DNA from: Candidatus Gemmiger stercoripullorum
GTDB lineage: Bacteria; Bacillota; Clostridia; Oscillospirales; Ruminococcaceae
Assembly (NCBI GenBank): GCA_019119365.1
Contig: DWXD01000069.1
Coordinates: 1-59,024, forward strand
Reading direction: 5' to 3'
Length of the DNA stretch: 59,024 nucleotides
The position numbers and the translations under genes are program-made. This document shows positions 1-59,024 of the stretch, one piece after another. The notes under the pieces are model-generated. The model was not told the DNA's origin. It worked only from the letters and a program-made list of their open reading frames with translations, and did not search any database. Each line of letters starts with the position of its first letter. The first letter of the stretch is position 1.

Positions 1-26
1 TGCACTTGTCAAGCAAAAGTAGACAC
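1..26. repeat. Left terminal inverted repeat of the IS3 element
   Basis: This end begins TGCACTTGTC and ends AAAGTAGACAC. The reverse complement of 1320-1345 matches it at about 21 of 26 positions. Confidence 0.85.
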
Positions 27-37
27 AGAAAAGCAAT

Positions 38-961
38 TTAGAGGAAGCCCCGTTCAGACCTGTACTGAACGGGGCTTTTATAGCCCAAAGCGGCGGCAGG
101 TCGATCATGATTGAAGAAGTGGACGTAGTTTTCCAAGAGAGCAGGAATGTTGTCAGCATGAGCTAAACCGAAGTCAAGATAGAGTTCTTCCTTGATCCAG
201 CCGTTAAGAGCCTCAATGATCGGGTTATCTGTGGGAGTTCCCCCTCGCGACATGGAGCGAAGTATGTTATAATCATGGTGGGCCTGGCAAAAAGCCTGTG
301 AAGAGTAGACAGCTCCCTGGTCGGTGTGCAAGACTAACTGGGATGTCTGCTCTTCTCTTTTGTCCATCCGCTTCTTCAATTCTTCAAGGCAGTGATAGTA
401 AGGCTTGTTGCTTCCCGCTTGAGATGTAACGCTGTGCGCAAGGATCTCGTTGTTAAAGGTGTCCAGAAGGATAGTCCATTCCCAGTAAGTATTTCCAACC
501 TTGAACATGGTCATATCGGAAACGACAAGCTGGAGCGGCCGGGTCGCGTTCCAGCGTCCTCTGACCTCATTGGCAAAAAGGACACTTTCCTCACCGGGAG
601 GCTGATAGCGGTGCTTTCTGGCTTTTGAGCGGATCCCCGCGGCCTTACAGCACTTGTGAGCCAGGTTGTGAGAAAAGACCCATCCCGTTTCTGAAAACAC
701 ATCCAGCGCCAGGCGATGGTATCCATGCGAGGGATGTTTTTCGTGGGCTGTCCTTAACAGCTCTGTCAGCACGATCCGATTCTGCTCATGGCGGTTGGGC
801 GTTCCTTTTCTCTGCCGCCACTTGTAATAGCCGGAGCGGTTTACGCCCATGAGCCGACACAGAAAATCTACCGGGTACTTTATCCTCAGTTCCTCGATGA
901 CTTCGTAGTCTTTCCTTTGCCAGTAACGTATTCCTTGCTTGCACCAGCTCCTTCCACCCAA
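38..961 (-). CDS. IS3-family transposase OrfB, DDE integrase domain
   Basis: This is the catalytic half of the IS3 transposase (rve-type integrase core). The DDE triad is visible as D149 (VVSDMTMF), D214 (LHTDQGAVY) and E250 (DNPIIEALNG), with the D-x35-E spacing of the IS3 group. An N-terminal HTH_21-like segment (about residues 35-90) precedes the core. The frame as listed begins at a TTG, but OrfB is probably made mainly as an OrfA-OrfB fusion by -1 slippage on the A-run at 967-973, and the two frames overlap by 76 bases. The fusion would join ...RLKK to RVLGGRSW. Length (307 aa) is typical. Confidence 0.93.
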   Translation of the reverse strand: MGGRSWCKQGIRYWQRKDYEVIEELRIKYPVDFLCRLMGVNRSGYYKWRQRKGTPNRHEQNRIVLTELLRTAHEKHPSHGYHRLALDVFSETGWVFSHNLAHKCCKAAGIRSKARKHRYQPPGEESVLFANEVRGRWNATRPLQLVVSDMTMFKVGNTYWEWTILLDTFNNEILAHSVTSQAGSNKPYYHCLEELKKRMDKREEQTSQLVLHTDQGAVYSSQAFCQAHHDYNILRSMSRGGTPTDNPIIEALNGWIKEELYLDFGLAHADNIPALLENYVHFFNHDRPAAALGYKSPVQYRSERGFL

Positions 962-1260
962 TACCCTTTTTTTAACCGGGCGATCTCCACTTCCTGTTTA
1001 GCGATGATGAGCCGCAGCCGATCCACTTCGCTGAGTGACTTACTGGTATGCAGCGCGGCATACGGGTTTCCGTTCTTTGGCTCCAGTGCTTCCTCGCCAT
1101 CTTCCAGATACCGCTTCACCCAAGCGGATACCAGACTATGCCCCACTCCGTATTTCCTCTCGATTTCCGTGATTGAAATATGCTCGTCCAAGTGCAGACG
1201 TATGAAGCGCAGCTTTTCCTCTTTGCTCCACTTTCGATGCGGTGTCCCTTTCTTTCCCAT
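886..1260 (-). CDS. IS3-family transposase OrfA, helix-turn-helix
   Basis: A 124-residue protein with the helix-turn-helix of IS3 OrfA proteins (about residues 10-55, including SITEIERKYGVGHSLVSAWV) and a C-terminal coiled-coil/leucine-zipper stretch (LIIAKQEVEIARLKK) that IS3 transposases use to multimerise. It binds the terminal repeats. The sequence GGAGG lies just upstream of its ATG at 1260. The last part of orfA overlaps orfB, and the frameshift site lies at its codons for LKK. OrfA alone usually acts as a regulator, and the fused OrfAB as the transposase. Confidence 0.9.
   Translation of the reverse strand: MGKKGTPHRKWSKEEKLRFIRLHLDEHISITEIERKYGVGHSLVSAWVKRYLEDGEEALEPKNGNPYAALHTSKSLSEVDRLRLIIAKQEVEIARLKKGYWVEGAGASKEYVTGKGKTTKSSRN
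967..973 (-). promoter_or_regulatory. A7 slippery run for programmed -1 frameshift, orfA to orfB
   Basis: Minus-strand sequence TTAAAAAAAGGG contains seven A residues ending in G, the classic A-AAA-AAG-type slip site of IS3 elements. Slipping back one base moves the ribosome from the orfA frame into the orfB frame, which is open at that point. The placement is read directly; the frameshift itself is inferred from the family. Confidence 0.75.
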
Positions 1261-1319
1261 TTTTCTACCTCCTTTTCTTCATCTTACCACGAAAAAAGTA
1301 GACACCCACACTTTTGTGA

Positions 1320-1345
1320 GTGTCTACTTTCAGTTTACAGGTGCA
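1320..1345. repeat. Right terminal inverted repeat of the IS3 element
   Basis: Read on the minus strand this end begins TGCACCTGTA and ends AAAGTAGACAC, pairing with 1-26. It lies on the promoter side, upstream of orfA. Confidence 0.85.
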
Positions 1346-1810
1346 CCTCCCGTCTTGGAAGGCGCCGGCCTTATTTTGTTTGTGTGCATACCCTCCGGGT
1401 CTGCACCGGGCATAAAAGCCGTTCGTAGGGGAGGGATTTATCCCTCCCGCACCCCCGCCGCAATCGGCACACCCCGGTCCGCACCGGGCATAAAATACGC
1501 CCCAACCAGGCCCCCTTGTCAAAGGGGGCTGGCTGCGGGCAAAGCCCGCAGACTGGGGGATTGCCTTCCGGCCAAATGTTGCCCCCGGGAGCCTGCACAG
1601 CCGGGGATTGCCTTCCGGCAAAATGCCGTTCCCGGGGGGCCGCCGCACCGCAGCGATTCAAAACCGGGATGTTCCCACCGCCGCGGGGTCCGGCGGGATG
1701 AGGGCATCCCGCCCTACGGTCGCCCGGGTGGCCGCGGCCATCCCGGACGGCCGCAACATCCGCCCCGGTTTGTAGGGGCGGATTCCATATCCGCCCGCGA
1801 ACCTTCCCGC

Positions 1811-1980
1811 CGCCGCAAACCGGGCCGATATGGAATCAGCCCCTACACGGGTTTGTCATAACGCACGGCCGCGGCCATCCCGGTTGCCCGCAACATGAAA
1901 TTTATTCGTAGGGGCGGGATTTATCCCGCCCGCGGACCCCCGCCATAACCGCCACGCCCCCCGGTTCGCGCCGCGCATAA
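1811..1980. repeat. 170-bp direct repeat, copy 1
   Basis: Runs from CCGCCGCAAACCGGGCCGAT to GCGCCGCGCATAA and matches 2225-2393 with only a few substitutions and single-base gaps. It includes the internal palindrome GTAGGGGCGGGAT/ATCCCGCC. Confidence 0.85.
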
Positions 1981-2224
1981 AATACGCCCCAACCAGGCCC
2001 CCTTGTCAAAGGGGGCGAGAGCGGAGATCGGGGAATTGCCTTCCGGCCAAATGCTGCCCCCGGGAGCCTGCACAGCCGGGGATTGCCCCCCGCCAGGCAG
2101 CCGCCCCCGGTAGCCCCGCCAAAACGCTCTCTCCCTTCCGTCAACGGCATTTCAAGGCAAAACAATCCCTCCGTCCTCGCTTCGCTCGGCCACCTCCCTT
2201 TGACAAGGGAGGCTAAAACTGCCC

Positions 2225-2393
2225 CCGCCGCAAACCGGGCCGATATGGAATCGGCCCCTACACGGGTTTGTTATAACGCGTGGCCGCGGCCATCCCGGTT
2301 GCCCGCAACATAAAATTTATTCGTAGGGGCGGGATTCATCCCGCCCGCGGACCCCCGCCATAACCGCCACGCCCCGGTTTGCGCCGCGCATAA
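2225..2393. repeat. 170-bp direct repeat, copy 2
   Basis: Second copy of the block at 1811-1980, same orientation, about 415 bases downstream. The near identity suggests recent duplication or gene conversion. Confidence 0.85.
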
Positions 2394-2586
2394 AAATGGC
2401 TATGTAGGGGAGGGCCATGGCCCTCCCGCGGATGTTCGCGGCAGCGCAAGGTCCCCCGGGACGATGCAAGCATCGTCCCCTACAATGCACACCCTCCCGG
2501 TTCGCGCCGCGCATAAAATACGCCCCAATCAGGCCCCCTTGTCAAAGGGGGCTGGCTGCGGGCAAAGCCCGCAGACTGGGGGATTG

Positions 2587-2716
2587 CCTTCCGGCCAAAT
2601 GCCGCCCCCGGGGGGCTGCACAGCCGGGGATTGCCCCCCGGAAAAATGCCGCCCACGGGGGGCCGCACAGCCGGGGATTGCCTTCCGGCAAAATGCCGCC
2701 CCCGGTAGCCCCGCCC
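2587..2716. repeat. 47-bp tandem repeat, about 2.7 units
   Basis: Units at 2587-2633, 2634-2680 and 2681-2716 (partial) share the frame CCTTCCGGCCAAATGCCGCC...GCACAGCCGGGGATTG. Single units of the same sequence lie at 1564-1610 and 2039-2085, so the unit occurs in tandem and dispersed. Confidence 0.8.
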
Positions 2717-2854
2717 TAACGCGCGCTCCCTTCCGTCAACGGCATTTCAAGGCAAAACAATCCCTCCGTCCTCGCTTCGCTCGGCCACCTCCCTTTGACA
2801 AGGGCGGCTAAACGCCCTCGAAGGCTCGCCGCCACCCGTAACCATGCGGGCCAC

Positions 2855-2895
2855 AAAAAACCGCCCCCGCGCGGCCGGGGGCCGGACGGGGGCGG
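2855..2895 (-). terminator. Rho-independent terminator downstream of guaB
   Basis: On the minus strand CCGCCCCC (2888-2895) pairs with GGGGGCGG (2861-2868), followed by TTTTTTG. It begins about 20 bases after the guaB stop codon. Confidence 0.8.
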
Positions 2896-2917
2896 GGGAT
2901 TCGGGTCTTGCCCAAAA

Positions 2918-4423
2918 TCACAGCGCGTTGGAGCTGTTCTTCAAAATAACGTCATGGCTGCCGCCCTCCACAATGGAGGTGGAGGACACCACGGTCAGCC
3001 GCGCCTTCTCCTGCAGTTCGGGGATGGTCAGCGCGCCGCAGTTGCACATGGTGGATTTCACCTTGTACAGCGTGGTCTGCACGCCGTCGGCCAGCGGCCC
3101 GGCATAGGGCACATAGCTGTCCACGCCTTCCTCAAAGCCGAGCTTCTGCGCGCCGCCCAGGTCGTAGCGCTGCCAGTTGCGCGCGCGGTTGGAGCCTTCG
3201 CCCCAGTATTCCTTCACATAGTTGCCGCCCACGCGCAGCTTGTTCGTGGGGCTTTCGTCAAAGCGAGCAAAATAACGGCCCAGCATCACAAAATCCGCGC
3301 CCATCGCCAGCGCCAGCGTGATGTGGTAGTCGTGCACGATGCCGCCGTCGGAGCAGATCGGCACATAGATGCCGGTCTCTTTATAATACTCGTCGCGCGC
3401 CTTGGCAACCTCAATGACCGCCGTGGCCTGGCCGCGGCCGATGCCCTTGGTCTCACGCGTGATGCAGATGGACCCGCCGCCAATGCCGATCTTGACAAAG
3501 TCCGCCCCGGCTTTGGCCAGGAACAGGAAACCGTCGCGGTCCACCACGTTGCCCGCGCCCACCTTGACCTTGTCGCCGTAGCGCTCGCGAATCCAGCTGA
3601 TCGTGCGGGACTGCCATTCGCTGAAACCTTCCGAAGAATCAATGCACAGGACGTCCACACCGGCGTCCACCAGCGCAGGCACGCGCTCGGCATAGTCGCG
3701 GGTGTTGATGCCCGCGCCCACCACATAGCTCTTGTTCGCGTCCAGCAGCTCGTTGACGTTCTCCTTGTGGCTGTCGTAGTCCTTGCGGAACACCATGTAC
3801 TGCAGGTTGCCCTCTTCGTCGATCAAGGGCAGGGAGTTGATCTTGTTGTCCCAGATAATGTCGTTGCAGTCATGCAGGCTGGTGGTCGCGGGGGCCGTGA
3901 CCAGCTTGTCCAGCGGGGTCATGAACTCGGTCACTTTCAGGTCGGTGGCCATGCGGGACAGGCGGTAATCGCGCGAAGCGACAATGCCCAGCAGCTTGCC
4001 GTGGGCGGTGCCGTCCGCGGTGATGGCAACGGTCGAATGGCCGGTGCGGGCTTTCAGGTCCAGCACATCGGCCAGCGTGGCTTCCGGCGGCAGGTTGGAA
4101 TCGCTCGTGACAAAGCCCTTTTTGTACGCCTTGACGCGGCGGACCATGTCGGCCTCCTGCTCAATGGTCTGGGAACCATAGATAAAGGAAACGCCGCCCT
4201 GCTTGGCCAGCGCAATGGCGAGCTTCTCGCCCGAAACGCTCTGCATGATGGCCGAGACCATCGGGATGTTCATTTCCAGCGGGCATTCTTCCTGCCCTTT
4301 GCGGAACTTGACCAGTGGGGTGCGCAGGCTGACCGCGTTGGGCACATTGGCCGAAGAGGAATACCCCGGCACCAGCAGATACTCCCCAAACGTGCGGGAC
4401 GGCTCGGAAAAATAGTACGCCAT
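2918..4423 (-). CDS. guaB: IMP dehydrogenase
   Basis: Oxidises IMP to XMP with NAD+, the committed step to guanine nucleotides, in the cytosol. The protein has 501 residues, close to the family norm. An N-terminal barrel part ([11 protein letters not shown], about 50-60) is interrupted by two CBS domains (about 105-225). The barrel then resumes, with the catalytic cysteine loop [10 protein letters not shown] (C320) and the SDGGI and MLGRYFAR motifs. The loop reads GGGSIC rather than the common GPGSICTT, a variant typical of clostridial enzymes. Start chosen at the ATG preceded by AAGGAG. It is a single gene with its own sigma-A promoter (4510-4538) and terminator (2855-2895). Confidence 0.95.
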
Positions 4424-4509
4424 AAATACTCTCCTTCATTCACTCAGCAGCAAGACCCGCGGCGCCTGCGCGGGCGGCCCGCTTGCGCATGGCCGGATGT
4501 TTGTTCTTT

Positions 4510-4538
4510 ATTGTACCACATTCACAGAAAGACTGCAA
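4510..4538 (-). promoter_or_regulatory. Sigma-A promoter of guaB
   Basis: Minus strand: -35 TTGCAG (4533-4538), 17-bp spacer, -10 TACAAT (4510-4515). It lies about 90 bases upstream of the guaB ATG in an AT-rich island. Confidence 0.75.
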
Positions 4539-4629
4539 AATTTTTGGTAAAAATCTTTTGCCGCCTCCGCTGCAAAAAGTTGTGGATTTTGCCGGGACGC
4601 CCGCGGAAAAAGTATGACTTTGCCCCGCA

Positions 4630-4665
4630 CACAAAAAACCTCCCGCCCCCAAAAGGGGCGGGAGG
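4630..4665 (-). terminator. Terminator of the rpsO-pnp unit
   Basis: An 11-bp perfect stem (CCTCCCGCCCC, 4639-4649, with GGGGCGGGAGG, 4655-4665), a 5-base loop and then TTTTTTG on the minus strand. It starts 16 bases after the pnp stop codon. Confidence 0.9.
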
Positions 4666-4680
4666 CAGACCGTAAACGGG

Positions 4681-6825
4681 TTACTGGCGGTTCATTTCCG
4701 CGCGCTTTTTGGCGATGGCCGCCACAGCGTCCTTGCGGGACAGGTTGATGCGGCCCTGCTGGTCGATGTCGGTCACCATGACATAGATCGGGTCGCCCAC
4801 CGCGACAACGTCCTCGACATGTTCAACGCGGCGGTCGTCCAGCTTGGAGATATGCACAAGGCCCTCCTTGCCCGGGGCGATCTCGACAAACGCGCCGAAG
4901 TTCATCAGGCGGGTCACGCGGCCTTTGTAAATCGCGCCGACCTCGGGGTCTTCCACAATCGTCTTGATCGTGGCGATGGCGCGCTTGGCGTCGTCCAGGT
5001 CGATGGCCGAGATAAAGACATGGCCGTCCTCCTCAACGTCGATCTTGCAGTTGAAGTTGGCGCACATCTCCTGGATGACCTTGCCGCCCTTGCCGATCAC
5101 GTCCTTGATCTTGTCCACCGGGATCTGCATGCTGAACATCTTGGGCGCATACTTGGAAAGCTCCTTGCGCGGCTCGGCAATGCAGGGCTTGATGATCTCG
5201 TCCAGGATGTACAGGCGGCCCTTGCGGCACTTCTCCAGCGCTTCCTCCACGATCTCATAGGTCAGGCCGTCGATCTTGATGTCCATCTGGATGGCCGTGA
5301 TGCCGCGGCGGGTGCCGCCCACCTTGAAGTCCATGTCGCCGTGGAAGTCCTCCACGCCCTGGATGTCCAGCATGGTCATCCAGCGCTCGCCCTCGGTGAT
5401 CAGACCGCAGGAGATACCGGCGACCGGCGCTTTGATCGGCACACCGGCATCCATCAGCGCCAGCGTGGAACCGCAGATCGAAGCCTGGCTGGTCGAACCG
5501 TTGGAGCTCATGATCTCAGACACGCAGCGGATGGTGTAGGGGAAGTCCTCCATGCTCGGCAGCACGGGCAGCAGCGCGCGTTCCGCCAGCGCGCCGTGGC
5601 CGATCTCGCGGCGGCCGGGGCTGCGCGGGGCGCGGGCTTCGCCGGTGGAATACGGCGGCATGTTGTAGTGGTGGATATAGCGCTTCTGCGGCATATCGCC
5701 CAAATCGTCCATCGTCTGCGCGTCGCGGGTGGAGCCCAGCGTGCAGATGGTCAGGCTCTGGGTCTGGCCGCGGGTGAACAGGCCGGAACCGTGCACGCGC
5801 GGCAGGATGCCGACCTCGGCGGCCAGCGGGCGGATCTCGTTGATGCCGCGGCCGTCCACGCGCTTGCCTTCGTCCAGCAGCCAGCGGCGCACAACGAACT
5901 TCTGCATCTTATAGCTGATGAGGTCCAGCGTCGAAGCGTCCAGGTCGGGGTACTCGGCGGCGATCTTGTCCATGATGGGCAGCAAAGCGGCGTCGCGCAC
6001 ATTCTTGTCGTCGGTGTCCATCGCGGCCTTGAACTCGTCCAGGTGGTCGGCGCTGATCTTCTTCAGCAGGTCATAGTCCAGGTCGACCGACTGGAACTCG
6101 ATCTTCGGCTTGCCGATCTCGGCCACAATGCCGTTGATGAAGGCGAGCATCTTCTTGATCTCGGCGTGGCCGGTCTTGATGGCCTCCATCATGGTGGCCT
6201 CGTCCACTTCGTTGGCGCCGGCCTCGATCATCACGATCTTGTCCATGCTCGCGGCCAGCGTCAGGGCCAGGTCACTGTGGGCGCGCTGCTCTTTGGTCGG
6301 GTTCAGCACGATCTGCCCGTCCACCAGGCCGACCGCCACACCGGCGATGGGGCCCTTCCAGGGGATGTCGGACATCGCAATGGCCAGCGAAGCGCCGTTC
6401 ATACCGGCGATCTCGGCGCTGTTGTCCGGGTCCAGGCTCATCACGGTCATGGTCACGCACACGTCGTTGCGCATGTCCTTGGGGAACAGCGGGCGGATCG
6501 GGCGGTCGACCACGCGGCTCGAAAGGATCGCATGCTCGCCGGGGCGTCCCTCGCGGCGCATAAAGCTGCCGGGAATGCGGCCCGCCGCGTACAGCTTCTC
6601 CTCAAATTCCACGCTCAGCGGGAAAAAGTCGATGCCGTCACGGGGCTTTTCGCTCATGGTCACGTTGCACAGCACGCAGGTCTCGCCGTAGCGGATCATT
6701 GCGCTGCCGTTGGCCAGGCCGCACAGCTTGCCGGTCTCCACCACAAACGGGCGGCCCGCAAAGGTGGTCTCAAATTTGCGGTAGTGGGGGAATGTCTCTT
6801 TTTTGGATGAAAATTCCAGTGCCAT
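4681..6825 (-). CDS. pnp: Polynucleotide phosphorylase
   Basis: A 3'-to-5' phosphorolytic exoribonuclease of mRNA decay and quality control. The 714 residues carry the whole architecture: first RNase PH domain (about 10-145), helical domain, second RNase PH domain (about 320-550, with FTRGQTQSL and the GTRRGITAIQMDIKI catalytic segment), a KH domain (IGKGGKVIQEM, about 570-580) and a C-terminal S1 domain (GFAVE-like NFGAFVEIAPGKEGLVHIS). Start at the ATG preceded by GGAAGGAG. It lies directly downstream of rpsO, the arrangement conserved across bacteria, with a strong hairpin between the two genes (6996-7027). Confidence 0.97.
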   Translation of the reverse strand: MALEFSSKKETFPHYRKFETTFAGRPFVVETGKLCGLANGSAMIRYGETCVLCNVTMSEKPRDGIDFFPLSVEFEEKLYAAGRIPGSFMRREGRPGEHAILSSRVVDRPIRPLFPKDMRNDVCVTMTVMSLDPDNSAEIAGMNGASLAIAMSDIPWKGPIAGVAVGLVDGQIVLNPTKEQRAHSDLALTLAASMDKIVMIEAGANEVDEATMMEAIKTGHAEIKKMLAFINGIVAEIGKPKIEFQSVDLDYDLLKKISADHLDEFKAAMDTDDKNVRDAALLPIMDKIAAEYPDLDASTLDLISYKMQKFVVRRWLLDEGKRVDGRGINEIRPLAAEVGILPRVHGSGLFTRGQTQSLTICTLGSTRDAQTMDDLGDMPQKRYIHHYNMPPYSTGEARAPRSPGRREIGHGALAERALLPVLPSMEDFPYTIRCVSEIMSSNGSTSQASICGSTLALMDAGVPIKAPVAGISCGLITEGERWMTMLDIQGVEDFHGDMDFKVGGTRRGITAIQMDIKIDGLTYEIVEEALEKCRKGRLYILDEIIKPCIAEPRKELSKYAPKMFSMQIPVDKIKDVIGKGGKVIQEMCANFNCKIDVEEDGHVFISAIDLDDAKRAIATIKTIVEDPEVGAIYKGRVTRLMNFGAFVEIAPGKEGLVHISKLDDRRVEHVEDVVAVGDPIYVMVTDIDQQGRINLSRKDAVAAIAKKRAEMNRQ

Positions 6826-6995
6826 AATGGTTCTCCTTCCGGGGAAATATATTGTGCCATGGCGCCTGTGCTTTGAGCAATAAATCCAGCCGCCGAGCCG
6901 GCATGCCCGGTTCAGCGGTTCGATTTACTGCACAAACCACGGCGCCTGAGTCCGGTGGAAAGGCGCCGCCGTCCGGCGGCAGAAATATAACAGAA

Positions 6996-7027
6996 GGGCA
7001 GGGCGCAACATTTGTTGCGCCCTGCCC
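6996..7027 (-). terminator. 14-bp hairpin between rpsO and pnp
   Basis: GGGCAGGGCGCAAC (6996-7009) pairs perfectly with GTTGCGCCCTGCCC (7014-7027) around a 4-base loop. On the minus strand only a broken T-run (TTCTGTT) follows. This suggests a partial terminator or an RNase processing site, as known between rpsO and pnp in other bacteria. No separate strong promoter for pnp was seen in the 215-base gap. Confidence 0.65.
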
Positions 7028-7040
7028 GTTTTGCCAAGGA

Positions 7041-7313
7041 TTACTTGCGCAGACCCAGTTCAGCGATCAGAGCGCGGTAACGGTTGATGTCCTTCTTCTG
7101 CAGATAGGCAAGCAGGTTGCGGCGGCGGCCGACCATCTTGAACAGGCCGCGGCGGCTGTGGTTGTCGTTCTTGTTGCTCTTCAGGTGCTCGGTCAGGTGG
7201 TTGATGCGCGCGGTCAGCAGCGCGACCTGGACCTCCGGGGAACCGGTGTCGCCCTCGTGCAGGGCGGCCTTTTCGATGATGGGCTGCTTTTCAATGGCAG
7301 ATTTCTGGCTCAT
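7041..7313 (-). CDS. rpsO: 30S ribosomal protein S15
   Basis: A 90-residue S15 with the family signature ([16 protein letters not shown] near residue 20 and the LVGRRRNLL-type segment [13 protein letters not shown] near residue 60). It binds 16S rRNA helix 22 early in 30S assembly and usually represses its own mRNA. Start at the ATG preceded by AAAGGAAA. A strong sigma-A promoter lies about 110 bases upstream, leaving an 80-90-base leader that could host the usual autoregulatory structure, which I could not identify by eye. Confidence 0.97.
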
Positions 7314-7422
7314 GGTGTGTTTTCCTTTCTTTTAATAAAATATAAGCCGGCGGCACAGCAGCGGGCAGCAAGGTTTCCCCACAGGGGCATACACCCGGGA
7401 CCGAACCGCGGTAACGTTAGTC

Positions 7423-7451
7423 ATTATAGCATACGCCGCCGCCCTTGGCAA
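7423..7451 (-). promoter_or_regulatory. Sigma-A promoter of rpsO
   Basis: Minus strand: -35 TTGCCA (7446-7451), 17-bp spacer, perfect -10 TATAAT (7423-7428). Confidence 0.8.
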
Positions 7452-7493
7452 GAAGTTTTTTCACGCGCTTTGGGGGATTTCGGCAGATGCACT

Positions 7494-8300
7494 TCACAGC
7501 CGACCTTTGCCCGCACCCCACTTTTTAAAGTACCGCCCCATGCTCACCAGCTGCATCTTGAACCGCCCGGCGTCGCGCATTGGGGCGCGGTGCCAGGCGT
7601 GCACGGCTTTGAACTGCGGCAGCAGCCACACTTCGCCGTGGCGCAGCATCTTCTGGGTCAGGTCGGCGTCCTCGACATACATGAAATATTCGGGGTCGAA
7701 CCCGCCCGCCGCCGCAAAGACCGCGGTGCGCACGGCGGCAAAGCTGCCGGTGCAGAACTCGATGCGCCGCGCCTGGCTCAGGTCCTCGTCCCGCATCAGA
7801 TAATGGTCGTTCGCTTTGGCAAAAACGCCCCGCGGGAACCGCTCGGCCAGCTGGCGCGCCAAAAGCAGCCAGGGCGTCGGCTTGCGGCGGGGCAGGTCCT
7901 GCCGCCGCCCGTCGGGGAAAAACAGCTGCGGCGTCGCCATCACGGCCTGCGGGTGGTCCCGCATCCAGGCCGCCATGCCGGCGAGTACGCCGTCCTGCAG
8001 CAGAATGTCCGGGTTCAGGATAAAGTGCACCTCGCTGCCCATGGCCGCCAGGTCGGGCAGCACGCTGTTGTGCCCTTTGCCAAAGCCGACGTTTTCCGGC
8101 AGGCAGCGCACGGTCACGCGCGCGTCGCCGAAATCCTCGGCCGCCAGCCGCGCGCCGCAGCCGTCGGGGCTGGCGTTGTCAACGACAAACAGGCGGAAAT
8201 CCGCCGCCGGGGTGTGGGTCAAAACGCTGCGCACGGCGGCGCAGACCTCCTCATAATCGCAGTACGCCACGATGCAGGCGCTCATGCGCGGTGCGTCCAT
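7494..8300 (-). CDS. Family 2 glycosyltransferase (rhamnosyltransferase-like)
   Basis: A GT-A-fold transferase that probably adds a sugar from a nucleotide donor to a cell-surface glycan; the acceptor is unknown. Visible features are the N-terminal nucleotide-binding start (SACIVAYCDYEEV), the VVDNASPDG motif, NVGFGKGHN, the DxD-equivalent LNPDILL near residue 115, and FMYVEDADL, the typical WbbL/rhamnosyltransferase acceptor-site motif. No membrane segment is seen. I place the start at the ATG at 8300 because CCTCCTT at 8306-8312 gives an ideal AAGGAGG; an upstream TTG would overlap that site. It follows metA after a terminator-like hairpin, and no functional link to methionine is apparent. 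Confidence 0.85.
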   Translation of the reverse strand: MDAPRMSACIVAYCDYEEVCAAVRSVLTHTPAADFRLFVVDNASPDGCGARLAAEDFGDARVTVRCLPENVGFGKGHNSVLPDLAAMGSEVHFILNPDILLQDGVLAGMAAWMRDHPQAVMATPQLFFPDGRRQDLPRRKPTPWLLLARQLAERFPRGVFAKANDHYLMRDEDLSQARRIEFCTGSFAAVRTAVFAAAGGFDPEYFMYVEDADLTQKMLRHGEVWLLPQFKAVHAWHRAPMRDAGRFKMQLVSMGRYFKKWGAGKGRL

Positions 8301-8349
8301 TGCGTCCTCCTTGTTCAAAGTTCAAACATTCACGCAGAAAAGCAGATAA

Positions 8350-8381
8350 ACAAAACCTGCCCCGCCAAAGGCAGAGGCAGG
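8350..8381 (-). terminator. Terminator downstream of metA
   Basis: Minus strand: CCTGCC (8376-8381) pairs with GGCAGG (8356-8361), with further GC pairing inside the loop, then TTTTGTTT. It separates the metY-metA pair from the glycosyltransferase. Confidence 0.65.
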
Positions 8382-8393
8382 CGCTTTCATGTG

Positions 8394-9323
8394 CTACTTG
8401 TCCAGCGCCTCCAGCCGGTCGAGGTCATAGGGCGTGTTCTGGTAGACGTAGTAGTTCAGCCAGTTGGCATACAGCAGGTACCCGTGCGCGCGCCAGCGGA
8501 ACAGCGGCTCGCGGCCGGGGTCGTCGCCCGGGTAATAGTTCACCGGCACGCGGATGTCCCGCCCGGCGGCCACATCGCGCTTGTACTCGGCGTCCAGCGT
8601 GTACTTGTCGTATTCGGGGTGGCCGATCACAAAGATCTGCCGCCCCGATTCGGTCGAAAGCAGCATCGGCCCGGCCACGTCGCTCTCGGCCAGGATGCGC
8701 AGCGCGCCGCAGGCGTCGATGTCCGCGCGGTTCAGCCCGGCCCAGCGGCTGTGCGGGGCGTAGAACACCTCGTCAAAGCCGCGCACCAGCGGGTTGGCGG
8801 GGCGGGTCAGCCGGTGCTCAAACACACCGAACATCTTCCGGTCCAGGTGTACCTTGCGCACGCCGAAATGATAATACAGCCCGGCCAGCGCGCCCCAGCA
8901 CAGGTGGATGGTCGAGAACACGTTCTCCTTGCTGTATTCCATGATCGTGCACAGCTCATCCCAGTAATCCACCTGCTCATAGTCCATGTCTTCGACCGGC
9001 GCGCCGGTGATGATCAGCCCGTCGAACCGCTCGTGCTTCACCGCATCAAAGGTCTTGTAAAAAGCCTTCATGTGCTCGGGCGGGGTGTGGGTGGTGCTGT
9101 GGGTGGCCGTCTGCAAAAAGGTCAGCTGCACCTGCAGCGGGCTGTTGGCCAGCAGGCGGGCCAGCTGCGTCTCGGTCACGATCTTGGTCGGCATCAGGTT
9201 CAGGATCAAAATGCGCAGCGGGCGGATGTCCTGGCTGTGCGCGCGCTCGCGGTGCATAACAAAGACGTTCTCGTCCGAAAGCGCGCGGTAGGCGGGCAGT
9301 TCCCGCGGGATGATCAGCGGCAT
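8394..9323 (-). CDS. metA: Homoserine O-acetyltransferase (MetA family)
   Basis: Activates homoserine for methionine synthesis. The protein has 309 residues counted from the ATG at 9323, which is preceded by AAGGAGG; the longer frame has no such site. The catalytic cysteine is C142 (HLCWGALAG), with the PHSRW and HPEYD motifs of the MetA family further on. Residue 111 is glutamate (GAPVED). In MetA proteins Glu at this position goes with acetyl-CoA use and Gly with succinyl-CoA, so acetylation is expected, which suits the O-acetylhomoserine-using MetY encoded just upstream. It lies 19 bases after metY and is clearly co-transcribed. Confidence 0.93.
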   Translation of the reverse strand: MPLIIPRELPAYRALSDENVFVMHRERAHSQDIRPLRILILNLMPTKIVTETQLARLLANSPLQVQLTFLQTATHSTTHTPPEHMKAFYKTFDAVKHERFDGLIITGAPVEDMDYEQVDYWDELCTIMEYSKENVFSTIHLCWGALAGLYYHFGVRKVHLDRKMFGVFEHRLTRPANPLVRGFDEVFYAPHSRWAGLNRADIDACGALRILAESDVAGPMLLSTESGRQIFVIGHPEYDKYTLDAEYKRDVAAGRDIRVPVNYYPGDDPGREPLFRWRAHGYLLYANWLNYYVYQNTPYDLDRLEALDK

Positions 9324-9342
9324 GGGGGCCTCCTTGCGTGGG

Positions 9343-10626
9343 TCAGATCTTGTCCAGCGCCTGGGCGATGTCGGCAATCAGGTCGGCTTTGTCCTCCAGC
9401 CCGCAGCTCATGCGCACCAGGTCGGGGCGCACACCGGCGGCGGCCAGCTGCTCGTCGTTCATCTGGCGGTGGGTCGTGCTCGCGGGGTGCAGGCAGCAGG
9501 TGCGCGCGTCGGCCACATGGGTCTCGATGGCCGCCAGCTTCAGGTGTTCCATGAACGCGGCGGCCGCTTCGCGCCCGCCCTTGACGCCAAAGCTGACGAC
9601 GCCGCAGGAGCCGTTGGGCAGGTACTTCTTTGCGCGCTCGTGGTACTTGTCGCCGGGAAGGCCGCAGTAATCGACATAGGCGATTTTCGGGTGCCCGGCC
9701 AGAAATTCAGCCACAGCCTGGCCGTTTTCGCAGTGGCGGGCCATGCGCACATGCAGGCTTTCCAGCCCCAGGTTGAGCATGTAGGCGTTGATGGGGCTCT
9801 GCACGCAGCCAAAGTCGCGCATCAGCTGCGCGGTCGCTTTGGTGATGAACGCCCCGCCCATGCCGAACCGCTCGGCATAGGTGATGCCGTGGTAGCTTTC
9901 GTCCGGCGTGGTCAGGCCGGGGAACTTGTCGGCATGGGCCATCCAGTCAAAATGGCCGCCGTCCACGATCGCGCCGCCCACGCAGCCGCCGTGGCCGTCC
10001 ATGTACTTGGTCGTCGAATGGGTCACGATGTCGGCGCCCCACTCGATGGGGCGGCAGCCGACCGGGGTGGGGAAGGTGTTGTCCACGATCAGCGGCACGC
10101 CGTGGCGGTGGGCCGCGGCGGCAAACCGCTCAATGTCCAAAACGGTCAGCGCCGGGTTGGCGATGGTCTCGCCAAACACGGCTTTGGTGTTGGGCTGGAA
10201 CGCGGCGTCCAGCTCCTCGTCGCTGCAGTCGGGGCTGACAAAGGTGGCGGTAATGCCCATCTTTGCCATCGTCACGGCGATCAGGTTGAAGGTGCCGCCG
10301 TAGATGGAGCTGGAGGAAACGATGTGGTCCCCGGCGTTGCAGATGTTGAACAGCGCAAAGAAGTTCGCCGCCTGGCCGGAGGAGGTCAGCATACCGGCCG
10401 TGCCGCCCTCCAGCGCCGTGATCTTGGCCGCCACGCGGTCGCAGGTCGGGTTCTGCAGGCGGGAGTAAAAATAGCCTTCGGCCTCCAGGTCGAACAGCTT
10501 GCCCATCCCGTCCGCCGTATCATATTTAAAGGTTGTGCTCTGGATAATGGGAATCTGGCGCGGCTCGCCGTTGCCCGGCGTGTAGCCGCCCTGCACGCAC
10601 AGGGTGTTGATGGAAGGAACCGACAT
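9343..10626 (-). CDS. metY: O-acetylhomoserine sulfhydrylase (PLP-dependent)
   Basis: Joins O-acetylhomoserine with sulfide to make homocysteine. It is a 427-residue Cys/Met-metabolism PLP enzyme. Visible are the start GYTPGNGEPRQIP, the YSRLQNPT motif, SSGQAAN, the PLP-binding lysine in HSTTKYMDGHG (about 207) and the C-terminal RMSCGLED motif. The length of about 430 residues and the insertion pattern fit MetY rather than the shorter cystathionine synthases. The gene is first in a metY-metA operon driven by a sigma-A promoter at 10697-10725. No SAM riboswitch was found in its 71-base upstream stretch. Confidence 0.94.
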   Translation of the reverse strand: MSVPSINTLCVQGGYTPGNGEPRQIPIIQSTTFKYDTADGMGKLFDLEAEGYFYSRLQNPTCDRVAAKITALEGGTAGMLTSSGQAANFFALFNICNAGDHIVSSSSIYGGTFNLIAVTMAKMGITATFVSPDCSDEELDAAFQPNTKAVFGETIANPALTVLDIERFAAAAHRHGVPLIVDNTFPTPVGCRPIEWGADIVTHSTTKYMDGHGGCVGGAIVDGGHFDWMAHADKFPGLTTPDESYHGITYAERFGMGGAFITKATAQLMRDFGCVQSPINAYMLNLGLESLHVRMARHCENGQAVAEFLAGHPKIAYVDYCGLPGDKYHERAKKYLPNGSCGVVSFGVKGGREAAAAFMEHLKLAAIETHVADARTCCLHPASTTHRQMNDEQLAAAGVRPDLVRMSCGLEDKADLIADIAQALDKI

Positions 10627-10696
10627 AACAAAACCTCCGTATTGTATCCGCGTTCAGCCCGGCAGGGGCGCGCCGGATAAGAAATTCGTTTTTTTT

Positions 10697-10725
10697 ATTG
10701 TACTGCCTTCCCCTTTTGTTTGCAA
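10697..10725 (-). promoter_or_regulatory. Sigma-A promoter of metY-metA
   Basis: Minus strand: -35 TTGCAA (10720-10725), 17-bp spacer, -10 TACAAT (10697-10702). The leader to the ATG is only about 65 bases, too short for an S-box element. Confidence 0.75.
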
Positions 10726-10726
10726 G

Positions 10727-10991
10727 GCCAAATTTCGCGGCGGGGAGAGTGGCGCGGCATGCAGCTATGGCGAAAATAAATTTTCAAGAATTCAACCAGT
10801 GAAAATATTACGAACATTTTACATGTCCGCGATAGCGGCCTTTACATTCGCCTGCTAGAATAAAGTCAGTGCAGGGAAACTTGCACCGGGCGCCCAGGGC
10901 GTACCCGAAAAATCCCCGGCGCGTTTGCCGGAACGGGCGCACCCCAGGAAACCGACTTTTTCGTTATTGGACATAACAGGAGGAATCTTAC
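10727..10991 (+). promoter_or_regulatory. Control region and structured leader of the ECF operon
   Basis: This gene-free stretch separates divergent metY from the ECF cassette. An AT-rich part (10770-10825) holds two candidate operators. A -10-like TAGAAT (10856-10861) has no good -35 partner (10833-10838 reads TAGCGG), so an activator may be needed. The leader from about 10867 can form GTGCA/TGCAC (10869-10886), CGGGCGCC/GGCG..CCCG (10887-10907) and CCGGC/GCCGG (10916-10931). It does not match a riboswitch class I can recognise. AGGAGG precedes the ATG at 10992. Confidence 0.5.
10772..10824. promoter_or_regulatory. Candidate operators for the RpiR-type regulator
   Basis: GAAAATAAATTTTC (10772-10785) is a palindrome with 6-bp arms. 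A second, looser pair follows at 10799-10822 (TGAAAAT ... ATTTTAC). MurR/RpiR proteins commonly bind TGAAA/TTTCA-type palindromes, and such a regulator is encoded at the far end of this cassette (15361-16188). Site function is inference. Confidence 0.45.
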
Positions 10992-11837
10992 ATGACAACG
11001 CAGAAGCAGGCGGCCAATTCGTCACAGAAATTGATGGTCTTTGTCCTGACGATGGCCCTGTACGGCCTCGCCACCCTCTTTACCGAACTGATCCCCTCCT
11101 TCCAGGTGGGCATCGTGGAATTCTCGGTCGAATATTTCCTCTTCATCCCGCTCACCCTCGCGATGCTGTTTGACCCGATGTCGGCGGCGCTCGGCGCGGC
11201 CACCGGCGAACTCGTCTTCAGCGAGATCATGCTCGGCCAGTTCGGCGGCCTCGGCGAACTGGAAAAGTTCATCACCGTAACGATCGGCGTCTACATTGCC
11301 GGCCGCCTTGTGCGCGACCCGCGCAACCGTAAGATGGTCGGCGCTGCGGCCATCGGCGGCGTCGTGATCCAGCAGGTGCTCGGCTGCATCGTCGACATCG
11401 CCAAGGTGCAGTTCGGCGTCGAGGATTTTGAAGCCGTCGCCGGTCTGCCCGAAAGCGTCTTCATCACCGAAGGCTTCGCCTGCCTCAACGACATCCTCTT
11501 CTCCGGCATCCTCTTCTGCCTGCTGCCGACGCTCTACCTTGTTCCAAAACTCTACGGCAAGATCGAACCGCTGCTTGGCATGCAGCCCCGCACCGAAAAG
11601 ACCGCGCTGGAGCCGATCGGCGGCAAGGTCGTCATCGGCGCGCTGATCGCTTTCGCGGTCGCGCTCGCCTCCGAGCTGCTGGCCACCGCCGGTTTCTCGG
11701 TCATCGACTGGGAAGCCGAGTGGGCTGAAAGCTCCACCGCCCTCGCCGTCGGCATCGTCGCCGCCGCCGTGCTGGCGGTCGTCATCGTGCTGGTGATGCG
11801 CAAAAACGGCGAAAAGACGGCCAAGAAGGGTGTGTAA
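10992..11837 (+). CDS. ECF transporter S-component-like membrane protein, substrate unknown
   Basis: Likely the substrate-binding membrane subunit of an energy-coupling factor importer. The 281 residues include about six hydrophobic segments (for example MVFVLTMALYGLATLF near 15-30, YFLFIPLTLAMLF near 47-60, FITVTIGVYIAGRL near 97-110, and two C-terminal ones). A long soluble loop precedes the last two helices and a Lys-rich tail closes the protein. It is longer than the usual 180-200-residue S component. The assignment rests mainly on position: the ATPase follows after 6 bases and the T-component after that. I cannot place it in a known S family (biotin, thiamin, folate, riboflavin and so on), so the substrate stays open. 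Confidence 0.65.
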   Translation: MTTQKQAANSSQKLMVFVLTMALYGLATLFTELIPSFQVGIVEFSVEYFLFIPLTLAMLFDPMSAALGAATGELVFSEIMLGQFGGLGELEKFITVTIGVYIAGRLVRDPRNRKMVGAAAIGGVVIQQVLGCIVDIAKVQFGVEDFEAVAGLPESVFITEGFACLNDILFSGILFCLLPTLYLVPKLYGKIEPLLGMQPRTEKTALEPIGGKVVIGALIAFAVALASELLATAGFSVIDWEAEWAESSTALAVGIVAAAVLAVVIVLVMRKNGEKTAKKGV

Positions 11838-11843
11838 CGTTCG

Positions 11844-13559
11844 ATGAATGTGGTAGAGATCGAACACCTGACCTATGCCTACCCCGGCGCGGCGGAAGCG
11901 ACGCTCAACGACGTCTCGCTGACGATCGAAAAAGGCGACTTCCTTGCCATTGTCGGCAACAACGGCTGCGGAAAATCGACGCTGTGCAAGACGCTCAACG
12001 GCTTGATCCCGCAGTTCATCACCGGCGAGTATACGGGCCGTGTGACTGCTTGCGGCCTCGATGCCGCCACCACCGACATCGGCGCGCTGGCACAGAAGGT
12101 CGGTTATGTGTATCAGGATTTTGAGAACCAGATCATCCGCCCCACCGTGCTTGACGACGCCAGCTACGCCTGCCTCAACTACGCCCGGCCCGACTACCTC
12201 GAGCGCGGCCGCGAGGCGCTGCGCCAGTGTGGCCTGCAGGACAGGGAAGACGATTTCATCTGGCAGCTTTCGGGCGGCCAGACCCACCTGCTGGCGCTGG
12301 CGGGCGTGCTCAGCCTGCAGCCGGAGGTGCTGATCCTCGACGAACCGATCGCCCAGCTCGACCCGCAGCACGCCGACCGCATTTATGCGGTGCTGCGCCG
12401 CCTCAACGAAGAATACGGCAAGACGATTATCGTCATTGAGCACCACACCGAGTACATCGCCGATTTCTGCAAGCATGTGCTGCTGCTCAGGGACGGCCGC
12501 GTGCAGTGGAAGCTGCCGACCGACGACGCTTTGCAGCGCGTCGACGAACTGCAAAGCTGCAATATCTTCCCGCCGCAGGTGACCATCGCCGCCCACCGGC
12601 TGCGCCAAAACGGCGAGCTGTACGCCCCGCGCCTGCCCGCGACGGTGGAGGAGGGGCGCGACGCCTTCGCGCCGCGCCCCGGCGCCGCACCGGCCGTGCG
12701 CGCCGCCGCAAAGAACAGCGGCGCGGAGGTGCTGCGCTTCCAGAATGTCTCGGTCGCCTACCGCAGCGTTAAGGGCGCGCCGAACCGCGTCTTTGACGGG
12801 CTCGACCTCTCGATCCGCAGGGGAGACAAGGTCGCGCTGATCGGCTCGAACGGCGCGGGCAAGTCGACGCTGATGAAGCTGATGGTCGGCCTGCTCAAGC
12901 CCACAGAGGGCGAGATCTTCTTAAACGGCCGCAGCCTGCACGGCGTCAAGCCGGAGGGGCTCTGCCGCGAGGTGTCGATGGTCTACCAGAACCCCGAAGA
13001 CATGTTCATCCAGGATTCCATCGAAGCGGACATCGCCTTCGCGATGAAGGCGCGCGGCCTGCCCGACGCCGACGCCCGCACCGACGCGCTGCTCGCCCGC
13101 TTCCGCCTTGCCGGCCTGCGCGGGCGGGACGGCCGCCTGCTCTCGGGCGGGCAGATGCGCCGCGCCAGCCTTGCCATCGGCATTGCGCTCGACCCGGGCA
13201 TCCTGCTGCTCGACGAGCCGACCGCCAACCTCGACATCGCCACCCGCAAGGAGATCATGCGCACGCTCGAGGAGATGAAGCAGATCACCGAGACCGTGAT
13301 GATCGCCACCCACGATATGCAGCTTGTCTGCGAATGGGCCGAGCGCATTATCGTGCTCTGCGGCGGCCGGGTTGTCGCCGACGGCCCGCGCGACGCCATC
13401 TTCCGGGATGGCGAACTGCTGAGGACCGTCGGCATCCGCCCGCCGGAGATATTTGCGATGGGCCGGGCGCTGGACCCCGCGTCCGCCTGCTACACCATTG
13501 ATGATTTCCTCGCCCGTTTCACCGGGCGCGCCGGGCAAACCAGGGAGGCAGCGGTATGA
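11844..13559 (+). CDS. ECF transporter ATPase, two ABC domains fused
   Basis: Energises import with both ATPase halves on one chain of 571 residues. Domain 1 (about 1-235) has Walker A GNNGCGKST (38-46), signature LSGGQTHLLALAG and Walker B VLILDEP. Domain 2 (about 295-530) has Walker A GSNGAGKST (about 333-341), signature LSGGQMRRASLAIG and Walker B ILLLDEP. The signature of domain 1 is followed by THLLA instead of the usual KQRVA, so the two ATP sites may be unequal. The gene lies 6 bases after the S gene and shares ATGA with the next gene. Confidence 0.9.
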   Translation: MNVVEIEHLTYAYPGAAEATLNDVSLTIEKGDFLAIVGNNGCGKSTLCKTLNGLIPQFITGEYTGRVTACGLDAATTDIGALAQKVGYVYQDFENQIIRPTVLDDASYACLNYARPDYLERGREALRQCGLQDREDDFIWQLSGGQTHLLALAGVLSLQPEVLILDEPIAQLDPQHADRIYAVLRRLNEEYGKTIIVIEHHTEYIADFCKHVLLLRDGRVQWKLPTDDALQRVDELQSCNIFPPQVTIAAHRLRQNGELYAPRLPATVEEGRDAFAPRPGAAPAVRAAAKNSGAEVLRFQNVSVAYRSVKGAPNRVFDGLDLSIRRGDKVALIGSNGAGKSTLMKLMVGLLKPTEGEIFLNGRSLHGVKPEGLCREVSMVYQNPEDMFIQDSIEADIAFAMKARGLPDADARTDALLARFRLAGLRGRDGRLLSGGQMRRASLAIGIALDPGILLLDEPTANLDIATRKEIMRTLEEMKQITETVMIATHDMQLVCEWAERIIVLCGGRVVADGPRDAIFRDGELLRTVGIRPPEIFAMGRALDPASACYTIDDFLARFTGRAGQTREAAV

Positions 13560-14389
13560 AAACGATGGAAAAACTTTCCGAAAATATTTTAGACAAGCTC
13601 TCGATCGACTTCCTGCGCAACCAGGTGCTGAAAAACGCCTACGGCAACAACGATACCCGCATCGCCGCGATGGACCCGCGCATGCTGCTTGTCTGGTATC
13701 TGTTCTTCGGGCTTGTGCCCTGGTTCGTGCACAGCGTACCGTTTCTCATCGGCTGCTTCCTGCTCGTTGCCGTCACGACCTGGATGGCGCATGTGGCCGG
13801 GCTTGTTCTGTTCCTCTTCGCCCTCGGCGTTTTCTCGCAGACAGGGTATCTGTTTCTGGTCACGCTGCTGTTCGGCGGCGACGCTTCGGCCATCGTGCCG
13901 CTGCTGATCCTCACGCTCAAAGTCGCGACCGTCTCGCTGGCCTCGATCACGATCTTTTCCGGTCTTGACCCGGACAAGCTCGCCAACGGCCTGATGTGGT
14001 ACGGCTGCCCGGAGCGCCTCTCGTTTTCGATCTCGTACGCCTACCGCATGCTGCCGCTGCTGATGGAGGAGTTCCAGAACGTACTGCTGTCCTACCGCCT
14101 GCGCGGCAACCCGCCTGCGCACGATACGTTCGGCGGCAAGGTCAAATACCTGATCTACCAGATCCAGGTCATCATCCATGCCTTCTACCCGCTGATGCTC
14201 AACACGGCCAAGCGCTCGCGCACGACAGTCGAGGTGCTGGAAATCAAGGGTTACCGCTATGCGGCCGTCAACAGGGAAGTCAAAAAGATCAAGCTGTCGC
14301 AGCTGCATCTGACCAACGACGACCTGCTGTTTGCCGCCGTCTCTTTCCTCTGGGTGGCCGTCACCATCCTCATCGCCACGATCGTGTAA
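13556..14389 (+). CDS. ECF transporter T-component (EcfT-like)
   Basis: The transmembrane scaffold that couples the ATPase to the S subunit. The 277 residues contain about five or six hydrophobic segments (LLVWYLFFGLVPWFV, FLIGCFLLVAVTTW, VAGLVLFLFALGVF, and a C-terminal FAAVSFLWVAVTILIATIV). Two cytoplasmic coupling motifs of the x-R-G type used by EcfT proteins are seen as RLRG (about 182) and EIKG (about 231). The start overlaps the ATPase stop (ATGA), so expression is coupled. It follows the S and A genes, completing a self-contained (group I-like) ECF cassette. Confidence 0.88.
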   Translation: MKTMEKLSENILDKLSIDFLRNQVLKNAYGNNDTRIAAMDPRMLLVWYLFFGLVPWFVHSVPFLIGCFLLVAVTTWMAHVAGLVLFLFALGVFSQTGYLFLVTLLFGGDASAIVPLLILTLKVATVSLASITIFSGLDPDKLANGLMWYGCPERLSFSISYAYRMLPLLMEEFQNVLLSYRLRGNPPAHDTFGGKVKYLIYQIQVIIHAFYPLMLNTAKRSRTTVEVLEIKGYRYAAVNREVKKIKLSQLHLTNDDLLFAAVSFLWVAVTILIATIV

Positions 14390-14401
14390 GGGGGCAGAAG
14401 C

Positions 14402-15235
14402 ATGTATCTCGATTTTCACACCCACGGCAAGCTGGCCAAATACCTGCCTTTCTCGACAGCCTATACGGACTGGCTGCTGGCGGAAGCCGGGGCGGCGGGG
14501 CTGGACGCCATCTGCTTGACCGAACACTTCAACACCCAGCAGTTTGATGAGGTCTACGGCTACATCGCCGAACACGGCCGCCCGGTCGGCGACGCGTTCG
14601 CCTTTGACGGGCTGCGCGTTTTCCCCGGCATGGAGACCGACATCGCCGAAGGCGGCCATGTGCTGTGCATCGGGCCGATGGACGCGATCCGCGAACTCAA
14701 CCGCCGCCTCGAACCGCACAAGGCAAAAGGCAGCTTTCTGCCCTTTGCCGACCTGGCCCGCCTGTTTGACGAGTACCCGGTGCTTGTCGGCGCCGGGCAC
14801 CCGTTCCGCGCGGGCGGGCACATCCCCGACCTGCCAAGCGAGCTGCTTGCGCGGTTCGACTTCCTTGATCTGAACGGCAAGGACATCGCCGAAGATCGCG
14901 CCCGCACCGAGCGCTTGACCTACGGCTTTGGTCACCAGCTGCAAAAGCCGGTCGTCGCGGGCAGCGACACCCACCAGGCCGTGCAGTACGGCTGCATCCG
15001 CACGCATTTCGACCGCGACGTCTCCACCTTCCGCGAGCTTTACGCCGAGATGCAGGCCGGGCGGTACAACATCGCCGTCCACCCGGACGCCGCCGCCAAG
15101 GTGCGCACGGCCGGGCTGCTCAAGCGCGCCCTCAAGGAGATCCACGCCCTGGGCGGCGATTATGTCGAGGTGCTGCTGCGCGAAAGCGGCGAATCGCCCG
15201 CCGTCCTTGCCGCCAAGCACCGCCTGGCCGGATAA
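14402..15235 (+). CDS. PHP-superfamily metal-dependent phosphoesterase
   Basis: A 277-residue PHP-domain protein, probably a phosphatase or phosphodiesterase for a small molecule. Metal-ligand motifs appear in the expected order: DFHTHGK (H6, H8), LTEHFN (about 40), GMETDI (about 80), GAGHPFR (about 140) and GSDTH (about 192). The last gene of the ECF unit, it starts 12 bases after ecfT with a G-rich ribosome site. The link to an importer suggests it acts on the imported compound or a phosphorylated derivative. Histidinol phosphatase is an alternative label, but no his genes are near. Confidence 0.75.
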   Translation: MYLDFHTHGKLAKYLPFSTAYTDWLLAEAGAAGLDAICLTEHFNTQQFDEVYGYIAEHGRPVGDAFAFDGLRVFPGMETDIAEGGHVLCIGPMDAIRELNRRLEPHKAKGSFLPFADLARLFDEYPVLVGAGHPFRAGGHIPDLPSELLARFDFLDLNGKDIAEDRARTERLTYGFGHQLQKPVVAGSDTHQAVQYGCIRTHFDRDVSTFRELYAEMQAGRYNIAVHPDAAAKVRTAGLLKRALKEIHALGGDYVEVLLRESGESPAVLAAKHRLAG

Positions 15236-15238
15236 GGC

Positions 15239-15267
15239 TTGCCGGCGCCCGCGGCGCATGGTAAAAT
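15239..15267 (+). promoter_or_regulatory. Sigma-A promoter of the RpiR-family regulator gene
   Basis: -35 TTGCCG (15239-15244), 17-bp spacer, -10 TAAAAT (15262-15267). It lies just after the PHP gene stop codon, so the regulator can be transcribed apart from the ECF operon. Confidence 0.6.
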
Positions 15268-15290
15268 AACGATAAGATAACAGGAAAGAA

Positions 15291-15315
15291 CGCAGGCCTG
15301 CCCGCCAGGCCTGCG
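15291..15315 (+). terminator. Hairpin between the PHP gene and the regulator gene
   Basis: CGCAGGCCTG (15291-15300) pairs with CAGGCCTGCG (15306-15315) around 5 bases, followed by CCTCTTTCG. It may end the ECF transcript. It lies downstream of the regulator's promoter, so it would also be in that gene's leader. Confidence 0.55.
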
Positions 15316-15360
15316 CCTCTTTCGTATCCGTTCAAAACCTGAGAGAAAAAGGACCCCGCC

Positions 15361-16188
15361 ATGTGCCTCACCTTTCCACAAATGCCGGAAAACCTAACCG
15401 CCACCGAGAGTGCGATCCTGGAATACATCTGCGCCCATCGGGACGAGTTCTTGTTTATGACCATCGCCGAACTGGCCGCGGCGCTGCATGTCTCGGAGGC
15501 CAGCATCTCCCGCTTTGCCCGCCGCGTCGGCTGCCGGGATTTCAAGCATCTCAAGCAGGTGGTGCTCGCCCAGGGCGAACACCCCGGCGCGGCCCGCAAG
15601 CTGGCCAACACGCTGGCCGAAGGCGAGACCGCCCTGCTGCCGCGGTGGATCGAACAGCAGCGGGCCAACCTTGAAAAGACGCTTGAACTGCTCGACAAGG
15701 CCGAGTTTGACCGCGCCGTGCAGGCCATCGTCGCGGCGCAGCGGGTCTATCTGCACGCCAAAAACGCCTCCCGTGCGCTGGTGGAGCTGTTGGCCTACCG
15801 CCTGCGCCGCATCGGCGTCGAGGTCGAGCGCCTGCCCGTCGGCGGCAGCGAACTGCTGGAGGGCCTGGCCGGGGCCGGGGCGGGGGACCTGGTGGTGCTG
15901 TTCGGCTTCTCCAAACTCTCGGCCGAAGCACGCGTGCTGCTCGACCACAGCGCCGCCGCCGGGTACCGCACGCTGCTGTTCACGGCCCGCCAGTACCCCG
16001 CCCACAGCGCCGCCGACATCCGCCTGACCGTCTACCGCGGTGAGGAGGACGAATATCATTCGATGACCGCCCCCGCCGCCGTGGCCGACGCCCTTGTGCT
16101 GGCCGTTTCCGCCCGCAAAGGCCCCGCCGCCGTCGCCCGCCTCGAGACTGTCCGCACCCTCAAGCAGCAGTACGGCAACCGCCTGTGA
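15361..16188 (+). CDS. MurR/RpiR-family transcriptional regulator
   Basis: A 275-residue regulator with an N-terminal HTH_6 domain (about 8-80, TIAELAAALHVSEASISRFARRVG is the helix-turn-helix region) and a C-terminal SIS domain (about 120-250) that binds phosphosugars in known members. Start at the ATG at 15361 after AAAAAGGA. Such regulators usually control neighbouring sugar-phosphate genes, so the ECF cassette upstream is the likely target, possibly via the AT-rich palindromes at 10772-10824. A SIS ligand domain next to a PHP phosphoesterase hints that the transported substrate or its metabolite is phosphorylated. That is inference. Confidence 0.85.
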   Translation: MCLTFPQMPENLTATESAILEYICAHRDEFLFMTIAELAAALHVSEASISRFARRVGCRDFKHLKQVVLAQGEHPGAARKLANTLAEGETALLPRWIEQQRANLEKTLELLDKAEFDRAVQAIVAAQRVYLHAKNASRALVELLAYRLRRIGVEVERLPVGGSELLEGLAGAGAGDLVVLFGFSKLSAEARVLLDHSAAAGYRTLLFTARQYPAHSAADIRLTVYRGEEDEYHSMTAPAAVADALVLAVSARKGPAAVARLETVRTLKQQYGNRL

Positions 16189-16273
16189 CCCGCGCCGCCC
16201 TCGCAAAATACAAATCATACGGGCTGGCGGCGTTTGGTTTCAGCAAAAAACAAATGTTTTGTTCACCTGCATA

Positions 16274-16324
16274 AAAAAGACCGAAATCAGAGCGCCGTCT
16301 CAAGCGCAAGATTTCGGTCTTTTT
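16274..16324. terminator. Bidirectional terminator between convergent genes
   Basis: A 15-bp perfect stem (AAAAAGACCGAAATC, 16274-16288, with 16310-16324) and a 21-base loop, with T-runs in both directions. It serves the regulator gene on the plus strand and the kinase gene on the minus strand. Confidence 0.85.
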
Positions 16325-16353
16325 ATAGTATCCGTGCTGCCGCCCGCTTCCGG

Positions 16354-16914
16354 TCACAGCCCCAACTCCTGCCGCAGCTGTACAAGCCAGGCGGGCGGTG
16401 TATCGGTGGCGGGCAACAGTTCGCCGTTGCGGTAGAACGCCACCACCCGGAAGCCGTTGTCGTTGTCGTAGAACGTGGCCTCGTTGCACAGCGGCAGCAG
16501 CTTGCCAAGGTCCCGGAACCGCCGGGCAAAGCGGCGCTCTACATCTTTACTGGCAATGTTGTGGCCCCCGTGCGCAACGCGGTTGGCAATGCGCTGGATG
16601 GATTCCCCGGCGGTGTCCAGGCCGACATAGTACAGCCGGACGGTGTACCCGGCGTCGCGGGCTGCACGCGCCATTTTGCGGGAAAAGCTGCCCGACAGGG
16701 TGCTTTCCTCGGTGAAGTCGATGCCCTGCGCAAGGCAATCCTGCAGGCGGGCCACAGCGGCCTGCCCGCCCGCGTATTCATCGCCGCCGAGCTGCGCGGT
16801 GATCTTGTCCGGGTCCACGATCACGCCCAGATCGTCCAGGCAGTCTTTCAGCACGCCGGACAGGCTGCTTTTGCCGGCGCCGTTGACGCCGCCCACGATT
16901 GTAAACATCGGCAT
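16354..16914 (-). CDS. Zeta-toxin-like P-loop kinase
   Basis: A 186-residue P-loop protein: Walker A GGVNGAGKSS (about 7-16), an aspartate-containing DPD segment (about 34-36) and the ESTLSG motif (about 71), as in zeta-toxin and related UDP-GlcNAc kinases. Start is the ATG at 16914, with GGGAGGTG just upstream; the longer frame would run into the tRNA-Leu terminator. Zeta toxins are normally paired with an epsilon antitoxin, but the upstream neighbour is tRNA-Leu and no small antitoxin frame is visible. It may be a housekeeping relative of the family rather than a toxin. The gene shares a bidirectional terminator with the upstream regulator gene. Confidence 0.78.
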   Translation of the reverse strand: MPMFTIVGGVNGAGKSSLSGVLKDCLDDLGVIVDPDKITAQLGGDEYAGGQAAVARLQDCLAQGIDFTEESTLSGSFSRKMARAARDAGYTVRLYYVGLDTAGESIQRIANRVAHGGHNIASKDVERRFARRFRDLGKLLPLCNEATFYDNDNGFRVVAFYRNGELLPATDTPPAWLVQLRQELGL

Positions 16915-16972
16915 GGTTATTGCACCTCCCCGGTGGATGGCCCGCGCGTTTGGCGCGGGCAGGGCCGCAAAC

Positions 16973-17002
16973 ACAAAAAGTGCCGAGACAGATGTCTCGG
17001 CA
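16973..17002 (-). terminator. Terminator of tRNA-Leu
   Basis: TGCCGAGACA (16981-16990) pairs with TGTCTCGGCA (16993-17002) around a 2-base centre, and the minus strand continues CTTTTTGTG. Confidence 0.85.
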
Positions 17003-17010
17003 CTTCGCCT

Positions 17011-17094
17011 TGGTGCGGAAGATGGGACTTGAACCCACACGTCATGGACACACGCACCTCAAACGTGCCTGTCTGCCGATTCCAGCACTTCCGC
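17011..17094 (-). tRNA. tRNA-Leu (anticodon GAG)
   Basis: An 84-nt class II tRNA. Acceptor GCGGAAG (17088-17094) pairs with CTTCCGC near the 3' end, followed by discriminator A and an encoded CCA (17011-17013). The D arm reads TGGAATCGGCAGACA. The anticodon stem is CACGT/GCGTG with loop TTGAGGT, giving GAG at 17058-17060. A variable arm (TGTCCATGACG) and the T-loop GGTTCAAGTCC follow. It reads CUC and CUU leucine codons. It has its own promoter and terminator. Confidence 0.95.
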
Positions 17095-17128
17095 TCATGC
17101 TCAGCCGTGACCCGGCGTTGCAAAGGGT

Positions 17129-17157
17129 ATTCTACCACACCGCCCGGCAAAATGCAA
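17129..17157 (-). promoter_or_regulatory. Sigma-A promoter of tRNA-Leu
   Basis: Minus strand: -35 TTGCAT (17152-17157), 17-bp spacer, -10 TAGAAT (17129-17134), about 30 bases upstream of the tRNA. Confidence 0.7.
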
Positions 17158-17230
17158 GCCCTTTTTTTGGCTTTTTTGCCGCGGCGTGTACGGCATGCAG
17201 AAACGCCGGAAAAATGCAAGCCCTTTTTGG
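17149..17230. repeat. Short direct repeat upstream of tRNA-Leu
   Basis: AAAATGCAAGCCCTTTTT occurs at 17149-17166 (continuing TTGG) and again at 17211-17228 (continuing GG). The first copy overlaps the -35 box of the tRNA-Leu promoter. Nothing else coding is seen between the tRNA and the trkA promoter. Confidence 0.6.
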
Positions 17231-17283
17231 CAAAGAAATGGCAAAGATTTTGCCTATACGGCCAAGAAACGGTTAAGAAAGTG

Positions 17284-17311
17284 TTGAATTTTGCCTGCGG
17301 TTTGCTATAAT
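17284..17311 (+). promoter_or_regulatory. Sigma-A promoter of trkA-trkH
   Basis: -35 TTGAAT (17284-17289), 16-bp spacer, perfect -10 TATAAT (17306-17311). Confidence 0.75.
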
Positions 17312-17317
17312 GGCGTG

Positions 17318-17459
17318 GAAGCCAGGGCGCACCGGAACGGCCAAAAGCAACCCTAAAGTGCCGGAAGCCTGAAGCGGACTCGCCGCAAAGCGGATAACGC
17401 CGCTCGGCTTTTTTGTGAAAACGCAGAACCGGGGCGGCCTTTGCGCCGCCCCAAAGGAG
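17318..17459 (+). promoter_or_regulatory. Structured 5' leader of trkA with terminator-like hairpin
   Basis: From about 17318 the leader ends in a branched structure: GCCG (17360-17363) can pair with CGGC before TTTTTT (17404-17413), enclosing AGCGG/CCGCT and CCGC/GCGG. A second hairpin (GGGGCGGC 17431-17438 with GCCGCCCC 17445-17452) abuts the AAAGGAG ribosome site. This looks like a transcription attenuator. I compared it with the ydaO (c-di-AMP) motif and could not match it, so no riboswitch class is assigned. Confidence 0.5.
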
Positions 17460-17469
17460 TGTATACCCT

Positions 17470-18846
17470 ATGCAGATCGTGATCGTGGGCCTGGGCAAGG
17501 TGGGCCGCGCCCTGACCGAGCAGCTGACCGCCGAAGGCCATGACATCGTCGCCATTGACAACGACGCCGAACTGACCGAGGACATCGTGAACGTCTACGA
17601 CGTGCGCGGCGTGGCGGGCAACGGCGCGTGCTACGACGTTCAGCGCGAAGCGTTCGAGGACGGCGCCGATCTGCTGATCGCCACCACCTCCAGCGACGAG
17701 ATCAACATCCTTGCCTGTCTGGTGGCCAAAAAGATCGGCACCCGCCACACCATCGCCCGCATCCGCAACCCGGAATACGAGCGCCAGCTGCGCTTCATGC
17801 GCGCCGAACTCGGCCTGTCCATGGTCATCAACCCCGAGAAAGCCACCGCGCGCGAGATCGCCCGCGTGCTGCGTTTCCCCAGCGCCATCAAGCTCGAACC
17901 GTTCTGCCGCGGCCGCTTTGAACTTATCGAATACCGCCTTGGCCCCGGCAACCCGCTGGCGGGCATGGCGCTGGCCGATTTGTACGGCAACATGCACCTG
18001 AAACTGCTGATCTGCGCGGTTGCGCGCGGGCGTGAGATCTCGATCCCCGGCGGTTCCTTTGTGCTGCAGGAAGGGGACAAGATCTACCTGACCGCCACCC
18101 CGCGCGACCTCAGCAATTTCTTCCGCCGCCTGGGGCTTTTCAAGGCGCGCGCCGCCAACCTGATGATCGTGGGCGCTTCCCGCATGGCCTACTATCTCAT
18201 CCGGGATTTGCGCGACAGCCGCATGCACATCACGGTCATCGACAGCAGCGCCGCGCGCTGCCAGGAGATGAGCGAGAAGATGCCCGGCGTTCTGGTCATC
18301 CACGGCGACGCCGCCGACAGCGAACTGCTCAACGAGGAGGGCCTGGCCGATATGGACGCCTTTGTGGCGCTGACCGGCCTGGACGAGACCAACATCATCC
18401 TTTCGATGTACGCCGCGCAGGGGGAACACTGCAAGGTCATCGCCAAGGTCAACCGCCCCTCCTTTGCGGACCTGGCCACCGCCAACGGCATGCTGGACAG
18501 CGTCGTTTCCACCTCGACCGTCACCACAGAGGCGATCCTGCAGTATGTCCGCGCGATGCAGAACACGCTCGGTTCCAACATCAAGGCGCTGCACCGCATC
18601 GTCGGCGGCCAGGTCGAAGCGCTGGAGTTCGGTGTGCGCAGGGACGCCCCCTTTGCCGGGGTGCCGCTCAAGGACCTGCCCATCCGCGCGGAGGTCCTGG
18701 TCGCCGGTATCGTGCGGCCCAACGGCGAGACCATCATCCCCTCCGGCAGCGACACGCTGCAGCCCGGCGACGATGTGGTCGTTGTGACCAACGGCGCGCG
18801 CATCCATGATCTGCGGGACATCCTGCAGGAAGGGGGCGCGCGATGA
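17470..18846 (+). CDS. trkA: Trk potassium uptake regulatory subunit TrkA
   Basis: A peripheral cytosolic subunit that gates the TrkH channel. The 458 residues form two tandem RCK units. The first NAD-binding fold begins VIVGLGKVGRAL (4-15) with the acidic AIDND (about 32-36); its RCK_C half spans about 140-215. The second fold begins MIVGASRMAYYL (about 232-243), with VIDSS (about 257), and its RCK_C half lies at about 370-455. The second glycine motif is degenerate (GASRMA), as is common. RCK_C domains of Firmicute K+ systems can bind c-di-AMP, whose synthase CdaA is encoded at 30258. The start has AAAGGAG, and the stop overlaps trkH. Confidence 0.95.
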   Translation: MQIVIVGLGKVGRALTEQLTAEGHDIVAIDNDAELTEDIVNVYDVRGVAGNGACYDVQREAFEDGADLLIATTSSDEINILACLVAKKIGTRHTIARIRNPEYERQLRFMRAELGLSMVINPEKATAREIARVLRFPSAIKLEPFCRGRFELIEYRLGPGNPLAGMALADLYGNMHLKLLICAVARGREISIPGGSFVLQEGDKIYLTATPRDLSNFFRRLGLFKARAANLMIVGASRMAYYLIRDLRDSRMHITVIDSSAARCQEMSEKMPGVLVIHGDAADSELLNEEGLADMDAFVALTGLDETNIILSMYAAQGEHCKVIAKVNRPSFADLATANGMLDSVVSTSTVTTEAILQYVRAMQNTLGSNIKALHRIVGGQVEALEFGVRRDAPFAGVPLKDLPIRAEVLVAGIVRPNGETIIPSGSDTLQPGDDVVVVTNGARIHDLRDILQEGGAR

Positions 18847-20312
18847 ACTACCGCATGGTGCTGTATGTGCTGGGGCGCATCTTTCTGGTCGAAGCCGCGC
18901 TGCTTGTGATCCCGCTGGCCTGCGCGCTGCTGTACGGCGAAAACACCTGGCTGTACTTCCTCATCCCCATTGCGGCGCTGGTGCTGCTGGGCGGGGCGCT
19001 GGGGCTGCGCCGCCCCAAAAACACAACGATCTACGCCCGCGACGGCCTTGTGGTCGCGGCGCTGGCCTGGGTGCTGCTGTCGGCGTTCGGCGCGCTGCCG
19101 TTCTATCTCTCGCGGGAGATCCCCTCGTACACCGACGCCTTTTTCGAGATGGTTTCCGGCTTTACCACGACCGGCTCGACCATCCTCACCGATGTCGAGG
19201 CCATGAGCCACGGCATGCTGTTCTGGCGCAGCTTTTCCCACTGGGTTGGCGGCATGGGCGTGCTCGTGTTCCTGATGGCCGTGCTGCCGCTGACCGACGG
19301 CCGCGCCATGCACCTGATGCGGGCCGAAGTGCCCGGCCCTTCGGTCGGCAAGATCTCCAGCCGCCTGCAGGACAGCGCCAAGATCCTGTACAAGATCTAT
19401 CTGGTCATGACCGTGCTGGAAGTCGTGCTGCTCTGCCTGGGCGGCATGCCGCTGTTCGATTCGCTCATCCACAGCTTCGGCTCGGCCGGTACCGGCGGCT
19501 TCAGCAGCAGGGCGCTCAGCGTCGGGGCGTACAACAGCCCCTATGCCGAATGGGTCATCGGCATCTTCATGCTGCTGTTCGGCATCAACTTTAACCTGTA
19601 CTACTTCCTGCTGCTGCGCCATTTCAAGGAGGCGTTGCTGTCGGAGGAGCTGCTCGTCTACCTCGGCATCGTGGCGCTGTCCACCGCGGCCATCACCGGC
19701 AACATCCTGCATCTGTGCGACGGCTTCGGCCAGGCCGTCCGCCTGGCATTTTTCCAGGTCTCGTCCATCATCACGACCACCGGCTACGCCACCACAGACT
19801 TCAACCTCTGGCCCTCGTTCTCGCGCACGATCCTTGTCATGCTCATGTTTATCGGCGCCTGCGCGGGTTCCACGGCGGGCGGCCTCAAGGTCTCGCGCGT
19901 GGTCATCCTGTTCAAGTCCGCCGCGCAGGAGGTCCGCCGCATGCTGCACCCCCACGCCGTCACCACGGTCCGCTTCGAGGGCAAACCGCTGGACGTGCGC
20001 ATGGTCAACGGTATCGGCGCGTATCTCACCGTTTACATCCTGATCTTCGCCGGGTCGGTGGTCGCGCTCTCGTTCGACGGCTTCGACCTTATCACGACCT
20101 TCACGGCGGTGGCGACCTGCTTCAACAACGTCGGCCCCGGCCTGGAGATCGTCGGCCCCATGGGCTCTTTTGCGGATTTTTCCCCCTGGTGCAAATGGCT
20201 GCTCAGCTTTGACATGCTGGCCGGGCGCCTGGAACTGTTCCCCATGCTGGCCCTGTTTTCGCCGCGCACCTGGCGCCCCCACCGCGCCCCGCGCACGGTG
20301 GTGCATCTGTAA
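18843..20312 (+). CDS. trkH: Trk potassium uptake channel subunit TrkH
   Basis: Integral membrane K+ translocating subunit of 489 residues with the four pseudo-repeated membrane-pore-membrane units of the SKT family. Selectivity-filter segments are visible as TTTGSTI, SAGTGGFS, TTTGYATT and NNVGPGLE, and the GACAGSTAGG loop of TrkH/KtrB gate regions is present. The start overlaps the trkA stop (ATGA), so the pair is translationally coupled. The C terminus (MLALFSPRTW) is normal for the family. A terminator follows. Confidence 0.95.
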   Translation: MNYRMVLYVLGRIFLVEAALLVIPLACALLYGENTWLYFLIPIAALVLLGGALGLRRPKNTTIYARDGLVVAALAWVLLSAFGALPFYLSREIPSYTDAFFEMVSGFTTTGSTILTDVEAMSHGMLFWRSFSHWVGGMGVLVFLMAVLPLTDGRAMHLMRAEVPGPSVGKISSRLQDSAKILYKIYLVMTVLEVVLLCLGGMPLFDSLIHSFGSAGTGGFSSRALSVGAYNSPYAEWVIGIFMLLFGINFNLYYFLLLRHFKEALLSEELLVYLGIVALSTAAITGNILHLCDGFGQAVRLAFFQVSSIITTTGYATTDFNLWPSFSRTILVMLMFIGACAGSTAGGLKVSRVVILFKSAAQEVRRMLHPHAVTTVRFEGKPLDVRMVNGIGAYLTVYILIFAGSVVALSFDGFDLITTFTAVATCFNNVGPGLEIVGPMGSFADFSPWCKWLLSFDMLAGRLELFPMLALFSPRTWRPHRAPRTVVHL

Positions 20313-20339
20313 TCCTTCGGTTTCGGTATTTCTTTTCGG

Positions 20340-20370
20340 GAGAGGCTCGCCGCCTCTCTCTTTTCTTTTG
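20340..20370 (+). terminator. Terminator of trkA-trkH
   Basis: GAGAGGC (20340-20346) pairs with GCCTCTC (20352-20358), followed by TCTTTTCTTTT. Confidence 0.8.
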
Positions 20371-20427
20371 CCCCGCATGCCGCCGCGCGCCGCCGCATAC
20401 ATCTGGAAAAAAGGGGAGGGGTGCGGT

Positions 20428-21207
20428 ATGAAGCGGCGTGCGGTCGGATGGGCGGTGCTGGCGGCGGGGCTGGGCCTGCTGGCCTGGTTCTGCGCGCGCC
20501 CGGCGGCCTGCCCGCACACGGCCATCCCCAACGACGTGCTCGCCGTGCAGGCCGAAGCCGCGCAGCCCGGGCGCTATGTCTGCCTGACGTTTGACGACGG
20601 CCCTTCCAAACACACCGACGCCATCGCCGCCGCCCTGGCCGAATACCATGCCCCGGCCACCTTCTTTGTCACTGCGCAGCCCGCCAACCTGCCATACTAT
20701 GACCGCCTGCCCGCGCTGCTTGCCGCCGGGCACCAGATCGCCATGCACAGCGCCAGCCATGACTATGCGGCCATCTACCAGAGCCCGGAGGCGTTCTGGC
20801 TCGACATCAAGGCGCTGCGGCAGGCGCTGGAACCCTATGTCCCGCTGGATGAACTTTACTGGCTGCGCTTTCCCGGCGGCAGCACCAACACGGTCAGCCA
20901 CCGCTACGGCGGGCGGCAGATCATGCAGCGCCTCATTGCCGAAGCCGAAGAAAAAGGCTACCGCTGGATCGACTGGAACATCTGCGGCGAGGACGCCACC
21001 GCCGCCCGCCCGGACGCCGCGCAGATCACACGCAACGTTACCGAAGGCGCCGCCGGGCGGGATGTCTGCATCGTGCTGCTGCACGACACCGCCGCCACGG
21101 CCGCGACGGTCAGGGCCCTGCCCGATATCCTCGCCTGGTTCGACGCCGAAGGCTACCGCTTCTGCACGGTGGAAGAAATGTTCTCGATGACCGACGGGGG
21201 CGGGTGA
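20428..21207 (+). CDS. Polysaccharide deacetylase (NodB domain), membrane-anchored or secreted
   Basis: A 259-residue protein likely removing N-acetyl groups from peptidoglycan or another surface glycan. An N-terminal hydrophobic segment (WAVLAAGLGLLAWFCA, about 7-22) is a signal or anchor. The NodB domain carries motif 1 TFDDGPS (about 53-59), motif 2 HSASHDY (metal histidines, about 109-115), motif 3 RFPGGS (about 149) and the late LLLHD motif (about 220). Start chosen at ATG 20428, preceded by GGGGAGGGG; the longer frame overlaps trkH and its terminator. In spore-forming Firmicutes similar proteins modify cortex or septal wall, but the sequence does not prove that role. Confidence 0.88.
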   Translation: MKRRAVGWAVLAAGLGLLAWFCARPAACPHTAIPNDVLAVQAEAAQPGRYVCLTFDDGPSKHTDAIAAALAEYHAPATFFVTAQPANLPYYDRLPALLAAGHQIAMHSASHDYAAIYQSPEAFWLDIKALRQALEPYVPLDELYWLRFPGGSTNTVSHRYGGRQIMQRLIAEAEEKGYRWIDWNICGEDATAARPDAAQITRNVTEGAAGRDVCIVLLHDTAATAATVRALPDILAWFDAEGYRFCTVEEMFSMTDGGG

Positions 21208-21414
21208 AGGCCGCGGAAAACGCCGCTTGCCAAGCCCGGCCACGCCGGGGTATAATAACCGCAAGGCGGCTGTTTGCGCAGCGGCTCGCCGGTCCGGCAA
21301 CCGCCTTTTGATGCTCTATTATACCATTTCGCTGCGCTCCATGGTATAATAGAGCAATCCTTTAAGGCGATCCTTTAAAGGCAATACTTTGGAAGGAAAA
21401 GGGGGGAGGCGGGC
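21208..21414 (+). promoter_or_regulatory. Promoter and hairpin-rich leader before the membrane protein gene
   Basis: A sigma-A promoter reads TTGCCA (21227-21232), 18-bp spacer, TATAAT (21251-21256). The transcript can at once form AAGGCGG/CCGCCTT (21263-21307) followed by TTG, a possible attenuator, then the long palindrome at 21312-21356. GGGGGAGG precedes the GTG start at 21415. Confidence 0.6.
21312..21356. repeat. 16-bp perfect inverted repeat carrying TATAAT in both arms
   Basis: TGCTCTATTATACCAT (21312-21327) and ATGGTATAATAGAGCA (21341-21356) are exact complements around 13 bases. Each strand reads TATAAT within an arm. No T-run follows, so it is not an ordinary terminator; it may be a small palindromic repeat element. 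Confidence 0.7.
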
Positions 21415-21960
21415 GTGCCCAATACGCAAAGCCGCCGCATCGCGCTGTGCGGGGTGCTGGCGGCGCTTGGCGTCGTCGTGCTGCTTGTGGGCAGCGCGCT
21501 GGGGCTCGGCACCTATGCCGCGCCGATGCTGGCCTGCTTCCTGCTGCTGCCTGCGCTGGAGGAATACGGCCCCCGCGCCGCCCTGTGCCAGTACGCGGCC
21601 ACCGCCATCCTGGCGCTGCTGCTTGTGCCGGAACCGGAGCTTTCGCTGTTCTATGCGCTGGCGCTGGGGCCCTACCCGGTGCTGCGCGCCCGGCTCGAAC
21701 GCCTGCGCCCGGCGGCGCTGCGCTGGGCGGTCAAGTTCGCCTTTTTCAACGCGGCGGTGGCGCTTGTCTATGCGCTGCTCCTGCTTGTGCTCAGCCCGCC
21801 CGGGCTCGCCGCAGAGTTTGCCGCCGCCGGGGTTCCTTACCTCGCGGCGCTGGCCGTGCTGATGAACCTGGCCTTTTTCCTGTGCGACCGCGCCGTTGCG
21901 GCGCTGGGGCGCGCCTACCGCCTGCGGCGGCGCAGAAAGCGCCGCCCGCCTGCCCCCTGA
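21415..21960 (+). CDS. Small integral membrane protein, function unknown
   Basis: A 181-residue protein with about five hydrophobic helices (IALCGVLAALGVVVLLVGSA, APMLACFLLLPAL, AATAILALLLV, AVALVYALLLLVL, LAALAVLMNLAFFLC) and an Arg/Lys-rich C-terminal tail (RLRRRRKRR) that should be cytoplasmic. The layout recalls small ECF S-component-like membrane proteins, but I recognise no specific family. GTG start at 21415 with GGGGGAGG upstream. It is probably co-transcribed with the GH13 enzyme 38 bases downstream; no shared function can be read from the sequence. Confidence 0.7.
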   Translation: MPNTQSRRIALCGVLAALGVVVLLVGSALGLGTYAAPMLACFLLLPALEEYGPRAALCQYAATAILALLLVPEPELSLFYALALGPYPVLRARLERLRPAALRWAVKFAFFNAAVALVYALLLLVLSPPGLAAEFAAAGVPYLAALAVLMNLAFFLCDRAVAALGRAYRLRRRRKRRPPAP

Positions 21961-21998
21961 TCCGGCAGACACCAGAACAAGAGAAGGAAGGACAAACT

Positions 21999-23306
21999 AT
22001 GTGGTATCAAAACGCTGTTCACTATCAGATCTACCCGCTGGGCCTGTGCGGCGCGCCGCTGCAAAACGACGGCGTCCAGGCGCACCGCCTGCGCCGCGTG
22101 CTCGGCTGGGTCGACCATATCAAAGCGCTCGGCGCGTCCTGCGTGCTGTTCAACCCGCTGTTTGAAAGCGACGCCCACGGCTACGACACGCGCGATTTTA
22201 ACAAGGTCGACTGCCGCCTGGGCGATGCGGACGACCTCAAGGCTGTCTGCGAGGCTTTGCACGCCGCCGGGCTCAAGGTCATGCTGGACGGCGTGTTCAA
22301 TCATGTCGGCCGCGGCTTCTGGGCGTTCCGAGACGTACAGGAAAAACGTTGGGACAGCCCCTATAAAGACTGGTTCCACCTGAGCTTTGACGGCAACACC
22401 AACTATAACGACGGCTTCTGGTACGAAGGCTGGGAGGGCTGCAACGAGCTTGTCAAGCTCAACCTGCACAACACCGCCGTGCGCGAACATATCTTCGACG
22501 CCGTCGCCGCCTGGGTGCGCGATTACGACATCGACGGCCTGCGCCTCGACGTCGCCTACAGCCTTGACCTTGATTTCCTCGCCGCGCTGCGCAACTTTAC
22601 AAACCAGCTCAAGCCGGATTTTGTTCTGGTGGGCGAGACGCTGCACGGCGACTATAACCGCTGGATGAACGACCACGCCTGCTATTCGGTCACAAACTAC
22701 GAATGTTACAAGGGCCTGTATTCCAGCTTCAACTCGCTCAACATGCACGAAATCGCCTACAGCCTCAACCGTCAGTTCGGCGCGGAGCCCTGGTGCCTGT
22801 ACACCGGCAAAACGCTGCTCAATTTTGCGGACAACCACGACGTCACCCGCATTGCCAGCATCCTTGCGAACAAAGAACACCTCAAACCGCTCTACGGCCT
22901 TCTGTTCGGCATGCCCGGCGTCCCGGCCGTCTACTATGGCAGCGAATGGGGGATGCCCGGCGAGAAGAAGGACGGCGACCCCGCCCTGCGCCCGGCCGTC
23001 GAGCAGCCGGAACAGAATGAGCTGACCGCCTGGATCGCCGCCCTGGCCGGGGCGCGCGCCGCCAGCCCGGCCCTGTGCGCGGGCAGCTACCGCAACATCC
23101 TTGTCCAGCCTGCGCAGCTGATCTTTGAGCGCCGCTGCGGCGACGACCGCGTGCTGGTCGCCGTCAACGCCGCGGCCGAGACCTACCACGCCGATTTCAA
23201 CGCCGAAGCCGGCTGCGCCGTCGACCTCATCACCGGCAACCCGCACGACTTTGGCGGCGGAAGCGACCTGCCGCCCTACTCCTGCGCGTTCTGGAAGACC
23301 GAGTAA
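21999..23306 (+). CDS. Glycoside hydrolase family 13 alpha-glucosidase/amylase
   Basis: A 435-residue GH13 enzyme for alpha-glucan or maltodextrin breakdown, without a signal peptide, hence probably cytoplasmic. Conserved regions: start VHYQIYPLG, region I DGVFNHVG (about 103), region II GLRLDVAYS with the nucleophile Asp (about 185), region III VGETLHG with the acid/base Glu (about 214), and region IV FADNHDVTR with the third Asp (about 279). A short C-terminal beta domain follows. ATG 21999 is preceded by GAAGGAAGGA. The close family could be maltodextrin glucosidase or neopullulanase-like. Precise specificity is not readable. Confidence 0.88.
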   Translation: MWYQNAVHYQIYPLGLCGAPLQNDGVQAHRLRRVLGWVDHIKALGASCVLFNPLFESDAHGYDTRDFNKVDCRLGDADDLKAVCEALHAAGLKVMLDGVFNHVGRGFWAFRDVQEKRWDSPYKDWFHLSFDGNTNYNDGFWYEGWEGCNELVKLNLHNTAVREHIFDAVAAWVRDYDIDGLRLDVAYSLDLDFLAALRNFTNQLKPDFVLVGETLHGDYNRWMNDHACYSVTNYECYKGLYSSFNSLNMHEIAYSLNRQFGAEPWCLYTGKTLLNFADNHDVTRIASILANKEHLKPLYGLLFGMPGVPAVYYGSEWGMPGEKKDGDPALRPAVEQPEQNELTAWIAALAGARAASPALCAGSYRNILVQPAQLIFERRCGDDRVLVAVNAAAETYHADFNAEAGCAVDLITGNPHDFGGGSDLPPYSCAFWKTE

Positions 23307-23339
23307 ACCGCCGCCCGCAACCGCAAAACAACGCCCCCC

Positions 23340-23373
23340 GCCGCCGTGCTCCCAAAAAGTGCGGCGGCTTTTT
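23340..23373 (+). terminator. Terminator downstream of the GH13 gene
   Basis: GCCGCCG (23340-23346) pairs with CGGCGGC (23362-23368), followed by TTTTT. Confidence 0.7.
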
Positions 23374-23377
23374 GCAT

Positions 23378-23407
23378 GCAAGTTTTCAACCCTTCCTGCA
23401 CATACTG
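23378..23407 (+). promoter_or_regulatory. Possible forespore (sigma-F/G type) promoter of spoIVB
   Basis: GCAAG (23378-23382), 18-bp spacer, CATACTG (23401-23407). This is near the sigma-G pattern GHATR-N18-CATNHTA, with one mismatch in each box. spoIVB is sigma-G-controlled in Bacillus subtilis. No good sigma-A promoter is visible at this place. Tentative. Confidence 0.35.
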
Positions 23408-23440
23408 TGCGGTGAACAACACAAAGGGGAGGCGAAAGCC

Positions 23441-24661
23441 TTGCATCGCATACAACGAAAAAAGCGGCGTTTCAGCGCGCTGGCGGCGCTGGTTTTGGCG
23501 GCGCTGGCCGCGTGGGGCGCGCTGCGCGCCGCCGTGCCGGATACGCTGTATCTGGAGCCCGGCCGCCCGCTCACGCTCGCTTCGCTGCCGTTTCTGCAAG
23601 CGGGCGCACCGGCAGCGGACGCCGCCGCACCCGCGGCCAGCACAGCCACCGGCGGCAGCCAAAACACGACGCTGCGCCTGTTCGGCGTGCTGCCGATCAA
23701 AACGGTGCGCACCGTGCAGGCAGCGCGGCGCACCGTCCTGGTCAGCGGCGCGCCGTTCGGCGTCAAGATGCTTGCCGACGGCGCGCTCATCGTCGCTTTT
23801 TCGGACCAGCACACCGCCCTCGGGGCCGAGAACCCGGCCAAGGCGGCCGGGCTGCGCCTGGGCGATCTCATCGTCTCGGCCGGCGGCGTGCCGGTGCGCG
23901 GCAACGCCGACTTGACCGCCGCCGTCACAGCGGCCGCCGGCCGGCCGCTGACGATCGAATACCAGCGCGGCGGCGCGCAGTGCACCGCCACGCTGACCCC
24001 GGTGGCCGACCGCGACACCGGCGCATGGCGCGCAGGCGTCTGGGTGCGGGATTCCTCCGCCGGGATCGGCACGCTGACCTTCACCGACCCGGAACACGCC
24101 ACCTTCGCCGGGCTCGGCCATGCCGTCAGCGATACCGACACGGGCGAGGCGTTCGCGCTGCTCTCGGGCGAGATCGTGCCTGTCGCCATCCGCGCCGTGC
24201 GCAAGGGCGCGGCCGGGTCCCCCGGCGAGCTCAGGGGCGAATTTTCCGGCACGGCCATGGGCACGGTGCGCGCCAACGACGCGACCGGCGTCTATGGCGT
24301 GCTGACCGGCGCGGCGCCCGCGGGCGAAGCCCTGCCCGTCGCAAATATTCAGGAGGTCGCGCCCGGCGACGCCGAGATCCTCGTCACGCTGTCCGGCACG
24401 GAGCCGCAGCGCTATGCGGTGCGCATTGAGCGCGTCGACCTCACCGCCGCCGACCCCAACCGCAACCTGCTGCTGCGCGTGACCGACGAGCGCCTGCTGC
24501 AAACCACCGGCGGCATCGTGCAGGGCATGAGCGGCAGCCCCATTGTGCAAAACGGCAGGCTCGTCGGGGCTGTGACCCATGTGCTCGTCAACGACCCCGC
24601 GCGCGGTTACGGCATCTTTGCGGCCACCATGCTGGAAAAAGCCGACGCCGCCGCGGGCTGA
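23441..24661 (+). CDS. spoIVB: SpoIVB peptidase
   Basis: A forespore-secreted serine peptidase (MEROPS S55) that triggers sigma-K activation by cleaving SpoIVFA. The 406 residues begin with an N-terminal membrane anchor (about 10-30), then a PDZ domain (about 95-190, with AAGLRLGDLIVSAGG). The S55 peptidase domain shows GLGHAVSDTDTG (His) and GMSGSPIVQNG, with the catalytic Ser at about 366. Start chosen at TTG 23441 because AAGGGGAGG lies 8 bases upstream; an earlier in-frame ATG sits next to the preceding terminator and lacks a ribosome site. The gene is adjacent to spo0A, as in Bacillus. Its presence supports a sporulation-capable lineage, not proof of sporulation. Confidence 0.92.
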   Translation: MHRIQRKKRRFSALAALVLAALAAWGALRAAVPDTLYLEPGRPLTLASLPFLQAGAPAADAAAPAASTATGGSQNTTLRLFGVLPIKTVRTVQAARRTVLVSGAPFGVKMLADGALIVAFSDQHTALGAENPAKAAGLRLGDLIVSAGGVPVRGNADLTAAVTAAAGRPLTIEYQRGGAQCTATLTPVADRDTGAWRAGVWVRDSSAGIGTLTFTDPEHATFAGLGHAVSDTDTGEAFALLSGEIVPVAIRAVRKGAAGSPGELRGEFSGTAMGTVRANDATGVYGVLTGAAPAGEALPVANIQEVAPGDAEILVTLSGTEPQRYAVRIERVDLTAADPNRNLLLRVTDERLLQTTGGIVQGMSGSPIVQNGRLVGAVTHVLVNDPARGYGIFAATMLEKADAAAG

Positions 24662-24719
24662 ACGCCGCGTTCCGGGCGCAAACCTGTCGCCCGGTTCCGG
24701 CGCAAACACGGGCGAAAAC

Positions 24720-24827
24720 GGTCGAAGCCGGTCTGCCCGGCGCAAACGCGGGCGGGAAGTGTCGAAAGAAAACGAAATTTTTAGGTTGCCAGAATTGGTA
24801 ATTTATGGTAATATTTCCATTGTCGAA
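24720..24827 (+). promoter_or_regulatory. Spo0A-binding (0A) boxes upstream of spo0A
   Basis: Exact TGTCGAA occurs at 24760-24766 and, as TTGTCGAA, at 24820-24827. A one-mismatch GGTCGAA lies at 24720-24726. One exact box is upstream of the -35 and the other lies around the expected start of transcription, a layout suggesting autoregulation. Confidence 0.65.
24786..24814 (+). promoter_or_regulatory. Sigma-A-type promoter of spo0A
   Basis: -35 TTGCCA (24786-24791), 17-bp spacer, -10 TAATAT (24809-24814). Confidence 0.65.
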
Positions 24828-24882
24828 ACGATCACGCGGCCAGCCGCACAAAGCTGTATTTTGCAACGAGGAGTGTATCACA

Positions 24883-25641
24883 ATGGAGAAGATCAAGTTC
24901 CTGATGACCGATACCGGCGCACAGATCACGCCCCTGTGCCGCCAGGCGCTGGAGGCCAAGGGCGTGCAGGTGACGGTGTGCGAGAAAAACGGCGCCAAGG
25001 CCCTGCGCGCTTTGCTGGAGGAGCACCCGCAGGCGGCGCTGCTCGACGCCTTCATGCCGGACCTGGACGCCATCACGGTCAAGCAGCGCTATGAGGCGCA
25101 GGACACCTCCGGCGCGCGCACGACATTTTTTGTGACCGGCGCGTTCCAGAGCGAGGAGATCGAGCAGGAGCTGCTCGACAACGGCTTTTCCTTCTTTTTC
25201 GTCAAGCCGTTTGACGAGACGGTGCTTGTCAGCCGCGTGCTCAAGGCGGCCGGCGGCCCGGCGCGCCCGCAGCCGCTCTCCCAGGACAGCGATGAACTGA
25301 CCGTCACCGAGATCCTGCACCAGGTCGGCGTGCCCGCGCACATCAAGGGCTACCAGTTCCTGCGCGACGCCATCCTGCTCGCCGTCGGCGACCACGAGTA
25401 CATCAACGCCGTCACCAAGCGCCTGTACCCGGAGATCGCCAAGCGCAACAACACCACCGCCTCCCGCGTCGAGCGCGCTATCCGCCATGCGATCGAAGTC
25501 GCCTGGGACCGCGGCGACGTCGATACGCTCAACAGCTACTTCGGCTACACCATCCTCAGCATGCGCGGCAAACCGACCAATTCGGAGTTCATCGCCATGA
25601 TCGCCGACAAAATCCGCCTGGACAAGCGCCGCCGCGCCTGA
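24883..25641 (+). CDS. spo0A: Sporulation master regulator Spo0A
   Basis: A response regulator controlling entry into sporulation and stationary-phase genes. The 252 residues have a receiver domain (1-120) with phospho-acceptor D55 (LLDAFMPD), T85 and K108 (VKPFD). The acidic pocket has D10 but T11 in place of the second Asp (LMTDTG). The effector domain is almost textbook: [34 protein letters not shown] (recognition helix) and [17 protein letters not shown]. Start at ATG 24883 after GAGGAG; the longer frame would begin ahead of the promoter -10. Gene order spoIVB-spo0A is conserved in endospore formers. Confidence 0.95.
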
Positions 25642-25684
25642 ACCCCTCCGTTTGCCCGCCAGGCCCCCGGCCTTTTCCCCCCGC

Positions 25685-25718
25685 GCCCCGGCCCTTTTGA
25701 TAAAGGCCGGGGCTTTTT
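25685..25718 (+). terminator. Terminator of spo0A
   Basis: GCCCCGGCC (25685-25693) pairs with GGCCGGGGC (25705-25713), followed by TTTTT. Confidence 0.85.
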
Positions 25719-25953
25719 GCTGCCGGGGCGCTGTGCCGGATTTTACAATAACTTTACCAAAACATGACGCGCGGCTGGTGGATGGCGCTTCCTGCGGTCT
25801 GTTATCATAAAATAGAAAAGTTCTGCCCTTGTGCAAAATAAAAAAGCCAAGCCCCCGTTTTTGAACCGGCTGCGCCGTATCCTACGGTAGTGCACGGGCG
25901 AAATAAAAACACGGACGCGCAAAAAGCGCGTAAGGGGGCGGAGAGGAAGCACC
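25719..25953 (+). promoter_or_regulatory. Intergenic control region of sigI-rsgI
   Basis: An AT-rich stretch without a gene, between the spo0A terminator and sigI. It holds TATCATAAAAT around 25803, which has no convincing -35 partner, then an A-rich run (25836-25846) directly upstream of the candidate sigma-I promoter at 25852-25882. Confidence 0.5.
25852..25882 (+). promoter_or_regulatory. Candidate sigma-I promoter, copy 1 (sigI operon)
   Basis: CCCCGTTTTTG (25853-25863), 11-bp spacer, CCGTATCC (25875-25882). Near-identical motifs recur at 27597-27628 and 27702-27733. The ACCCC-like upstream box and CGTA-like downstream box fit the general form of SigI promoters (C-rich -35, CGWA -10). 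An A-rich tract precedes it. Confidence 0.6.
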
Positions 25954-26688
25954 ATGGTACGCACCGAGAACGATGTCGTGCGCGCGGTCTACGCCGCAAA
26001 AACCGACCCTGCCGCGGCCGACGCTTTTGTGGAACAGTACATGCCGTTCGTGCGCAGCGAGACGGTCAAGTTCACCCGCGCCGCCATCGAGGCCGGCCAC
26101 GAGGATGAGCTGAGCGTCGCCCTGCTGGCTTTCTATGAGGCAATTTTGCACTATGAGCAGGGCCGCGGCGCGTTTTTCCCCTTTGCGGCGCGCGCCATCC
26201 GCAACCGCCTGATCGACCACTACCGCGCCGAGCGCCGCCACCGCGGCCACGCTTCGCTGCAGGAGACCGGCGGCGAGGACGGCCGCGAATTCGGCGATAC
26301 GCTGCCCGATACGCGCGACGGCATTGCGGACAGCGACCTGCGCCTGGCCAGCCGCCAGGAGATCGCCGCGTTCGGCGCGCAGCTGGCGGAGTTCGGCATC
26401 ACCTTTTCCGACGTGGCGGACAACTGCCCCAAGCAGGACCGCACGCTGGCCGCCTGCCGCCGGGTGCTGGACCATGCGCGCAGCGCGCCGGAACTGCTCG
26501 ACCGGCTGGTGCAGACCCGGCGGCTGCCGGTGGGCGAGCTGGTGCTGGGCAGCGGCGTTGACAAAAAGACCATCGAACGCCACCGCAAGTATCTGGTGGC
26601 CATCCTGCTGGCTTTTACCAACGGGTACGAGATCATCCGCGGGCATCTGTGCCAGATCGCCCCGCAGGGAGGGAGGCGCACGGCATGA
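25954..26688 (+). CDS. sigI: RNA polymerase sigma factor SigI
   Basis: A SigI-family (sigma-70-like) alternative sigma factor of 244 residues. The region 2 equivalent is [18 protein letters not shown] and [20 protein letters not shown] (about 50-95), with the FITFxE..-type conserved C-terminal domain seen as [18 protein letters not shown] (about 147-165) and a second HTH near [13 protein letters not shown] (about 207-220). Start at ATG 25954 after GAGAGGAAG. It overlaps rsgI by 4 bases. SigI factors in Bacillus and Clostridium respond to heat or polysaccharides through membrane-bound RsgI. A promoter-like motif shared with the downstream lipoprotein gene suggests it drives its own operon. Confidence 0.9.
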
Positions 26689-27497
26689 ACTATCTGGTGC
26701 TGGAAACGCACCCGGCCTATGCGGTGCTGCTGGATGAACGCGGCCGCTTTGTCAAGGCGGCCAACCGCGGCTACCGGGTGGGCGACCGCGTGCAGGACCC
26801 CGTGCTGCTGCAGGCGGCCGGGCGCGCCGTCCCGTTCCGCTTTGCCGCCGCGGGCGGCGCGCTGGCCGGGCTGGCGGCCTGTTTCTGCCTGGTATTTTTC
26901 GGCTACTACCAACCCAACTTTACGGCCTACGGCACGCTGCGGCTGCAGATCAACCCGGAAGTGGAGCTCGCGCTGAGCCGCACCGACCGGGTACTTTCGC
27001 TGCGCCCGCGCAATGCGGACGGCGCGGCGCTGATCGAAGGCTGCGACCTTGCCGGGCAGACCGGCGCGCAGGCGGCCGATATACTGGTGGACCGCGCCTT
27101 TGCGCTGGGGTATCTCGAGGACGGCGGCGCGGTGGCGGTGGACGTTCTGGGCGGCGACGAGGAATGGCAGGCCGAGACCGGCAGCAGCGTGCAGCAGGTT
27201 CTGGAAACGCATTACGCCGAAACGATTGTTGTGTATCTGGGCGAAATGCCGCCCGAACCCACGCCGTCGCCGGTTGTGTCCCCCACGCCTTCCCCCGCGC
27301 CTACACCTTCGCCAACGCCTTCACCCTCGCCTTCGCCAACGCCTGCCCCTACACCGGTCCCGACACCGCCGCCAACGCCCGCGCCAACGCCCGCGCCGGT
27401 CGTGTGGGACGATGATGACGATGATGATTGGGACGACGACTGGGACGATGATTGGGATGACGATGACGACTGGGATGACGATGACGACGATGACTGA
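26685..27497 (+). CDS. rsgI: Anti-sigma factor RsgI with Pro/Thr linker and Asp/Trp tail
   Basis: A membrane-spanning anti-sigma factor of 270 residues. The cytosolic RsgI_N domain (1-50, [19 protein letters not shown]) should hold SigI. One membrane helix spans about 52-74. The extracytoplasmic domain (about 80-188) contains [10 protein letters not shown]90-P91 matches the site where RsgI proteins self-cleave during signalling. A Pro/Thr/Ser linker (about 189-238) then leads to a tail of only Asp and Trp (241-270, pattern W-D3 to W-D7). Known RsgI proteins carry carbohydrate-binding or enzyme domains at this end, so the Asp/Trp tail is an unusual candidate sensor. It overlaps sigI by ATGA. 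Confidence 0.88.
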
Positions 27498-27768
27498 TCG
27501 CTCCGCAGCGTCCATACATACAGCAGAATAACAGTACGGCGCGCCCTGGCGAGGAAGCCAGGGCGCGCTGCGCAAAAAAATAAAATTTTTGCCGCGACCC
27601 CGTTTTTGCCCCGGCAGGCGCCGTAATCTTCCGGTGTAAGCAAAACAAAAGGGCGCGGCCCGCTGCGGGCGGCGGAAAAAGGAGAAAAAATTTTCACGCC
27701 GACCCCGTTTTTGCGGCCCCGGGCTCCGTATCCTGCCAACAAAAGAAAAACAAAAGGAGATGACCCAA
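27498..27768 (+). promoter_or_regulatory. Intergenic control region with hairpin and two tandem sigma-I-like promoters
   Basis: After rsgI a 12-bp perfect hairpin (GCGCGCCCTGGC 27539-27550 with 27557-27568) is followed by A-rich sequence, not a T-run. Two copies of the promoter motif follow in tandem: ACCCCGTTTTTG (27597-27608), 12 bp, CCGTAATC (27621-27628); and ACCCCGTTTTTG (27702-27713), 12 bp, CCGTATCC (27726-27733). An A/T-rich stretch precedes each. AAAGGAG (27753-27759) serves the ATG at 27769. Confidence 0.6.
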
Positions 27769-28863
27769 ATGAAAAAGACCATGACCCTTACCCTGACCGT
27801 CCTGGCGCTGAGCGCCGCTTTCACACTGAACGCCTGCGGTAATGCGGCGGCTTCGGCGGCGCCGTCCGTTCCGGCGCAGGAGGCGGCCGCTCCCGCGCCC
27901 ACGGCGCTGCCCACCGTGGCCCCGGCGCCGCTGCCCGCCGGTACCGTGCTGCTGAGCGTCAACCCTGAGATCGAAATGGAGTATGACGGCGGCGGAAACG
28001 TTATGGCCTTAAACGGCCTGAACGACGACGGCCGCGCGGTGCTGAACGCTTACAGCGGCTATGAAGGCCGCCCCTGCGCCGAGGTGGTGGGCGAGCTGGT
28101 CGGCCAGATCGACGCGGGCGGCTATTTTGACGAGACCATCGGCGGGCAGGAGAAAAACATCGTTCTGCGGCTGGAAAGCGGTTCCGGCGCCCCGGCCGGT
28201 TTTCTGGACGGTCTGGCCGATGCGGCCCGCAGCACCGTCGAAACGCGGCAGATCGGCTCGCAGACCATGACGCTGGACGGCGACGACATGGACGACGCCT
28301 ATGCCGCGCAGGGCTACATCAGCGCCGGTGCGGCCGAGCAGCTGCTGGCGGCCCAGCTGGCGCGGGACGACCTGCAGTTCGTTGAGCGCGACTACGACCT
28401 GGAGGACGGCGATTATGAAATCGCCTTTGTGGCAGACGGGATCGAGTACGAGTTTGAGGTCGACGCCCGCACCGGCAAAGTGACCGAAATGGAAGCCGAA
28501 GGCCGCGAGAGCTGGGAGGACCACTGGGACGACGACTTGGACGACCAGTACGACGACTGGGACGACCAGTACGACGACTGGGACGACCAGCACGACGACT
28601 TGGATGACCAGTACGACGACTTGGACGACCAGTACGACGACTTGGACGACCAGCACGACGACTGGGATGACCAGTATGACGATTGGGATGACCAGTATGA
28701 CGACTGGGATGACCAGGACGATGACTGGGATGACCAGTATGACGATTGGGATGACCAGGACGACGACTGGGACGACCAGGACGATGACTGGGATGACCAG
28801 GACGACGACTGGGACGACGATGACGACGATTGGGATGACGACGATGACGGTGACGACGACTGA
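27769..28863 (+). CDS. Lipoprotein with RsgI-like domain, PepSY-like domain and Asp/Trp heptad repeats
   Basis: A 364-residue exported protein of unknown function. The signal peptide ends in a lipobox-like LNAC (C23). A Pro/Ala linker leads to a domain (about 58-165) resembling the RsgI extracytoplasmic domain, including LLSVNPEIEM (N65-P66). A PepSY-like domain follows (about 183-245, ending DARTGKVTEMEAEG). Residues 257-364 are heptads of [W/L]DDQ[Y/H/D]DD, about 15 in a row, turning into pure W and D at the end. The start is ATG 27769; an upstream in-frame ATG overlaps the AAAGGAG site. It shares its tail style and motif domain with RsgI upstream, so the proteins probably work together. 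Terminator at 28902. Confidence 0.8.
   Translation: MKKTMTLTLTVLALSAAFTLNACGNAAASAAPSVPAQEAAAPAPTALPTVAPAPLPAGTVLLSVNPEIEMEYDGGGNVMALNGLNDDGRAVLNAYSGYEGRPCAEVVGELVGQIDAGGYFDETIGGQEKNIVLRLESGSGAPAGFLDGLADAARSTVETRQIGSQTMTLDGDDMDDAYAAQGYISAGAAEQLLAAQLARDDLQFVERDYDLEDGDYEIAFVADGIEYEFEVDARTGKVTEMEAEGRESWEDHWDDDLDDQYDDWDDQYDDWDDQHDDLDDQYDDLDDQYDDLDDQHDDWDDQYDDWDDQYDDWDDQDDDWDDQYDDWDDQDDDWDDQDDDWDDQDDDWDDDDDDWDDDDDGDDD
28537..28860 (+). repeat. 21-bp tandem coding repeat (about 15 units)
   Basis: Units of the form TTG/TGG GAC GAC CAG TAC GAC GAC encode the heptads [L/W]DDQYDD of the lipoprotein. Neighbouring units differ by single bases, and the last units change CAG to GAC. Such a track is prone to length change by slippage. 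Confidence 0.9.
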
Positions 28864-28901
28864 GCCTTCCTTACCGTATTTTCCGCATTCGACCGGATAA
28901 G

Positions 28902-28948
28902 CCCGGCGGGCGGCGCTGCCTGTTGCGCCGCCCTCCGGGATGTTTTTT
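28902..28948 (+). terminator. Terminator of the lipoprotein gene
   Basis: CCCGG (28902-28906) and GGGCGGCGC (28908-28916) pair with GCGCCGCCC (28925-28933) and CCGGG (28935-28939), followed by TTTTTT (28943-28948). Confidence 0.85.
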
Positions 28949-29078
28949 GTGCCAAATCGGCGGGAAAACGCCCCGAAGCGGTAGATTTTTCCGCAAGATA
29001 CCTGTATAATAGTATCATATTGCAAACACTGGGGGCCTGCGCGCGGTCCCCGGGCGGGAAAAGCGGGGGAAAAGCAGC

Positions 29079-30206
29079 ATGCCAGCCACAGTCACAGCCA
29101 TTCTGGTCGCCGCCGGTGCGTCGCGGCGCATGGGGTTTGATAAACTCAGCTACCGCCTGCCCGGCGGGGCCACTGTTTTGGAGACAAGCCTGCAGGCGTT
29201 CGCCGCCCACCCGCGCGTGGGGCAGATCGTGCTGGTCGCCGGGGCCAACCTTGAAAGCTGCCGCGCGCTGGCCGCCCGCTGCGCCAAGCCCTGCACGGCC
29301 GTGCCCGGCGGGGCCACCCGCGCCGACAGCGTGCGCGCCGGGCTTGGCGCGGCCACCGGCGCGCTGGTCGCCATCCACGACGCCGCCCGCCCGTTTGTCA
29401 GCGAGGCGGTCATCACGGCGGCGCTCGAAGCCGCCGAACGCTGCGGCGCCGCTGCGCCCGCCGTGCCGGTCAAGGATACCATCAAAATCGCCGATGCCGC
29501 CGGTCAGGTGCAGCAAACGCCCGACCGCGCTTCGCTGTTCGCGGTGCAGACGCCCCAGTGCTTCTCCCGCGCGCTTTACCTGCAGGCGCTCGCGCGTGTG
29601 CAGGGCGACAAAGCCCGCCTTGTCACAGACGACTGCAGCCTGTTCGAGCTGGCCGGGTTCCCGGTCACGCTCACACAGGGCGATTACGCCAATCTGAAGA
29701 TCACGACCCGCGAGGATCTGAAAGGGGAAAGAACGATGCGTTTTGGACATGGATATGACGTCCACCGCCTGGTGGAGGGCCGCCGCCTGATCCTGGGCGG
29801 GGTGGACATCCCGTATGAGAAAGGCCTGCTCGGCCATTCGGACGCCGACGTGCTGCTGCACGCCGTGGCCGACGCGCTGCTCGGCGCGGCCGCCCTCGGC
29901 GATATCGGCCAGCATTTCCCGGACAGCGACCCGCGCTACAAAGGGGCCGACTCGCTCAAACTGCTGCAGGCCGTGGGGGACATGCTGCGCAAGGCGGGCT
30001 ACACGGTCGGCAACATCGACGCCACCATCCTCTGCCAGGCGCCCAAGCTCGCGCCCTACATCCCCCTCATGCGCCAGAACATCGCCGCCTGCCTGGGCAT
30101 GGACGTCGGCCGCGTCAGCGTCAAAGCCACGACCGAAGAACACCTCGGCTTCACCGGCGCGGGGCAGGGCATTGCGGCGCACGCCGTGGCGGGCATCGAA
30201 GCGTAA
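29079..30206 (+). CDS. ispDF: Bifunctional IspD-IspF of the MEP isoprenoid pathway
   Basis: One 375-residue chain joins two non-consecutive MEP-pathway enzymes. The IspD half (about 1-218) makes CDP-methylerythritol and shows [15 protein letters not shown] and KDTIK. The IspF half (about 220-375) makes MEcPP and shows GHGYDVHRL (metal D and H), [19 protein letters not shown] and a [10 protein letters not shown] end. Fusions of this kind occur in several bacteria. The IspF part starts with its own Met, preceded by AAAGGGGAAAG (about 29721-29731), so separate IspF could also be made. A TATAAT lies at 29006-29011 without a good -35. Confidence 0.92.
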
Positions 30207-30257
30207 GCCCCGCCTTTCGCCCCGCTCAAATCTGCCCGGAAGGAGACTGTGCCCGCC

Positions 30258-31160
30258 ATGTACGCTGCCAACGAATTTTTCAACAACGTCGTCAGCAACC
30301 TGCGCACGTTCCGCCTGCGCGACCTGATCGACATTCTTGTGATCTCGTTCGTCTTTTACGAGATCTTCCAGTTTGCCCGCAAATCCCGCGCCGGTCAGCT
30401 TGTGCGCGGCGTTGTGCTGCTCATCGTCAGCTTTGCGCTGGCCTACCTGCTGGAGCTGCGCACCGTGCGCTGGGTGCTCAACAACTTCCTGCAGATCGGC
30501 TTTATCGCGGCCGTTGTGCTGTTCCAGCCGGAGCTGCGCCGCGCGCTTGAACGTCTGGGCCAGAACACCAACTGGGCCGGGATGTTCAACCTGCGCCGCA
30601 GCGACCCGTCGCTGCGCGGCGTGTGGCAGAACGCCGTCGTCGCCATCTGCGACGCGGCCGAGCAGCTTTCGGACACGCGCACCGGCGCGCTGATGGTGTT
30701 CGAGCGCAACAACAACCTGGATGAGATCATCCGCACCGGCACGCCGCTTTCGGCCAACGTCATCCCGGAAATGCTCGGCACCATCTTTTATGAGGGCACG
30801 CCGCTGCACGACGGCGCGGTCATCATCCGCGACGGGCGCATCGTTGCGGCCGGGTGCGTGCTGCCGCTGTCCAACAACCTGGAAATGGGCAAGGACATGG
30901 GCACCCGCCACCGCGCGGGCCTCGGCATGAGCGAAAATTCCGACGCCATTGTCGTCGTCGTCAGCGAGGAGACCGGCATCATCTCAATGGCCAAAAACGG
31001 CGTGCTGATCCGCCGGCTGGACCGCCAGAACCTGTTCAACCTCCTGCAGGAGGAGATCATCCCGCCGGAGGACGAAGCCGAGCAGAAGAAAGAGGCCCCC
31101 TGGGCCAAATGGTTCAAGAAAGGAGGCGACGGGAAGCATGCCGCTGAACAAAAAGCCTGA
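30258..31160 (+). CDS. cdaA: Diadenylate cyclase CdaA
   Basis: A membrane-bound synthase of the second messenger c-di-AMP. The 300-residue protein has three N-terminal hydrophobic segments (LIDILVISFVFYEIF, GVVLLIVSFALAYLL, FLQIGFIAAVVLF), a short coiled stretch, and the DAC domain with catalytic DGA (LHDGAVI, about 184) and RHR (GTRHRAG, about 217). A charged C-terminal tail follows. ATG 30258 is chosen; an alternative GTG at 30249 is closer to GGAAGGAG than is usual. It overlaps cdaR by 23 bases, the standard cdaA-cdaR pair (glmM is not adjacent here). c-di-AMP controls K+ transport and osmotic balance, linking this gene to trkAH in the same window. Confidence 0.94.
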   Translation: MYAANEFFNNVVSNLRTFRLRDLIDILVISFVFYEIFQFARKSRAGQLVRGVVLLIVSFALAYLLELRTVRWVLNNFLQIGFIAAVVLFQPELRRALERLGQNTNWAGMFNLRRSDPSLRGVWQNAVVAICDAAEQLSDTRTGALMVFERNNNLDEIIRTGTPLSANVIPEMLGTIFYEGTPLHDGAVIIRDGRIVAAGCVLPLSNNLEMGKDMGTRHRAGLGMSENSDAIVVVVSEETGIISMAKNGVLIRRLDRQNLFNLLQEEIIPPEDEAEQKKEAPWAKWFKKGGDGKHAAEQKA

Positions 31161-32451
31161 TCCGGCCGCCGCGCCTGCGCCGGAAGAAAAATCCAAGCAC
31201 GGCATCTGGGACATTCCGCTGGTGCGCATCATCGTCGCCGTGTTCTGCGCCATCATCACCTGGTTCGTGGTCACCATGTACTTTGACCAGGAAGGCAACG
31301 TCACCGTCATGGTGGACGAGATCTCCTACACCTACCAGGCCAGCACCTATACAAGCCTCGGCCTTGACCTTGTGGAAACGCCGCAGACCGGCAATATCTC
31401 GGTGCGCGTAGAGGGCAGCACCACCGTCATCGGCAACATCACCGGCAGCGATATCATGGTCTACCCGCGCTATTCCGCGGTGCGCGGCGCGGGCGAGGTC
31501 ACGCTGGATCTGGCCGCGCGCTTTGTCTCCTTCGACTATGACAACTTCAACATTGACCTGACGGTGGAAAACCCCACGAACATCACGGTCGTGTTTGACG
31601 AAGTCAGCGAGAAGGTCCTGCCCGTCACGGCCGATACTTCGCAGATCGAGATTGCGGATGGCTTCAGCCTCAACCGCGTCTCCCCGGTCCCGGCCGAAGT
31701 CACGCTCACCGGCCCGACCTCCGAGCTGGAACAGGTCGCCTCGGTCGCCGCCGTCGTCCCGGCGCAGAGCCGCCTCAACGATTCGGTCACGCTGGAAGCG
31801 CCGCTGGAAATGCGCGACGCCAACGGCGACGTCATCACCCCGGAATACACGACGATGGACGCCGAAACCGCCGATGTGGCGCTGACCGTGCTGCAGGTGC
31901 GGGAGCTGCCGCTGGCAGTCGATTTCATCGGCCTGCCCACCGGCTTCGATGTCAGCAGCCTGCATTATACCCTTGACCGCGAGACGCTGCGTGTGGCCGG
32001 TCCGGCCCGCATCATCGGCGACTTGACCGAGCTCAGCGTCGCCAGCCTGGACCTGGGCCAGAGCTTCGCTTTCGGGCGCGACTACCAGCTGCGCGTCGAA
32101 CTGCCGGAAGGCATCGTCTCGCAGGACGGCGTCACCACGGTCACGCTGACCTTTGACACCTCCGACATGGACACCACCACGCTCAACGTCTCCAACATCC
32201 GCGTCATCAACATCCCCAGCGATGTCGACGTCGAAGTGATGACCAACCGCGTGAGCGACGTCGTCCTCTACGGCCCGGCGGATGAGCTGGCCAACCTTTC
32301 GGCCGACAGCGTGCTCGCCCAGGTCGACTGCCAGAGCATTTCGGTCACGGCCGGGCAGCAGACGCTGCCGGTTTCGATCCAAATCCCTTCGTCCGGCCAT
32401 ATCTTTGCCGTCGGCAACTACTCGGTCCAGTGCCAGGTCACGACCCGGTAG
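31138..32451 (+). CDS. cdaR: CdaA regulatory protein CdaR (YbbR-domain)
   Basis: A membrane-anchored extracytoplasmic regulator of CdaA. The 437 residues have a Pro/Ala/Lys-rich cytosolic start, one helix (about 29-48, RIIVAVFCAIITWFVVTMYF) and then tandem YbbR repeats of about 80-90 residues each, recognisable by the recurring V-x-G-P-x-x-x-L pattern (VTLTGPTSEL, LRVAGPARII, VVLYGPADEL). Four repeats fit the length. AAGGAGG precedes its ATG, which lies inside the cdaA end. The partner gene and architecture make the assignment secure. Confidence 0.92.
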   Translation: MPLNKKPDPAAAPAPEEKSKHGIWDIPLVRIIVAVFCAIITWFVVTMYFDQEGNVTVMVDEISYTYQASTYTSLGLDLVETPQTGNISVRVEGSTTVIGNITGSDIMVYPRYSAVRGAGEVTLDLAARFVSFDYDNFNIDLTVENPTNITVVFDEVSEKVLPVTADTSQIEIADGFSLNRVSPVPAEVTLTGPTSELEQVASVAAVVPAQSRLNDSVTLEAPLEMRDANGDVITPEYTTMDAETADVALTVLQVRELPLAVDFIGLPTGFDVSSLHYTLDRETLRVAGPARIIGDLTELSVASLDLGQSFAFGRDYQLRVELPEGIVSQDGVTTVTLTFDTSDMDTTTLNVSNIRVINIPSDVDVEVMTNRVSDVVLYGPADELANLSADSVLAQVDCQSISVTAGQQTLPVSIQIPSSGHIFAVGNYSVQCQVTTR

Positions 32452-32480
32452 ATCCCATGATTTAAGGAAACAACCAGCCT

Positions 32481-34082
32481 ATGCTTTTGGTCCGCAACAT
32501 CCGCCTGCCGCTGTCCTGCCCCGACCCGGAGGCCGAGGCGCAGCGCCGGGCCCGCAAACTGCTGGGCCTGCCGCCCTCCCGCACGGTGGAGGGCGGCATC
32601 GCCCGCCTTTCGGTGGACGCCCGCCGCGGCACGCCCGTGCTCGTGTACACCGTCGCCATCACGCTCAACGACGAGGGTGAGGAATCGGCTTTGGCCGGGG
32701 CCTCGCCCTGCGTCTGTTTCACCCGCCGCCCGGAATTTTCCTTCCCGCAGGGGCAAACGCCGCTGGCGCACCGCCCGGTCGTCGTCGGCCTGGGCCCGGC
32801 CGGGCTGTTTGCGGCGCTGCTGCTCGCCCGCCAGGGCTACCGCCCGCTCGTGCTGGAGCGCGGCCCCGCGCTCGAAGCGCGCGTCGCCGCCGTCGAGCGT
32901 TTTGAGGCGACCGGCGCGCTGGACGAACACGCGAACATCCAGTTCGGCGAAGGCGGCGCGGGCACCTTCTCGGACGGCAAGCTCACCACCCGCACCGGCG
33001 ACGCGCTCTGCGCCTATGTCACCGCTGCGCTGCTGCGCCACGGCGCGCCCGCCGACATTGCCTGGCGGCAGAAACCGCACATCGGCACCGACCTTTTGCG
33101 CGGCGTCATCCGCAGCATCCGCCGGGAGATCGAGTCACTGGGCGGCACGGTGCGGTTTGATACGGCGCTCACCAGCCTTACCATCCGCGGCGGCCGCCTT
33201 GCGGGCGTCGAGACGACGGCCGGGGCGATCCCCTGCGAACGGCTGATCCTGGCCGTCGGCCACAGCGCGCGGGACACTTTCGCGTTGCTCTCCGGCCTGG
33301 GCCTGCCGCTGGCCTGCAAGCCGTTTTCGGTCGGTTTCCGCGCCGAACACCTGCAGGCGGACATTGAAAAAAGCCTCTACCATGCGGCGGCCGGGCACCC
33401 GGCGCTGCCGCGCGGCGAATATCAGCTCAGCCAGCATGTGGACGGCGGCCGCTGCGTCTATACCTTCTGCATGTGCCCGGGCGGCTCTGTCTGCGCCGCG
33501 GCCAGCGAGGCGGGCGGCGTCGTCACCAACGGCATGAGCCTGCATGCGCGCGGCGGCCCCAACGCGAACGCCGCCGTCGTCGTCAGCGTGGACGGCCGCG
33601 ATTTTAGCGAGGACCCGGCCGCGGCCATCGCGTTCCAGCGAAAGCTCGAACAGGCCGCCTTTGCCGCCGGGGGCGGGGCCTACCGCGCCCCGGCCGAAAC
33701 GGCCGCCAGCTTTCTTGCCGGGCAGGGCCGCCTGGAACTGAAAAACGTCCGGCCCACCTACCCGCGCGGCGTGACCCCCTGCGACCTCGGCAGCCTTTTG
33801 CCGGGCGAGCTGGCCGGGGCGCTGCGCCAGGGCTATGCGGCGTTCGGCCGCAAGCTGGCCGCCTACCGCGCGCCGGACGCCGTGCTCACCGGGCTGGAGA
33901 CCCGCACCTCCAGCCCGGTGCGGCTGCTGCGCGGGGAAAACCTGCAGTGCGCCGCCCTGCCCGGGCTCTACCCCTGCGGCGAAGGCGCGGGCTATGCCGG
34001 CGGCATCATGACCGCCGCGGTGGACGGTTTGCGCTGCGCCGCCGCGCTGATGGAACAAAACGCCCCTTCCGCCGCCCTGTGA
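32481..34082 (+). CDS. FAD-dependent oxidoreductase (COG2509 type)
   Basis: A 533-residue predicted flavoprotein dehydrogenase. An N-terminal domain of about 90 residues precedes the dinucleotide fold VVVGLGPAGLFAALLL (about 99-114), with the acidic end of strand 2 at LVLERG. Further motifs: NIQFGEGGAGTFSDGKL (about 155-170), the AVGHSARDTF loop and the C-terminal YPCGEGAGYAGGIMTAAVDG, which closes the FAD site. This family is widespread in Firmicutes but its substrate is not established. The start has TAAGGAAA upstream. It lies 29 bases after cdaR and is probably read through from that operon. Confidence 0.85.
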   Translation: MLLVRNIRLPLSCPDPEAEAQRRARKLLGLPPSRTVEGGIARLSVDARRGTPVLVYTVAITLNDEGEESALAGASPCVCFTRRPEFSFPQGQTPLAHRPVVVGLGPAGLFAALLLARQGYRPLVLERGPALEARVAAVERFEATGALDEHANIQFGEGGAGTFSDGKLTTRTGDALCAYVTAALLRHGAPADIAWRQKPHIGTDLLRGVIRSIRREIESLGGTVRFDTALTSLTIRGGRLAGVETTAGAIPCERLILAVGHSARDTFALLSGLGLPLACKPFSVGFRAEHLQADIEKSLYHAAAGHPALPRGEYQLSQHVDGGRCVYTFCMCPGGSVCAAASEAGGVVTNGMSLHARGGPNANAAVVVSVDGRDFSEDPAAAIAFQRKLEQAAFAAGGGAYRAPAETAASFLAGQGRLELKNVRPTYPRGVTPCDLGSLLPGELAGALRQGYAAFGRKLAAYRAPDAVLTGLETRTSSPVRLLRGENLQCAALPGLYPCGEGAGYAGGIMTAAVDGLRCAAALMEQNAPSAAL

Positions 34083-34103
34083 ACCGTTTCAGGAGAAAAT
34101 ACC

Positions 34104-35270
34104 ATGCCGTTTGAACACCCTTACAAACCCAACCGGCCGGAACACCCTTACCAGGAAAACCCCGGCGGCACGCCCCCGCACAGCGCGCCGGATGCCGATC
34201 TTGACGCAGCCGTCCGCGACGTCGTGCAGGCGGGCAGCCGGTTCGGCTCCGCCGTGCTCGGCGGCCTTTCGGGCGTGATCCATAAAGTGGGCGAGGCGCT
34301 TGCCTCCCGCAACCTTGCCGACAAAAGCGTCCCGTTTTCCACCTGGAAGCAGCGGCTTGACCACAAGCTGAAAAACGACCCGGAGGAGGACAGCCTGGCG
34401 CTGTCGGTTATCGGCTGGGTGCTGGCTGCCGGGCTCGGCATCGGCACGCTGGCGTCGGCCATTGCGGCCGGGGTCAACGGGGGCGAGCCCGGGTTCATCA
34501 TCCTGATGGTCTGCCTCGCGCCTGCGGCGGCGGGCTGCGCCATCCTGGGCTGGCGCTGCGGCTGCCAGTACAGCCTGTACCGGCATCTGCGCAGTTACCT
34601 GCAGTTTTCGCACGACTGGACCGCCCCGGTGGCGGAGCTGGCGGCCCAGACCGGCCAGCCGCAGAGCCGGGTGCAGAGCGAGCTGCGCAAGGGCATCGCG
34701 AACGGCGCGCTGCCCGGCGTGGCCCTGAGCCGGGATGGCGAGACGCTCTACTGGGACGACGCCCGCTATACCCCGCCCGCCGCGCAGGACACACCGGCGG
34801 GGGAGACCGCCGCCCCGCAAAGTGAAGGCGAAGCGCTGCGCCGCGAAGGCGTGGACTTTTTAAACTACCTGCGCAGCTGCCGCGGCCGCCTGGACGAAAG
34901 CGCCGACGAACAGCTTGCCGCCATGCAGAAAGTCTGCGGTTCCATCCTCGGCTTTGCCCACAACCACCCCGAGGCCCTGCCGCGCCTGCGCCGCTTCCGC
35001 GACTATTACCTGCCCACCACCCGCAAGCTGCTGGACACAGCGCTCGGCCTGGGCGATACCGGCGCCGCCGCGGCCGAACAGATGCGCGGCGAGATCACCG
35101 GTATTTTGCATACGCTCAACACCGCCTACACAAAACTGTATGATACGCTGCTGCAGGACGTCCGGCTCGACGTATCCACCGAGATCGACACGCTCGAGAC
35201 AATGCTGCGCCAGGACGGCCTGACCCATGATTTCAGCCAGGATTTCGGCCCCGCGCCGAAACAGCTGTGA
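34104..35270 (+). CDS. XpaC-like (5-bromo-4-chloroindolyl phosphate hydrolysis family) membrane protein
   Basis: A 388-residue protein. A Pro/His-rich N-terminus leads to an amphipathic region, two hydrophobic helices (VIGWVLAAGLGIGTLASAIAA, IILMVCLAPAAAGCAILG, about 110-155), a winged-helix-like segment with a predicted YWDD end, and the XpaC domain (about 240-380), marked by FRDYYLPTTRKLLDTAL and STEIDTLETMLRQDGL. XpaC-family proteins are often paired with a TelA-type tellurite-resistance protein, not seen here. The biochemical role of the family is unknown. The start has CAGGAGAAA upstream. Confidence 0.72.
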   Translation: MPFEHPYKPNRPEHPYQENPGGTPPHSAPDADLDAAVRDVVQAGSRFGSAVLGGLSGVIHKVGEALASRNLADKSVPFSTWKQRLDHKLKNDPEEDSLALSVIGWVLAAGLGIGTLASAIAAGVNGGEPGFIILMVCLAPAAAGCAILGWRCGCQYSLYRHLRSYLQFSHDWTAPVAELAAQTGQPQSRVQSELRKGIANGALPGVALSRDGETLYWDDARYTPPAAQDTPAGETAAPQSEGEALRREGVDFLNYLRSCRGRLDESADEQLAAMQKVCGSILGFAHNHPEALPRLRRFRDYYLPTTRKLLDTALGLGDTGAAAAEQMRGEITGILHTLNTAYTKLYDTLLQDVRLDVSTEIDTLETMLRQDGLTHDFSQDFGPAPKQL

Positions 35271-35351
35271 CGGCTTTGGCCGCGTCACGGCGCCGGTCAA
35301 CCGGCAGAACACAGAAAAGATGAGAAAACGCGCAAAAGAGGGGGAACACCT

Positions 35352-37397
35352 ATGAACTACCGGATCTGGCAGGCTCCGCCGTCCGACGCCGCCGCGCAAA
35401 CCGCGCTGCAGGCGGCCGGGTACGGGGCGCTGTTCAGCCGGGTGCTGGCGGCGCGCGGCGTCAAGACGCCGCAGCAGGCCCACAGCCTGCTGGCCGAACA
35501 GGCGGAACTGTCCGACCCGTACCGGCTCAAGGATATGGACAAAGCGGTCGAACGCATCCGCCAGGCCATTGAAAACGAGGAATCCATCGTCATTTTTGGC
35601 GATTATGATGTCGACGGCGTTTCCGCCACCGCCATCCTGTACGAATGCCTTTCCAACCAGGGCGCGCATGTGCGCTGCAAGCTGCCCAGCCGGGACGGCG
35701 GCGGTTACGGCCTCAACGAGGAGACCGTGCGCAGCCTGGCCGCCAAGGGCTATAAGCTCGTCATCACGGTGGACAACGGCATCACCGCCGTGGCCGAAGC
35801 CGATTGCGCCGCCGGACTCGGTCTCGACCTGGTCATCACCGACCACCACCTGCCCGGCGAAACGCTGCCCCGGGCCGCCGCCGTCGTCGACCCCAACCGC
35901 GCCGACGACGAAAGCCCCTGCAAGAGCCTGTGCGGCGCGGGCGTGGCGTTCAAGCTCTGCGCCGCGCTCGAGGACTGCGCCCCCGGCGACCTGCTCGAGA
36001 TGTTCGGCGAGCTGGCCGCGCTCGGCACCATTGCCGACATGATGCCGCTGCAGGGCGAAAACCGCACCATCGTGCAGGAGGGCCTTGCCATTTTGCAGGA
36101 TACGATGCGCCCCGGCCTGCAGGCGCTGCTGGAAACCGCCGGGTACGCGCACCGCCCCGTCACGGCCGAAACGGTCAGCTTCGGCCTCGCCCCGCGCCTC
36201 AACGCGGCGGGCCGCATGGACAGCGCCGCCGTGGCCCTCAAGCTGCTTTTGTGTGAAAACGAGGACCAGGCCGCCGGTATCGCCGCACGCCTTGACGAGA
36301 TCAACACCCTGCGCCAGCAGACCGAGCAGCAGATCGCTTCGGCCGCGCTGGCCGCCCTGCAGGCCGACCCGGCCCGCCTGCACGACCGCGTGCTGGTCGT
36401 GGCGGGCGAAGGCTGGCACCCCGGCGTCATCGGCATTGTGGCCAGCCGCCTGATGGACCGTTTCAGCCACCCGGTCATCGTCATTTCCACCGAAAACGGC
36501 GAAGGCCGCGGCAGCGGCCGCGCGCCGGAAGGCTTTAACCTGCACGCGGCGCTTTCGGCCTGCGGCGATCTTCTGCTGCGCTGCGGCGGCCACGCCGCGG
36601 CCGCGGGCCTGACCATCGAAGAAGAAAAGATCCCGGCTTTCCGCGCCGCCGTCAACGCCTGGGCCGCCCGGGAATACCCGACGCCGCGCCCCGGCAGCTA
36701 CGCGCCGGACGCCGCCGCCGCGCTCGGCGAACTCACGCTGCCCGCCGTGCAGCAGCTCGGCCGGCTCGCACCGTTCGGCGCGGGCAACCCGGTGCCGCTG
36801 CTGCTCATCGAAAACGCCGCCGTCGACGGCCTGTGGCCGCTGGGAGCCGAAGGCCGCCACACCCGCGTGCGCCTGCGCCAGGGGGAGACCACGCTGTTCG
36901 TCTCGCTGTTCGGCATCCCGCCGCAGCAGCTGCCCTACGCCCCCGGCGACACCGTCGACGCGCTCGTTGAAGTCAGCGTCTTCAACGGCCGCAGCGGGCC
37001 GATGGTCTCGGCCCACGCCAAAGCGATGCGCCCGGCCGGTCTGGGCAACGTCCCGGCCACGCAGGCCGCCGCCTTTGCGGCGCTGCGCGCGGGCGGCACG
37101 CTCAAGCGGGAAGAGGCCGCGGCCTTTTTGCCCGACCGCAGCGACACAGCCAAAATTTACCGCATGATCCGCGCGGGCGGCCTGCCCGCAAACGATCTGC
37201 AGCCGGTGTTCGCCGCCCTCGGGCCGGAAAACACCGGCCGGACGCTCGCCAGCTTGGCGGCGCTGCAGGAACTGGGGCTGATCGAAAACCAGAACGGCCG
37301 CTGGATGCCTGCGGCCGTCACGGCCAAGCGCAGCCTGGACGACGCGCCGGTATTGCAGAAGCTGCGCGCGTTGGCGGCGCAGCCGCAGGATGTGTAA
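35352..37397 (+). CDS. recJ: Single-stranded-DNA exonuclease RecJ
   Basis: A 5'-to-3' ssDNA exonuclease for recombination and repair. The 681-residue protein has a DHH domain with metal ligands GDYDVDG (D84, D86, D88), TVDNG (D141) and TDHH (D164-H166), then the DHHA1 domain (about 350-450, with GEGRGSGRAPEGFNL and the CGGHAAAAG motif). An OB-fold (about 460-570) and an extra C-terminal winged-helix-like segment (about 575-681) follow, as in longer Firmicute RecJ proteins. GGGGGAAC lies before the ATG. It is 22 bases upstream of rel; the recJ-rel order is common in Clostridia. Confidence 0.93.
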   Translation: MNYRIWQAPPSDAAAQTALQAAGYGALFSRVLAARGVKTPQQAHSLLAEQAELSDPYRLKDMDKAVERIRQAIENEESIVIFGDYDVDGVSATAILYECLSNQGAHVRCKLPSRDGGGYGLNEETVRSLAAKGYKLVITVDNGITAVAEADCAAGLGLDLVITDHHLPGETLPRAAAVVDPNRADDESPCKSLCGAGVAFKLCAALEDCAPGDLLEMFGELAALGTIADMMPLQGENRTIVQEGLAILQDTMRPGLQALLETAGYAHRPVTAETVSFGLAPRLNAAGRMDSAAVALKLLLCENEDQAAGIAARLDEINTLRQQTEQQIASAALAALQADPARLHDRVLVVAGEGWHPGVIGIVASRLMDRFSHPVIVISTENGEGRGSGRAPEGFNLHAALSACGDLLLRCGGHAAAAGLTIEEEKIPAFRAAVNAWAAREYPTPRPGSYAPDAAAALGELTLPAVQQLGRLAPFGAGNPVPLLLIENAAVDGLWPLGAEGRHTRVRLRQGETTLFVSLFGIPPQQLPYAPGDTVDALVEVSVFNGRSGPMVSAHAKAMRPAGLGNVPATQAAAFAALRAGGTLKREEAAAFLPDRSDTAKIYRMIRAGGLPANDLQPVFAALGPENTGRTLASLAALQELGLIENQNGRWMPAAVTAKRSLDDAPVLQKLRALAAQPQDV

Positions 37398-37419
37398 AAC
37401 CGAAGGGGGAGAAACCGCC

Positions 37420-39594
<2,175 letters not shown>

Positions 39595-39612
39595 GCCGGA
39601 AAGGTCCCCTCT

Positions 39613-41328
39613 ATGTTTTCCTGCACCAAAACCCGCGCGCGCTGCCTGGCCGCCGCCTGCGGCGCGGCGGCCGGGGCCGCCGTGTTCCTGTGGCTGTACG
39701 GCGCCGCCGTGCTTGACCCCGGCTGGGACGCGTGGATCTTAAACGGCTATGACGAATGGGATATCCAGCAGCACTATGCGGGCTGGCTTTTGTTCCGCAA
39801 CAGCCACTGGACCTTCCCGCTCGGCTTTGCCGATACAATCGCCGCGCCCGACGGCACCGCGATCTCCTACACCGACAGCCTGCCCTGGGTCAGCATCTTC
39901 TTCAAGCTGCTGCGCGGCATGCTGCCCGCCACCTTCCAGTGGTTTGGCCTGTACACGCTGCTCTGCTTTGCGCTGCAGGGGGCGGCCGGGGCGCTGCTGT
40001 GCACGCGCGGCGCGCGCTGCGGCGCGCCGCTGGCTGTGGGGGCGCTTTTGTCCGGCGCGCTGTTCGCCTGCCTGCCCACTTTGTGGGAGCGCGCGTTCCG
40101 CCATGTGGCGCTGGCCTCGCAATGGCTGTTTCTGTTTGCACTGTATGCGTTTTTGGAACAGCGCGCCGCGCTGCGCAGCGGCAGCCGGGACGGGGCCTGG
40201 CCCTGGTGGTTCGCGGTCCTCGGCTTTGCGTCGGTGGGCATCCACCCGTATTTTCTGCCGCCGGTCATGGTCTGCGCGCTGCTGGCCGCTGTCGAGCGCG
40301 GCCGCGTCGCCCATGCCTGGGGCCGCGCGGCGCTTGATTTCCTGGCCGCTATAGCTGCCGCCGTGCTGGGCGGCGTGCTGTGCGGGGCCATCGGCGCGGG
40401 CGGCGGGCTTTCGCGCGGTGGCTACGGCGAATTTTCCATGAACGCCAACGCGCTGTGGAACCCCTCCTCCCGCGGCGGTTATACCTGGAGCCGCCTGCTG
40501 CCCGTGCTGCCGCAGCAGACCAGCCAGTATGACGGCTTCAACTATCTGGGTCTCGGTGTGCTGGCGCTTCTGGCTGCCGCGCTGGTCCTGGCCGCCGCCG
40601 CGTGCCTGCGCCGCCCGGCCGCCGTGCGCGGCTGGTGGGGGCGCAACTGGCCGGTGGCTGCAGCCTGTGCGTTCTTGACGGCGTTCGCGCTCAGCAACCG
40701 CGTCACCTGGGGCATGGCGGGCTTTACGCTGCCGCTGCCCAAAGCGCTGCTCGCGCTCTGCGGTATCTTCCGCTCCAGCGGGCGGATGTTCTACCTGGTC
40801 GCGGCCTGTATGCTTACCTGGGCGGTATACGCCGTGCGGGCCGCGCTGCAGCGCCGCCCGCGCGGGCGCTGGCTCGCGTGCGCGGCGCTGGCAGCCGTGC
40901 TGGCCGTGCAGCTCTGGGACCTTTCGGCCGTCGCCGCGCAGAAGCGCGCGATGCTGCAGCCGGACGTGCAGATCAACGCCACGGCTGTCAACAACCCCGA
41001 ATCCGCCGCCATCGGCGTCGGCCACACCCATCTGCTGGCCGCCGGGGAGGTACGGGAAGACCGCCTGCGCCTGCTTGCGGTCCTTGCGGGCAAGCAGGGG
41101 CTGGCGACCAACCTGGATATCGCGGTCTCCGGCCGGCACCCCGGGGCGGAGGCCAGCCGCGCCGAGACGGCCGCCCTGCTGCAAAGCGGCCAATATGACC
41201 GCACGGCCGTCTATGTCACGACCGACGCCGGCGTGTGGGAAAGCTGGCGGCAGATCTTTGCCGGGGACGACAGCCTCGGCTACTATGTCGCGGACTCGTG
41301 CTACTTTATGGTGCCGCTCGTACAATGA
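39613..41328 (+). CDS. Large membrane protein, DUF6311-like (predicted surface-glycan role)
   Basis: A 571-residue polytopic membrane protein with about ten hydrophobic helices and a C-terminal soluble part of about 130 residues. The first periplasmic loop carries YDEWDIQQHYAGW, FRNSHWTFPLG and TAISYTDSLPW, a set of motifs seen in DUF6311 proteins, which resemble GT-C glycosyltransferases in layout. Likely role is in surface polysaccharide or lipid-linked sugar handling, but no catalytic proof is visible. A second large protein of similar style is encoded at 51030. It starts 18 bases after rel. Confidence 0.7.
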   Translation: MFSCTKTRARCLAAACGAAAGAAVFLWLYGAAVLDPGWDAWILNGYDEWDIQQHYAGWLLFRNSHWTFPLGFADTIAAPDGTAISYTDSLPWVSIFFKLLRGMLPATFQWFGLYTLLCFALQGAAGALLCTRGARCGAPLAVGALLSGALFACLPTLWERAFRHVALASQWLFLFALYAFLEQRAALRSGSRDGAWPWWFAVLGFASVGIHPYFLPPVMVCALLAAVERGRVAHAWGRAALDFLAAIAAAVLGGVLCGAIGAGGGLSRGGYGEFSMNANALWNPSSRGGYTWSRLLPVLPQQTSQYDGFNYLGLGVLALLAAALVLAAAACLRRPAAVRGWWGRNWPVAAACAFLTAFALSNRVTWGMAGFTLPLPKALLALCGIFRSSGRMFYLVAACMLTWAVYAVRAALQRRPRGRWLACAALAAVLAVQLWDLSAVAAQKRAMLQPDVQINATAVNNPESAAIGVGHTHLLAAGEVREDRLRLLAVLAGKQGLATNLDIAVSGRHPGAEASRAETAALLQSGQYDRTAVYVTTDAGVWESWRQIFAGDDSLGYYVADSCYFMVPLVQ

Positions 41329-41405
41329 ACCGGGCACCGGCGCATGCGAGAATAATATATATAAAAGAAAGATAAAAGAATAAAAAAGAAAAGGAAGTCA
41401 ACTCT

Positions 41406-41864
41406 ATGCGCGCAGTGATCCAACGTGTCTCTTCGGCATCTGTCACCGTCAACGGCGGCGCGCCGCGGCCCATCGGCCCGGGCCTTGCCATTCTGCTCGG
41501 CGTCAAGGATGGCGAGGACACCACCATCATCCCCAAGCTCGCCGCCAAATGCGCGAACCTGCGCATTTTTGAGGACGACGCAGGCAAGCTCAACCGCAGC
41601 GCCGCAGAGCTGGGGCTCTCGGCGCTCGTCGTGTCCAACTTCACGCTCTACGGCGACACTTCGCGCGGCAACCGCCCCAGCTTCATCCGCGCCGCCAAAG
41701 GCGAAGCGGCCAACGCCGCCTATGAAACTTTTTTGAAAGAACTGTCCGCCCAGGGGCTCAGGCAGGTCGCGCACGGCGAATTCGGCGCCGATATGCAGCT
41801 GACCTTAACCAACGACGGCCCTGTCACCATCGTCATCGACACCGACGACTGGGCGAAAAAATAA
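41406..41864 (+). CDS. dtd: D-aminoacyl-tRNA deacylase
   Basis: Removes D-amino acids (and misacylated glycine) from tRNA. The 152-residue protein shows the start MRAVIQRVSSASVTV, the active-site motif SNFTLYGD (family: SQFTLYGD, here N for Q) and the Gly-cisPro-type NDGPVT motif at the C-terminal third. The 77-base gap upstream is very AT-rich (41349-41396) and ends in AAGGAAG. It is placed in the usual clostridial order rel, dtd, MBL hydrolase, hemZ. Confidence 0.93.
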   Translation: MRAVIQRVSSASVTVNGGAPRPIGPGLAILLGVKDGEDTTIIPKLAAKCANLRIFEDDAGKLNRSAAELGLSALVVSNFTLYGDTSRGNRPSFIRAAKGEAANAAYETFLKELSAQGLRQVAHGEFGADMQLTLTNDGPVTIVIDTDDWAKK

Positions 41865-41874
41865 GGAGGCAACC

Positions 41875-42483
41875 ATGGAACTGCTGCACATCCCCGGCGC
41901 CTGGCCGCTGTACACCAACACCTTTCTGCTGTTTTCGGGCGACGGCCGCGCCGCCGTCGTAGACCCGGCCGCCGACGCCGCCGTCTACGAAAAAGCGCTG
42001 GCCGAACACGGCGCGCGCCTGACCGATATCCTGCTCACCCACGGCCATTACGACCATGTCGCTTCGGTCGCGGCGCTGCGCCGCAGCACCGGGGCCAAGG
42101 TCCGCCTGGACCCCGCCGACGCCCTCGGGACCGAGCTCTACCCGCTCACGCCCGACCTCATCGACGAACCCTGGCCGGCGGCGGACGGTACGGTCGAGGC
42201 CGCCGGGCTGTCCTTCCGTCTCTGGCACACGCCCGGCCACACGAAGGGCGGCGTCTGCCTGTATACGGACGGCTGCCTGTTCTGCGGCGATACGCTGTTC
42301 GCGGGCTCCTGCGGGCGCATGGACCTGCCCGGCGGCAGCGTGGCCGAAATGCAGAAAAGCCTCGCGTTCATCGCCGCCCTGCCGCTGCCGGACGAGACAA
42401 AAGTCCTGCCCGGGCACGAGCGCTTTTCCACCCTTGGCGCGGAGCGCCGCCAAAACCCCTGCCTGACGGGGGAGCTGTGGTAA
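41875..42483 (+). CDS. MBL-fold metallo-hydrolase (glyoxalase II-like)
   Basis: A 202-residue metallo-beta-lactamase-fold hydrolase with the metal motif THGHYDH (H56, H58, D60, H61), GHTKGGVC (about 123) and FCGDTLF (about 138). The substrate may be a thioester (YcbL/GloB-like), but the family is broad. AAGGAGG lies before the ATG, 10 bases after dtd. Members of this family sit between rel/dtd and hemZ in many Clostridia. Confidence 0.85.
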   Translation: MELLHIPGAWPLYTNTFLLFSGDGRAAVVDPAADAAVYEKALAEHGARLTDILLTHGHYDHVASVAALRRSTGAKVRLDPADALGTELYPLTPDLIDEPWPAADGTVEAAGLSFRLWHTPGHTKGGVCLYTDGCLFCGDTLFAGSCGRMDLPGGSVAEMQKSLAFIAALPLPDETKVLPGHERFSTLGAERRQNPCLTGELW

Positions 42484-42517
42484 AAATGTTTTGTGTAAAA
42501 CTGCAAGGAGGCGCCCA

Positions 42518-44011
42518 ATGCTGATCGTTCTGCGCGGGGCGGGGGCCGGTTACGAGGCCGAACATGTGGCCCGCCTGTTTTTCCCCGGCGCGTCGCTGGC
42601 CGGGGAAGTCTGCCCGTTTGAAGACGAAACGGCCGACCTGGTCGCCGCCGTCGACCACACGGTGGCCCAGCTTGTCTTTGTGCGCCGGGGCGGGCGGCTG
42701 TTCTGGGATATGAAGACTGTCGACAGCGCGGCCACCGTCAAGCAGCGCGAATATTCGCTCTGCCGCCTGCTCTACGGCCTGCTGTGCGCGCGCACCGGCA
42801 TCCGCCCGCCCTGGGGCATGATGACCGGCGTTCGTCCGGTGCGCATCATCCACGATATGCGCGCGGAAGGCGCGGACGAAGCCGCCATCGAGGCGCGCTT
42901 TTTAGAAACCTACGACTGCACCCCCGAACGCTTCGCCACCGCCCGCGCCATCGCCGACCTCCAGCGCCCGGTCCTGGAAGCCAACCGCCCGCTGGATTGC
43001 AGCGTCTATGCGGGCATCCCGTTTTGCCCCACGCGCTGCAGTTACTGCAGCTTTGTCTCGCGCACGGTGGGGGACAAAGCCACCCGCGCGCTCGTCGAGC
43101 CTTATGTCGATTGTCTCTGCCGCGAACTCGCCGCCACCGGCGCGGCCGCCAAAGCCTGCGGCCTGCGCGTGCGCACGCTGTACATCGGCGGCGGCACGCC
43201 GACAAGCCTTTCCGCCGCCCAGCTGCGCCGCTTGATGCGGCAGATGGCCGATTGTTTCCCGCTGGACGGCATTGAGGAATACACGGTCGAGGCCGGCCGC
43301 CCCGACTGCACCGACGAAGAAAAACTGCGTGTCCTCAAAGAATACGGCGCGACCCGCATCTCGATCAACCCGCAGACCTTCTCGGACGCGGTGCTTAAAA
43401 ACATCGGCCGCCGTCACACCGCGCAGGATATCCTAAACTGCTTCCGCACTGCGCGCGCCGTCGGCCATGACAACATCAACATGGACCTCATCGCCGGGCT
43501 GCCCGGCGATACGGTCGAAGGTTTCTGCCGCAGCCTCGAGACGGCCATCGCCCTCGAACCGGAAAACATCACCGTGCACACCCTCACGCTCAAGCGCGCG
43601 TCCAACCTGGTGGTAGAACACCGCGCCGCCGCGTATGATGATGTGGCCGCCATGCTCGAGCAGGCCGCGCGCCTGCTGCCCGCCGCCGGGTACCGCCCCT
43701 ATTACCTCTACCGCCAGAAAGGCACGCTGCAGAACCTCGAAAACATCGGCTGGAGCAAGCCCGGCTATGAATGCCTGTACAACATTTATATCATGGAGGA
43801 GGTCCACACCATCCTCTCGGCCGGGGCGGGCGGCTCCACCAAGCTGGTCACGCCCGGCGTGCGCCACGGCAAAATCGAACGTATCTTCAATTTCAAATAT
43901 CCCAATGAATACATCGACCGCTTTGATACCGTTCTCGAACGCAAGGAAGGAGTGAAGCGCTTTTATGACGTATGTGCTCAAAACGCCCCCCAAACGTCTG
44001 GTCGGCTGTGA
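42518..44011 (+). CDS. hemZ: Coproporphyrinogen dehydrogenase HemZ (radical SAM)
   Basis: An oxygen-independent coproporphyrinogen III oxidase-like radical SAM enzyme, 497 residues. The N-terminal domain of about 160 residues is typical of HemZ and separates it from HemN. The iron-sulfur motif is C170-x3-C174-x2-C177 (PFCPTRCSYCSF), followed by the GGGTPTSL motif. Start set at ATG 42518 with AAGGAGG upstream; a longer GTG-initiated frame lacks a ribosome site. It overlaps the next gene by 47 bases. No other haem-synthesis gene is in the window, so its true substrate in this organism is open. Confidence 0.88.
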   Translation: MLIVLRGAGAGYEAEHVARLFFPGASLAGEVCPFEDETADLVAAVDHTVAQLVFVRRGGRLFWDMKTVDSAATVKQREYSLCRLLYGLLCARTGIRPPWGMMTGVRPVRIIHDMRAEGADEAAIEARFLETYDCTPERFATARAIADLQRPVLEANRPLDCSVYAGIPFCPTRCSYCSFVSRTVGDKATRALVEPYVDCLCRELAATGAAAKACGLRVRTLYIGGGTPTSLSAAQLRRLMRQMADCFPLDGIEEYTVEAGRPDCTDEEKLRVLKEYGATRISINPQTFSDAVLKNIGRRHTAQDILNCFRTARAVGHDNINMDLIAGLPGDTVEGFCRSLETAIALEPENITVHTLTLKRASNLVVEHRAAAYDDVAAMLEQAARLLPAAGYRPYYLYRQKGTLQNLENIGWSKPGYECLYNIYIMEEVHTILSAGAGGSTKLVTPGVRHGKIERIFNFKYPNEYIDRFDTVLERKEGVKRFYDVCAQNAPQTSGRL

Positions 44012-44909
44012 GCTGATCGCCCTGGCCGCCCGCAGCGAACAGGATTTTGTCGCCGTCTGCGAGCAGCGCTACCATGACCGGCTGGACGCCGCCGTTGAAG
44101 TGGCGCTCGCGCGCAAGGCGCAGATCATCATGCTGACCGGCCCGTCGGCCGCCGGCAAAACGACGACCGCCCACAAGCTGGCGGAGCGCATCGCCGCCAG
44201 GGGGCTGCGCAGCGCCGTGATGAGCCTGGACGATTTCTTCGTCGGCGAAGGCCGTTACCCCAAACAGCCCGACGGCAGCGACGACTACGAGTGCGTCGAA
44301 TCGCTCGATCTGCCCCTGCTGCGCGCCTGCCTGCGCAGCCTGGCCGAGACCGGCGTCTGCGAAGCGCCGGTGTTCAGCTTCCTGACCCAGCGCCCCACCG
44401 GCCAGACCCGCACGATCGACGCGCGCGGCGGCATCGCCATCGTCGAAGGGTTGCACGCCTTCAACCCGGCGCTCGCGGTCGACGAGCTGCCCGCCGGTAC
44501 GGCGCTGCACCTCTACGCGGGCCTGCGCGAGGAATACGCCGCGGCGGACGGTTCCCGCGTGCTGGCCACGCGGGATATCCGCCTGGCCCGGCGGCTCACG
44601 CGCGATATGCTGTTCCGCGGCCATGACGCCGATTTCACGCTGCGGCTGTGGCCGCACGTCTGCGCGTCGGAGGACAAATACATCAAAGCCTTCAAAAACC
44701 GCGCCGACCTCGTGCTCGATACCTCGTTCAGCTACGAGGTCTGCCTGTGGGAAAACTACACCCAGAAAATGCACGCCGCCGCCCACGCCGCGCGCCTGCG
44801 GGAGCTGTGCGGCCGCTTCGCCGCCTTCCCGCCGCTGCCGGGGGCGGTCGTGCCCGCCGACAGCCTGCTGCGCGAGTTCATCGGCGCTGCAAACGGGAAT
44901 GGCTCTTGA
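43965..44909 (+). CDS. Nucleoside kinase-like P-loop protein (uridine kinase family)
   Basis: A 314-residue P-loop kinase with an N-terminal segment of about 50 residues, Walker A GPSAAGKTT (59-67), the SLDDFF motif (about 92) and VEGLHAFNP (about 165) as in uridine kinase/phosphoribulokinase proteins. Many clostridial relatives carry an N-terminal TGS-like domain, which is missing or reduced here. AAGGAG at about 43946-43951 supports ATG 43965, so the start lies inside hemZ. The real phosphate acceptor in this subfamily is not known with confidence. Confidence 0.8.
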   Translation: MTYVLKTPPKRLVGCELIALAARSEQDFVAVCEQRYHDRLDAAVEVALARKAQIIMLTGPSAAGKTTTAHKLAERIAARGLRSAVMSLDDFFVGEGRYPKQPDGSDDYECVESLDLPLLRACLRSLAETGVCEAPVFSFLTQRPTGQTRTIDARGGIAIVEGLHAFNPALAVDELPAGTALHLYAGLREEYAAADGSRVLATRDIRLARRLTRDMLFRGHDADFTLRLWPHVCASEDKYIKAFKNRADLVLDTSFSYEVCLWENYTQKMHAAAHAARLRELCGRFAAFPPLPGAVVPADSLLREFIGAANGNGS

Positions 44910-44968
44910 GAACGGCGAAAAAGTGACGAAAAATTCATAGTTTGGACATAATTATCCGCCAAACCCGA

Positions 44969-44997
44969 TTGAAAACCGCGTGCCAATCGGCTATAAT
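44969..44997 (+). promoter_or_regulatory. Sigma-A promoter of the zinc-ribbon gene
   Basis: -35 TTGAAA (44969-44974), 17-bp spacer, perfect -10 TATAAT (44992-44997). It excludes the longer frame that would begin at 44980. Confidence 0.8.
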
Positions 44998-45063
44998 GCA
45001 GATAGCAACATCTTCAAACCGACCGCACAGCGGCCGAAATTTTGTAACGTGAGGTGTTTATTT

Positions 45064-45534
45064 ATGACGTTTGAACTGGATATTGACAAGATCAAGGAAC
45101 AGGGCCTCCAGCTTGTGGACATGGCCAAGAAGACCGCGCTGGACCTGGCCGACAAGGGCAAGAACCAGCTGGACCTCGTCAACGCGCAGACCCGCCTGTC
45201 CAAGGCGCAGCGCCAGCTGGGCGCGCTGGTCTACAGCCTGCATAAATCGGGCGAAGACAACCAGCCCCTCGTGGACAAATACATCGAGAACATCGCCGAG
45301 ATCGAGGCCAGCATCGAGTCCATCAAGGCGCATATGAGCGCCGCCGAGGCCGAAGAGGCGGAAGCCGCGGCCGTTGACGCTGCCGATGTGACCGACGCCG
45401 CCGAGGCCAGCGCCGAGGAACCCGAGGAGGAAGTCGACGAATTTGCCGGCCGCCCGACCAAGGTCTGCCCGGTGTGCAGCGCCAGGGTCGATGTCGACGC
45501 GCTGTTCTGCAACCACTGCGGCGCGCAGCTGTAA
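45064..45534 (+). CDS. Zinc-ribbon protein with N-terminal coiled coil, function unknown
   Basis: A 156-residue soluble protein. Residues 1-95 are helical and heptad-like (ALDLADKGKNQLDLVNAQ, IEASIESIKAHM), followed by an Ala/Glu-rich acidic linker (about 96-130) and a C-terminal zinc ribbon of two CxxC knuckles (CPVCSARVDVDALFCNHC). Related short zinc-ribbon proteins are common in Oscillospiraceae and lack a known role. GTGAGGTG lies upstream of the ATG. It is a single gene between two strong promoters. Confidence 0.75.
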   Translation: MTFELDIDKIKEQGLQLVDMAKKTALDLADKGKNQLDLVNAQTRLSKAQRQLGALVYSLHKSGEDNQPLVDKYIENIAEIEASIESIKAHMSAAEAEEAEAAAVDAADVTDAAEASAEEPEEEVDEFAGRPTKVCPVCSARVDVDALFCNHCGAQL

Positions 45535-45549
45535 ATTTTGAAAAAAGGC

Positions 45550-45577
45550 TTGACAAATCGTAAAACCCGTGTACAAT
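45550..45577 (+). promoter_or_regulatory. Sigma-A promoter of mazG
   Basis: Perfect -35 TTGACA (45550-45555), 16-bp spacer, -10 TACAAT (45572-45577). Transcription would start near 45584, so the start codon at 45569 of the longer frame cannot be used. Confidence 0.85.
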
Positions 45578-45616
45578 GGTGCGGACGGCTGTTACAGCCG
45601 CCGCCCGGGGGGCCGT

Positions 45617-46312
45617 ATGATCCATTATCCTGAAAAACAGCAGTATACGGCGGACGATCTTGCGGCCATCATCGCGATTTTGCGCGATCCCGATAACGGC
45701 TGCCCGTGGGACAAAGCGCAGACCCATGCGTCCATCCGCATGAACTTCCTGGAGGAAGCCTATGAAGCGGTGGACGCGCTGGATCTTGGCGATGCCGCGC
45801 TGCTGCAGGAGGAACTGGGCGATGTGCTCATGCAGGTCGTGTTCCACGCCCGCATCGAGGAGGAGGCCGGCCGCTTTGGCTGGGCGGATGTGTGCGACAC
45901 CGTCTGCCGCAAGCTGCTCTGGCGTCACCCGCACATTTTTGGCCCTGCGCCCGGCGCCGAAGGCATAAACGACTGGGAAGAGCTCAAAACTAAGGAAAAG
46001 GGCCGCGTTACGCTGGCCGCCGACCTGGAAGCCGTGCCCCGCGCAATGCCCGCGCTCATGCGCGCCGCCAAGCTGCACAAGCGGGCGCAGCGCCATGGCG
46101 CCGCAGTCCCGCCGGCTTCGGCGCAGGAACTGGCCGCGGCCGCCGCGGCGCTGCAGGCCGCCGCGCCCGGCAGCGCCGGGGCCGAACAGGCTCTGGGCCG
46201 CCTGCTGGAATGCGCCGCCGCCCTGGGCCGCGCCGCGGGCGTCGACCCCGAACAGGCGCTGCAGCGCGCGAACGATGCGTTTGTGCGCGCCGCGCAGCAA
46301 GAAAACGTCTAA
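45617..46312 (+). CDS. mazG: Nucleoside triphosphate pyrophosphohydrolase MazG
   Basis: A house-cleaning NTPase that hydrolyses non-canonical or excess NTPs to NMP and PPi. The 231-residue protein begins with the MazG signature GCPWDKAQTH (about 28-37), then metal ligands E46, E47, E50 (LEEAYEAVDA) and E66, D69 (EELGDVLMQVVFHA), and ends with QALQRANDAF. The second MazG repeat is shortened and Ala-rich. Start at ATG 45617, forced by the promoter position. It begins the conserved string mazG-hup-rqcP-yabP-yabQ-divIC-S1. Confidence 0.92.
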   Translation: MIHYPEKQQYTADDLAAIIAILRDPDNGCPWDKAQTHASIRMNFLEEAYEAVDALDLGDAALLQEELGDVLMQVVFHARIEEEAGRFGWADVCDTVCRKLLWRHPHIFGPAPGAEGINDWEELKTKEKGRVTLAADLEAVPRAMPALMRAAKLHKRAQRHGAAVPPASAQELAAAAAALQAAAPGSAGAEQALGRLLECAAALGRAAGVDPEQALQRANDAFVRAAQQENV

Positions 46313-46376
46313 GGGCGGGACCTGCTCCCTGTGCAGGCGTCCGCCTTTGGTATAGAAACACTTGGAGGTACAAACA

Positions 46377-46649
46377 ATGACCAAAGTTGAACTGATCGCC
46401 GCTGTGGCCGCCAATGCCGGCCTGACCAAGAAAGACGCCGACAAGGCTGTCAGCGCTACCCTCGATGTCATCACCGAGACCCTGCAGAAGGGCGAGAAGG
46501 TCTCTCTGGTGGGCTTCGGCACCTTCGAGGTCCGTGAGCGCAAGGAGCGCCAGGGCCGCAACCCGCAGACCCGCGAGCCCATGACCATCCCGGCTTCCAA
46601 GCTGCCCGCGTTCAGCGCCGGCAAGGCTCTGAAGGACGCCGTCAAGTAA
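46377..46649 (+). CDS. hup: HU-type DNA-binding protein
   Basis: A histone-like nucleoid protein of 90 residues with the full HU fold: [10 protein letters not shown] start, [16 protein letters not shown] helix, the [20 protein letters not shown] arm with the Pro-containing beta ribbon, and the [11 protein letters not shown] end. Start at ATG 46377 after CTTGGAGG. It lies between mazG and rqcP, an order frequent in Clostridia, and is followed by a strong terminator. Confidence 0.96.
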
Positions 46650-46671
46650 GTTTCGCCAGGAACCTTGCTTC

Positions 46672-46699
46672 GCCCGCCGCTGACCCGGCGGGCTTTTTT
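46672..46699 (+). terminator. Terminator of hup
   Basis: GCCCGCCG (46672-46679) pairs with CGGCGGGC (46686-46693), followed by TTTTTT. Confidence 0.9.
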
Positions 46700-46726
46700 C
46701 AGCCGTATACGAACGAAAGGAATCCC

Positions 46727-46972
46727 ATGCGTCTCGACAAATATCTCAAGGTCAGCCGCCTGATCAAGCGCCGCACGCTGGCCAACGAAGTGGCCGACGC
46801 CGGCCGTGTGCTGGTCGGCGGCAAGCCTGCCAAAGCCAGTTACGCCGTCAAGGTCGGCGATGAGATCGAGATCACCTTCGGCAACCGCCCTGTCAAGGTG
46901 CGCGTGCTGTCCGTCGCCGAACCCAAGGGCAAGGACGTCGCCCGCGAACTGTACGAAGTGATCGAAAGCTGA
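46727..46972 (+). CDS. rqcP: S4-domain protein RqcP (YabO/Hsp15-like)
   Basis: An 81-residue S4 RNA-binding protein: MRLDKYLKVSRLIKRRTLA start, then GRVLVGGKPAKASYAVKVGD. In Bacillus RqcP (YabO) works with RqcH to add Ala tails to stalled nascent chains on the 50S subunit. The size, start and position before yabP fit RqcP better than the longer Hsp15. AAAGGAA lies upstream. Confidence 0.9.
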   Translation: MRLDKYLKVSRLIKRRTLANEVADAGRVLVGGKPAKASYAVKVGDEIEITFGNRPVKVRVLSVAEPKGKDVARELYEVIES

Positions 46973-46990
46973 CCGAGCCCAAACCGGCAT

Positions 46991-47045
46991 AAAGCCCCCG
47001 GTCCCCGCATATGTTTGTAGTGCATAACAGGGGACAGGGGGCTTT
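46991..47045 (+). promoter_or_regulatory. Long hairpin over the yabP ribosome-binding site
   Basis: AAAGCCCCC and GTCCCC (46991-47006) pair with GGGGAC and GGGGGCTTT (47030-47045), 15 pairs with one mismatch and a 23-base loop. The right arm contains the only purine-rich ribosome site before the yabP ATG at 47049, so the structure would both terminate weakly and block translation. Confidence 0.6.
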
Positions 47046-47048
47046 GCC

Positions 47049-47366
47049 ATGCCGCAACCAAACAGGGACCCGGCGCCGCCGGCCGCAGCGCCCGCGCAGG
47101 CCACCGCCGCCAGGGAGCATGCGCTCGTGCTGGAAAACCGCGCCCGCCTCACCGTCAGCGGCGTCACGCGCGTCGTCAGCTGTGACGAGGGCGGCGCGGT
47201 GCTCAAGACCCCGCTCGGGGACCTCACGGTCGGCGGGCAGGGCATCCAGGTCAGCGAGCTTTCGGTGCGCACGGGCCAGGTGCACATCTCGGGCCGCATC
47301 GAATTTCTGCAATACGCCGAAAACCGCGAAAGCGGCGGCGGGCTGCTGGCCCGCCTGCTGCGCTGA
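47049..47366 (+). CDS. yabP: Sporulation protein YabP
   Basis: A 105-residue YabP-family protein needed for spore formation in Bacillus. After a Pro/Ala-rich N-terminus the core shows LVLENRARLTVSGV, VVSCDEGGAVLKTPLGDLTV and LSVRTGQVHISGRIEFLQY, the usual YabP/YqfC pattern. The start lies at the base of a hairpin (46991-47045). Its stop overlaps the yabQ start (TGATG). Confidence 0.88.
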   Translation: MPQPNRDPAPPAAAPAQATAAREHALVLENRARLTVSGVTRVVSCDEGGAVLKTPLGDLTVGGQGIQVSELSVRTGQVHISGRIEFLQYAENRESGGGLLARLLR

Positions 47367-47803
47367 TGGCCGCCGCGCCGCCCGCGGCCGCCGCGGGGGA
47401 TCTGCTGTACTGCCTGGGCCTGGGGCTGGCGCTGGGGGCCGTGCGCGATGTGTGCGGGCTTGTGCTGGGCCGCGGCCGCCTGCGGGACTTTTTCTGCGAT
47501 GTGGCCGCCTTTGCTTGTGCGGCGGTGCTGGTGTGCGGGTTTGCGGCGGGGGCTTCGGCCAGCGGCGTGCCGCGCTGGTACATGGCGCTCGGCCTGCTGG
47601 CCGGGGCGCTGGCCTGGCGGCAGGCGGTGTCCGGCGCGCTGCACCGCGCCACACGGCCGCTGCGCCGGGCCGCAAACCGCCTGCGTGCGGCCGCTGCGCG
47701 CCGTTTTGCCGCCCGGCGCGGCAAAAAAGCAGAAAAGAAAACGAAAAGAGAAAGAAATCCGAAAAAAATGTTGCAAAAGGACAGGCGGGTATTGTATAAT
47801 TAA
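47366..47803 (+). CDS. yabQ: Sporulation membrane protein YabQ
   Basis: A 145-residue membrane protein of the YabQ family, which in Bacillus localises to the forespore membrane and is needed for the cortex. About three or four hydrophobic segments (LLYCLGLGLALGAVRDVCGL, DVAAFACAAVLVCGFAAGA, YMALGLLAGALAW) precede a strongly basic tail (RRGKKAEKKTKRERNPKK). The start overlaps the yabP stop. A sigma-A promoter for the next gene is embedded in its last codons. Confidence 0.82.
   Translation: MAAAPPAAAAGDLLYCLGLGLALGAVRDVCGLVLGRGRLRDFFCDVAAFACAAVLVCGFAAGASASGVPRWYMALGLLAGALAWRQAVSGALHRATRPLRRAANRLRAAAARRFAARRGKKAEKKTKRERNPKKMLQKDRRVLYN
47771..47800 (+). promoter_or_regulatory. Sigma-A promoter of divIC inside the yabQ end
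   Basis: -35 TTGCAA (47771-47776), 18-bp spacer, perfect -10 TATAAT (47795-47800). It lets cell-division genes be expressed apart from the sporulation pair. Confidence 0.75.
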
Positions 47804-47847
47804 CTCTGCATAAAAGTGTGATTGCAGGAAGGGAGGCACAGCGGATT

Positions 47848-48129
47848 ATGATCAGAAAAAGCGGCGTATCCCGCCGGGTGATCCCGGTGCTGGTGCTTGT
47901 GCTGTGCCTTTCGCTGTTCCTCAGCCTGCTGCGCAGCCAGGCCAGCATCAGCGCCAAACAGCAGGAGCTCGCCAGCGTTCAGGCGGAGCTGGACAGCCAG
48001 CTGGCCCAGAACGAGGAACTGCAGCGCACCCTGGATGACGGCGAGGACGCCATCATCGAGCGCTTTGCCCGCGAGGAAGGCTACTCTAAGCCCAACGAGC
48101 GCATCTGGGTCGACATCAGCGGCAAGTGA
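47848..48129 (+). CDS. divIC: Septum formation initiator DivIC/FtsB-type
   Basis: A bitopic cell-division protein of 93 residues: a short basic cytosolic start, one membrane helix (VIPVLVLVLCLSLFLSLL, about 10-27), a coiled coil (ISAKQQELASVQAELDSQL) and the short C-terminal segment RFAREEGYSKPNERIW, typical of the family. It joins FtsL and DivIB at the divisome. Start placed at ATG 47848; GTG 47818 is an alternative without a ribosome site. Its place after yabQ is conserved. Confidence 0.9.
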   Translation: MIRKSGVSRRVIPVLVLVLCLSLFLSLLRSQASISAKQQELASVQAELDSQLAQNEELQRTLDDGEDAIIERFAREEGYSKPNERIWVDISGK

Positions 48130-48230
48130 ACATCCACGGCAGTAAAAGGGCTGATTGAAAAAATTGCGGCAGCCTTTTTCTGATAATAAACAGGCGGGCG
48201 CAGCCACGCCGGAAAAAGGGGTATCAGAGT

Positions 48231-48719
48231 TTGACATTACAGGTTGGGGATATCGTCGAAGGCAAGGTCACCGGCATCAAGCCGTTCGGCGCGTTCGTCT
48301 CTCTGCCGGAGGGCAAAAACGGTCTTGTGCATATCTCGGAGGTTTCCTACGAGTTTGTGCAGGACCTTTCCACCGTGCTCAGCGAAGGGCAGGCCGTCAG
48401 CGTTAAGGTGCTTTCCATTGCGCCGGACGGCAAGATCGCCCTTTCCATCAAGCGCACGCAGCCTGCGCCGCAGCGCGCCGCCAAACCGGCGAGCGCGGCC
48501 AAGCCCGGCGGCGGCGCGCCGCAGCGCCGTCCCGGCGGCCAGGCCCGCCCCAAGCGCGAAGCGCCGCCCCGCGTCTGGCAGCCCAAGCCCGTGCAGCCGC
48601 AGGGCAACTTGAGCTTTGAGGATATGATGGCCCGCTACAAGAGCCAGAGCGAGGAAAAGATCGCCGACCTCAAGCGCGTGACCGAGAACCACCGCGGCGG
48701 GTATTCGCGCCGCCGCTGA
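48231..48719 (+). CDS. S1-domain RNA-binding protein (YabR-like)
   Basis: A 162-residue protein with an N-terminal S1 domain (1-75: VGDIVEGKVTGIKPFGAFVSL, GLVHISEVS) and a Pro/Ala/Arg-rich disordered linker, ending in a conserved helix, SFEDMMARYKSQSEEKI. YabR relatives follow divIC in most Firmicutes, but their role is not well defined. Start is TTG 48231, with GGAAAAAGGGG upstream. A short hairpin with a T-run (about 48150-48179) lies in the gap after divIC. Confidence 0.85.
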   Translation: MTLQVGDIVEGKVTGIKPFGAFVSLPEGKNGLVHISEVSYEFVQDLSTVLSEGQAVSVKVLSIAPDGKIALSIKRTQPAPQRAAKPASAAKPGGGAPQRRPGGQARPKREAPPRVWQPKPVQPQGNLSFEDMMARYKSQSEEKIADLKRVTENHRGGYSRRR

Positions 48720-48739
48720 ACCAAGCGGAAAAAGAACGT

Positions 48740-48868
48740 ACCGGGTGCGTCTGCGCCCGGGTCCGTCCACTGCGGACCACCGCAAAAGCGGCAGATGCAG
48801 GGCAGGGCAGGCGGCCGATGGGCTGCCCGCCTTGTTCCGTGTCGCCGCTTTTGCTTTTTGCTGTTTTC
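48740..48868 (+). terminator. Structured region with three hairpins ahead of the RNA methyltransferase
   Basis: Two small hairpins (CCGGG...CCCGG, 48741-48760, and GGTCCG...CGGACC, 48760-48778) are followed by a long stem: GCAAAAGCGGC (48782-48792) with GCCGCTTTTGC (48844-48854), closing a loop that holds GGGCAG/CTGCCC, then TTTTTGCTGTTTTC. It works at least as a terminator for the upstream gene and may be a structured leader. Confidence 0.6.
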
Positions 48869-48889
48869 TATTGACCGAAAGGAACCTTC

Positions 48890-50035
48890 ATGTCTGCTTC
48901 TTATACTCTTGTGGCGCCCTGCTTTTTCGGCACCGAAGCCACCCTCGCCTTTGAGGTGCGCCGCCTCGGCGCCGAAAACGTACAGGTTACGGACGGCCGC
49001 GTGCAGTTCTCCGGCCCGGTGCCGCTCATCGCCGCCGCCAACCTCAACCTGCGCACGGCCGAGCGCGTGCTGCTGCTGCTCAAAACCTGGCAGGCCACGA
49101 CCTTTGACGAACTGTTCGACGGCGTCTACGCCATCCCGTGGGAGGAACTCCTCCCCGCCGACGCGGCCTTCCCGGTCAAGGGCTCCAGCCTTTCCAGCCA
49201 GCTGTCCAGCGTGCCCGCCTGCCAGAGCATCGTCAAAAAGGCGGTCGTCAAGCGGCTGATGGACGGCCACCATACCGGCTCTCTGCCCGAAACTGGCCCC
49301 GAATACAAGCTGCGCTTTGCGCTGCGCAAAAATACCGTCGAGATGATGCTCGACACCTCCGGCGACGGTTTGCACAAGCGCGGCTACCGCCGCCACGCCA
49401 CGCTCGCGCCCATCAAGGAAACGCTGGCCGCCGCCATCGCGGACCTTGGCCGCGTGCGGCGCGACACGCTCGTGCAGGACCCGTTCTGCGGTTCGGGCAC
49501 GCTTGTCATTGAAGCGGCGCAGAAAGCGCTCAACATCGCGCCCGGCCTGCGCCGCCGCTTTGCGGCCGAACAGTTCGGTTTTGTCCCGCAGGCTGCCTGG
49601 CAGGAGGAGCGGCAGAAAGCCATCGCCGCCGCCCGCCCGGACGCCGCGTTCGAGGGCTTCGGCTTCGATATCGACCCCGCCGCCGTCGAGCTGGCGCGGG
49701 CCAACGCCAAGCTGGCCGGGGTAGGGGACCGCTGCCGGTTCGAGGTCGCCGACGTGCGCGCGTTCCGCCCCGACCCGGCCGCCACCGTGCTGACCAACCC
49801 GCCCTACGGCGAGCGCCTGGGCGACGCCGCCGAGGCCGCTACGCTGGCCGCCGCGCTGGGCAAGGTCTGGCGCTTTTCGCCGGGGACCGGGCTGTACGCC
49901 ATCACGGCCGACGCGGATTTTGAGCAGCATTTCGGCCAGAAAGCGGCCCGCCGCCGCAAAATTTACAACGGCATGATCCCGTGCCAGCTCTATATGTATT
50001 ACGAGCAGAAAAAAACGCAAAAAAAGGAGGTTTGA
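48890..50035 (+). CDS. THUMP-domain class I rRNA methyltransferase (RlmL/YpsC-like)
   Basis: A 381-residue SAM-dependent RNA methyltransferase, probably making m2G in 23S rRNA. A THUMP domain (about 45-165) is followed by a Rossmann methyltransferase domain with DPFCGSGTLVIEAA (SAM-binding, about 203-216), FGFDIDPAAVELARAN, and the catalytic NPPYGER (about 303-309). The family includes YpsC of Bacillus and the N-terminal half of RlmL. AAAGGAA lies before the ATG. The gene follows a structured leader or terminator region. Confidence 0.9.
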   Translation: MSASYTLVAPCFFGTEATLAFEVRRLGAENVQVTDGRVQFSGPVPLIAAANLNLRTAERVLLLLKTWQATTFDELFDGVYAIPWEELLPADAAFPVKGSSLSSQLSSVPACQSIVKKAVVKRLMDGHHTGSLPETGPEYKLRFALRKNTVEMMLDTSGDGLHKRGYRRHATLAPIKETLAAAIADLGRVRRDTLVQDPFCGSGTLVIEAAQKALNIAPGLRRRFAAEQFGFVPQAAWQEERQKAIAAARPDAAFEGFGFDIDPAAVELARANAKLAGVGDRCRFEVADVRAFRPDPAATVLTNPPYGERLGDAAEAATLAAALGKVWRFSPGTGLYAITADADFEQHFGQKAARRRKIYNGMIPCQLYMYYEQKKTQKKEV

Positions 50036-50038
50036 TTT

Positions 50039-50872
50039 ATGGAGGACCTGAAACTGGCCGTGCTCATCGACGCCGACAACATCTCCCCCAAATACGTCAA
50101 GGTCATCCTGGACGAAGCCGCTTCCTTCGGCATTGCGGCCGTCAAGCGCATTTATGGCGACTGGAGCGACCCGCGCCTCAAAAGTTGGCGCGACGTGCTG
50201 CTCAACAACTCCATCATCCCGATGCAGCAGTACTCCTACACCTCGGGCAAAAACGCGACCGATTCGGCCATGATCATCGACGCGATGGACCTGCTCTATG
50301 CGGGCAACCTCGGCGGTTTCTGCATCGTCTCGTCGGACAGTGATTTCACCCGCCTCGCCGCCCGCCTGCGCGAAGCGGGCAAGCTGGTCATCGGCATGGG
50401 CGAAAGCAAAACGCTCGGCCCCTTCGTCAAGGCCTGCGACCAGTTCAAGTACCTTGACCTCATCCTCGGCCATCAGGACGAGGACGCCGCCCCCAACGCG
50501 ACCGACACGGCCGAAGCCGCCGCCCTGGCCCAGGCCGGGGACGACACGGCCATCAACCGCGATTCGGTCGCCCGGCTCGTGCGCGGCATGATCGACGAGA
50601 TGGACGACGGCACCGGCTGGGTGCGCACCTCCCGCGTCGGCGACCAGCTCATCAAGCGTTACCCGGACTTCGACGTGCGCAACTTCGGCTCCAAGAGCCT
50701 GAACAAGTTCCTGGCCTCCTTCCCCGAGATGGAGGTCGAAGAGCGCATCCTGGCCAACGGCAACCCGATCCAGTTCGTGCGCCTGCGCCCCGCGCCCAAA
50801 CCGCCCAAAAAGGCCGCGCCCCACAAAACCGCCCACCCCGCGCCCAAAAAGCGCGCGATGCGCAAAAAGTGA
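50039..50872 (+). CDS. NYN-domain (PIN-like) nuclease with OST-HTH/LOTUS domain
   Basis: A 277-residue protein. The NYN domain (about 5-145) has the acidic metal ligands of the PIN-like nuclease fold: LIDADN (D11, D13), NATDSAMIIDAMD (about 78-90) and SSDSDF (about 105-110). An OST-HTH (LOTUS) RNA-binding domain (about 175-250, with GWVRTSRVGDQLIKRYPDFD and FGSKSLNKFL) follows, then a Lys/Pro-rich tail. The domain pair suggests an RNase acting on structured RNA or tRNA. It starts 3 bases after the methyltransferase gene with AAGGAGG inside that gene's end, so the two are coupled. Confidence 0.85.
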   Translation: MEDLKLAVLIDADNISPKYVKVILDEAASFGIAAVKRIYGDWSDPRLKSWRDVLLNNSIIPMQQYSYTSGKNATDSAMIIDAMDLLYAGNLGGFCIVSSDSDFTRLAARLREAGKLVIGMGESKTLGPFVKACDQFKYLDLILGHQDEDAAPNATDTAEAAALAQAGDDTAINRDSVARLVRGMIDEMDDGTGWVRTSRVGDQLIKRYPDFDVRNFGSKSLNKFLASFPEMEVEERILANGNPIQFVRLRPAPKPPKKAAPHKTAHPAPKKRAMRKK

Positions 50873-50978
50873 GCGCCAAGGACCGCCATGGCCGACGCCG
50901 CGGTTTTGAGAGGATCGTTGTTGACACCATCCTTTGGCCTGCCGGATAAGGGCCCGGAAATGTTCCTTCCACAGCCCG

Positions 50979-51030
50979 AAAAAGCGTTCTCCCCGGGAAG
51001 TTTTTCATCTTCCCGGGGAGAACGCTTTTT
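50979..51030. terminator. 22-bp bidirectional terminator
   Basis: AAAAAGCGTTCTCCCCGGGAAG (50979-51000) is perfectly complementary to 51009-51030 around an 8-base loop, giving T-runs on both strands for the convergent NYN and membrane-protein genes. Its right end reaches the membrane-protein stop codon. Confidence 0.92.
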
Positions 51031-52925
51031 TATGTGATTTTATAGACCCGTACCGCCTCGTTCTCGTACCACAGCTCGTACCGCTGGGCGTACCAGCCTT
51101 CGTCGCCGCCGTACTGGGTCAGGGCGGTCGTGTCAAACACGGCGTAATCGACGCCCCAGGCGGCCAGCGTCCGGGCGTCCGGCTGCGCATACAGGCTGAC
51201 CATCGCGCTGTATTCGTCGCTGTAATCCAGCCCGTGGTAGTATAAAAACGTCGCCGCGCCGCACAGGATCTGCCGCCCGGCCAGGCTGCACACCGGGGCC
51301 AGGTGGCTGTCCGGCGCCAAAAACAGCGCGTCGGCCTCGGCGTGTTCGTCTACATATTCCGCCAGCGCGATGTCCGCCGCGCTCCACTGCACATAATCGC
51401 TGACCAGCTCGCGCCCGACGGTCAGCACGCTGCCGAACATGCCCAGAAAGCACACGCCGGCCAGCCCCGCCGCCCGCACGGCCGCCGGGCGCAGCGCGGC
51501 GAACGCATCCCACAAAAGCCCGGCCGCCAGCACGCAGCCGAGAAAGTGCCAGATGTACAAAAGCTTGTTGTTATCGTACAGGTTTGTCTGGAACACAACA
51601 CATTCGGCCACCGCCCACACCAGCGCCCCGCCGCCGTAAAACCAGCGCTGCTTTGGCTTGGCGTGGATAAACGCCGGGACCAGCAGCAGATACACAACGC
51701 CGATGTTTTTGATGTAGAACCAGAAGTAATTGTCCTTGAAACCGCCGTCATTGTTGACCCAGTTGAAGTGCAGCCGCAGCATGTTTTCGCCGTTGACCGC
51801 ATGGCCGATCACGGTGCCCAGCGTCTCAGGCAGCCACACGGCCGCGCACAGCGCCGCCAGCCCGGCCCAGGGCAGCAGCACGGCGCGCGTGTGCGGGCGG
51901 GCGGCCAGCGTGTACACGCCGCACACAAGGCAGCACAGCACCAGCGCCAGCGCTGCGTGCGTCTGGATCAGCGGCAGCGGCAGCACCAGCACGGCCAGCG
52001 GCCCCCACAGCCGCGCTTCACCCTGCATGGCGAACCGCCACAAAAGATACAGCGCGGCGAACAGCACGCACCAGCCCAGCAGCGTCGCGCGCTGCGGCGC
52101 CAGCAGGTCGACGATCGGGTTGACCCACAAAATGTTCTTTTCGGTATAGTTGGTCGGCGTCGTATAGTAGCCGGTAAAGATCGAGGCAAAATCCTCCGCG
52201 CTGCCAAGAAAATAGAAAAAGCCGAACCCGCTGCCCATAAAAAACAGCCAGAACGCAAGGCACGCGCGCGCCGCGCAGCCCAGCATCGCCCGCGCCAGCT
52301 GCCACGCCATGCCGAACACGGCCACCAGCGCTGGGACCAGCGGCAGCAGGTAGGCGAACCGCAGCCCGGCCCCCAGCAGCAGGAAAACGCTCGAGACCGT
52401 CTCGCACAAAAACGGGTAGCCCATCGCCACATCCCCGGCCAGCATCGGCTCCACCGGCGGGAACAGCCCGCGCACGGCGATGCTCTTGATGTAAGCCAGG
52501 TGCAGCCCCAAATCGCCGTAGCAGCTCTGCCCGGTGTGGTACGTTCCGTTCACTTCATGCAGGATATGCGTGTGCAAAAGCCAGAGCGTCAGCGCCAGCA
52601 CCGGCAAAACGCAGGCGGCCGCGGCGGCCGTATCCCGGTCAAAGCGCGGCCGCATCCGCACAAACCCCGGGGCGAAGCGCAAAACGAGCGCCAGCGCCAG
52701 CGCCGCCGCCCCGCCCGCCAGCGCCGCCCCGGGCGTAAAGCCCAGCGCCAGCGCCGCCAGCGCGGGCAGCGCAGCCAGAAAGCTGACGCCGAACGCGCAC
52801 CCCAGCGGCACGGCCACCGCGGCCGGCGCACGCGGCAGCGCGCGGCGGGCCGCCAGCCACCCGGCGGCCAGAAATACGGCCAGATACAAAAGGCACCCCG
52901 CGGCGGATGCGGCGGTCGTGTGCAT
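51030..52925 (-). CDS. Large polytopic membrane protein, GT-C-like
   Basis: A 631-residue membrane protein with about 13 hydrophobic helices and a C-terminal soluble part of about 150 residues. An early extracytoplasmic loop has HTHILHEVNGTYHTGQSCYGD LGLH-like acidic/His motifs and a following PMLAGDVAMGYPF, a layout common in GT-C-type glycosyltransferases or O-unit handling proteins. I cannot name the family. Start set at ATG 52925 (GGGGAGGG six bases upstream of GTGATG) rather than GTG 52928. It overlaps the stop of the upstream radical SAM gene by one base, so they are translationally coupled. Confidence 0.72.
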   Translation of the reverse strand: MHTTAASAAGCLLYLAVFLAAGWLAARRALPRAPAAVAVPLGCAFGVSFLAALPALAALALGFTPGAALAGGAAALALALVLRFAPGFVRMRPRFDRDTAAAAACVLPVLALTLWLLHTHILHEVNGTYHTGQSCYGDLGLHLAYIKSIAVRGLFPPVEPMLAGDVAMGYPFLCETVSSVFLLLGAGLRFAYLLPLVPALVAVFGMAWQLARAMLGCAARACLAFWLFFMGSGFGFFYFLGSAEDFASIFTGYYTTPTNYTEKNILWVNPIVDLLAPQRATLLGWCVLFAALYLLWRFAMQGEARLWGPLAVLVLPLPLIQTHAALALVLCCLVCGVYTLAARPHTRAVLLPWAGLAALCAAVWLPETLGTVIGHAVNGENMLRLHFNWVNNDGGFKDNYFWFYIKNIGVVYLLLVPAFIHAKPKQRWFYGGGALVWAVAECVVFQTNLYDNNKLLYIWHFLGCVLAAGLLWDAFAALRPAAVRAAGLAGVCFLGMFGSVLTVGRELVSDYVQWSAADIALAEYVDEHAEADALFLAPDSHLAPVCSLAGRQILCGAATFLYYHGLDYSDEYSAMVSLYAQPDARTLAAWGVDYAVFDTTALTQYGGDEGWYAQRYELWYENEAVRVYKIT

Positions 52926-53854
52926 CACAGTCCCTCCCCGTCAAACGGCGGGGTGTATTCCTCCCGCGCGCTGCTTTTCTCCTGCATGTACCCTTCGGTC
53001 AGGCCCAGCGCCAGCGCCGCGTCCACGACCTTGCGGTATTCGTAGCTTGTGATGCGCCGCCCCAGCCCGTGCGCAGCCGCGTGATAGAACGGCGTGAACT
53101 GGCTCATCAGGCTCAGCAGAAACGGCACGCCGGTCTCTTTTTTCAGCGCGGCCAGCCGCTGCAGAACGGCCCGGCTGTCGTCCGTGTGGCCGGGCAGCGC
53201 CAGATGCCGCACAATCACCCCGCGCTGCAGGTAGCCTTCGCCGTCGTACACCGGCGCGCCGGTCTGCGCCAGCATCGCGCGCAGCGCGGCTTCAGCGGCG
53301 GCGGGGTAGTCCTGCGCGCGGGAAAGTTCGGCCGCCAGGGCGGGGGAGGCGTATTTGTAATCGGTCAGCCAGATGTCCACATACGGCGCCAGCGCCCGCA
53401 CCGTCTCCACCGTTTCATACCCGCCGGTGTTGTACACCACCGGCAGCGCCAGCCCGCCCACACGCGCGGCGTCCAGCGCGGGCAGCACCCACGGCAGCCA
53501 CTGCGTCGCCGTGACCAGGTTGATGTTTTTCGCGCCCTGCTGCTGCAGTTCCAGGAAGATCTCCGCCAGCCGCCCGGCGCTGATATTCCGCCCCGCGCCC
53601 TCCTGGCTGATCGGGTAGTTCTGGCAGTAGCAGCACCCCAGCGCGCAGCCGCTGAAAAACACCGTGCCGCTGCCGGTGTGGGCCTGCGGGTCGCCGCTCA
53701 GGCACGGCTCCTCCCAATGGTGCAGCGCGGCGCGCGCGGCCCGCAGCACGCTTCCCGCGCCGCACACGCCGGTCTGCCCCGCGGCGCGGTTTGCCCCGCA
53801 GGCGCGGGGGCACAGGGTACAATGCCTGGGTAGGTTTGGCTTGGGCAGCTGCAT
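52925..53854 (-). CDS. Radical SAM protein, PflX-like (pyruvate formate-lyase activase homologue)
   Basis: A 309-residue radical SAM enzyme of the PflX (COG1313) type. The N-terminal cysteine cluster (HCTLCPRACGANR and GVCGAG) precedes the SAM cluster motif C70-x3-C74-x2-C77 (GCALGCCYCQN; an extra C75 is present). Further motifs are NLVTATQW, PVVYNTGGYE, DIWLTDYKY and RHLALPGHTDD. The target protein is not known; PflX proteins look like glycyl-radical activases. Start is ATG 53854 with AGGAGGT upstream; the much longer frame runs antisense into deoD and is not real. Confidence 0.85.
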   Translation of the reverse strand: MQLPKPNLPRHCTLCPRACGANRAAGQTGVCGAGSVLRAARAALHHWEEPCLSGDPQAHTGSGTVFFSGCALGCCYCQNYPISQEGAGRNISAGRLAEIFLELQQQGAKNINLVTATQWLPWVLPALDAARVGGLALPVVYNTGGYETVETVRALAPYVDIWLTDYKYASPALAAELSRAQDYPAAAEAALRAMLAQTGAPVYDGEGYLQRGVIVRHLALPGHTDDSRAVLQRLAALKKETGVPFLLSLMSQFTPFYHAAAHGLGRRITSYEYRKVVDAALALGLTEGYMQEKSSAREEYTPPFDGEGL

Positions 53855-53942
53855 GGCGTTTACCTCCTGCGGTAAAATTTGCATCAAAACGGGCGCGCGG
53901 CCCACTTTCTTTACAAACAGTTTAGCACAAAACGGCAAAATG

Positions 53943-53951
53943 TGGTATACT
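53943..53951 (+). promoter_or_regulatory. Extended -10 promoter of deoD
   Basis: TGG followed by TATACT (53946-53951) forms an extended -10, with TTAGCA 18 bp upstream as a weak -35. The transcript would start about 75 bases ahead of the deoD ATG. Confidence 0.55.
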
Positions 53952-54031
53952 ATATCCAACGCCGGTTGGCTTTCCGGCGCGCTTTGCGCTGCGCCGTTAA
54001 TTTTTTGCTTTGACAGAAGGAGGCGTTTTCT

Positions 54032-54751
54032 ATGTCTACCCCCCACAACCGCGCCGAAAACGGCGATTTCGCCAAAATCGTCCTCATGCCCGGCGACCCG
54101 CTGCGCGCCCAATTCATCGCCGAGACCTTCCTTGAATCCCCGCGCCTTGTCACCGATGTGCGCGGCATGCTCGGCTATACCGGGACCTACCAGGGCCGCC
54201 CGGTCAGCGTCATGGGCAGCGGCATGGGCATGCCGTCCATCGGCATCTATTCGTATGAACTCTACACCCAGTACGGCGTCGAGAGCATCATCCGCATCGG
54301 CTCGGCCGGTTCCTATACCGAAAAAGCCCGCCTGTTCGACGTCGTCCTCGCCACCGGCGCATACTCCGAGAGCAGCTACGCCGCCACCCAGTCCGGCGAC
54401 AGCAGCGACATCCAGCGCCCGAGCGAAGCGCTCAACGCCGCGCTGCGCCGCAGCGCCGCGGCCCAGGGCATCCCGCTGATCGAAGGCATCATCCATTCTT
54501 CGGATGTGTTCTACCGCCAGCCCAGCGACCAAAAACCGACCTACTGGGAGCGCCTGCGCGATGAAAAAGGCTGCCTCGCCGTCGAGATGGAGAGCTTCGC
54601 GCTGTTCCACAACGCCAAAGTCCTCGGCAAGCACGCGGCCTGCCTGCTGACCATCTCGGACAGCTTCGTCTCGCCCGAAGCGACGACCGCCGAACAGCGC
54701 CAGACCAGCTTTACGGCGATGATGAAGGTCGCGCTGGGGGCGCAGCTGTGA
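54032..54751 (+). CDS. deoD: Purine-nucleoside phosphorylase, DeoD type
   Basis: Phosphorolyses purine (deoxy)nucleosides to base and (deoxy)ribose-1-phosphate. The 239-residue hexameric-type enzyme shows KIVLMPGDPLRAQFIAETFLE-like start (about 15-35), GSGMGMPSIGIYSYEL, RIGSAGSY, CLAVEMESFALF and the catalytic SDSF near the C-terminal third. AGAAGGAGG lies upstream of the ATG. It heads a nucleoside-salvage string: deoD, cdd, a BMP lipoprotein, a permease remnant and pdp. Confidence 0.94.
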   Translation: MSTPHNRAENGDFAKIVLMPGDPLRAQFIAETFLESPRLVTDVRGMLGYTGTYQGRPVSVMGSGMGMPSIGIYSYELYTQYGVESIIRIGSAGSYTEKARLFDVVLATGAYSESSYAATQSGDSSDIQRPSEALNAALRRSAAAQGIPLIEGIIHSSDVFYRQPSDQKPTYWERLRDEKGCLAVEMESFALFHNAKVLGKHAACLLTISDSFVSPEATTAEQRQTSFTAMMKVALGAQL

Positions 54752-55200
54752 GCGCCCCGCTGCCGCGCGCGCAGGCCGCCGCGCTGATCCGCGCCGCGTT
54801 TGAAGCGCGCCGCTTCGCCTATGTGCCGTACTCCCGCTTTGCGGTGGGCGCGGCGCTGCAGGCCAAAGACGGCCGCGTCTTCACCGGCTGCAACATCGAA
54901 AACGCGGGCTACACCCCGACCAACTGCGCCGAGCGCACCGCGCTGTTCAAGGCAGTCAGCGAGGGCGTCACCCGCTTTTCCGCCATTGCCATTGTCGGCA
55001 GCCTGCAGGGCAAGCGCAACGAACTGCCCACCGGCCCCTGCGGCGTCTGCCGCCAGGCGCTGTTCGAGTTCGGCGGCCCGGACCTCATCGTTCTGATGGC
55101 CAAAAGCGAGGACGATTATATCGAGACGACGCTCGGCGCGCTGCTGCCTTACGGCTTCGGCCCCGCCAACCTCGAGATGGACCCGCTGCCCGCCGAATAA
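54748..55200 (+). CDS. cdd: Cytidine deaminase
   Basis: Converts (deoxy)cytidine to (deoxy)uridine. The 150-residue enzyme has the zinc-site motifs C59-A-E61 (TNCAERTALF) and PCGVC (C97, C100), and the CNIENAGY substrate loop. Start is GTG 54748, overlapping the deoD stop (GTGA), so the genes are translationally coupled. The C-terminal tail is longer than in the shortest Cdd proteins but within range. Confidence 0.95.
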   Translation: MSAPLPRAQAAALIRAAFEARRFAYVPYSRFAVGAALQAKDGRVFTGCNIENAGYTPTNCAERTALFKAVSEGVTRFSAIAIVGSLQGKRNELPTGPCGVCRQALFEFGGPDLIVLMAKSEDDYIETTLGALLPYGFGPANLEMDPLPAE

Positions 55201-55225
55201 ACCACGCATAAGGAGCTTATTGTTC

Positions 55226-56467
55226 ATGATTCAGTTTTCTTCCGCCGCCCGCCGCCTGCGCCGCGCGCTGGCCGGGGCGCTGTGCGGCGCGCTGGCCCTT
55301 GGCCTGTGCGCCTGCGGCGCGCCCGCTTCCGCCCCGGCCGAGACCGAAGCGCCCGCCCCGGCGCAGATCGAGGACGCCACCTACCGCCTGACGCCGGAAG
55401 CCGGCCCGCAGGAGGACGCCTCCGGCGCGTCCAAAGCGGCGGACGGCGGCGAACCGGAAGATGCGCTGCAGGACCGCGGGGCGCTGATCGCCTTTGCGGC
55501 TGGGTCCGCCTACGGGCTGGACAACGGCCCCGACGCGGCCGTCTGGCGCGGCGTGCAGACCTTTGCCGCCACTTTCGGCTATGCAGCGCAGTCCTTCGTC
55601 ACGCAGGACGAGACCCCCGAAGCATGCGCCGCCGTCCTGCGCGAAGCGGCCGAGAGCGGGGCGGAGCTTGTTGTCTGCCGCGGCGACGCCATGGCTGGCG
55701 CGCTGTTTGAAATGCAGCGCAGCTACCCGACCGTCAGCTACCTGCTGCTGGAAGGCGAGCCCCACAGCGAGGATTACGCCTCCTACGAGACGACGATCAA
55801 CACCCACTGCGTGCTGTTCGCGGTCGAGCAGGCCGGGTATCTGGCCGGGTACGCCGCCGTGCGCGAAGGCTACACGGCGCTCGGCTTTGTCGGGGCCGAT
55901 TCCATGCCCGAGACTGTGCGCTACTGCACCGGCATGATGCAGGGCGCGGAGGCCGCCGCCGAGCGCGAAGGCCAGCAGGTGCGCCTGGAAGTCTGGCTGG
56001 TCGGCAGCGGCGCGGCGGACGACGCCGTTACCGCCCGCATGAGCAGCTGGTACGCCGACGGCGTGCAGCTCATCGTCCCGGCTGGCGGCCGTCTGGTCGA
56101 AAGCTGCATCGCGGCCGCGCAGGCGTCGGGCGGCCGGGTGCTCAACGCCGGGTGGGACGCCGCGGCGTTGGACCCTTCGGTGCTTTCCAGCACGCTGCTC
56201 AACTACTCGGTCGTCACCCAGCGCAAGCTGTATGATTTCTTTACGGCTGGCAACTGGGGCGACCAGGCTTCCCGAACCGAACGCCTCGACGCTTCCGCCG
56301 CGGCCATCAGTATGCCGTTGACCGGCTGGCCCTTCAGCCGCTTCACGCGGGAGGATTATACCGAACTGTACACGGGCCTGTACGACGGCACGCTGCGGGT
56401 CGAGCGCTACTCCGACCTTGCCACGCTGCCCGAGACCCCGAACGTTGCGGTCAACGTCGTGAACTGA
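55226..56467 (+). CDS. BMP-family nucleoside-binding lipoprotein (PnrA/BmpA-like)
   Basis: A substrate-binding lipoprotein for a nucleoside ABC importer, 413 residues. The signal peptide (ALAGALCGALALGLCAC) ends in a lipobox with Cys near residue 32. The Bmp domain (about 85-395) shows the recurring GxxxxAVWRGVQTF, ADLVVCRGD-like segment AELVVCRGDAMAG, AVEQAGYLAGYAAV, LGFVGADSM, NAGWDAAALDPSVLSST and LNYSVVTQRKLYDF. Start is ATG 55226 with AAGGAGC; an in-frame TTG six bases earlier is too close to it. A nucleoside ligand is inferred from neighbours. The matching ATPase and most of the permeases are missing downstream. Confidence 0.88.
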   Translation: MIQFSSAARRLRRALAGALCGALALGLCACGAPASAPAETEAPAPAQIEDATYRLTPEAGPQEDASGASKAADGGEPEDALQDRGALIAFAAGSAYGLDNGPDAAVWRGVQTFAATFGYAAQSFVTQDETPEACAAVLREAAESGAELVVCRGDAMAGALFEMQRSYPTVSYLLLEGEPHSEDYASYETTINTHCVLFAVEQAGYLAGYAAVREGYTALGFVGADSMPETVRYCTGMMQGAEAAAEREGQQVRLEVWLVGSGAADDAVTARMSSWYADGVQLIVPAGGRLVESCIAAAQASGGRVLNAGWDAAALDPSVLSSTLLNYSVVTQRKLYDFFTAGNWGDQASRTERLDASAAAISMPLTGWPFSRFTREDYTELYTGLYDGTLRVERYSDLATLPETPNVAVNVVN

Positions 56468-56512
56468 CCCGCTGCGCGGCGCGCGGTAAACAGTTTGTAA
56501 AAAGTCAATGTT

Positions 56513-56541
56513 TTGACACCGCCCGCCGCACTGTGTAAAAT
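56513..56541 (+). promoter_or_regulatory. Strong sigma-A promoter P1
   Basis: Perfect -35 TTGACA (56513-56518), 17-bp spacer, -10 TAAAAT (56536-56541). Confidence 0.8.
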
Positions 56542-56558
56542 ACAAGGAAACTGCGAAG

Positions 56559-56594
56559 GCATAACAAAAGTTTTCCGGCTTTTGTTATGCTTTT
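56559..56594 (+). terminator. Terminator right after promoter P1
   Basis: GCATAACAAAAG (56559-56570) pairs perfectly with CTTTTGTTATGC (56579-56590), followed by TTTTG. Placed only about 10 bases past the expected start of transcription from P1, it may end the lipoprotein operon and also cut short the P1 transcript. Confidence 0.85.
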
Positions 56595-56620
56595 GTAATG
56601 CGGTTTCGTTGTTTTTTACA

Positions 56621-56649
56621 TTGAAAAAACCGTGCAGATGGATTATACT
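56621..56649 (+). promoter_or_regulatory. Sigma-A promoter P2
   Basis: -35 TTGAAA (56621-56626), 17-bp spacer, -10 TATACT (56644-56649). Confidence 0.75.
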
Positions 56650-56660
56650 GAAAATATCCT

Positions 56661-56710
56661 GGCAGACAAGGCCCGCTTTTGCGTGCCCGCGTCTGCCTGC
56701 AGTGGGCACG
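56661..56710 (+). promoter_or_regulatory. Leader with two mutually exclusive stems
   Basis: GGCAGAC (56661-56667) pairs with GTCTGCC (56691-56697). Alternatively CGTGCCC (56682-56688) pairs with GGGCACG (56704-56710). The two cross each other, so they could form a pseudoknot or a switch. This leader leads straight into the permease remnant and may be what is left of the original operon's 5' region. Confidence 0.45.
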
Positions 56711-56724
56711 GGCCCGCCCGCCGG

Positions 56725-57157
56725 GCGGCGCCTGCGCGCCTGCGGCGAACACCCCCAGGCGGCCGATTCGGTCGGCATCAACGTGTACAAGATGCGCTAT
56801 GCGGGCGTGCTGATCTCCGGCCTGCTCGGCGGCATCGGCGGCATGGCCTATATCATTCCCAGCGTTCAGACCTGGAGCTTTGAGGTCGGCGTCGCCGGCA
56901 CGGGCTTCCTGGCGCTGGCCGTCATGATCTTCGGCCAGTGGAAGCCGGTGCACATCTTCGGCGCGGCCATGTTCTTCGCCGTGTTCAAGAGCCTCGCCAA
57001 CATTGCCGATGCGACCTTCCTCGCCCAGCTGGGCTGGTCGTCCAACATCTACAACATGATGCCCTTCATCGCTTCGATGGTCATTCTTGCGTTCACGAGC
57101 AAGAACAGCATGGCACCCAAGGCCGAAGGCATCCCCTATGACAAGGGCAGCCGCTGA
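56725..57157 (+). pseudogene. Truncated nucleoside ABC-transporter permease (C-terminal part)
   Basis: Codons from about 56725 encode RLRACGEHPQAADSVGINVYK and onward to ISGLLGGIGGMAYI, TGFLALAVMIFGQWKP and the C terminus, ending KAEGIPYDKGSR. This is the normal C-terminal half of BMP-linked permeases (NupQ/YufQ type). The first half, with its start codon and ribosome site, is absent; upstream in-frame sequence is unrelated leader DNA. No transporter ATPase or first permease lies between the lipoprotein and this piece. The break falls in a GC palindrome near 56712-56730. A low-level GTG start at 56702 is possible but unsupported. Confidence 0.8.
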
Positions 57158-57164
57158 GCCGGTT

Positions 57165-57300
57165 TAGGGTGTATCGGATCAATCAAAAGTGCTGAAAAGT
57201 TCGCTAAAAAGGTGCGGATGCAAGGCATGAAACCGCAGGAATACGCATGTATTCCAAGGTTTTGCAGCGCAGCAGACAATGCTTTTTAGTAGAAGGAGAC
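57165..57300. repeat. Structured intergenic element, possibly a MITE-like repeat
   Basis: Less GC-rich than its surroundings, it is organised as nested stems: CTAAAAAG (57204-57211) with CTTTTTAG (57282-57289), and inside it AAACC/GGTTT (57230-57262) and GGAATAC/GTATTCC (57238-57255). No open frame fits. The layout suggests a mobile or folded RNA element. Only one copy is in the window. Confidence 0.5.
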
Positions 57301-57304
57301 AGCG

Positions 57305-57404
57305 CCGGGGATTTTTCAGAGACACCCCGGGACCCTGCGTCACAAAAAAGACCCGGGCGGCCGCCGTTGGGGCGCATCTGCGCCGCAGGGCGGCCGCCCT
57401 TTTG
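57305..57404 (+). terminator. Tandem hairpins before pdp, terminator-like
   Basis: CCGGGG/CCCCGG (57305-57330) is followed by a long stem, GGGCGGCCGCC (57355-57365) with GGCGGCCGCCC (57389-57399), then TTTTG. This lies only 20 bases ahead of the pdp start, so it may act as an attenuator for pdp. Confidence 0.6.
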
Positions 57405-57422
57405 ATTTGGAGGTGTACCTTT

Positions 57423-58748
57423 ATGCGGATGTATGACATCATCGCCAAAAAGCGCGACGGCGGCACGCTGAGCGAAGCCGAGATCGCGTTCGCCGTCAAC
57501 GGCTATGTGGCCGGGGATATCCCCGACTACCAGATGAGCGCGCTGCTCATGGCCATCTACCTGCGCGGCATGACCGACGCCGAGACCGCCACCCTCACCG
57601 AGGTCATGGCCAACTCCGGCGACAGGGTCGACCTGTCCTCGATCCCCGGCGTCAAGGTCGACAAACATTCAACCGGCGGCGTGGGGGACAAGACAACGCT
57701 GGTCATTGTGCCCATTGTCGCGGCCTGCGGCGTACCCGTCGCCAAGATGAGCGGCCGCGGCCTCGGCCACACCGGCGGCACCATCGACAAGATGGAGGCC
57801 GTGCCCGGCACCCGCACCTCGCTCACGCAGGAAGAATTCTTCGCCCAGGTGCGCCGCATCGGCCTTTCGGTCATCGGCCAGAGCGGGCAGATCGCCGCGG
57901 CGGACAAGCTGCTCTACGCCCTGCGCGACGTCACGGCCACGGTTGGCTGCATCCCGCTGATCGCCTCCTCGATCATGAGCAAAAAGCTGGCCGCCGGTTC
58001 GGACGCCATCCTGCTCGATGTGACGATGGGCACCGGCGCGTTCATGCAGAACCTCGACGATGCGATCGAACTTGCCCGCCTGATGGTCTCGATCGGCACG
58101 GCGCACGGCCGCAGAATGGCCGCGCTCATCACCGATATGGACAAGCCGCTCGGCCACAACATCGGCAACGCGCTGGAAGTGGCCGAAAGCATGGCCGTTC
58201 TGCAGGGCCGCGGCCCCGCCGATTTGACCGAGGTTTGCCTGCAGCTGGCAGCCAATATGCTTGTGCTGGCGGGCAAGGGCGACCTCACGGCCTGCCGCGC
58301 CATGGCCGAGCGTGCGCTCGCCGACGGCACGGCGTTTGAAAAGTGCTGCCAGATGTTTGAGGCCCAGGGCGGCGACACCCGCGTGCTGCGCGACCCCGGC
58401 CTTTTTGCCAAAGCGCCCTACTGCTACGACCTTGTCGTGCGGGAAGGGGAGGGCTATATCACAGCCAACGACGTCGAGAAGATCGGCAACGCCAGCGTGC
58501 TGCTCGGGGCCGGGCGGCTCAAGAAAGGCGACCCGATCGACTTTTCCGCCGGCATCACGCTGCACAAAAAGCTCGGCGACGCCGTGCGCCCCGGCGACGT
58601 GCTGTGTACGTTCTATGCCAGCGACCCGGCCCTCTTCGCCGCCGCCGAGGAAATGTACCGCAGCGGCCTGACGATCTCCGCCCGGGAGCCTGCCGCCCCG
58701 CCCCTCATCTACGCCCGCGTCACTCCCGAAGGCGTGGAACGCTTCTAA
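57423..58748 (+). CDS. pdp: Pyrimidine-nucleoside phosphorylase
   Basis: Phosphorolyses uridine and thymidine, feeding ribose phosphates into central metabolism. The 441-residue protein has an N-terminal helical domain (DIPDYQMSALLMAIYLRGM), the phosphate loop KHSTGGVGDKTT (81-92), SGRGLGHTGGTIDKME (the family signature, about 110-125), and a C-terminal PYNP domain (about 340-435). Start is ATG 57423 with GGAGGTG upstream. It ends the nucleoside-salvage cluster. DeoA (thymidine phosphorylase) is close; the general architecture fits the Firmicute pyrimidine enzyme. Confidence 0.94.
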   Translation: MRMYDIIAKKRDGGTLSEAEIAFAVNGYVAGDIPDYQMSALLMAIYLRGMTDAETATLTEVMANSGDRVDLSSIPGVKVDKHSTGGVGDKTTLVIVPIVAACGVPVAKMSGRGLGHTGGTIDKMEAVPGTRTSLTQEEFFAQVRRIGLSVIGQSGQIAAADKLLYALRDVTATVGCIPLIASSIMSKKLAAGSDAILLDVTMGTGAFMQNLDDAIELARLMVSIGTAHGRRMAALITDMDKPLGHNIGNALEVAESMAVLQGRGPADLTEVCLQLAANMLVLAGKGDLTACRAMAERALADGTAFEKCCQMFEAQGGDTRVLRDPGLFAKAPYCYDLVVREGEGYITANDVEKIGNASVLLGAGRLKKGDPIDFSAGITLHKKLGDAVRPGDVLCTFYASDPALFAAAEEMYRSGLTISAREPAAPPLIYARVTPEGVERF

Positions 58749-58797
58749 AACCCGCCCCGCCGTGGCATCCGGCACGCCCGCCGTGCCGCAGCAAAAC

Positions 58798-58840
58798 GGC
58801 GCCGGCCCTTGCATCGCAAGGGCCGGCGCCTTTGTCTTTG
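58798..58840 (+). terminator. Terminator of pdp
   Basis: A 15-bp perfect stem, GGCGCCGGCCCTTGC (58798-58812) with 58816-58830, a 3-base loop, then TTTGTCTTTG. Confidence 0.9.
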
Positions 58841-58887
58841 TGCGGCAGGGGAACCGGAAGGGCGGCACAAGCCCGAAAAATCCATAT

Positions 58888-58929
58888 GAAACAAAAAGGA
58901 CCGTGAAACTTACGTTTCACGGTCCTTTT
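58888..58929 (-). terminator. Terminator of the tRNA-Pro transcript
   Basis: AAAAGGACCGTGAAAC (58894-58909) pairs with GTTTCACGGTCCTTTT (58914-58929). The minus strand continues TTTTTGTTT. Confidence 0.85.
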
Positions 58930-58955
58930 GACGGGCTGATCTGACGGCCCTTGTT

Positions 58956-59024
58956 TGGTCCGAGTGGCGAGAGTCGAACTCACGGCCTCTTGAACCCCAT
59001 TCAAGCGCGCTACCAAACTGCGCT
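58956..59024 (-). tRNA. tRNA-Pro (anticodon GGG), 5' end cut by the window edge
   Basis: The minus strand shows the D arm AGCGCAGTTTGGTAGCGCG, an anticodon stem CTTGA/TCAAG with loop ATGGGGT (anticodon GGG at 58996-58998), T arm GTGAG-TTCGACT-CTCGC, acceptor 3' strand CACTCGG, discriminator A and an encoded CCA (58956-58958). About the first 8 bases lie outside the window. It reads CCC and CCU codons. Confidence 0.9.

Follow-up and report, generated by a model that had tools for sequence, protein, structure and literature searches.

The sigI-rsgI-lipoprotein locus

The window, a stretch of 59,024 nucleotides from Candidatus Gemmiger stercoripullorum, carries adjoining genes for a sigma factor, a membrane anti-sigma factor and a lipoprotein (Table 1). 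The ATG of rsgI overlaps the sigI stop codon.

Table 1. Features of the locus, in window positions (the lipoprotein start, 27769, is assumed)
Feature	Position	Strand	Basis
SigI-type promoter of sigI-rsgI, CCCCGTTTTT-N13-CGTA	25853..25879	+	pattern scan
sigI, sigma factor, 244 aa	25954..26688	+	SigI6, SigI1 and Sigma70_r2 matches
rsgI, membrane anti-sigma factor, 270 aa	26685..27497	+	RsgI_M 5.9e-16; Foldseek to B. subtilis RsgI 1.1e-6
RsgI membrane helix, residues 51-79	26835..26921	+	AlphaFold model; hydrophobic by eye
RsgI self-cleavage domain (RsgI_M; SEAL-type), residues 82-185	26928..27239	+	Pfam, AlphaFold model, Foldseek
N90-P91 of RsgI, predicted self-cleavage site	26952..26957	+	motif INPEVEL
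RsgI Pro/Thr linker	27243..27404	+	sequence
RsgI 30-residue tail, Asp (25) and Trp (5) only	27405..27494	+	sequence
First SigI-type promoter of lipoprotein	27598..27625	+	pattern scan
Second SigI-type promoter of lipoprotein	27703..27730	+	pattern scan
Lipoprotein gene, 364 aa, acceptor Cys23	27769..28863	+	lipobox alignment, Pfam
N65-P66 of lipoprotein RsgI_M domain	27961..27966	+	sequence and family alignment
PepSY domain, residues 205-242	28381..28494	+	Pfam 3.6e-6
Lipoprotein acidic tail	about 28510-28860	+	sequence; low model confidence
13 exact heptads [WL]DDQ[YHD]DD inside acidic tail	28537..28809	+	sequence; Tandem Repeats Finder

Residues 17-233 of the sigI product aligned with C. thermocellum SigI6 (7.3e-25). 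SigI1 was also matched (4.2e-21), its C-terminal chain 6ivu aligning with residues 132-230, and both sigma region 2 (Sigma70_r2, 3.2e-9) and the SigI-specific C-terminal domain are present. The scores with the NCBIfam SigI models were below the curated cut-offs (154.5 bits at best versus 306 needed; TIGR02895, 144.2 versus 185). We therefore conclude that the window SigI is a divergent relative of the SigI family.

The AlphaFold model of RsgI contains one long hydrophobic helix (residues 51-79), and a single membrane helix combined with an RsgI_M domain containing Asn-Pro identifies the protein as a predicted member of the RsgI family. The proline that matches Pro91 is the first residue of several solved RsgI chains. 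The cytoplasmic domain RsgI_N (PF12791) scored 15.3 bits (cut-off 25) on this protein, and its profile returned nothing at E 0.001 from the window's whole genome; a fold match was obtained with the N-terminal domain of RsgI1 (6ivs; E 0.021, probability 1.00). A Pfam scan revealed no carbohydrate-binding family after RsgI_M. The tail, modelled with low confidence, has no secondary structure in the AlphaFold model, and the net charge of the outer region is -26. A preliminary description of this DNA, made from the letters alone, had proposed a SigI/RsgI locus whose anti-sigma factor combines a membrane helix, an Asn-Pro domain, a Pro/Thr linker and a tail of Asp and Trp only, and all of these parts were confirmed.

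The lipoprotein was recognized by its lipobox, in which Cys23 is unchanged across 28 aligned lipoproteins. It has an RsgI_M domain of its own (2.4e-13), and the RsgI and lipoprotein domain families aligned with each other with an hhalign E of 1.4e-24 (24% identity over 97 columns); Asn-Pro was kept in 151 of 153 domains. The two proteins carry, as first proposed and as judged by these alignments, the same self-cleavage-type domain with an intact Asn-Pro, at which cleavage is predicted. The PepSY-like domain also noticed earlier was recovered by Pfam, and at this position the lipoprotein family profile matched PDB 9vy3. The acidic heptad array stood as well, but its exact units are slightly fewer than the 15 or so first counted; Tandem Repeats Finder reported 14.8 copies of 21 nt with 88% matches. 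The net charge of the lipoprotein outer region is -77, and seven Tyr are kept in the tail heptads, with no adjoining Thr or Ser.

Differences among the 13 heptad units gave a pS/pN of about 8. A DNA pattern for DDWDDD, with one mismatch at most, had seven matches in the window's assembly (2.2 Mb, 90% complete), all of them within rsgI and the lipoprotein gene, and the reversed pattern had 0. We therefore conclude that the acidic tails did not arise by chance.

SigI-type promoters and the predicted regulon

By sequence, a CCCC -35 element and a CGWA -10 element lie before the window's sigI, as would be expected of a sigma factor gene read from its own promoter. Among all loci, a SigI-type site with an A- or T-tract was present 5' of sigI in 38 of 49 (versus 6 of 2400 shuffles); this wider pattern, with A-tracts added, was chosen after the sequences had been inspected, and the T-tract-only pattern was found in 4 of 45 loci versus 5 of 2250 shuffles. 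Gaps between rsgI and the lipoprotein gene contained a SigI-type site in 34 of 39 cases (1 of 7800 shuffles). A locus in which no SigI frame was found (L048) was left out of the promoter and tree counts. In the window, two SigI-type promoters precede the lipoprotein gene, which appears to be under transcriptional control of the neighbouring SigI. The preliminary description had placed the lipoprotein in the circuit, correctly, but overlooked this role.

A strict SigI-type pattern matched 63 sites in the genomes of 15 relatives (45 with the reversed pattern): 36 at the sigI-lipoprotein locus, of which 15 belong to sigI and 21 to the lipoprotein, and 27 elsewhere. The window's genome had 8 sites versus 6 with the reversed pattern, three of the 8 being at the locus. 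Other matches in this genome were rejected as further SigI targets: one sits between converging gene ends (L057), one, matched in one scan only, lies inside a reading frame (L061), two have no fitting gene start (L092, L094), one is near a contig end (L093), and one is followed by a frame without a Pfam match (L095). In these strict scans, no convincing SigI target was seen besides sigI-rsgI and the lipoprotein; given this strictness and an assembly 90% complete, targets with divergent promoters would escape.

That the sole detectable SigI target carries the same domain as RsgI, with Asn-Pro intact, would suit a feedback competitor, in which the lipoprotein domain recaptures the exposed RsgI strand and resets the switch, the tail serving for co-location only. 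The domain families share only 24% identity, however, and a competitor leaves unexplained both the long tail and the link to CotH described below; we regard it as very unlikely.

Acidic tails and the CotH module in relatives

Among related RsgI proteins sharing a search peptide from outside the tail, 38 of 40 had an acidic tail. Acidic tails are thus usual in these proteins and not special to the window locus. The preliminary description was right that the tails are highly acidic, and they are predicted to be disordered, but it overlooked how common they are in relatives, and that their Thr/Ser-x-Tyr content is linked to a CotH module, which was not found in the window's genome. In the window lineage, the negative charge of the tails is borne by Asp, with Trp interspersed. 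Family scans of tails revealed no convincing known domain, and no metal-binding family in the proteins scanned.

The two tails of one genome agree in composition after correction for relatedness. In 28 pairs, the Mantel correlation between RsgI and lipoprotein tails was 0.81 (partial 0.61; 0 of 5000 permutations). After removal of 15 of 40 pairs as near-duplicates, the last 60 residues of the remaining 25 pairs gave r 0.46 (partial 0.44; 0 of 5000 permutations). Incomplete lipoproteins were left out of both tests. In one assembly (L039), the repeat array loses its frame and continues into the following gene, and this locus was left out of the tail comparisons.

We consider it extremely improbable that the tails are unstable simple repeats that drift without function. 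The arrays are repeat-rich, and the frame run-out of L039 would fit drift, but acidic tails persist in nearly all of the 40 relatives, the pS/pN among the window repeat units is high, and the tails agree between two genes. Another reading is a sensor of cations or cationic peptides, in which RsgI reads free ligand and SigI makes a lipoprotein whose larger tail soaks that ligand up. In its favor are the net charges of the outer regions of the window proteins (-26 and -77), the stronger negative charge of the lipoprotein tail in 26 of 28 pairs, and the shared tail type of receptor and output, which suits a homeostatic loop. Against this stand the scans for metal-binding families, and the five other promoter matches in the window's genome, which are at background number and none of which was seen to be followed by a recognized transporter or resistance gene. 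We regard such a sensor and sink as distinctly unlikely.

A CotH-kinase gene follows the lipoprotein gene in 22 loci, 21 of which also contain VTC and DUF4956 genes; in the remaining one (L028) CotH stands alone. None of the three follows the lipoprotein in the window, and CotH was not found in its genome (90% complete assembly). All 22 loci with the module have [TS][DNGA]Y motifs in both tails (7-22 per lipoprotein tail and 3-13 per RsgI tail), versus neither tail in the 9 assessable loci without it, the window included; loci on contigs that stop at the lipoprotein or close to it were left out of this count. In 19 of the 20 loci tested, CotH has an N-terminal hydrophobic stretch. In further genomes (22 of 23, one with an incomplete tail, G134, being left out), motif tails were accompanied by CotH in 14 of 15 cases, whereas 3 of the 7 genomes with tails of the other kind had it (Fisher p 0.02). 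The state of the neighbouring module was known beforehand for 4 of the 22; without these, the counts were 11 of 12 versus 3 of 6 (p 0.08). One of the 3 genomes with CotH and no motif tails (G191) has two CotH matches, and the stronger one lies in an additional copy of the locus that does have motif tails.

On the tree, from which L023 and L045, each with an RsgI truncated by its contig, were left out, the module changes at least five times. Independent pairs for tail type versus module numbered two on well-supported branches, both in agreement, and five on all branches; because these are too few, the association is below significance on the tree. CotH is present in the genomes of L037 and L044 though their RsgI tails are without motifs; L038 has motif tails, yet CotH was not found in its assembly. 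A single, divergent CotH is present in the genome of L006 and in G151 and G220, which are of the window's genus. The Thr/Ser-x-Tyr motifs are probably CotH substrates.

A putative SigI loop and its relation to known systems

We tentatively favor a closed loop of regulated intramembrane proteolysis, through which SigI and RsgI would sample and renew a disordered polyanionic surface layer. RsgI and the lipoprotein would both be cut at Asn-Pro, with the halves kept together by the fold, and their acidic tails would form the layer, either within the wall or on it. Whatever pulls on the layer or rearranges it (wall gaps, polycations, surfaces) may part the halves of cut RsgI, a force step that we infer from work in B. 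subtilis. A membrane protease would then release SigI, and SigI would renew the lipoprotein; in this way, the sensor would itself be a specimen of the layer that it controls. In many relatives, the operon at the same promoter adds VTC, DUF4956 and a membrane-anchored CotH, with the repeated motifs of both tails as likely phosphorylation sites. We infer both the signal sensed by the circuit and tail phosphorylation. One locus (L139), with an acidic RsgI tail and a lipoprotein without one, counts against the loop, as do the Tyr kept in the window heptads.

Surface phosphorylation run by SigI is also conceivable, if unlikely. VTC and DUF4956 would make polyphosphate or another phosphoryl donor and pass it across the membrane, the anchored CotH would phosphorylate the acidic Thr/Ser-x-Tyr tails of both proteins, and the charge state of the tails would determine how the self-cleaving domains respond to force or ions. 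In this reading, the window lineage would be a natural kinase-free form, the permanent charge of its Asp/Trp tails replacing phosphorylation. A sensor of wall gaps in general, with the tail as no more than a long, disordered probe of no special chemistry and with the two tails matching through a common wall, is rather unlikely. In its favor, the disordered region of B. subtilis RsgI is proposed to reach into the wall and detect defects (PMC13059805, PMC10202637, PMC10128001), and the tails studied here were modelled with low confidence and without predicted structure. Composition agrees between RsgI and lipoprotein beyond relatedness, however, and is linked to the CotH module, neither of which would be expected of a probe blind to chemistry.

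With the proposed loop, the SigI-RsgI mechanism, so far linked to wall gaps and plant polysaccharides, would extend to gut bacteria with matched acidic tails on the sensor and its sole detectable target. The VTC-DUF4956-CotH gene set thereby gains a candidate substrate and a candidate circuit. Two questions can now be put to the test: does the chemistry matter in a disordered sensor tail, and which substrates do CotH-like kinases have outside the spore coat? The usual presence of acidic tails, the SigI-type promoters before the lipoprotein gene, the matching of the tails and the motif-CotH link go beyond the preliminary description. In the open-licence literature, no relevant paper was found on SigI with a PepSY lipoprotein or on an aspartate-rich lipoprotein with an anti-sigma factor.

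We know of no partner lipoprotein for the SigI-RsgI pair of B. subtilis, which responds to cell-wall stress. The window system resembles this pair in its sigma/anti-sigma arrangement, in the self-cleavage domain (PDB 8t9n) and in a disordered outer region. The B. subtilis pathway is reported to raise lytE and mreBH (PMC10128001), whereas the only detectable target in the window is a lipoprotein with the domain and tail type of RsgI itself. With the polysaccharide-sensing RsgI proteins of C. thermocellum it shares RsgI_M with Asn-Pro (PDB 8hep, 8her, 8hdj, 8u9o), and the SigI promoters there reportedly combine CCCC and an A-tract with CGAA or CGTA (PMC6056542), as at the window locus. Most C. 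thermocellum sensors are reported to be carbohydrate-binding or similar domains (PMC12203970); the window sensor, in contrast, is an acidic tail without a recognized domain.

Gram-positive pel clusters carry accessory CotH, poly-phosphate polymerase and DUF4956 genes (PMC7112168), similar to the CotH, VTC (poly-phosphate polymerase type) and DUF4956 genes after the lipoprotein in relatives. The Pel polymer, cationic according to a paper's title, was therefore considered as the bound polymer. It was set aside for nearly all genomes: among the 46 searched, PelG was over the cut-off in one (G274, of the window's genus), two others gave only weak matches, and the window's genome had no PelG match. 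Unlike in pel clusters, the CotH/VTC/DUF4956 genes of relatives lie behind a SigI-type promoter.

In the B. subtilis spore coat, CotB and CotG have Ser/Lys/Arg repeats, the phosphorylation of which, with CotH, is reported as demonstrated (PMC7821199). The loci of relatives are similar in that a CotH kinase adjoins genes for proteins with low-complexity repeats, but these repeats are acidic and located on membrane-bound proteins, and their phosphorylation is predicted.

The locus and its protein domains

The preliminary description had placed sigI, rsgI and a lipoprotein gene at this locus, and all three were found as it stated, with a four-base overlap between sigI and rsgI.

Coordinates of the three genes in the window
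Gene	Position	Placement
sigI	25954-26688	
rsgI	26685-27497	
lipoprotein gene	27769-28863	downstream of rsgI

The window SigI matched both solved SigI6 and SigI1, and scored below the NCBIfam cut-offs. In Pfam, the window RsgI was over the cut-off for RsgI_M, the self-cleavage-type domain with an Asn-Pro site (also named SEAL), and under it for RsgI_N. A profile built from 34 RsgI sequences matched the C. thermocellum chains 8hep, 8u9o and 8her, each with an E of at most 5.6e-7, as well as 8t9n from B. subtilis RsgI (1.6e-8); the first residue of the three C. thermocellum chains aligned with the proline of the Asn-Pro site, as did that of 8heq and 8hdj, at an E of only 0.11. A structure search with an AlphaFold model of the window RsgI (mean pLDDT 84) found 8t9n at an E of 1.1e-6, and also 6ivs, the N-terminal domain of RsgI1 (E 0.021, probability 1.00); the tail of the model lacked secondary structure (pLDDT block means 50-74). 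The lipoprotein matched the same domain of 8t9n by family profile (4.5e-7) and by model (1.8e-5), the latter having pLDDT below 50 at 123 of 364 residues, mainly in the tail and N-terminus. The domains of the RsgI and lipoprotein families aligned with an hhalign E of 1.4e-24. Asn-Pro was conserved in 151 of 153 RsgI_M-type domains, collected with a profile from Asn-Pro-bearing members that did not require the site itself for matching.

The C-terminal 30 residues of RsgI are all either Asp (25) or Trp (5). The lipoprotein carries 13 exact copies of the heptad [WL]DDQ[YHD]DD within a 21-nt tandem array, and comparison of the units revealed synonymous differences per site about eight-fold above other differences. 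No match to DDWDDD was found in the window's own assembly outside these genes. The locus is flanked by spoIVB and spo0A upstream (23372-25641) and by ispDF and cdaA downstream (29079-31160); a 47-nt tandem repeat (2.7 copies) lies at 2579-2705.

Acidic tails in related genomes

A scan yielded 49 RsgI relatives, most of them from records under the labels Oscillospiraceae, Flavonifractor or comparable gut genera. Among the 40 complete sequences carrying the non-tail search peptide, Asp and Glu made up at least 40% of the last 40 residues in 38 (exceptions, L019 and L030). In a second sample of 20 hand-picked regions with RsgI_M matches from the window's own family, 16 proteins had an RsgI-type N-terminus, one of them (L134) cut by the contig end; the part after the domain contained 24-62% Asp+Glu in 14 of the 15 uncut proteins and 18% in L138. 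The samples share two members (L126 is L006, L132 is L039). Since tails were acidic in both, acidity is the norm among these relatives, and a tail of Asp and Trp alone is one form that it takes.

A lipoprotein was recognised 3' of rsgI in 39 of 50 loci (49 relatives and the window). In seven of the other 11, the contig ends inside rsgI or within 300 bases of it; in L037, L042, L044 and L048, the automated scan recognised none in more than 4 kb after rsgI. L048 (labelled Tissierellia) encodes at 6001-7008 a protein that combines RsgI_M and two PepSY stretches with a tail rich in Asp and Trp; a script found no SigI frame before it. In L043 and L047, labelled Olsenella, a genus of Actinomycetota, the locus recurs and its tails are of the Asp/Trp kind, and the promoter pattern seen at other loci is missing; horizontal transfer is possible.

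The two tails of one genome are similar in composition. Across 28 pairs, the Mantel r was 0.81, and 0.61 with RsgI-core distance removed; for the last 60 residues of 25 de-replicated pairs drawn from both samples, r was 0.46 and partial r 0.44 (0/5000 permutations in every case). The lipoprotein tail was the more negative in 26 of the 28 pairs (exceptions, L019 and L041). Against the matching stands L139, whose RsgI tail is acidic, while the neighbouring lipoprotein (3239-4822) lacks an acidic tail and contains four PepSY stretches as well as Asn/Thr linkers.

The CotH kinase module and tail motifs

CotH lies downstream of the lipoprotein gene in 22 loci, with VTC and DUF4956 in between in 21 and alone in L028; one example of each family assignment was confirmed. 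The VTC match starts 2 bases past the lipoprotein stop in 16 loci. In L039 (3600-5423), the lipoprotein repeat array loses frame and the reading frame runs on into VTC, the cause being an error in the assembly or else an unstable repeat length. An N-terminal hydrophobic stretch was present in CotH from 19 of the 20 loci tested among the 22, so its catalytic part would face the same side as the tails; the miss, L039, is probably due to a misplaced start.

With a single motif, [TS][DNGA]Y, applied to both tails (an earlier count used two different motifs), all 22 module loci were positive, the lipoprotein tail holding 7-22 copies and the RsgI tail 3-13. The motif was absent from both tails in all nine assessable module-free loci (L006, L007, L026, L027, L040, L043, L047, L049 and the window), whose lipoprotein tails still contain 1-13 Tyr (window, 7). 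No CotH match was found in the genomes of these loci, except for one divergent copy in that of L006, nor in those of L016, L036 and L042. The L037 and L044 genomes have one CotH each, yet their RsgI tails lack motifs.

A further 22 genomes had their RsgI tail type assigned before the CotH search. Of the 15 with motif tails, 14 yielded CotH (all except L038; divergent or fragmentary in G258 and L005), versus three of the seven motif-free ones (p 0.02), namely G112 (a fragment), G248 (divergent) and G191. Without the four genomes whose module state beside the locus was already known (L137, L138 and L145 with, L142 without), the figures were 11/12 and 3/6 (p 0.08). G191 has two SigI-RsgI type systems (L159, L136): one combines motif tails, lipoprotein and module, and owns the stronger of two CotH matches; the other has a plain Asp tail, with neither lipoprotein nor module seen in the stretch examined. 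G248 has the module, with no RsgI_M within the 9 kb examined. On a tree of 59 RsgI cores, the module changed at least five times and tail type at least eight; the two states agreed in 36 of 36 rows with both known, and independent pairs (2 on well-supported branches, 5 on all) were too few for significance.

SigI-type promoters and a proposed surface-layer loop

In the SigI promoters published in PMC6056542 and PMC10575876, the -35 element combines CCCC with an A-tract, and the -10 element reads CGAA or CGTA. The pattern CCCCG[GT]TTT-N13-16-CGTA occurred in the rsgI-lipoprotein gap of 34 of 39 loci (not L016, L027, L036, L043 or L047) versus 1/7800 shuffles. Upstream of sigI, an A- or T-tract site was present in 38/49 loci versus 6/2400 shuffles, the T-tract-only pattern in just 4/45. 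The own-genome scan gave eight matches, three at this locus, against six for the reversed pattern; 15 relatives' genomes gave 63 against 45, with 36 of the 63 at the locus (15 upstream of sigI, 21 upstream of the lipoprotein). These strict scans, which divergent promoters would escape, brought no further target above the rest, and the regulon is seemingly closed on this locus.

Parting of the halves of B. subtilis RsgI is reported to involve force. According to PMC10202637, PMC13059805 and PMC10128001, cutting is constitutive, the halves separate upon wall damage, and the disordered region is proposed as a gap sensor. The likeliest reading of this behaviour, together with the matched tails and a regulon that looks closed, is a loop in which a polyanionic surface layer is both sampled and renewed. 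In the window lineage, where kinase and motifs are missing, Asp bears the negative charge, and Trp may contribute stickiness. According to PMC7112168, pel clusters have accessory genes similar to those of the CotH module; PelG was over the cut-off in just one of 46 genomes.
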